DNA of 20,807 bases. Origin: a virus. Location: the IMG/VR virus record IMGVR_UViG_3300034103_000546, positions 1 to 20,807 of that record; one strand, 5' to 3'. Positions within the stretch are counted from its first letter, which is position 1. Each line of letters starts with the position of its first letter. Positions 1 to 20,807 of the stretch are shown piece by piece. The notes under the pieces are model-generated. The model had not been told where the DNA came from. It made no database searches and saw only the letters and a list, made by a program, of their open reading frames with translations. Position numbers and translations under genes: made by a program.

Positions 1-443
1 GGGCGCAGGCACTCCAGAGCGAGCAGGCGCGTCTCGCTCAACTCCAGCAGGTCGAGCAGCGTGCGCTGCTCGAGCAGCACCTGGCGGTCGAGCGGCAGCG
101 GCTCGTCGAGGCCATCCCGCAATGGCGAGACGAGCAGACTGCGGCGAAGGAGCGCGAGGCGATCGTGACGTGGGCGAAGCGGGCTGGCTTCTCTGACCAG
201 GAGATTGCGCAGTCCTACGACCACCGAGCGGTCAACGTGCTGCGCAAGGCGATGCTCTATGACGAGCTCATGGGCAAGAACCTTGCGGACAAGCAGACGC
301 CCAAGCCGGCGCCAGCGATGGCGCGGCCGGGCATGCCGCCGAGCAAGAACGAAACCTCCTCGAAAGCCCGCCGAGAGGCTCTCTCCCGGCTGTCGAAGTC
401 CGGCCGCATCGAGGATGCGGTCGACTTCTTGATGCAAAGGTAA
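1..443 (+). CDS. Phage scaffolding protein, C-terminal part (5' truncated)
   Basis: The frame is open from the window edge, so the start lies upstream; 146 residues are visible. The first ~50 are rich in Gln, Glu, Arg and Leu with heptad-like spacing, suggesting a coiled coil. They are followed by a helical segment with the motifs GFSDQEIAQSYDHRA and AMLYDEL. Then comes a Pro/Lys-rich linker, and a basic tail ending RLSKSGRIEDAVDFLMQR. Scaffolding proteins typically sit immediately upstream of the major capsid gene, as here (6-base gap), and often end in a basic helix that contacts the capsid protein. Its expected role is directing procapsid assembly and then leaving or being lost. A GTG at 165 is the first start-like codon of the frame in an ORF scan, but coding character continues upstream of it, so I treat the gene as partial. 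The assignment rests on position and helical pattern; no catalytic motif exists to confirm it. Confidence 0.7.
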   Translation, partial: AQALQSEQARLAQLQQVEQRALLEQHLAVERQRLVEAIPQWRDEQTAAKEREAIVTWAKRAGFSDQEIAQSYDHRAVNVLRKAMLYDELMGKNLADKQTPKPAPAMARPGMPPSKNETSSKARREALSRLSKSGRIEDAVDFLMQR

Positions 444-449
444 TCGAAC

Positions 450-1394
450 ATGGCGACCTACAAGACCTCCGACGCCGTCGGCGAGCGCGAAGAGCTCGCG
501 GACGTCATCTACCGCATCGACCCGACCGACACGCCGATCTTCTCGGCGCTGAAGAAGGAGGGTGCGCGCGCCGTCTACTCTGAGTGGCAGGTGCAGGAGC
601 TCGCCGCCGCTTCGGCGACGAACTACAACAACGAGGGCGCGGACTACAGCTACGTCAACCCCTCCGCGACGACCCGCATGGGCAACTACCACCAGATCTC
701 GGTGAAGGCGGCTTCGGTCTCCGGCACGCTCGACGCGGTGGACAAGGCGGGCCGCGATCGCGAGACGGCCTACGTCAAGACGCTCAAGGGCCTCGAGCTG
801 CGCCGCGACATCGAGAAGTACCTCGTGTCGGACGTGGCGAAGAGCTCGAGCGATCCGCGCAAGGCCGGCACGCTGTCGACCTGGATCACGAACGTGAGCG
901 TCGCGGCGTCGTCCGCCGCGCCGACCGGCGACGGCACCGACACGCCGACGCTGTCCGGCACCGACCGCGCGATGGCGATCAGCCAGATCGATGCGGCGAT
1001 GCTCGCGGCGTTCGAGGACGGCGGCAAGCCGTCGATCATCACCATGTCGCCGACGAACAAGCAGGTCTTCTCGAACCTGTCGTCGGCCTCGGTGGCGACG
1101 AACCAGATCATCACGTCGGCGAACAAGGACGCGGCCTACGTCGGCGCGGTGTCCCTGTATCGCAGTGACTTCGGTGAGCTGAACGTCGTGGTCGACCGCT
1201 TCCAGGGCAACGACCGTCTGTTCCTGCTCGACACCGACTACGCCTCGATCACGACGCTGCCCAACCGCAACTTCGTGGTCAGCGACGTGGCTCCGACGGG
1301 CGACGCGACCAAGTTCGCGATCCTCGCGGAGTGGTCGCTCAAGGTCTCTGCGCCCAAGGCGCACGCGGCCGTGTACGACCTGACCGGCGCGTAA
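450..1394 (+). CDS. Major capsid protein, SU10 / DUF5309 family
   Basis: This 314-residue protein forms the icosahedral shell. The N-terminus has the family signature: a T-x-DAVGEREELADVIYRI stretch, then DPTDTPIFSAL, then an EWQ motif near residue 46. A central RMGNYHQISVKAASVSGT segment precedes a long helix (KAGRDRETAYVKTLKGLELRRD), the probable spine helix of an HK97-like fold. The C-terminus carries SDFGELNVVVDRF and a closing strand-rich section, both typical of the family. Length is normal and the gene appears intact. It follows the scaffold gene with a 6-base gap and is followed by a strong hairpin, which fits a highly expressed capsid cistron. The SU10 capsid family occurs mainly in podoviruses and related phages, which agrees with the absence of a tape measure or sheath gene in the window. 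Confidence 0.92.
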   Translation: MATYKTSDAVGEREELADVIYRIDPTDTPIFSALKKEGARAVYSEWQVQELAAASATNYNNEGADYSYVNPSATTRMGNYHQISVKAASVSGTLDAVDKAGRDRETAYVKTLKGLELRRDIEKYLVSDVAKSSSDPRKAGTLSTWITNVSVAASSAAPTGDGTDTPTLSGTDRAMAISQIDAAMLAAFEDGGKPSIITMSPTNKQVFSNLSSASVATNQIITSANKDAAYVGAVSLYRSDFGELNVVVDRFQGNDRLFLLDTDYASITTLPNRNFVVSDVAPTGDATKFAILAEWSLKVSAPKAHAAVYDLTGA

Positions 1395-1419
1395 GCGTCG
1401 ACAGCAGCACGCCTACCTG

Positions 1420-1445
1420 GGGGCGGCAGGGAAACCTGCCGCCCC
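1420..1445 (+). terminator. GNRA-loop hairpin after the capsid gene (terminator or attenuator)
   Basis: A perfect 11-bp stem (GGGGCGGCAGG at 1420-1430 with CCTGCCGCCCC at 1435-1445) closes on a GAAA tetraloop and is followed by TTTCCTTT. It lies in the 83-base gap between the capsid stop codon and the next start. This is the only clear intrinsic-terminator-like structure in the late block. It may terminate partially, limiting downstream expression relative to capsid, or protect the capsid mRNA 3' end. The T tract is interrupted by CC, so full termination is uncertain. Confidence 0.75.
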
Positions 1446-1477
1446 TTTCCTTTGCAAGAAACCGCACGGGATCTTTC

Positions 1478-1792
1478 ATGAGAAAGCTCGTGAAGAGCGA
1501 CCCAGCCACAGGCACGCGGACGTGGCTCGAGTGGGACGGCGACACGCCGATCTTCGCGCTCGAGCAGAACGTCGACGCGATCGTGGACGCGAACAAGAAC
1601 GCGCAGAACGACGTCGGCAAGGGCTCTTTTCTGCGTCACCGCGGGCCGCAGAAATACGCAGAAATCCCTGCGGCGATCTTCTGGGCGAAGGTCAAGGAGT
1701 TCGGCTGGCCGCGTGACAACCCGCAGGCCTGGCGCGACTTCGTGAACCATCGCGACTACCGCCACTTCCGCACCATCGGGGCGAGCATCTGA
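1478..1792 (+). CDS. Small conserved phage protein of the head region, function unknown
   Basis: This gene encodes 104 residues. The start chosen is ATG 1478, beyond the hairpin; the same frame is open further upstream, but that would run through the capsid gene and terminator. The protein begins MRKLVKSDPATGTRTWLEWD and ends with a Trp/Arg/His-rich stretch, WRDFVNHRDYRHFRTIG. From memory, small proteins with the same beginning (basic, DP-x-TG-x-x-TW) and the same ending (a W-x-x-x-x-N-x-x-x-x-x-FRT element) lie next to capsid genes in many podovirus-like phages, where they remain uncharacterised. There is no signal peptide or membrane segment. The stop overlaps the next start by one base (TGATG), suggesting translational coupling to the adaptor gene. 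A minor virion or assembly role is plausible but not shown by the sequence. Confidence 0.75.
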   Translation: MRKLVKSDPATGTRTWLEWDGDTPIFALEQNVDAIVDANKNAQNDVGKGSFLRHRGPQKYAEIPAAIFWAKVKEFGWPRDNPQAWRDFVNHRDYRHFRTIGASI

Positions 1793-2406
1793 TGGCGATC
1801 ACGACCTATTCCGAGCTCAAGACCGCGGTCTCGAACTGGCTCGCGCGCAGCGACCTGACGGACCGCATCCCCGAGTTCATCGCGCTCGCCGAGGCGCGCA
1901 TGTCGCGCGCGCTCGAGACGCGCACGCAGGAGAAGCGCGCGACCTCGACGCTGACGGTCGGCGACGCATACGTCCTGCTGCCGAGCGACCTGCGGTCGGT
2001 GCGGTCTGTCAAGCTGCAGACGTCGCCGGTCGAGGTTCTCGACTACCTGTCTCCGGAGGCGATCGACAGCAACTATCCGACCACCGGCAACGGCATGCCG
2101 CGCGCCTACACGGTGATCGGTGGCGAGATCAAGTTCGCGCCGGCGCCGGACGACGACTACACCGTCGAGATCACCTACCTGACCGGCGTGCCTGCGCTGT
2201 CCGACGCGGCGCCGACCAACACGCTGCTGACGCGCTACCCCGACGCCTACCTGTACGGCGCGCTGGCTTCGGCTGCGGTGTACCTCATGGATGACCCCAG
2301 GGTGCCGCAGTTCGAGCAGCTGTGGACCCGCGCGCTCACCGAAATCTCGACCAGCGAGGACGCCGCCAAGTTCGGCGGCACCTCCCTGGTCATGCGCCTG
2401 GCGTAA
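1792..2406 (+). CDS. Head-tail adaptor protein (SU10 adaptor-like)
   Basis: At 204 residues, this protein resembles the adaptor family that forms a ring under the portal and links it to the tail of short-tailed phages. It starts MAITTYSELKTAVSNWLARSD, then has a helical EFIALAEARMSRALETR segment. The core is strand-rich (LPSDLRSVRSVKLQT, VEVLDYLSPEAID, GEIKFAPAP, YTVEITYLTGVPAL). It closes with a helical hairpin beginning LLTRYPDAYLYGALASAAVYL. That order, including the RYPD-x-YLYG motif, is characteristic of phage adaptor proteins next to SU10-type capsid genes. It shares one base with the preceding stop codon. Its neighbours (capsid upstream, fibre and nozzle downstream) agree with a connector role. 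No anomalies were seen. Confidence 0.85.
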   Translation: MAITTYSELKTAVSNWLARSDLTDRIPEFIALAEARMSRALETRTQEKRATSTLTVGDAYVLLPSDLRSVRSVKLQTSPVEVLDYLSPEAIDSNYPTTGNGMPRAYTVIGGEIKFAPAPDDDYTVEITYLTGVPALSDAAPTNTLLTRYPDAYLYGALASAAVYLMDDPRVPQFEQLWTRALTEISTSEDAAKFGGTSLVMRLA

Positions 2407-2417
2407 GGAGCCCGTCC

Positions 2418-2855
2418 ATGTCGAAGTCCAATGCCTTCGAGCAGAGCCTGCTCGAGCTGCTGTTCAACAACAGCAACATCGCGAACGTCGGCGACGCGAC
2501 GGGCCTGCGCGGGTCGACCACCGCCGGCAGCCTCTACCTCGCTCTCCACACGTCCGACCCTGGCGAGGCCGGGTCGCAGACCACCAACGAGTGTACCTAC
2601 ACGTCGTATGCGCGACAGGCGGTCGCGCGATCGGTGGCCGGCTTCACCATCTCGGGCAACATCGCGTCGCTCGCGGCGAACGTCGACTTCCCCGAGGCGA
2701 CCGGCGGCAGCGAGACCGCGACGCACTTCTCGATCGGCACGAGCTCGAGCGGCGCCGGAAGTGTCCTCTACAAGGGGAGCATCACGCCTACCATCGCGAT
2801 CTCGTCTGGTGTCATCCCGCGGGTCAAGTCCGGCTCCATCGTCACCGAGGACTGA
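2418..2855 (+). CDS. Gp80-like phage tail-fibre-region protein
   Basis: The product has 145 residues. ATG 2418 is preceded by AAGGAG at 2405-2410, an excellent ribosome binding site that decides the start. The sequence follows a widespread small virion-protein pattern: N-terminal amphipathic helix (FEQSLLELLFNNSNIAN), then SLYLALHTSDPGEAG, the motif YARQAVARS, an N-x-x-x-VDFPEATGGSETATHFSIG segment, and a final strand-rich region. Members are often annotated as tail fibre proteins (Gp80 family), although direct experimental roles are few. Position between the adaptor and a repeat-rich protein supports a virion role. It is intact and of usual length. Confidence 0.75.
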   Translation: MSKSNAFEQSLLELLFNNSNIANVGDATGLRGSTTAGSLYLALHTSDPGEAGSQTTNECTYTSYARQAVARSVAGFTISGNIASLAANVDFPEATGGSETATHFSIGTSSSGAGSVLYKGSITPTIAISSGVIPRVKSGSIVTED

Positions 2856-2861
2856 CGCATC

Positions 2862-3785
2862 GTGGCTGTCATCGTCGCAGCCTCGCCGGAGATCTCGCTC
2901 GACAGCCTGACGACGTCGATCGACGCGCTAGCCGACTCGCTCGACATCATCGGCCTGTCGCGCGGCGTCGCGACTTGCTCGGCGCAGTCTGGACGGGTCG
3001 TCGCGGCGTTTCCGCAGGCGTCGCTCGATAGCTTCTCGACGTCGATCGACGCACTGGGCGGTTCGATCGACGACCTGGGCCTCGCCAAGGGCTCTGCGAC
3101 GGTATCGGCGGCCGCCGCCAGGGTTGCGGGCGCGTCGGCTTCTGTCGCGTCCGGAGCCTCGACGTCGTCTGCTGCCGCATGCGCGCTGGCCTCGACCTCC
3201 GCCGCTGCTTCTGGCGTGGCGGCCGGTGCTGCTGCGTCGGCCCGGATTGTTGGCACCACGGCTACCTCTGCTGGCTCTTCGAGCGTGATCGCCCCGAGCG
3301 GCGCCACGGTCGGCGTCCAGGCGACGGCTGCAGGGACTGGCACGGCCGCCGCGCAGGCGGCGCGGCTCGTGCAGATCAGCGCGGATGTGGCGGCAGGATC
3401 GGCAAGCGTGTCGGCGATCGCCGTGCCGACGTTGGCAACGGCGCTCGTGCCGAGCTCGGGATCGGCAACGGTCTCGGCGACGACGGTCATGTTCCGCGCC
3501 GCCACCGCAATTGCCGAGGGTGCGGCAACGGTTTCCGCGGCGGCGTCCGCATTGGCGCTGGCGACGCCATCCGCGAACGGGGCGTCGAGCGCGAGCGTGT
3601 CTGGCTTGCGCATCGGCTGGGGGTTGGGCGTCGAAGGCGCAGAGACGTGGGCTGCGCAGGCATCTGGCGCAGAGGCATGGAGCGACGTCGCCACGGGCGG
3701 CGAGGGGTGGAGCGAGGCGGCGACCGGCGCAGAAGCCTGGTCGAGCGTCGCTAATGGCAACGAGACCTGGGCAGAGGCGGCATGA
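2862..3785 (+). CDS. Repeat-rich Ala/Ser virion-region protein with Trp decapeptide repeats
   Basis: This is a 307-residue protein with a GTG start and a highly biased composition (Ala, Ser, Thr, Val, Gly). Three repeat layers are visible. First, two copies of an SLDSxxTSIDALxxSxDxxGL unit occur at about residues 12-35 and 54-77. Second, a long middle (about 70-250) is built from degenerate ~21-residue units with recurring (G)SATVSA cores. Third, five tandem 10-residue units GxExWxxxAx end the protein (residues 259-307). The first unit type also occurs once inside the next gene. No enzyme motif, signal peptide or clear membrane segment was seen. Regular strand-forming repeats and position in the tail region suggest an extended fibre or decoration protein, but I do not recognise the family. 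The stop overlaps the next start (ATGA). The plus frame is preferred over a long minus-strand ORF because it fits the neighbouring operon junctions. Confidence 0.8.
   Translation: MAVIVAASPEISLDSLTTSIDALADSLDIIGLSRGVATCSAQSGRVVAAFPQASLDSFSTSIDALGGSIDDLGLAKGSATVSAAAARVAGASASVASGASTSSAAACALASTSAAASGVAAGAAASARIVGTTATSAGSSSVIAPSGATVGVQATAAGTGTAAAQAARLVQISADVAAGSASVSAIAVPTLATALVPSSGSATVSATTVMFRAATAIAEGAATVSAAASALALATPSANGASSASVSGLRIGWGLGVEGAETWAAQASGAEAWSDVATGGEGWSEAATGAEAWSSVANGNETWAEAA
2895..3092 (+). repeat. Two direct copies of an LDS-x-x-x-SIDALG coding repeat
   Basis: Copies lie at 2895-2966 and 3021-3092, in the same reading frame, each about 72 bases. The translated units align as SLDSLTTSIDALADSLDIIG and SLDSFSTSIDALGGSIDDLG. 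The DNA shares the run ACGTCGATCGACGC. A third, diverged copy is at 4814-4882 in the next gene. Confidence 0.8.
3636..3782 (+). repeat. Five tandem 30-base coding repeats (GxExWxxxAx)
   Basis: The C-terminus of the repeat-rich gene encodes GAETWAAQAS, GAEAWSDVAT, GGEGWSEAAT, GAEAWSSVAN and GNETWAEAA in direct succession. Gly1, Glu3, Trp5 and the Ala at position 9 are kept in all units (the last unit is one residue short). Confidence 0.85.
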
Positions 3786-5227
3786 TCGAGCTCGGACAGT
3801 GGCTACCTGACCAGCCGGCGCTGGGTAGCGCCGGCGTCACGGTCGCCAAGAACGTGCTGCCCGCTGCGCGCGGCTACAAGCCGTTCCCTGACCTGTCGGC
3901 GCTATCCCAGGCGGCGAGCGAGCGCCTGACCAACCTCGCCGCGACCAAGACTGCCGGTGGCACGGTGACCATCTACGCCGGCGGCCTGTCCAAGCTGTTC
4001 AAGTTCGTCAAGGCGACCGGCGCGCTCGCGGATGTCAGCAAGAGCGGCGGATACGCGACTGCATCGACGGACCGGTTCTACTTCACGTCCTTCGGCGATC
4101 GGCTCATCGCCTGCAACAACGCCGACCCGCTGCAGTTCGTTTCGATCTCCAGCGGCGGGAACTTCGCCGACCTGGTTGCCTCTCTCTCGTCCAAGTTCAT
4201 CACCACGGTGCGCGACTTCGTCGTGACCGCCAATGTCACCGAGAGCGGCACGACGACGCCATACCGCGTGCGCTGGTCGGCGATCAACGACGCCACGAGC
4301 TGGACGGTCGGCACCAACCAGGCCGACTACCAGGACATCGCCGACGCCGGCGCCATCACTGGCCTGGCCGGCGGCGAGTTCGGCGTCGTGTTCCTCGAGC
4401 GCGCGATCGTCCGGATGCAGTACGTCGGCTCGCCGCTGGTCTTCCAGTTCGACCGCGTCGAGACCGCGCGCGGCTGCGAGTATCCGGGCAGCGTCGTGCA
4501 GCTCGGCAGCGCGTGCTTCTACATCGCGTCGGACGGGTTCTATGTCTTCGACGGCAACGCCTCGAGGCCGATCGGCAGCGAGCGCGTCAACCGGTGGTTC
4601 TTCGACAACTCGAATGCCGCCTATCGGGACCGGATCACGGCGGCGGTCGACCCGCTCAACCAGCTGGTCATGTGGTCGTTCCCGTCCGCGCAGAGCGGTG
4701 GCGGACCGGATCGGCTGATCGTCTACAATTTCGCGATCGACAAGTGGGCCTACGCGGAGGTCACCAACGACTTCGTCGCTCCGCTGTTCAATGCGTCCTA
4801 CACGCTCGACGACCTCGACAGCATCTCGGGCTCGCTTGACGCGCTTGGCGTGTCTCTCGACAGCTCGTCGCTAAAGCTCGGCAAGTTCGTGTTCGGCGGC
4901 GGCGTTGCCAACAAGATCGGCACGTTCACCGGATCGAACCTCGCCGCCACGATCGAGACCGCCGAGGCCAACCTCGTCGACGGCGGCCACGCGCTGGTGA
5001 CGCAGGTCACGCCGCACACGACCGGCGGCACCGTCACCGTGCAGGTTGGCGAGCGGGCGCGCCAGCAGGACAGCGTCAGCTATGGCAGCGCGTCGTCGCT
5101 GAACGACGCAGGGTTCTGCGCGGTGCGGTCGGCGAACAAGTACCACCGCGCGCGGCTTAACCTGTCGGGCGAGTGGAGCTACGCGCAGGGCATCGACCTG
5201 GCGGCAAGCCGGATGGGCCGGCGCTGA
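3782..5227 (+). CDS. Tail nozzle / packaged-DNA stabilisation-like protein
   Basis: At 481 residues, the protein opens MIELGQWLPDQPALGSAGVTVAKNVLP, a beginning shared by phage proteins that close the tail channel (P22 gp10-like and SU10 nozzle-like). The body has repeated strand blocks, for example GGTVTIYAGGLSKLFKF, DRFYFTSFGDRLIACNNADP, YRVRWSAINDATSWTVG and IASDGFYVFDGN. These are consistent with a beta-propeller ring below the adaptor. The C-terminus YHRARLNLSGEWSYAQGIDL and the final GRR are also typical. About residues 345-367 contain a unit (LDSISGSLDALGVSLDS) that is duplicated in the preceding gene. The likely role is to form the tail stopper or nozzle that retains DNA until infection. 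It overlaps its neighbours by ATGA upstream and TGATG downstream. The fold assignment is inferred from motif pattern, not from structure. Confidence 0.75.
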   Translation: MIELGQWLPDQPALGSAGVTVAKNVLPAARGYKPFPDLSALSQAASERLTNLAATKTAGGTVTIYAGGLSKLFKFVKATGALADVSKSGGYATASTDRFYFTSFGDRLIACNNADPLQFVSISSGGNFADLVASLSSKFITTVRDFVVTANVTESGTTTPYRVRWSAINDATSWTVGTNQADYQDIADAGAITGLAGGEFGVVFLERAIVRMQYVGSPLVFQFDRVETARGCEYPGSVVQLGSACFYIASDGFYVFDGNASRPIGSERVNRWFFDNSNAAYRDRITAAVDPLNQLVMWSFPSAQSGGGPDRLIVYNFAIDKWAYAEVTNDFVAPLFNASYTLDDLDSISGSLDALGVSLDSSSLKLGKFVFGGGVANKIGTFTGSNLAATIETAEANLVDGGHALVTQVTPHTTGGTVTVQVGERARQQDSVSYGSASSLNDAGFCAVRSANKYHRARLNLSGEWSYAQGIDLAASRMGRR

Positions 5228-5541
5228 TGGCGGACAACCAGTTCCGCGCACTGCCGCTCGCTCATGGCGCGCGAGATGTCTTCGAGGTCGTGAACAGCCT
5301 GCGCGATGGCAAGGTCAACTCGACCGGCAGCGTGACGCTGACGGCGAGCTCGACGACGACGACGGTGGCCGACCTGCGGGCAGGCCAGGACAGCGTGATC
5401 CTGTTCATGCCGACGACGGCGAACGCCGCGGCGGCGGTCGGCGGCCTGTATGTAAGCGCGCGCGGAAAACAGAGTTTTACGCTGACGCACGCGAACAACG
5501 CGCAGACGGACCGCACCTTCGCCTATGTCGTTCTCGGCTGA
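5227..5541 (+). CDS. Small conserved phage structural-region protein, function unknown
   Basis: The product has 104 residues and starts at ATG 5227, which overlaps the previous stop by one base. The second half has a conserved look: TGSVTLTASSTTTTVADLRAG, then DSVILFMPTTANAAAAVGGL, YVSARGKQSFTLTHANNAQTDRTFAYVVLG. From memory, near-identical C-terminal blocks (LYVS-x-R-x-K, LTHANNAQTDRTF) are common in small proteins encoded between tail genes of podovirus-like phages. The pattern predicts a compact beta-sandwich. There is no membrane segment or signal. A virion or assembly accessory role is inferred only from position between the nozzle-like and GNAT-like genes. Confidence 0.7.
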   Translation: MADNQFRALPLAHGARDVFEVVNSLRDGKVNSTGSVTLTASSTTTTVADLRAGQDSVILFMPTTANAAAAVGGLYVSARGKQSFTLTHANNAQTDRTFAYVVLG

Positions 5542-5878
5542 CTGGGACAGGGCGCGACGCATCCTCGCGCCGGCAATCGAGCATGGTGGCACGCACAACG
5601 AGAGGGACGTGTTCGACGCCGTCGTCTCTGGCGCGGCGCAGCTGTGGATGCTGGGAGACAGCGCCGCGGTGACGGAGATCGTGAGCTACCCGCGCGTCAA
5701 GGCGTGCCGGGTGTGGCTGGCGGCTGGAAACCTCGAGGACATCCGCGAGATCGAGCGGCAGATCGAGGACTGGGCGAAGGGTGTCGGCTGCGGCCGACTC
5801 GAGATCATCGGCCGAAAGGGCTGGCTGAAAAAACTCAAGCACGCAGACGCGCGCGTGCTGATGACAAGAGGGATCTGA
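5525..5878 (+). CDS. Small phage protein with GNAT-like features
   Basis: This 117-residue gene overlaps the previous one by 17 bases. The protein has an N-terminal helical part (DWDRARRILAPAIEH), then a strand-helix pattern: AAQLWMLGDSAAVTEIVSYP, ACRVWLAAGN, a helix EDIREIERQIEDWAKGVGC, and RLEIIGRKGWLKKL. The last element resembles the end of a GCN5-type acyltransferase fold, in which the G-R-x-G-W segment follows the acetyl-CoA-binding helix. Related phage proteins near ejection-protein genes are sometimes annotated as acetyltransferase-like or as T7 gp13-like internal virion proteins. No classic Q/R-x-x-G-x-G/A loop is obvious, so it may be a structural or degenerate member without catalysis. 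It is followed closely by the first ejection-protein candidate (gap of 3 bases). Confidence 0.65.
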   Translation: MSFSADWDRARRILAPAIEHGGTHNERDVFDAVVSGAAQLWMLGDSAAVTEIVSYPRVKACRVWLAAGNLEDIREIERQIEDWAKGVGCGRLEIIGRKGWLKKLKHADARVLMTRGI

Positions 5879-5881
5879 GAC

Positions 5882-6697
5882 ATGAGCGGTGGCGGATCGA
5901 GGACCGAGTATGTGACCTCCGCGCGCACGAACGAGCCCGCGGCCTTCATCAAGCCGTTCCTCGAGTATGGCGCGCAGGAGGCGAAGAACCTCTACCAGAG
6001 CGCGCTCCCGTCCTACTACCCGGAGAGCACGGTCGTCGGGTTCGCGCCGCAGCAGGAGATGGCGCTCCGCGGCATGGAGCAGCGTGCGCTGGCCGGCTCG
6101 CCGATCACGGCGGCGGCCCAGCAGAACGCCGCCAACGTGCTCGGCGGGTCGTTTCTCATGGGCGGCAACCCGTTTCTGCAGCAGGCAATCCAGAACGCAT
6201 CGCAGCCCACGATCGACGCGGTGCAGTCGCAGTTCAGTGCCGCGGGGCGCCTCGGCAGCGGAGCGAACATGGACGTGCTCTCGCGCAATGTCGGGCAGAT
6301 CGCCCAGAACATGGCCTACTCGAACTACGGCGACGAGCGGCAGCGGCAGATGCAGGTGCTGGGCATGGCGCCGCAGCTGGCCGCCCAGGACTACGCCGAC
6401 TTCAACGCGCTCGCCGGTGTCGGCGATGCGCGCCGCCAGCAGGCCCAGGCCGAGCTGCAGGACCAGGTCAACCGCTTCAACTTCGAGCAGAACACGCCGG
6501 CCGAGAAGCTCGCCAAGTATATGGCGCTCGTCGGCGGCGGCCAGTTCGGCTCGACCGGCACGGACACGCGGCCTGTGTTCTCCAACCCGCTGGCCGAGGG
6601 CCTCGGGCTGGCGACCGGTGCTGCGGGGCTGGGGAACATGCTGTTCGGCAAGCCGTCCGCATTCAGCGGCGGCGGGCTGCTCCGCGGACTGTTCTGA
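5882..6697 (+). CDS. Probable internal virion / DNA ejection protein (first of three)
   Basis: The protein has 271 residues and is soluble and Ala/Gln/Gly-rich. Conserved-looking features are the PESTVVGFAPQQEMALRGM segment, a LMGGNPFLQQAI motif, SQFSAAGRLGSGANMDVLSR, and a Gln-rich helical stretch ending QLQDQVNRFNFEQN-like (residues about 185-205). From memory, many podovirus-like phages encode a protein with this same order just before large ejection proteins. The C-terminus is Gly-rich (FSGGGLLRGLF). Its place after the connector genes and before two larger helical proteins mirrors T7 gp14-gp15-gp16 and P22 gp7-gp20-gp16. The likely role is to reside inside the capsid or tail and help DNA cross the envelope. 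Gene-specific homology to T7 gp14 is not claimed. Confidence 0.6.
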   Translation: MSGGGSRTEYVTSARTNEPAAFIKPFLEYGAQEAKNLYQSALPSYYPESTVVGFAPQQEMALRGMEQRALAGSPITAAAQQNAANVLGGSFLMGGNPFLQQAIQNASQPTIDAVQSQFSAAGRLGSGANMDVLSRNVGQIAQNMAYSNYGDERQRQMQVLGMAPQLAAQDYADFNALAGVGDARRQQAQAELQDQVNRFNFEQNTPAEKLAKYMALVGGGQFGSTGTDTRPVFSNPLAEGLGLATGAAGLGNMLFGKPSAFSGGGLLRGLF

Positions 6698-6709
6698 TCG
6701 GAGGCGCCA

Positions 6710-8086
6710 ATGGCAACGCAAGACGAACTCCTCGCCGGCCTCCTCGGCGGCATCCCTGGAGGCCCGCTCACGCAGGGCCTGCTGGCGACTAGCGCTGGCC
6801 TGCTCGCGGCTGGCGGTCCGTCCTACGAGCCGCGGTCATTCGGTGGCGCACTAGGCTCCGGCATGATGAGCGGGCTCAACGCCTACCAGCAGGCGCAGCA
6901 GAACTCGCTCTCGCAGTACGTCGCGGCGACCAAGCTTGCGCAGCAGATGCGCCAGCAGGAGGCAATCACCTCCTTGGCTGCCAACATGGACCCTCGCCAG
7001 AGAGCCGTGCTGCTCGCCAACCCGGAAGCGGCGACCAGCGCGATGGCGAAGGATTTCTGGACGAAGACCGAGCTCGACAAGAAGATCGGCGACTACACGC
7101 GCAATCTAAACCACCCGGATGCGCTCGTCCGTAACGCGGCGATCGCGCAGCTGGCTGCCGAGACACCAGAGTTCAAGGCGCTGGTGGCCGGCGCGACCGC
7201 GAAGGCTTCCGAGCGCGGCAGGTTCGACGCCGTCTCGACTGGCGAGCTCGCGGCACGCGAGGGTGCCGTTACCGGCGCCCGCGAGGCCGCCACGCTCCCG
7301 TTCGCTGGCCCGAGGGCCGCGGCGACCGCCGCCGGCAGCTTCCACGCCACGCCGCAGAGGATCGGCGACAGCCTGGTCATGATCCCTGCGCCCGGCGCTC
7401 CGGCGCTTCCAGGAGCCCCGAGGATGGGCGCTGGCGTGCCTTCCGCCGGCGCCGGTGCTCCGGGCGCCCCTGCGGCGCCAGGAGCTCCTGCGGGGCAGTC
7501 TGGCGCGCCCCAGACCGGCGCTCCGAGCGTCGTGTACAGCGCGCCGCGCGATGCCGAGAAGACGGCGTCGATGGAGGACACGCTCCGGCAGAACTACGTC
7601 AAGATGCCAGAGGTCGCGAACTACAAGGATGTCGTGTCGGCGTTCAACTCTGCGACCGCCGCGGGCAACACGAAAGCCGGCGACCTCAACCTCGTTTATG
7701 CCTTCGCCAAGGCGATGGACCCCGGATCGGTCGTCCGTGAAGGTGAAGCAGGCATGATCAGGGCGACTGGTAGCCTGCCGGATCAGATTTTGGGTCTGAT
7801 CACAGCGGTCAACGGTGGAGCGCGATTGACGCCTGAGACCCGCCTGGCGCTCATGAACGAGCTCAACACGCGCGTCCTTTCGCTGCAGCAGCAGCATGAC
7901 TCGGTGCGCGGCCAGTACGACGCGATCGCACGACAGCGCGGACTCAACGTCGAGAGCGTCCTCGACAAGCCTCCGACCATCAACATTCCGATCACCAGGA
8001 CGCAGGCAGATGTCGACAGGTTGCCGCCTGGTCAGATGTATCGCGACCATCAAGGCAATTTTCGAGTCAGGGCGGGCAATCCATGA
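6710..8086 (+). CDS. Probable DNA ejection / internal virion protein with DPGSVVREGE motif
   Basis: GGAGG just upstream fixes the start of this 458-residue protein. The N-terminal ~225 residues are largely helical and Gln/Ala-rich. A low-complexity Gly-Ala-Pro linker covers about residues 228-273. The C-terminal domain contains DLNLVYAFAKAMDPGSVVREGE (DPGSVVREGE at residues 337-346), then RLTPETRLALMNELN. This combination is, from established knowledge, widespread in phage ejection proteins and other internal virion proteins. The stop overlaps the next start (ATGA), so the two large proteins are probably made in fixed ratio. No enzymatic motif, such as a lytic transglycosylase E-S-x-x-x, was found. 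Confidence 0.7.
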   Translation: MATQDELLAGLLGGIPGGPLTQGLLATSAGLLAAGGPSYEPRSFGGALGSGMMSGLNAYQQAQQNSLSQYVAATKLAQQMRQQEAITSLAANMDPRQRAVLLANPEAATSAMAKDFWTKTELDKKIGDYTRNLNHPDALVRNAAIAQLAAETPEFKALVAGATAKASERGRFDAVSTGELAAREGAVTGAREAATLPFAGPRAAATAAGSFHATPQRIGDSLVMIPAPGAPALPGAPRMGAGVPSAGAGAPGAPAAPGAPAGQSGAPQTGAPSVVYSAPRDAEKTASMEDTLRQNYVKMPEVANYKDVVSAFNSATAAGNTKAGDLNLVYAFAKAMDPGSVVREGEAGMIRATGSLPDQILGLITAVNGGARLTPETRLALMNELNTRVLSLQQQHDSVRGQYDAIARQRGLNVESVLDKPPTINIPITRTQADVDRLPPGQMYRDHQGNFRVRAGNP

Positions 8087-10047
8087 CGGAGATCAACTAC
8101 GGCAACGATCGCATCGTGGCGCCGTCTGGCGGAGCCATGCCTCCGTCCATCAACTACGGCAACGATCGCGTCGTGCAGCCTGGCGCCGGCGGCTTCGACA
8201 TCGATACGCGAGGCGCGCCTGGCAAAGTCAGGGCGACGGTCGGTGGCGCTCCGGAAGCCGACAGGCTTGCCACGCTTCGCCTTTACTACCCAGACGCCCG
8301 ACCGTTCGGTCAGGACAACTTCATCTTCACCGACCCGCAGACAAATCGCCCCACGCTGTACAATCCGCGGGGCTTTGATTTCGGCGACGTCGCAAGCATC
8401 AGACCAGAGTTCGCAGAGGCTATCGGCGGCTTTCTCGGCAGCGCGCTTGCCGCTCCGTTTGCGCTTCGCGGGAAGTCCGCGTCGATCGGTATTCCGGCCG
8501 CCGCGGCAACCGGAGCGACGATCGGCAGGGAGCTCGAGAACTTGTACGCGACGAATGTCGAAGGTCGCGTAGACACCCGCTCGCCCGAGCGTCAGGCGGT
8601 CGATGCGGCCACCACATTCGGCGTGAATGCCGCCGGCGGATACCTGCTGCCGGTTGCAGCTGAGGGCATGAAGCGGCTGCTCGGTGGCGGAGGGAAGGCG
8701 GCGGTTGACAGGCTCGCCGCCTTCGATCGCCAGGGCGTCGAGCCCCGAGCTGGTGCAGTCTCCGGCAGCGGCGTTGTGCAGTCCGCTGAAGCCGCCGCCG
8801 GATCGTTCGGCGGTGCCGGCGTGATGAAGGACGCCTACTCGAAGACGATCGACGAGGTGACGGCGGCAGCTCGTAAGGCCGCCAGCAACACCGGCACGAT
8901 CATGGAGGGGGGAGGGCTTGCGGACACGCTCCGGCGTGGCCTGCAGCAGGCCGGCGAGCGGTTTCGCGATCGTCAGGAGACGCTCTACAACAACGTCTAC
9001 CAGTTCTTCGGCAAGCAGACGCCCATCAAGGTCGACAACACGCTCGGGTTCCTGCAGCAGGAGACCGCCGCATTCGCTGGCGCTCCGGAGATGCAGAAGA
9101 AGCTCGGTGCGGAAGCGATGGATTACCTGCAGCGGCTGCAGAAGGACGCTGCCGGAGGCACCATCCCCTTTGAGGTCGCTCGCAAGCTGCGGACGGAGAT
9201 CGGGGCGCGTCTCGAGCGCCCAGTGCTTGTCGGCGACGAAAGCCGGGCGCTGTTGAAGCAGATGTACAAGTCGCTGTCGGATGATCTCGACGCCGGCATT
9301 GCGAGCGCCTCGCCTGGTGCTCAGAAGCAGTGGGAGCTCGCGAACCGCTACACGCGCGTCCAGATGCAGCAGCAGCTCGACTTCGTCGAGAAGATGGCGA
9401 CGCAGGAGTTCGACAAGAAGATCCTGTCGATGCTCAACGGCGAGCTGGGCAAGGATGGCGGTCAGCTGCTGCGGAAGATCCGCTACAACCTGACGCCCGA
9501 GCAGTTCGACGATGTCGTGGCATCGGTAGTCGCGCGCACCGGCGTTGACCCCAAGACCGGCGCGTTCTCTCCCGCCAGGTTCACCACCGAATGGGGGAAG
9601 ATGTCGCCGGAAGCCAAGAACGCTCTGTTCGGCGGGCAGCGCTACAACGAGCTGCGGCAGTCCCTCGACGACATCGCGAAGATCTCTGGCTCCCTGGAAG
9701 ACAGCGCCAAGATGCTCAACCGGTCGAACACCGGACGGGTGGCGTTGTTCTCCACGCTCATGGGCATGGGCGGCGGTGGACTGGGCGGCGGCCTCGAGGG
9801 AGCGGCCACGGCAGCCGTGGCCGGAGCCGCTGGGTTTGGCACCAGCTATGGCGCCGCCCTGCTCCTGGCGAACCCGAGTTTCGCGAAGTGGCTGGCGACC
9901 GGCATGAAGATCGGAGGTAGCCAGGCGGCGGTGTCTGCGCATCTCGGCCGCTTGTCCTCCGTCGCCGCGATCGAGCCGCAGCTCAAGGACGTCATCAATC
10001 AATACGAGGCCGCCGTGCGCTCGGCGATGCCGCAACAGCCGAGGTGA
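8083..10047 (+). CDS. Large internal virion / ejection protein with hydrophobic segments
   Basis: This is a 654-residue protein. The N-terminus has two copies of INYGNDR(I/V)V (residues 4-12 and 23-31), probably from a recent 57-base duplication. Hydrophobic Gly/Ala-rich stretches occur around residues 110-150 and again at about 552-608 (ALFSTLMGMGGGGLGGG then ATAAVAGAAGFGTSYG). These could insert into membrane, as expected for proteins that form a transit channel during ejection. Between them lies a long helical region with Gln/Lys/Glu-rich coiled-coil character (about 270-480), including an FEVARKLRTEIGARLERP segment. No peptidase or transglycosylase motif was seen. It follows the DPGSVVREGE protein by ATGA overlap and precedes the tail fibre. 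A long minus-strand ORF across this gene is judged a composition artefact. Confidence 0.65.
   Translation: MTEINYGNDRIVAPSGGAMPPSINYGNDRVVQPGAGGFDIDTRGAPGKVRATVGGAPEADRLATLRLYYPDARPFGQDNFIFTDPQTNRPTLYNPRGFDFGDVASIRPEFAEAIGGFLGSALAAPFALRGKSASIGIPAAAATGATIGRELENLYATNVEGRVDTRSPERQAVDAATTFGVNAAGGYLLPVAAEGMKRLLGGGGKAAVDRLAAFDRQGVEPRAGAVSGSGVVQSAEAAAGSFGGAGVMKDAYSKTIDEVTAAARKAASNTGTIMEGGGLADTLRRGLQQAGERFRDRQETLYNNVYQFFGKQTPIKVDNTLGFLQQETAAFAGAPEMQKKLGAEAMDYLQRLQKDAAGGTIPFEVARKLRTEIGARLERPVLVGDESRALLKQMYKSLSDDLDAGIASASPGAQKQWELANRYTRVQMQQQLDFVEKMATQEFDKKILSMLNGELGKDGGQLLRKIRYNLTPEQFDDVVASVVARTGVDPKTGAFSPARFTTEWGKMSPEAKNALFGGQRYNELRQSLDDIAKISGSLEDSAKMLNRSNTGRVALFSTLMGMGGGGLGGGLEGAATAAVAGAAGFGTSYGAALLLANPSFAKWLATGMKIGGSQAAVSAHLGRLSSVAAIEPQLKDVINQYEAAVRSAMPQQPR
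8092..8169 (+). repeat. 21-bp perfect direct repeat at the start of the large ejection gene
   Basis: ATCAACTACGGCAACGATCG plus a following C occurs at 8092-8112 and again at 8149-8169, 57 bases apart and in frame. Each copy is followed by a near-identical (A/G)TCGTG. It encodes the doubled INYGNDR motif. Confidence 0.9.
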
Positions 10048-10050
10048 CCC

Positions 10051-10902
10051 ATGCCCATCCGTGACTATTCCCAGACCGCCGCCTCCAACACCTCCATCTC
10101 GTCGATCAACATCGCCGAGGGGTGTCCGCCGTCTAACATCAACGACGCGATCCGCCAGGCCCTGGCTGACATCCGGGAGGTGCAGGCGAGCTCCACGATC
10201 GCCTCGGCCTCGACCGTCAACATCGGCGCCGCGAATGCCGAGTACCTGGCGGTCTCCGGCACGACCACGATCACGGCCTTCGACAGCGTGGCGGCCGGCG
10301 TCTACCGGGTGCTCAAGTTCGACGGCGCGCTGACGCTGACGCACAACGCGACCTCGCTGATCCTGCCGGGCGGTGCGTCGATCACGACCGCGGCGAACGA
10401 CGTCGGCGGCTTCCGGTCCCTGGGGTCCGGCAACTGGCGGTGCGAGTGGTACAGCCGGGCGTCTGGCGCTGCGGTCATCACGCTGCCGATCGCCAACGGC
10501 GGCACCGGCAGCACGACGGCCTCGGCCGCACGCTCGGCGCTCGCCGTTCCCGGCCTGGCCGATGCCAACTCCTTCACCGCCGCCAATCGCGGCGCGATCA
10601 CCGCGCTGACGGACGGGGCAACCGTCACGCCGGACTTCGCGGCGGCGAACAACTTCTCGCTGACCATCGGCGGCAACCGCACGCTGGCGAACCCGACCAA
10701 CCAGACTGCCGGGCAGAGCGGTGCCATCGTGATCACGCAGGACGGCACCGGCTCGCGCACGCTGGCCTATGGCTCGAACTTCAAGTTCGCTGGCGGTACC
10801 GCGCCGACCCTGACGACAACCGCCAGCGCCGTCGACGTCCTGGTCTACTACGTCGAGAGCGCGAGCCGCATCACCGCCACGATGCTCAACGACGTGAAGT
10901 GA
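10051..10902 (+). CDS. Tail fibre protein with podoviral N-terminal attachment motif
   Basis: At 283 residues, the protein has an N-terminus, DYSQTAASNTSISSINIAEG followed by CPPSNINDAIRQALADI, which is a very common phage tail-fibre head-binding region (D-Y-S-x-T-A-x-x-N-T-x-I-x-G/S-I-N-I-A-E-G). A repeat-like strand region follows. Near residues 147-166 the motif IANGGTGSTTASAARSALAV appears, another widespread fibre element. The remainder consists of TLT/TIGGNRTLANPTNQT-type strands, consistent with a beta-rich trimeric shaft. It is followed 4 bases later by the large receptor-type protein. The expected role is to anchor to the virion and carry or support the receptor-binding tip. No chaperone or endosialidase domain is visible, so host specificity more likely lies in the next gene. 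Confidence 0.82.
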   Translation: MPIRDYSQTAASNTSISSINIAEGCPPSNINDAIRQALADIREVQASSTIASASTVNIGAANAEYLAVSGTTTITAFDSVAAGVYRVLKFDGALTLTHNATSLILPGGASITTAANDVGGFRSLGSGNWRCEWYSRASGAAVITLPIANGGTGSTTASAARSALAVPGLADANSFTAANRGAITALTDGATVTPDFAAANNFSLTIGGNRTLANPTNQTAGQSGAIVITQDGTGSRTLAYGSNFKFAGGTAPTLTTTASAVDVLVYYVESASRITATMLNDVK

Positions 10903-10906
10903 CGCC

Positions 10907-13249
10907 ATGATCGTTCCCGGCTCCGTCAATCCGCTGCTGCTGGCAACCGGCGGCTACGATGTCCCCTACTCGCTGCGCTTCCGCGCCGCCAATAGCGCGT
11001 ATCTGTCGCGCACCAGCGGGGCATCTCCGACATCAAAAAGAACCTTCACCTACTCGGCGTGGATCAAGGCTGCACCGTCTCTGACTTCGTCCGGTCAAAT
11101 TGCACTTGTTAGCTCCTCAGGAAACAACGGGATGATCGGGTGGAACGTGACGTCCTTCAGCGGACGCTTGTTCATCCGAAACGATGCTGCGAACGACATT
11201 CAGTTTTCTGGTCTGTTTCGAGATCCGAGTGCGTGGGGCCATCTGGTTGTCGCTATTGACACCACGCAGGCAACGTCAAGTGATCGCGTGAAGGTGTATT
11301 GGAACGGCGTTGCCATGACGTATTTGTCTGGAACGTATCCATCGCTGAACTACGACAGCTATCTGAATGCTGCATCGACGGCATATCGGATCATGTCCGA
11401 CACGGTTAATGCATCATACGTCGATGGCTATCTGGCAGAAATGAACTTCATCGACGGCCAAGCCCTGACGCCCAGCAGCTTCGGCCAGACCGACAGCGCG
11501 ACCGGCGTGTGGGTGCCAAAGAAATACAGCGGCACCTACGGCACCAACGGCTTCTATCTGAAGTTCGCGGACGCCTCTGCCGCCACCGCAACTGCCATCG
11601 GCAAGGATAGCAGCGGCAACGGCAACAACTGGACGCCCAGCGGCATCTCGGTGACCTCTGGCGTGACGTTCGACCAGATGCTCGACACGCCGACGCTGAA
11701 CTATTGCGTCCTGTCTCAGGTTGATCGCTACAGCAGCACGATGAACCCATCGGATGCTAGCCTCGCCATCGTCAACAGCAGCGGGGGGTCGTTCCAAGGC
11801 ATCCGCAGCACCGTCGCGATGACTACGGGCAAATGGTATTGCGAGGGCGTAATCACGGCTAGCGGATCGCTGCCAGCGTCTCGCACAGGCGCGGCGCTAT
11901 ACACGGCGGCAGATGCACTCAGCACATACGGCGGTGTCTCCGCGACATCATGGGCGTATTTCTCCGGCGGCACGGCTGTGAACAACAACGTCTCGACGAC
12001 GCTGACAAGCGGCTCGCTCGCGCTCAACGATGTCTTCCAGATTGCGTTTGACGCCGACGCAGGCAAGCTCTGGTTCGGCAAGAACGGGACATGGCTCAAC
12101 AGCGGCAATCCTGCGACGGGTGCGAACGCGATTTATTCAAGTCTCGCAGCAGGCACCTATTTCATTGGTGGCTGGGCCTACAACACCGCCGACAAGACGG
12201 TGATGAACTTCGGTCAGCGCGCCTTCGCCTACACGCCGCCCACCGGCTTCAAGGCGCTGAACTCCGCCAACCTCCCGACGCCTTCCATCAAGAAGGGCAG
12301 CCTCTACATGGACGCGACCCTTCGCACGGGTACGGGTGCGACGGCTTCGGTGTCCTCTCTTGGGTTCCAGCCGGATCTAATGTGGATCAAGAGCCGCAGC
12401 GCGGCCACGGACCACGGCCTCTACGACGCGGTGCGTGGCGTCCAGAAGCAGCTTGAAAGCAACACCGCCACCGCCGAGACGACAGAGACCACGGGCCTCA
12501 CGGCCTTCAGCAGCAACGGTTATACGGTCGGCTCCCTGGCCCAGCTAAACACCAGCGCAGCAACCTATGTGGACTGGGCGTGGAAGGAAGGCGTCACGCC
12601 GGGCTTCGACATCGTGACGTATGTCGGCAACGGCACTAACCGCACGATCTCGCACAATCTTGGTGCGGTGCCCAAGCTCATCATCTTGCGCTCTCGCGAA
12701 GCCACAAGCACCGGACGCTGGACCGTGCAGCATGGCTACTATGGCTCCGCTAGGTATGCGTATCTTAACGAAACATTTGCGTTCGATACGGCAAATGCCA
12801 ACCTTCGATGGAACTCTACCGATCCGACGAGCAGCGTGTTTTCCATCGGCACGAGTTCTGATGTCAATCACACCAGCGACAACTATGTCGGATACCTCTG
12901 GTCCGAGATCGAGGGCTTCTCCAAGTTCGGCAGCTACACCGGCAACGGCTCGACGGATGGGCCGTTCGTGTGGTGCGGGGCCAAAGTTCGATGGTTGATG
13001 GTGAAGCGCAGCGACACGAGCGGATCGTGGGTCGTGATCGACGCCGCCCGTGCGCCGTTCAACGAAGCGAACGCCCGCGTCTTCGCCGAACTTCCCGACG
13101 CCGAGGTCGCGACTACAGCCGTCGGTTTCGACTTTCTCGCTAGCGGGTTCAAGGCTCGCCAGACGAACGCAAACATCAACGCCAGCGGCGGCACCTACAT
13201 CTTCGCCGCATTTGCCGAAAACCCCTTTAAATATTCGAGGGCCCGATGA
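10907..13249 (+). CDS. Receptor-binding tail fibre/spike with LamG-like, SPRY-like and DUF7483-like regions
   Basis: This 780-residue protein has three parts. About residues 20-215 form a LamG/concanavalin-like domain (YSLRFRAANSAYLSRT, FTYSAWIKAAP, VDGYLAEMNFIDGQALTP). Residues ~300-450 resemble a SPRY-type sandwich (TGKWYCEGVITASGS, KLWFGKNGTW, GFKALNSANLPTP). From about 486 to the end are three units beginning GFQPDLMWIKSRSA, GAVPKLIILRSREA and GAKVRWLMVKRSDT, matching the DUF7483 pattern. All are known in phage adhesins that bind surface sugars. Parts of the gene are visibly lower in G+C than its neighbours (three 60-base lines I counted are 30/60), which fits exchange of receptor-binding modules. 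The stop overlaps the next start (ATGA). Domain names are from motif memory and should be treated as likely, not proven. Confidence 0.8.
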   Translation: MIVPGSVNPLLLATGGYDVPYSLRFRAANSAYLSRTSGASPTSKRTFTYSAWIKAAPSLTSSGQIALVSSSGNNGMIGWNVTSFSGRLFIRNDAANDIQFSGLFRDPSAWGHLVVAIDTTQATSSDRVKVYWNGVAMTYLSGTYPSLNYDSYLNAASTAYRIMSDTVNASYVDGYLAEMNFIDGQALTPSSFGQTDSATGVWVPKKYSGTYGTNGFYLKFADASAATATAIGKDSSGNGNNWTPSGISVTSGVTFDQMLDTPTLNYCVLSQVDRYSSTMNPSDASLAIVNSSGGSFQGIRSTVAMTTGKWYCEGVITASGSLPASRTGAALYTAADALSTYGGVSATSWAYFSGGTAVNNNVSTTLTSGSLALNDVFQIAFDADAGKLWFGKNGTWLNSGNPATGANAIYSSLAAGTYFIGGWAYNTADKTVMNFGQRAFAYTPPTGFKALNSANLPTPSIKKGSLYMDATLRTGTGATASVSSLGFQPDLMWIKSRSAATDHGLYDAVRGVQKQLESNTATAETTETTGLTAFSSNGYTVGSLAQLNTSAATYVDWAWKEGVTPGFDIVTYVGNGTNRTISHNLGAVPKLIILRSREATSTGRWTVQHGYYGSARYAYLNETFAFDTANANLRWNSTDPTSSVFSIGTSSDVNHTSDNYVGYLWSEIEGFSKFGSYTGNGSTDGPFVWCGAKVRWLMVKRSDTSGSWVVIDAARAPFNEANARVFAELPDAEVATTAVGFDFLASGFKARQTNANINASGGTYIFAAFAENPFKYSRAR

Positions 13250-13788
13250 AGTTCTCTCTCCCCGACGGCCAAACCGTCCGCATCGACCAGCCGTTCGACA
13301 TGGCTGGCATCCAGTACCCGGACAACTGGCTGCGGCTGATGACGCCGAGCGAGCGGCTGGAGTTCGGCGCGGTCGAGCTGCCGGAGCCTCCGGTCGTGGA
13401 CGGGCGTTACTACAGCGCGCCTGGCGTGCCGCACGCACTCGAGCAGCTCAAGGTGCAGAAGCGCAGCGAGGCGGCGTCGAAGCGCTGGGAGCGCGAGAAC
13501 GCTGGCGTCGAGGTCGGCGGGCGGATCTTCGCCACCGACGAGCGCACCCGCACGGTCCTGATCGGCTCGCGCATCGTCGCGAAGGAGGACTCCGCCTACA
13601 CGGTCGAGTGGAAGTTCGCGGACGGCTTCGCGACGCTGACCGCCGCCGAGCTGATCGCGGCGGCCAATGCGGTCGGCGCGCATGTGCGTGCGTGCTTCGC
13701 CGCCGAGCGCATGCATGTTGCCGCAATCGAGGCGCTGTCCGATCCGCAGGCGGTGATCGACTACGACACCAGCGTCGGGTGGCCGTGA
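13246..13788 (+). CDS. DUF4376 protein, probable tail-fibre accessory/assembly protein
   Basis: The product has 180 residues. The N-terminal half is a short strand/helix region (FSLPDGQTVRIDQPFDMAGI) resembling the beginning of other fibre-linked accessory proteins. The C-terminal half matches the DUF4376 layout: GVEVGGRIFATDERTRTVLI, then a YTVEWKFADGFATLTAAEL segment and a helix AAANAVGAHVRACFAAE. DUF4376 proteins are very often encoded directly after phage tail fibres and are thought to aid fibre assembly or cap the tip. Here the gene overlaps the receptor-binding gene by ATGA and the next membrane-protein gene by TGATG, so it is coupled on both sides. No signal peptide was seen. Confidence 0.8.
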   Translation: MKFSLPDGQTVRIDQPFDMAGIQYPDNWLRLMTPSERLEFGAVELPEPPVVDGRYYSAPGVPHALEQLKVQKRSEAASKRWERENAGVEVGGRIFATDERTRTVLIGSRIVAKEDSAYTVEWKFADGFATLTAAELIAAANAVGAHVRACFAAERMHVAAIEALSDPQAVIDYDTSVGWP

Positions 13789-13961
13789 TGCAGCACCTGC
13801 AAGAGACCGAGAAGCACATCCTGGACATCGCCGCCATCGGCGCTTGGATCGGCGCCCTGGCCGGCTGGCTTCCGGCCATCGCCGCGGCCCTGTCGATCGT
13901 GTGGACGGTGATCCGCATCTGCGAGACGCGCACCGTGCAGCGCTGGCTGCGGCGACAGTGA
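13788..13961 (+). CDS. Small single-span membrane protein, holin candidate
   Basis: The product has 57 residues. The start at ATG 13788 overlaps the preceding stop; the frame is open far upstream, but only inside another gene. A polar N-terminus (MQHLQETEKHILDIAA) precedes one long hydrophobic segment from about residue 16 to 43 (IGAWIGALAGWLPAIAAALS and onward), then a basic tail (RTVQRWLRRQ). This topology fits a small class-III-like holin or a spanin-less lysis helper. Similar short proteins with a G-W-L-P-x-I-A-A-x-L-S-I core are common in proteobacterial phages near lysis genes. It shares TGATG junctions on both sides. Because a 3TM holin occurs further downstream, its role may instead be antiholin; the sequence alone does not decide. 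Confidence 0.65.
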   Translation: MQHLQETEKHILDIAAIGAWIGALAGWLPAIAAALSIVWTVIRICETRTVQRWLRRQ

Positions 13962-14236
13962 TGCGCGCGGCCGTCGTCGTCGGGATCGCTGTGCTGGCGG
14001 TCTCGCCGGCGGCGGCCCAGCAGCCGGCATGCATGCCGGTTGACCAGCTGCAGAAGATCCTGCGCGAGAACTATCGCGAGGCGCCGGTCATGACGGCGCG
14101 GATCGACAACGGAAACATGCTCGTGATCTTCGCCAGCGAGGACGGCTCGTGGACGGCCGTGATTGTGGCGCCGACCGGGCTCGCGTGCGCCGGCCCTATG
14201 GGCTTTGCGCTTCGTTTGATCGGCAAGGGTGCCTGA
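13961..14236 (+). CDS. Small exported protein with signal peptide
   Basis: The product has 91 residues. A clear Sec signal peptide is visible: positively charged start, hydrophobic core VVVGIAVLAV, and an AxA-type site at SPAAAQ, with cleavage expected after about residue 19-20. The mature part is about 70 residues with two Cys (PACMP and LACAG), which could form a periplasmic disulfide. It has a strand-rich middle (GNMLVIFASEDGSWTAVIVAP). From memory, similar short exported proteins are found in many alphaproteobacterial phages and hosts with no known role. Position in the lysis cassette suggests a periplasmic function such as lysis control or superinfection exclusion; this is inference. It overlaps both neighbours by one base (TGATG). 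Confidence 0.7.
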   Translation: MRAAVVVGIAVLAVSPAAAQQPACMPVDQLQKILRENYREAPVMTARIDNGNMLVIFASEDGSWTAVIVAPTGLACAGPMGFALRLIGKGA

Positions 14237-15435
14237 TGCCATTTCCACGAATGTCGCGGTCGGAGGCCCTGCGCAGGATCGAAGCGATTGAGCAGGCGCT
14301 GCGAGAGGGCTGCCCGCCGATCGGCGTGCCGTGCAAAAGCGGCCAGCGCAATGCGGTGGCGGTCGGGCTCGAGCGGGCAGGCGTGCGCAGCAATAGCAGC
14401 ACGCAGCTGCTTGAGCGGGTGCAGGAGTCTGCAGGCCGGCGGATCGACTGGAGCCTCTACCAGGGCGAGGCACCGCGCGCGCCCATGTCGCCACGCTTTG
14501 ATCCGCCGCCAATCCCTGCGGACGACATCCCGGTCGAGCAGCTGATCGACCAGCTGGCCGAGCGCTTCGAGCGCCGGGCCGAGAACGCCGCGGCGAAGCG
14601 GTGGATGCGCTTTGCGCTACATGATGCCGGACCGTATGTGCTCGCGTTCGTCGGCGATCCGCACCTCGACGACAACGGCTGCAACTGGCCGCTGCTGAAG
14701 CGCGACGTCGAGCTGATGCGCCGCCCGCATGTCCACGGGATCATGCTGGGCGACGTCACGAACAACTGGAGCGGCAAGCTCCAGAGGCTCTACGCGCACC
14801 AAGACGTCAGCCGCGACCGCGCGTGGAAGCTCGCGGAGTGGTTCTGGCAGGCGGTGCCATGGCTGCTGCTGGTCAAGGGCAACCACGACATCTGGTCCCA
14901 GTCGCACGGCCAGGGTGACCCGCTCGACTGGATGGCACGCGGATCGGCGGCACTCGAGGACTGGCAGGCCCGCATCGAGGTCGCCGCCGGCCAGCACACG
15001 CTGCGCGTATGGGCCAGCCACGACTTCAAGGGATCGTCGCTGTACAACCCGCTGCACGGACCGATGCGCGCGCAGCGCTTCTCGCCAGGCGACGCAGACA
15101 TCCTCGCCGCAGGCCACCAACATCATTGGGAGATCTTTTCCGGCGAAGACGCGGACAAGACGACCCGACCGCACTGGCTCGTCCGCGCGCGCGGCTACAA
15201 GTACCTCGACCCTCACGCCGACCGGCACCAGTACGCGAGCCAGCAGCACGGCGCAACCATCGCCGCGGTGATCGACCCAAGCCGCGACGGGCCGGCGGCG
15301 GTGCAGTGCTACGCCGACCTCGCCGAGGCGGTCGAGATCCTCGAGTTCAAGCGCCAGCGCTGGGAGGCCGCATGCCGAGACGTCGATCCGAAGACGACGA
15401 CTGGAGCGAGGCGGCGAGCCACGTCGGCGAAATGA
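14236..15435 (+). CDS. Calcineurin-like metallophosphoesterase
   Basis: At 399 residues, the C-terminal two thirds hold the full motif set of the calcineurin-type fold: G-D-P-H (D141, H143), G-D-x-x-x-N (D173, N177 region), G-N-H-D (N216, H217, D218), an S-H-D motif at 261-263, and A-G-H-Q-H (H294, H296). These residues bind two metals, so the enzyme is likely active on a phosphoester or nucleic-acid substrate. The first ~60 residues (EALRRIEAIEQALREG, then a Gly/Ser/Asn-rich stretch) look like a small separate helical domain, possibly helix-turn-helix. It lies inside the lysis cassette and is coupled to the preceding gene by TGATG. Candidate roles are DNA processing, nucleotide turnover or cyclic-nucleotide defence evasion; no sequence feature chooses among them. 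Confidence 0.85.
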   Translation: MPFPRMSRSEALRRIEAIEQALREGCPPIGVPCKSGQRNAVAVGLERAGVRSNSSTQLLERVQESAGRRIDWSLYQGEAPRAPMSPRFDPPPIPADDIPVEQLIDQLAERFERRAENAAAKRWMRFALHDAGPYVLAFVGDPHLDDNGCNWPLLKRDVELMRRPHVHGIMLGDVTNNWSGKLQRLYAHQDVSRDRAWKLAEWFWQAVPWLLLVKGNHDIWSQSHGQGDPLDWMARGSAALEDWQARIEVAAGQHTLRVWASHDFKGSSLYNPLHGPMRAQRFSPGDADILAAGHQHHWEIFSGEDADKTTRPHWLVRARGYKYLDPHADRHQYASQQHGATIAAVIDPSRDGPAAVQCYADLAEAVEILEFKRQRWEAACRDVDPKTTTGARRRATSAK

Positions 15436-15572
15436 TGGCCGGCTCGATCAACGAGCTGCGCAGCGCTGATCCGCCTGGTCGTCCGTTCGAGCCGCAGCGT
15501 GGACCGCTGGGCTTCTGCGTGGACCCGGCGGCGTACAAGCGCCGGCCGCGGCGACGGAAGGCATCCACATGA
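15372..15572 (+). CDS. Small basic hypothetical protein overlapping the phosphoesterase gene
   Basis: The product is 66 residues if started at ATG 15372, which has GGGAGG four bases upstream and overlaps the phosphoesterase gene by 64 bases. A second ATG at 15432 overlaps the phosphoesterase stop as ATGA and would give 46 residues. Either start leads to the same C-terminus, which overlaps the next gene by ATGA. The protein has an acidic patch (SEDDDWSEAA), then a Pro/Gly-rich middle (DPPGRPFEPQRGPLGF), and a strongly basic end (YKRRPRRRKAST). No family was recognised. The two coupled junctions support it as a real cistron; the composition suggests a nucleic-acid or membrane-surface interaction, which is a guess. 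Confidence 0.6.
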   Translation: MPRRRSEDDDWSEAASHVGEMMAGSINELRSADPPGRPFEPQRGPLGFCVDPAAYKRRPRRRKAST

Positions 15573-15856
15573 TCGACGCAGACGGCGCGCTGAAGCTGAT
15601 TAACGACGTAGGCTTCCCGATCGCCTCGGCGATCGGCTGCGGCTACTTCGTGTTCCTGGCGCTCAAGTTCATCCTCGAGGGTGTCACGAGCGCGATCAAG
15701 AACCTCACCGCCATCATCCAGTCGCTGGATGCGCGGGTGAAGGCGATGAACACCGACATCGTGAAGATCGACACGCTGGTGTCCGCTGCGCTGAACGTGC
15801 AGCCGGACACCGACCGCATTGCGCGCGCGGAGCGCGAGGACGCGAGGAAGGACTGA
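15569..15856 (+). CDS. Small membrane protein with C-terminal coiled coil (paralogue A)
   Basis: The product has 95 residues. A short N-terminal helix (GALKLINDVG) leads into one hydrophobic segment, FPIASAIGCGYFVFLALKFI, then a helical tail (AIKNLTAIIQSLDARVKAMN, DIVKIDTLVSAALNV) ending in charged residues. From memory, small phage proteins with L-I-N-x-x-G-F-P-I followed by a TM helix and an I-x-x-L-D-x-R-V coiled coil are common near holin and endolysin genes and are usually left as holin-like or hypothetical. The following gene has the same architecture and aligns without gaps, so the two look like paralogues. Coupled upstream by ATGA; one base separates it from the next gene. Likely an inner-membrane component of the lysis module. 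Confidence 0.7.
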   Translation: MIDADGALKLINDVGFPIASAIGCGYFVFLALKFILEGVTSAIKNLTAIIQSLDARVKAMNTDIVKIDTLVSAALNVQPDTDRIARAEREDARKD

Positions 15857-15857
15857 C

Positions 15858-16091
15858 ATGCAGCTCGCGGCGTGGATCAACCAGTACGGCTTCCCAATCG
15901 TGGCATCGGTCGGCATGGGCTACCTGGTCCTGCATGTCTGGCGATGGGCCACGCAGACCGTGAAGCCGGCGCTGTCCGAGGCCAGCACTGTCTGCATCGC
16001 GCTGATCGACCGTGTGCGCATGCTCGACAACGACCTCATCCGACTGAACCAGAAGATCTCGGTCGTGCTGATGATGCGACGAAAGGACTAG
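15858..16091 (+). CDS. Small membrane protein with C-terminal coiled coil (paralogue B)
   Basis: The product has 77 residues. The start is ATG 15858, one base after the previous stop. The sequence AAWINQYGFPIVASVGMGYL mirrors paralogue A (N-x-x-GFPI-x-x-S/V-x-G-x-GY). It is followed by a hydrophobic span and a helical tail (CIALIDRVRMLDNDLIRLNQ). I counted 18 identities over 70 aligned positions without gaps between the two proteins. Conserved points include Gly-Phe-Pro-Ile, Gly-x-Gly-Tyr and Arg-Val. It is shorter at the C-terminus than A, ending MMRRKD. Paired small membrane proteins in a lysis cassette could act as holin and antiholin or form a hetero-oligomer; this is inference. Confidence 0.68.
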   Translation: MQLAAWINQYGFPIVASVGMGYLVLHVWRWATQTVKPALSEASTVCIALIDRVRMLDNDLIRLNQKISVVLMMRRKD

Positions 16092-16094
16092 ACG

Positions 16095-16616
16095 ATGGAC
16101 CTGCTCAAGATCGTCGGTGCAGTGGCACCGACAATCGCGACCGCGATCGGCGGGCCGCTCGGTGGCATGGCGATGAAGGTCGTCGCCGAGGTGCTCGGGC
16201 TCCCGGCGGACAGCAGCGAGAAGGACGTATCGAGGGCGATGGCGGCGGCGACGCCCGACCAGCTCCTGGCGCTCAAGCAGGCGGACCAGGACTTCGCCGT
16301 CCGGATGCGCGAGCTCGACATCGACCTCGAGAAGATCGCCGCATCGGACCGCGACAGCGCCCGCAAGCGCGAAGCCCAGGTGAAGGACTGGATGCCGCGA
16401 GTGCTGTCGCTTGTGGTGGTCGGAGGATTCATGGCGACCGTGTTCCTGGTGCTGATGGGCGTGGTCGAGGGGATGAAGGACCCGCTGACGGCAACGACCG
16501 TCGGCACGCTGATCGGGTTTGTCTCGGCCAAGGCCGAGCAGGTCATCGCCTACTACTTTGGCTCGTCGAGCTCGAGCCAGCAGAAGACGCAGCTGCTGGC
16601 CGGAGCACAGAAGTGA
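16095..16616 (+). CDS. Holin, 3TM / gene-transfer-agent type
   Basis: This 173-residue protein has three hydrophobic regions, near residues 4-35 (amphipathic, Gly-rich: AVAPTIATAIGGPLGGMAM), 103-124 (VLSLVVVGGFMATVFLVLMG) and about 133-158 (TTVGTLIGFVSAKAEQVIAYYFGSSS). A charged helical hairpin lies between the first two (PDQLLALKQADQDFAVRMRE, then RDSARKREAQVKDW). The order, and the YYFGSSSSSQQK-like tail, match the 3TM holin family (GTA-holin type) common in alphaproteobacterial phages and gene transfer agents. It should oligomerise in the inner membrane to release the endolysin encoded immediately downstream. The stop overlaps the endolysin GTG start by four bases (GTGA), coupling the two products. 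Confidence 0.82.
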   Translation: MDLLKIVGAVAPTIATAIGGPLGGMAMKVVAEVLGLPADSSEKDVSRAMAAATPDQLLALKQADQDFAVRMRELDIDLEKIAASDRDSARKREAQVKDWMPRVLSLVVVGGFMATVFLVLMGVVEGMKDPLTATTVGTLIGFVSAKAEQVIAYYFGSSSSSQQKTQLLAGAQK

Positions 16617-17155
16617 CCGCGGCGACCTGGCCGAAGGCCTTCGCCGCGGTGCTCCGGCACGAGGGCGGCTACGTCAACCATCCCAAAGATCCCGGCGGCA
16701 TGACTAACCTGGGCGTCACCAAGCGCGTCTGGGAGGAGTGGGTCGGCCACCCGGTGGACGAGGCCGCCATGCGCGCTCTGACGCCGGCGATGGTCGAGCC
16801 GCTCTACCGGGCGAAGTACTGGAACGCGGTGCGTGGCGACGAGCTGCCGGCGGGTGTCGACCTCTGCGTGTTCGACGTCGCCGTCAACAGCGGGCCGGGC
16901 AGGGCGGCTCGTCTGCTCCAGGCGGCGGTCGGCGCGGCGGTCGATGGCGGCATCGGCCCGAAGACGGTTGCGGCGGCACGCGACGCCAGCCCGCACGCGG
17001 TGATCAATTCCATGTGCGACGCGCGGCTCGAGTTCCTGCGCGGGCTGCCGACCTGGCCGGTGTTCGGGCAGGGTTGGTGGGCTCGCGTCGAGGGGGTCCG
17101 GAAGCAGTCGCTGGCAGTCGCGGACGGGCTAGACACTTCGCCCGCAAGCCATTGA
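16613..17155 (+). CDS. Endolysin, glycoside hydrolase family 108 muramidase
   Basis: At 180 residues from a GTG start that overlaps the holin stop (GTGA), the N-terminal catalytic part begins WPKAFAAVLRHEGGYVNHPK. The H-E-G-G-Y-V-N motif carries the catalytic Glu (E17), and DPGGMTNLGVT follows, the GH108 signature. A central YWNAVRGDELPAGVDLCVFD block leads to the C-terminal VNSGPGRAARLLQAAVG and DGGIGPKT motifs, which match the peptidoglycan-binding domain that usually follows GH108 in phages. The enzyme cuts the MurNAc-GlcNAc glycan backbone of peptidoglycan. There is no signal peptide, so release should depend on the holin. No Rz/Rz1 spanin pair is recognisable nearby. Length is normal for the family. 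Confidence 0.93.
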   Translation: MTAATWPKAFAAVLRHEGGYVNHPKDPGGMTNLGVTKRVWEEWVGHPVDEAAMRALTPAMVEPLYRAKYWNAVRGDELPAGVDLCVFDVAVNSGPGRAARLLQAAVGAAVDGGIGPKTVAAARDASPHAVINSMCDARLEFLRGLPTWPVFGQGWWARVEGVRKQSLAVADGLDTSPASH

Positions 17156-17192
17156 TTCGTCGACTCCCGATCGCCGGGCGTTAGACGCGCAA
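17129..17192. repeat. Left-arm TAGAC repeats (candidate integrase arm sites)
   Basis: CTAGACACTTCG at 17129-17140 (inside the end of the endolysin gene) and a weaker TTAGACGCGCAA at 17181-17192 resemble the two repeats on the other side of the tRNA-like core. The first shares TAGACACTT with the copy at 17304; the second shares only TTAGAC. Confidence 0.4.
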
Positions 17193-17206
17193 CCCGATGA
17201 TCCGGC

Positions 17207-17270
17207 AGGCAAAGCATCTGCCTCATAAGCCCTTGGTCGGCAGTTCAAATCTGCCCGCCGCTACCAAGCA
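17207..17270 (+). other. attP: attP core: 3' half of a tRNA gene (CAU anticodon)
   Basis: From about 17222 the sequence reads as the 3' half of a tRNA. It has anticodon loop CTCATAA (CAU), then the 5-base 3' stem strand GCCCT and a variable region TGGTC. A perfect T arm follows (GGCAG-TTCAAAT-CTGCC, 17239-17255), then acceptor strand CGCCGCT, discriminator A and CCA at 17264-17266. No matching 5' acceptor strand (AGCGGCG or GGCGGCG) or D arm exists upstream, and the 5' side of the anticodon stem (TCTGC) does not pair. It is therefore a fragment, not a working tRNA gene. Next to an integrase this is the expected attP core: on integration it would rebuild a host tRNA-Met or tRNA-Ile2 gene. A short inverted repeat, AGGCA (17207-17211) and TGCCT (17219-17223) around 7 bases, may be part of the core binding site. 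Confidence 0.82.
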
Positions 17271-17303
17271 AATCAATGACTTAGGTGGTCCTCGTTCTGT
17301 TCT

Positions 17304-17337
17304 TTAGACACTTTTCCGGACCCTCTTAGACATTTTT
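17304..17337. repeat. Right-arm TTAGACA repeats (candidate integrase arm sites)
   Basis: TTAGACACTTTT at 17304-17315 and TTAGACATTTTT at 17326-17337 are direct repeats 22 bases apart, about two helical turns. They lie at the very 3' end of int, and the first copy contains the int stop codon. Confidence 0.55.
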
Positions 17338-18374
17338 CTCCCTACTTTGTTCTTTTTCGACGGTGCCGAGAGCCTCGCCACGGCCGCCTCGGCAAGGCGC
17401 GTCTGGTCGGCCCGCCGGGTGTAGTGCTGGGCCATCTGACTGGTCCGGTGCCCGAGCACGGCGCGGATCTCCGCCTCGCTGCAGCCGGCCTCCGCCAGCG
17501 CCTGGGCGGCGGTGTGGCGCAGGCCGTGGAAGGTGATCCCCGACAGCCCGGCGGCGGACCTGGCGCGCTGGAACAGGGTGCGGAACCCGTTGCCGGTAAG
17601 CGGCCGGCCTCGAGCCCCGACGACGATCGTCCCGAGCTCGGTCCGCGGCAGCCCGGCGAGATGCTCGGCCAGGTCCGGATGCACCGGCACGACCAGCTGC
17701 TCGCCGGTCTTGCCCTGGCGCAGGGTCACGGCGTCGCCGTCGTACTGCGCCCAGGTCAGGCGCAGGATGTCCGCCTCGCGCTGGCCGAGATGGGCGCCGA
17801 GCATGCAGGCGGTCGCGATCGCGCCGGGCGTGGCGACCATCGCGGCGAGCTCGGCCGGCGTCCACGGCCGGTTGCTGGTCGCCGACGGCCGCCATGCCCG
17901 CTTGAAGCGCGCGGCCGGGTTGTGCTGCAGGCCGAAGCGGCTCGGTCGGTCGAGCGCGAAGTACAGCAGCCGGCGGAGAACCTGCAGCATCCAGTCCGCC
18001 GCGCGCGGCTTCGCCGCCAGCTTGTCGCGCAACGCGACCACGAACTCCCTGTCCAGGCCCGCGACGTCGAGCGCGCCGAAGCGCTTGCGCAGCCAGTCGA
18101 TCCGCTCGCGGTAGTCGCCGCGCGTGGTCATGGACAGGCGCTGGTAGTCGTCGCTGCGCAGGTACGCATCGCACAGGTCGTCGAACGAGCCTGGCGCGTA
18201 CACCACACCGCGCGGCGTCGACTTGAACTTCTCGCGCTCCTTGTGGATCTCGAGCACGCGCATGGCCCGCGCGTGCGGATCGTCGGGCAGCCGCTCGCCG
18301 GTGGCGCGGAAGTACCAATAGGTGCGTCCGCCGCTCTGGTAGCGCTTTGTGCCGCGAAGCCTAAGCGTCTGCAC
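17304..18374 (-). CDS. int: Tyrosine site-specific integrase
   Basis: This is a 356-residue protein from GTG at 18374. An open frame extends 55 codons further upstream, but that part overlaps the AlpA/Xis-like gene and has shadow composition, so the GTG is preferred. The N-terminal ~60 residues (RLRGTKRYQSGGRTYWYFRA) form an arm-binding-like domain. A core-binding SAM-like domain follows (SFDDLCDAYLRSDDYQRLSM). The catalytic domain has all expected residues: R199 in GAHLGQREADILRL, K222 in RQGKTGEQ, H283 and R286 in FHGLRHTAA, H309 in LGHRTSQM, and the nucleophile Y318 in HYTRRAD. It catalyses recombination between attP, lying just beyond its 3' end, and a host tRNA gene. It is the last gene of the leftward early operon and overlaps the preceding gene by 14 bases. 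Confidence 0.93.
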   Translation of the reverse strand: MQTLRLRGTKRYQSGGRTYWYFRATGERLPDDPHARAMRVLEIHKEREKFKSTPRGVVYAPGSFDDLCDAYLRSDDYQRLSMTTRGDYRERIDWLRKRFGALDVAGLDREFVVALRDKLAAKPRAADWMLQVLRRLLYFALDRPSRFGLQHNPAARFKRAWRPSATSNRPWTPAELAAMVATPGAIATACMLGAHLGQREADILRLTWAQYDGDAVTLRQGKTGEQLVVPVHPDLAEHLAGLPRTELGTIVVGARGRPLTGNGFRTLFQRARSAAGLSGITFHGLRHTAAQALAEAGCSEAEIRAVLGHRTSQMAQHYTRRADQTRLAEAAVARLSAPSKKNKVGRKMSKRVRKSV

Positions 18375-18588
18375 GTTCGAGGGCCTCCATCCATGCGCTG
18401 CGCGGCGCAGGCTGCTCGAGCCCGCTCGCGCGATCAATTGCCCGCTCGATCGCCACGCGGTCCCAGACCGACGTGCCGGGCAGCGGCTTGGGCACGAGCC
18501 CGATCTGCATCCAGCGCGCGAGCGTGCTGCTGCGCACATTGAGCAGCTCGAGAACCTGCGCGCGGCGAAGGAGCCTGGGCTGGATCAT
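18361..18588 (-). CDS. AlpA/MerR-like DNA-binding protein, probable excisionase
   Basis: The product has 75 residues. ATG 18588 has GGAGG seven bases upstream and forms an ATGA overlap with the preceding micro-ORF, so it is preferred over the longer open frame. The fold is a winged helix of the AlpA / excisionase type: LLRRAQVLELLNVRSSTLAR gives helix-turn-recognition helix, WMQIGLVPKPLPGTSVWDR gives the wing, and VAIERAIDRA the last helix. Such proteins bind next to attP and bias the integrase towards excision, or activate int-type promoters. Immediate overlap with int supports this. It could alternatively be a transcriptional regulator of AlpA type. Confidence 0.8.
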   Translation of the reverse strand: MIQPRLLRRAQVLELLNVRSSTLARWMQIGLVPKPLPGTSVWDRVAIERAIDRASGLEQPAPRSAWMEALERADA

Positions 18589-18668
18589 CTCCGCGCCTCC
18601 CACACCGCGCACACCCACATCAGCGCGTATGCCGCGACCGCGACGCAGGCGGCGAGGTGGCGGGTCAT
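18585..18668 (-). CDS. Membrane micro-ORF, 27 residues
   Basis: This tiny cistron is defined by its junctions: its ATG (18668) overlaps the stop of the 139-residue gene upstream as ATGA, and its TGA overlaps the ATG of the Xis-like gene, again as ATGA. The product is MTRHLAACVAVAAYALMWVC followed by AVWEARR: a basic start, one hydrophobic span of about 18 residues, and a charged end. That is the layout of a single-pass inner-membrane microprotein. No family recognised. Without it there would be an 80-base gap in an otherwise gapless operon. It might instead serve only as a coupling leader. Confidence 0.5.
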   Translation of the reverse strand: MTRHLAACVAVAAYALMWVCAVWEARR

Positions 18669-19084
18669 GGCTTGCCCCACAGCGCCTTACGCGCTCGTTT
18701 GCCGCCATCGCTCATGATTGGCGGCTCCTCCACGAAAACCACAGCGGGATCAGGATCGCCGGGTCTGCGATGCTCGACAGGGAAATGGTTGCGCTGGTCG
18801 GCGTACCAACTCAGCGCCTCGCGCAGCTTCTCGTTCCCCGCGCGCAGCCGCTCAACCTCGGCCACCACGCGCTGCGCCATCCCCACGGGGTTCTCGATGT
18901 CGATCTCCATATCCGGGACCGTAGTCGTCACCAGCCCGATGGCCTGCAACAGCCGCTCGATCTCCGCTCGCAAATCCGCAATCTCCTCGCACATCCGGGC
19001 GCGGATCATGCCATCTGAGATCATGCCTGACTGGTGATCGGGGTGCTCATCGCACCGCTCGATCCATGTTTTGATGTCGCTCAT
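18665..19084 (-). CDS. Early-region phage protein with coiled coil, function unknown
   Basis: This is the largest of the small early proteins, at 139 residues. The start IKTWIERCDEHPDHQSG and a helical MIRARMCEEIADLRAEIERL segment lead to a second helical block (VVAEVERLRAGNEKLREALS, about 79-98), so two coiled-coil stretches are likely. The C-terminus is Pro/Lys-rich (DPDPAVVFVEEPPIM, KRARKALWGKP). From memory, early phage genes often encode such E-x-x-D-L-R-A-E-I proteins that carry no assigned role. No enzyme motif or membrane segment is visible. It joins its neighbours by ATGA overlaps on both sides, placing it within the leftward operon between short hypothetical genes and the recombination genes. 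Confidence 0.75.
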   Translation of the reverse strand: MSDIKTWIERCDEHPDHQSGMISDGMIRARMCEEIADLRAEIERLLQAIGLVTTTVPDMEIDIENPVGMAQRVVAEVERLRAGNEKLREALSWYADQRNHFPVEHRRPGDPDPAVVFVEEPPIMSDGGKRARKALWGKP

Positions 19085-19290
19085 CTCCCATCCTCCGCCT
19101 CGACGATCGCCAGCCCGGCGGCCTCGATTGCGTCCAGCGTCGCCTCGACGTCGGCTAGAACCTCGTCGCGCACGTTCTGCGACAGGCCGTCCCAGTCGGC
19201 GATGCCAGTCATCCGCCGGCCATCAACCACGAGCCCGGCGTTCCATTGCTCGCGCGCGATGCGCTCGGCCAGGGCGCGGTGGTCGGTCAT
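19081..19290 (-). CDS. Small acidic early protein, function unknown
   Basis: The product has 69 residues from ATG 19290, which overlaps the preceding stop as ATGA; an alternative upstream start in the same frame (ATG 19341) would overlap the previous gene heavily and adds an Arg-rich shadow. The protein begins MTDHRALAERIAREQWNAGL. Its middle, MTGIADWDGLSQNVRDEVLA, is followed by an acidic amphipathic helix (DVEATLDAIEAAGLAIVEAE). The REQW-N and W-x-x-L-x-x-x-V-R segments look like features of small phage proteins of unknown function, some of which bind host factors. No membrane segment. Nothing more specific can be supported. Confidence 0.7.
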   Translation of the reverse strand: MTDHRALAERIAREQWNAGLVVDGRRMTGIADWDGLSQNVRDEVLADVEATLDAIEAAGLAIVEAEDGR

Positions 19291-19445
19291 CGCAACCCCG
19301 CCAGCACGATCACGACGCCGCCGGTCACCATCCCGATGCACGCGCAGGCCAGCCAGTAGATGGCCGTGCTGCGCGCACGATCGGCGCAGTCCATCCAGCC
19401 GAAGGCCTCGCGGCTCGCCTCGATGCGCCGGTCCTGGTCGATCAT
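19287..19445 (-). CDS. Small early membrane protein, 52 residues
   Basis: The start is ATG 19445 (ATGA overlap with the preceding gene); the open frame continues upstream only as an Arg-rich shadow. A soluble charged part (MIDQDRRIEASREAFGWMDC ADRARS) is followed by one hydrophobic helix of about 22 residues, TAIYWLACACIGMVTGGVVI, continuing to VLAGLR. Predicted topology is N-in, single TM. Two Cys lie in the helix. No family was recognised. Early-expressed phage membrane proteins can act in superinfection exclusion; nothing in the sequence confirms this here. Confidence 0.65.
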   Translation of the reverse strand: MIDQDRRIEASREAFGWMDCADRARSTAIYWLACACIGMVTGGVVIVLAGLR

Positions 19446-19633
19446 CGCTCGACCTCCTCGAGCTCGAGCGGCTGACGCAGGGCGGCGGCGAGCTCGTCGC
19501 GGATGCGATGCGCCTGAGCGATCGTGATCACGAGGTGGCCGGTGCCGACCGAGACCGACACGAACCTCGTCGGTTCCTTGAACACCTTCACAGCAACGGC
19601 GTCGCCGTCGTGCGCGGAGATCGACGCGATCAT
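19442..19633 (-). CDS. Small early protein, beta-hairpin/helix (paralogue 1)
   Basis: The product has 63 residues, starting with MIASIS and then a strand-rich half (AVAVKVFKEPTRFVSVSVGT, HLVITI), ending in a helix AQAHRIRDELAAALRQP and an acidic tail ELEEVER. The gene at 19874-20071 encodes the same layout: MIVSIS start, VSI strand, and a final helix AQQLADRLGAAL. The two are probably paralogues within one operon. No active-site pattern or membrane segment is present. Both junctions are ATGA overlaps. The role is unknown; a DNA- or protein-binding function is only a guess. Confidence 0.7.
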   Translation of the reverse strand: MIASISAHDGDAVAVKVFKEPTRFVSVSVGTGHLVITIAQAHRIRDELAAALRQPLELEEVER

Positions 19634-19812
19634 CGGCCGCCCTCCAGCGCCGCGAGCTGGTGCTCAAGGACGGCGATGCGCTGATGCGCGAGGAGGTAGC
19701 TCAAGCTATCGGGATGGAGGTCGCGCGCGAGCTCGACGCGCAGCTGGATCTTGCTGCGCAGCGTGCCGGCGGTTTCCTGCAGCATCCTGACAGGCGGCAT
19801 GGGCTTGCTCAT
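19630..19812 (-). CDS. Small early protein, helical, function unknown
   Basis: The product has 60 residues: MSKPMPPVRMLQETAGTLRS, then KIQLRVELARDLHPDSLSYL and a final helix AHQRIAVLEHQLAALEGGR. The last segment has regular Leu/Ile spacing (I-x-x-L-x-x-x-L-x-x-L), suggesting a short coiled coil and oligomerisation. No known family recognised, no membrane segment. Its start overlaps a 22-residue micro-ORF and its stop overlaps the next gene, each as ATGA, which supports its reality and points to coupled translation. Confidence 0.68.
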   Translation of the reverse strand: MSKPMPPVRMLQETAGTLRSKIQLRVELARDLHPDSLSYLLAHQRIAVLEHQLAALEGGR

Positions 19813-19877
19813 GGCATCACCACGAGCAGGCCGAGGATCGCGCCCATGAGCGCGTGGACCCAGACTGGCCGGCTCAT
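19809..19877 (-). CDS. Membrane micro-ORF, 22 residues
   Basis: This cistron is bounded by two ATGA overlaps: its ATG (19877) overlaps the stop of the 65-residue gene and its TGA overlaps the next ATG at 19812. The product is MSRPVWVHALMGAILGLLVV followed by MP, a short basic start and one hydrophobic helix. GGAGG lies nine bases upstream of the ATG. It is too short for family assignment. It closes what would be a 60-base gap in the operon. Confidence 0.5.
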   Translation of the reverse strand: MSRPVWVHALMGAILGLLVVMP

Positions 19878-20071
19878 GGCATCGCCTCCTTGCGAGCGGC
19901 CAGCGCCGCGCCGAGACGATCGGCGAGCTGCTGGGCCTGCGTCGCCGTCATGGCGAGGCGCACCCAGGTCATCGGCTCGGTCTCCGCGACGATCGACACG
20001 ATGTTCGCGTCGCGCTTGTGGAGGTTCGCAGTGAGCTGCGAGCGCTCGTTCACGCTGATCGAGACGATCAT
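19874..20071 (-). CDS. Small early protein, beta-hairpin/helix (paralogue 2)
   Basis: The product has 65 residues from ATG 20071, which shares one base with the preceding stop (TGATG); GTG 20074 is an alternative giving one extra residue. The ATG is preferred because MIVSIS then aligns with MIASIS of the similar gene at 19442-19633. The layout is strand (MIVSISVNERSQLTANLHKR), strand (DANIVSIVAETEP), strand (MTWVRLAM), then a helix TATQAQQLADRLGAALAARK. Function unknown; the pair suggests an internal duplication in the operon. Confidence 0.68.
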   Translation of the reverse strand: MIVSISVNERSQLTANLHKRDANIVSIVAETEPMTWVRLAMTATQAQQLADRLGAALAARKEAMP

Positions 20072-20250
20072 CACGCCGCTCCTGCGATGCGGGCAGACAC
20101 CGCGGCGTCGAGCTGCAGCTGCAGGTCGATGCGGTGCTTGCGCAGGCGAGTGATCTTCTCGAGGTCGGCGCCGATGTCGGCCGCCTCCTCGATCATGAGG
20201 AACTTCTCGACGTCAGCCAGGCGCTGACGGAGGTCGTCGGTGCTGCTCAT
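20071..20250 (-). CDS. First gene of the leftward early operon, small coiled-coil protein
   Basis: The product has 59 residues. ATG 20250 is preceded by a very strong Shine-Dalgarno (AGGAGGAGGA, complement of 20254-20263), which fixes the start in preference to an upstream ATG at 20283 lying next to the promoter's -10. The protein is almost entirely helical: DLRQRLADVEKFLMIEEAAD, then IGADLEKITRLRKHRIDLQL, then a short Ala-rich end. Heptad spacing suggests a coiled-coil dimer. No N-like arginine-rich antiterminator motif is present at the N-terminus, although the position is that of gene N in lambda. Function unknown. Confidence 0.72.
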   Translation of the reverse strand: MSSTDDLRQRLADVEKFLMIEEAADIGADLEKITRLRKHRIDLQLQLDAAVSARIAGAA

Positions 20251-20264
20251 TCGTCCTCCTCCTG

Positions 20265-20281
20265 GCCGCCGAAGGGGCGGC
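20265..20281 (-). promoter_or_regulatory. Stem-loop in the early-operon leader
   Basis: On the minus strand GCCGCC-CCTTC-GGCGGC (20281 to 20265) forms a 6-bp G+C stem with a 5-base loop just before the strong ribosome binding site. There is no T tract, so it is not a typical terminator. Size and position recall a nut boxB-type hairpin or an mRNA-stabilising 5' structure. Confidence 0.4.
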
Positions 20282-20291
20282 ATGGGAGAGG

Positions 20292-20320
20292 ACGATACGT
20301 TTTGACGCGCTTCGCGTCAA
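20292..20320 (-). promoter_or_regulatory. Sigma70-like early promoter (PL-like)
   Basis: On the minus strand TTGACG (20320-20315) is followed by a 17-base spacer and TATCGT (20297-20292). The -35 matches the consensus in 5 of 6 positions and the -10 in 4 of 6, with ideal spacing. It lies between the repressor stop and the first early gene and points towards it; transcription would begin near 20285. A 19-bp palindrome covers the -35 and most of the spacer, so a bound repressor should block RNA polymerase. Confidence 0.65.
20302..20320. promoter_or_regulatory. Operator candidate 1: 19-bp palindrome on the -35
   Basis: TTGACGCG-CTT-CGCGTCAA has perfect 8-bp arms around a 3-base centre and overlaps the early promoter -35 and spacer. 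There is no run of T after it on either strand, arguing against a terminator. Size and symmetry fit a dimeric repressor site. Confidence 0.55.
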
Positions 20321-20326
20321 TACAGA

Positions 20327-20345
20327 ATGTAGCGTATCGCTACAT
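20327..20345. promoter_or_regulatory. Operator candidate 2: 19-bp palindrome at the repressor stop codon
   Basis: ATGTAGCG-TAT-CGCTACAT has perfect 8-bp arms and a 3-base centre. It overlaps the repressor stop codon and is 25 bases, centre to centre, from the first palindrome. The arm sequence differs from the first palindrome, so it may bind a different protein (repressor versus a Cro-like protein) or only one of the two is the true operator. Confidence 0.5.
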
Positions 20346-20807
20346 CGTGCGGCCGGTCCAGATCACGCGGCCGAGGACGGCCAGCCCGGCGGGCTGGATG
20401 TCGGCATAGGTGGGGTACGCGCTGTTGTCGCTCGCGATGGTAAGCGCGCCCGTCACCGGATGGCGCGAGCAGCGCTTGCACTGCACCTCGTCACCCAAGC
20501 GGATGACGTAGATGCCGTCGCGCCCCACCGACGAGATCGTCGTGTCGACCAGCACGCTGTCGCCGTGGTGCAGCGTCGGCCACATGCTGTCGCCAGCGAT
20601 CCGGATGACGACCAGCCGCTCAAGCGGCGCGGTCGTGACGCCGCGCAGCCACGAGGTGCGGAACACGCTGTAGCCAACGGGCTCGCCGTCCGCGCCCTCC
20701 TGCACGAGCTGGCCGTGGCCGGCCGCCGCGCTGATGTCCATCACGGGCAGCGGCGCGTACTCGGCGCCCGCAATGGTCACGGCTTCCGCTCGCAGGGCAA
20801 CAACGGG
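20340..20807 (-). CDS. S24-family (CI/LexA-like) phage repressor, C-terminal part (5' truncated)
   Basis: The frame is open to the window edge, so the N-terminal DNA-binding domain lies outside; a GTG at 20780 is probably an internal codon. The visible 155 residues hold the self-cleavage/dimerisation domain. A possible Ala-Gly cleavage site lies in DISAAAGHGQL, the nucleophile Ser is in IAGDSMWPTLHHGDSVLVDT, and the general-base Lys is in DEVQCKRCSRHP. The C-terminus is LAVLGRVIWTGRTM. In known members, RecA-stimulated cleavage inactivates the repressor and triggers induction. It is transcribed in the same direction as the int operon, upstream of the promoter described, exactly as cI lies relative to PL in lambda. 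Its own promoter should be beyond the right edge. Confidence 0.88.
   Translation of the reverse strand, partial: PVVALRAEAVTIAGAEYAPLPVMDISAAAGHGQLVQEGADGEPVGYSVFRTSWLRGVTTAPLERLVVIRIAGDSMWPTLHHGDSVLVDTTISSVGRDGIYVIRLGDEVQCKRCSRHPVTGALTIASDNSAYPTYADIQPAGLAVLGRVIWTGRTM

Follow-up and report, generated by a model that had tools for sequence, protein, structure and literature searches.

Integrases of temperate phages can be found beside short pieces of a tRNA gene, and the window analysed here, the whole 20,807 nucleotides of the viral record IMGVR_UViG_3300034103_000546 (positions 1 to 20,807), holds such a piece next to its integrase gene. The locus thus raises the question of whether this tRNA half is the site by which a phage enters its host chromosome and, if so, which gene of which host is entered. 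Our answer is that positions 17,222-17,266 are almost certainly the attP core of a temperate tailed phage, and that the adjacent integrase probably recombines this core with the elongator tRNA-Met(CAT) gene, a neighbour of mnmA in an uncultured order of Alphaproteobacteria.

The attP core in the window

The 45 bp at 17,222-17,266 (plus strand; CTCATAA...CGCCGCTACCA) correspond to the 3' half of a CAT-anticodon tRNA, from position 32 of the anticodon loop to CCA. They comprise the anticodon loop CTCATAA (17,222-17,228), the 3' strand of the anticodon stem GCCCT (17,229-17,233), the bases TGGTC, the T arm GGCAG/TTCAAAT/CTGCC (17,239-17,255) and the acceptor part CGCCGCT-A-CCA (17,256-17,266). 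The initial annotation had described a tRNA 3' half with a CAU anticodon and an intact T arm, acceptor and CCA, and this is what we find. The half does lie in the interval then given, 17,207-17,270, but the core shared with the host is slightly smaller, the identity with the host gene starting at position 32, the C of CTCATAA at the start of the anticodon loop. The same annotation had considered the 5' half to be missing, with no complete tRNA present and an anticodon stem mismatched on its 5' side. This was borne out: ARAGORN called no complete tRNA in the window, Rfam at E ≤ 1 gave no tRNA match, and the bases on the left, TCTGC, are mostly unpaired with GCCCT. The absence of a tRNA gene applies to the window, which need not cover the whole phage genome.

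The core is 100% conserved in eight attPs, of which one is that of the window, six come from viral contigs and one was joined from the attR and attL found in a MAG; the 150-bp flanks of these sites match the window at only 63-89% (63-76% for the six viral contigs). Such conservation between diverged flanks, together with the 100% identity to host tRNA genes described below, shows that the 45-bp match is not due to chance. By analogy with other tRNA-targeting integrases (PMC8371274), we infer that CTCATAA is the exact 7-bp crossover region. Since all copies are identical over the 45 bp, the position of the crossover cannot be read within the core; attP/attB identity begins at the first base of the probable overlap. 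How the anticodon stem-loop suits a 7-bp overlap with core sites on either side has been reviewed (PMC8371274).

Integrase, neighbouring genes and putative binding sites

The tyrosine integrase gene (17,304-18,374, minus strand) matched PF00589 (1.6e-20), phrog_1 (1.7e-42) and, in PDB, the lambda integrase (1.1e-8), with which the residues R..HxxR..H..Y are aligned. Its 3' end faces attP, the gene ending 37 bp from the core. The GTG at 18,374 is the probable start, given the overlap with the upstream ORF, the open frame extending back to 18,539. Among the six viral contigs sharing the core, the five with the whole gene encode an integrase 81% identical to that of the window. A candidate excisionase or regulator gene is located just upstream of int (18,361-18,708, minus strand; phrog_66, 1.4e-6), and a CI-like S24 repressor gene at 20,340-20,780 (minus strand; PF00717, 9.2e-16; phrog_4, 1e-26) points to a temperate lifestyle. 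On the other side, the end of the endolysin gene (16,616-17,155, plus strand; PF05838, 5.7e-30) forms the left flank of attP, as it does in the attR of the related prophage.

Two further features were observed away from the attachment site. Among the late genes, an ORF at 14,149-15,435 matches a phage DNA repair exonuclease/phosphoesterase family (phrog_7339). After the capsid gene, positions 1,407-1,454 (plus strand) gave a sub-threshold match to Rfam BjrC68 (29 bits against a gathering threshold of 39), and the strong GC hairpin at this place, with a T-rich run behind it, is more likely a terminator.

Around the core, several repeats could be bound by the integrase. Directly to its left, a short inverted repeat GGCAG..CTGC(C) (17,208-17,221, plus strand) is possibly the left core-type site; relatives carry in the same place a repeat of different sequence, e.g. 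GCAGCAG..CTGCTGC in the relative L008. TTAGACA-type repeats are present on both sides of the core, all described here on the plus strand. On the left, the putative arm-type sites CTAGACACTTCG (17,129-17,140) and TTAGACGC (17,181-17,188), each weak alone, occupy places conserved in the eight attPs; on the right, the putative sites are TTAGACACTTTT (17,304-17,315), overlapping the int stop codon, and TTAGACATTTTT (17,326-17,337), 22 bp from the former. Without mismatch, TTAGACAYTTTT has only two copies in the window, 22 bp apart and right of the core, and these copies, like the TAGAC copies left of the core, have conserved places across the eight attPs. We infer that the flanking repeats are arm sites of the integrase. 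In addition, an inverted repeat AAGCCATTGATT/AATCAATGACTT flanks the core at 17,146-17,157 and 17,271-17,282; it is partly conserved in relatives and might correspond to accessory-factor or integrase sites.

The host target gene

An exact scan with 43 of the 45 core bases, in one genome per species, returned four loci, all in alphaproteobacterial MAGs. At three of the four, in three related MAGs (G001, G002 and G003), a complete tRNA-Met gene is present and is identical to the core at 45/45 positions, so that the host tRNA gene predicted to be identical from the anticodon loop to CCA does exist. At two of these loci (L002 and L003), the genes tested beside the tRNA were all ordinary host genes, with no phage gene among them.

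The target had been proposed to be tRNA-Met or tRNA-Ile2, and only the first of these was retained, as the elongator tRNA-Met. A separate CAT tRNA with the acceptor GGGCCC, taken as Ile2, was found in each of the three MAGs, and tRNA-Ile2 was rejected as the target; a separate initiator tRNA is also present in G003, and the presence in this MAG of distinct initiator and Ile2-type CAT tRNAs designates the elongator tRNA-Met as the target. One complete elongator tRNA-Met gene was found per genome. In eleven genomes of the order mnmA is located upstream of it (with a spacing of about 5 kb in G002), which indicates that the locus is largely orthologous.

No close relative of the window phage was found integrated at another site; only more distant integrases, of about 27-38% identity, were found near other tRNA genes. 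Homologues of the integrase in the host order, with 29-35% identity, are located near tRNA-Lys (L033) and tRNA-Phe (L034) genes, both complete, and near the 3' half of a tRNA-Lys (L038).

An integrated relative at the tRNA-Met gene

The MAG VGDA01 (G003) contains two of the four loci, L004 and L005, on separate contigs, and their sequences identify them as the two junctions, attL and attR, of a phage closely related to that of the window. In L004, host DNA including mnmA and a complete tRNA-Met gene is 82% identical to the unoccupied locus L002 up to CCA and is followed by phage DNA; this phage arm, which includes most of the integrase gene, is 93.7% identical to positions 17,222-18,446 of the window. 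In L005, phage DNA 89.5% identical to positions 16,905-17,266, the match beginning within the endolysin gene, ends in the displaced tRNA 3' half and is followed by host genes (M20 peptidase, ABC transporter genes); L002 and L003 do not share these downstream genes, which counts against the reading. The core is identical at 45/45 positions to both junctions. With L004 and L005 read as attL and attR, this lysogen confirms the expectation of a related prophage at an identical tRNA gene. The remainder of the window gave only short chance-level matches in this MAG, from which the prophage interior is absent, and no assembled sequence therefore links its two ends; the lysogen is that of a related phage, that of the window phage itself not having been found.

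These data support a simple scheme. The integrase would recombine the attP core with its exact counterpart, the 3' half of the host tRNA-Met gene, and strand exchange at or near the anticodon loop would join the phage 3' half to the host 5' half. A complete tRNA gene is retained in attL, and the host's own 3' half is moved to attR.

Phages do carry tRNA genes and pseudo-tRNAs, and a half lacking its 5' part could also be read as a degraded or truncated phage-encoded tRNA gene, formerly used for translation and unrelated to integration. We consider this very improbable, as the 45 bp adjoin int, are perfectly kept in eight attPs despite diverged flanks and are the exact junction sequence of the integrated relative; the attL/attR pair refutes it, provided that L004 and L005 come from opposite ends of a single prophage. 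That the window is instead a prophage remnant or host DNA, with 17,222-17,266 as an attR, would also fit a 3' half bordered 5' by foreign DNA but is scarcely credible, phage genes being present on both sides (endolysin left, integrase right) with no host genes right of 17,266, and the right side of the window matching the attL phage arm and not the attR host flank.

Comparison with known systems

Read as an attP, the core belongs to a well-known kind, the tyrosine-integrase attP at the anticodon-loop sublocation of a tRNA gene. Tyrosine-integrase elements with an anticodon-centred attP were reportedly treated by Williams in 2002. The Islander survey gives 2083 anticodon-centred attP sites for 3919 islands in tRNA and tmRNA genes (PMC4383910). 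In this anticodon-centred group, class A of the survey, the attP contains, as in the window, the 3' part of the target tRNA with the integrase gene beside it; after integration the tRNA is complete again at one end, and the displaced 3' fragment lies at the other (PMC4383910). We saw no mechanistic difference from this class; the tRNA-Met target by mnmA is specific to the lineage of the window.

Among the isolate-phage integrases nearest to that of the window are those of Paracoccus phage vB_PsuS_Psul1 (31.8% identity) and EBPR podovirus 2 (34.5% identity). Both phages have a tRNA 3' half from the anticodon loop, just past the end of int in the former and one gene beyond int in the latter, but the target is tRNA-Trp, in contrast to tRNA-Met for the window: Psul1 has an annotated attachment site in tRNA-Trp(CCA) and EBPR podovirus 2 an annotated pseudo tRNA-Trp. 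The latter (JF412295.1, L129, 31,261-31,343) is a tRNA 3' half from the anticodon loop in which ARAGORN calls no tRNA, and it is thus probably an attP. Komagataeibacter phage phiKX1 was examined as a similar case and rejected, a complete initiator-like tRNA-Met, not an attP half, being located near its int.

In the tRNA-dependent lysogeny of actinobacteriophages, integration uses a common core of about 10 bp and does not restore the tRNA, and a tRNA gene has to be supplied by the phage (PMC10865867). These systems resemble the window phage in their tyrosine integrase and in an attB that overlaps a tRNA gene of the host. In the window phage, however, the core has 45 bp, integration restores the tRNA (a complete tRNA-Met is called in L004) and no tRNA gene is present in the window. 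Since the tRNA is rebuilt on integration, the window phage does not belong to this type of lysogeny (PMC10865867).

Possible chimeric tRNA-Met genes in the host order

Positions 8 to 31 of tRNA-Met are invariant in 17 genomes of the host order, save one base in one genome. The 3' half occurs in three types in the same 17 genomes: type a in 13, type b in the three target genomes and type c in G007. Between types a and b there are 8 differences, of which 7 lie 3' of the break, a 5'/3' split that is not significant for type b alone (p = 0.09); for type c, 11/11 differing positions are 3' of the break (p = 0.003). In both types the change begins with the first loop base, which is also where the attP and attB sequences become identical, and A31 faces G39 unpaired. 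An RpoB tree groups the type-b hosts in one clade (100/100) together with G004, in which tRNA-Met was not found, and places G007 elsewhere, the deep split being weak. The attR in G003 is already of type b, which indicates that the host had this type before the present prophage.

Tentatively, integrating elements could have replaced the tRNA-Met 3' half, from the anticodon loop to CCA, perhaps twice, in the only elongator tRNA-Met gene found in the order, leaving chimeric tRNAs where no prophage is now adjacent; we hold this at slightly below even confidence. The chimeric tRNA would consist of a native 5' half and an element-delivered 3' half, with A31-G39 unpaired. We put at even odds the explanation that ordinary base changes within the host clade produced the type-b 3' half, which the phages copied later, without any element-driven swap. 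For type b one lineage suffices, its hosts being a single RpoB clade; its T-stem changes pair among themselves, its 5'/3' split is not significant, and an exact-match search of viral contigs found none with a type-a or type-c half. The type-b attR of G003 likewise counts against the swap. Ordinary base changes, on the other hand, must account for seven changes in the 3' half beside a nearly invariant 5' half, for the wholly 3' changes of type c, and for the common start of both types at the first base of the loop with the same unpaired A31 and G39. No origin of the type-b half outside these hosts emerged from the searches made: the 43-bp query was found in no other genome of the collection, and a 39-base query with ≤3 mismatches in 289 genomes of the class matched only G003. 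A limited literature search found no report of such 3'-half swaps, which is not proof of novelty.

Two other loci of the order were observed. In G011, the type-a 3' half of tRNA-Met occurs a second time, with foreign sequence 5' of it (L081, G011:C7, about 73,679-73,890; with L082, G011:C74). A stretch of 212 bp (94%) is common to this copy and the complete gene, where it covers the 3' half and the DNA downstream; the copy could be either the junction of another element or the result of strain mixture in the MAG. In G007, an ORF between mnmA and the type-c tRNA-Met (L083, G007:C125, 2,093-3,270, minus strand) begins with a sequence that by eye resembles a phage-type tail sheath protein (MPEIHYPGVYVEETGAPP).

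Biological meaning

For the uncultured temperate phage lineage represented by the window, the attP sequence alone yields both the host group and the integration target, and these could be checked against an actual lysogen. If elements did exchange the 3' half of tRNA-Met, the phage attP would serve to rewrite an essential tRNA and not only to restore it. An essential tRNA gene with unlike 3'-half blocks, and with the break at the crossover site, makes the shaping of core host tRNAs by prophages testable.
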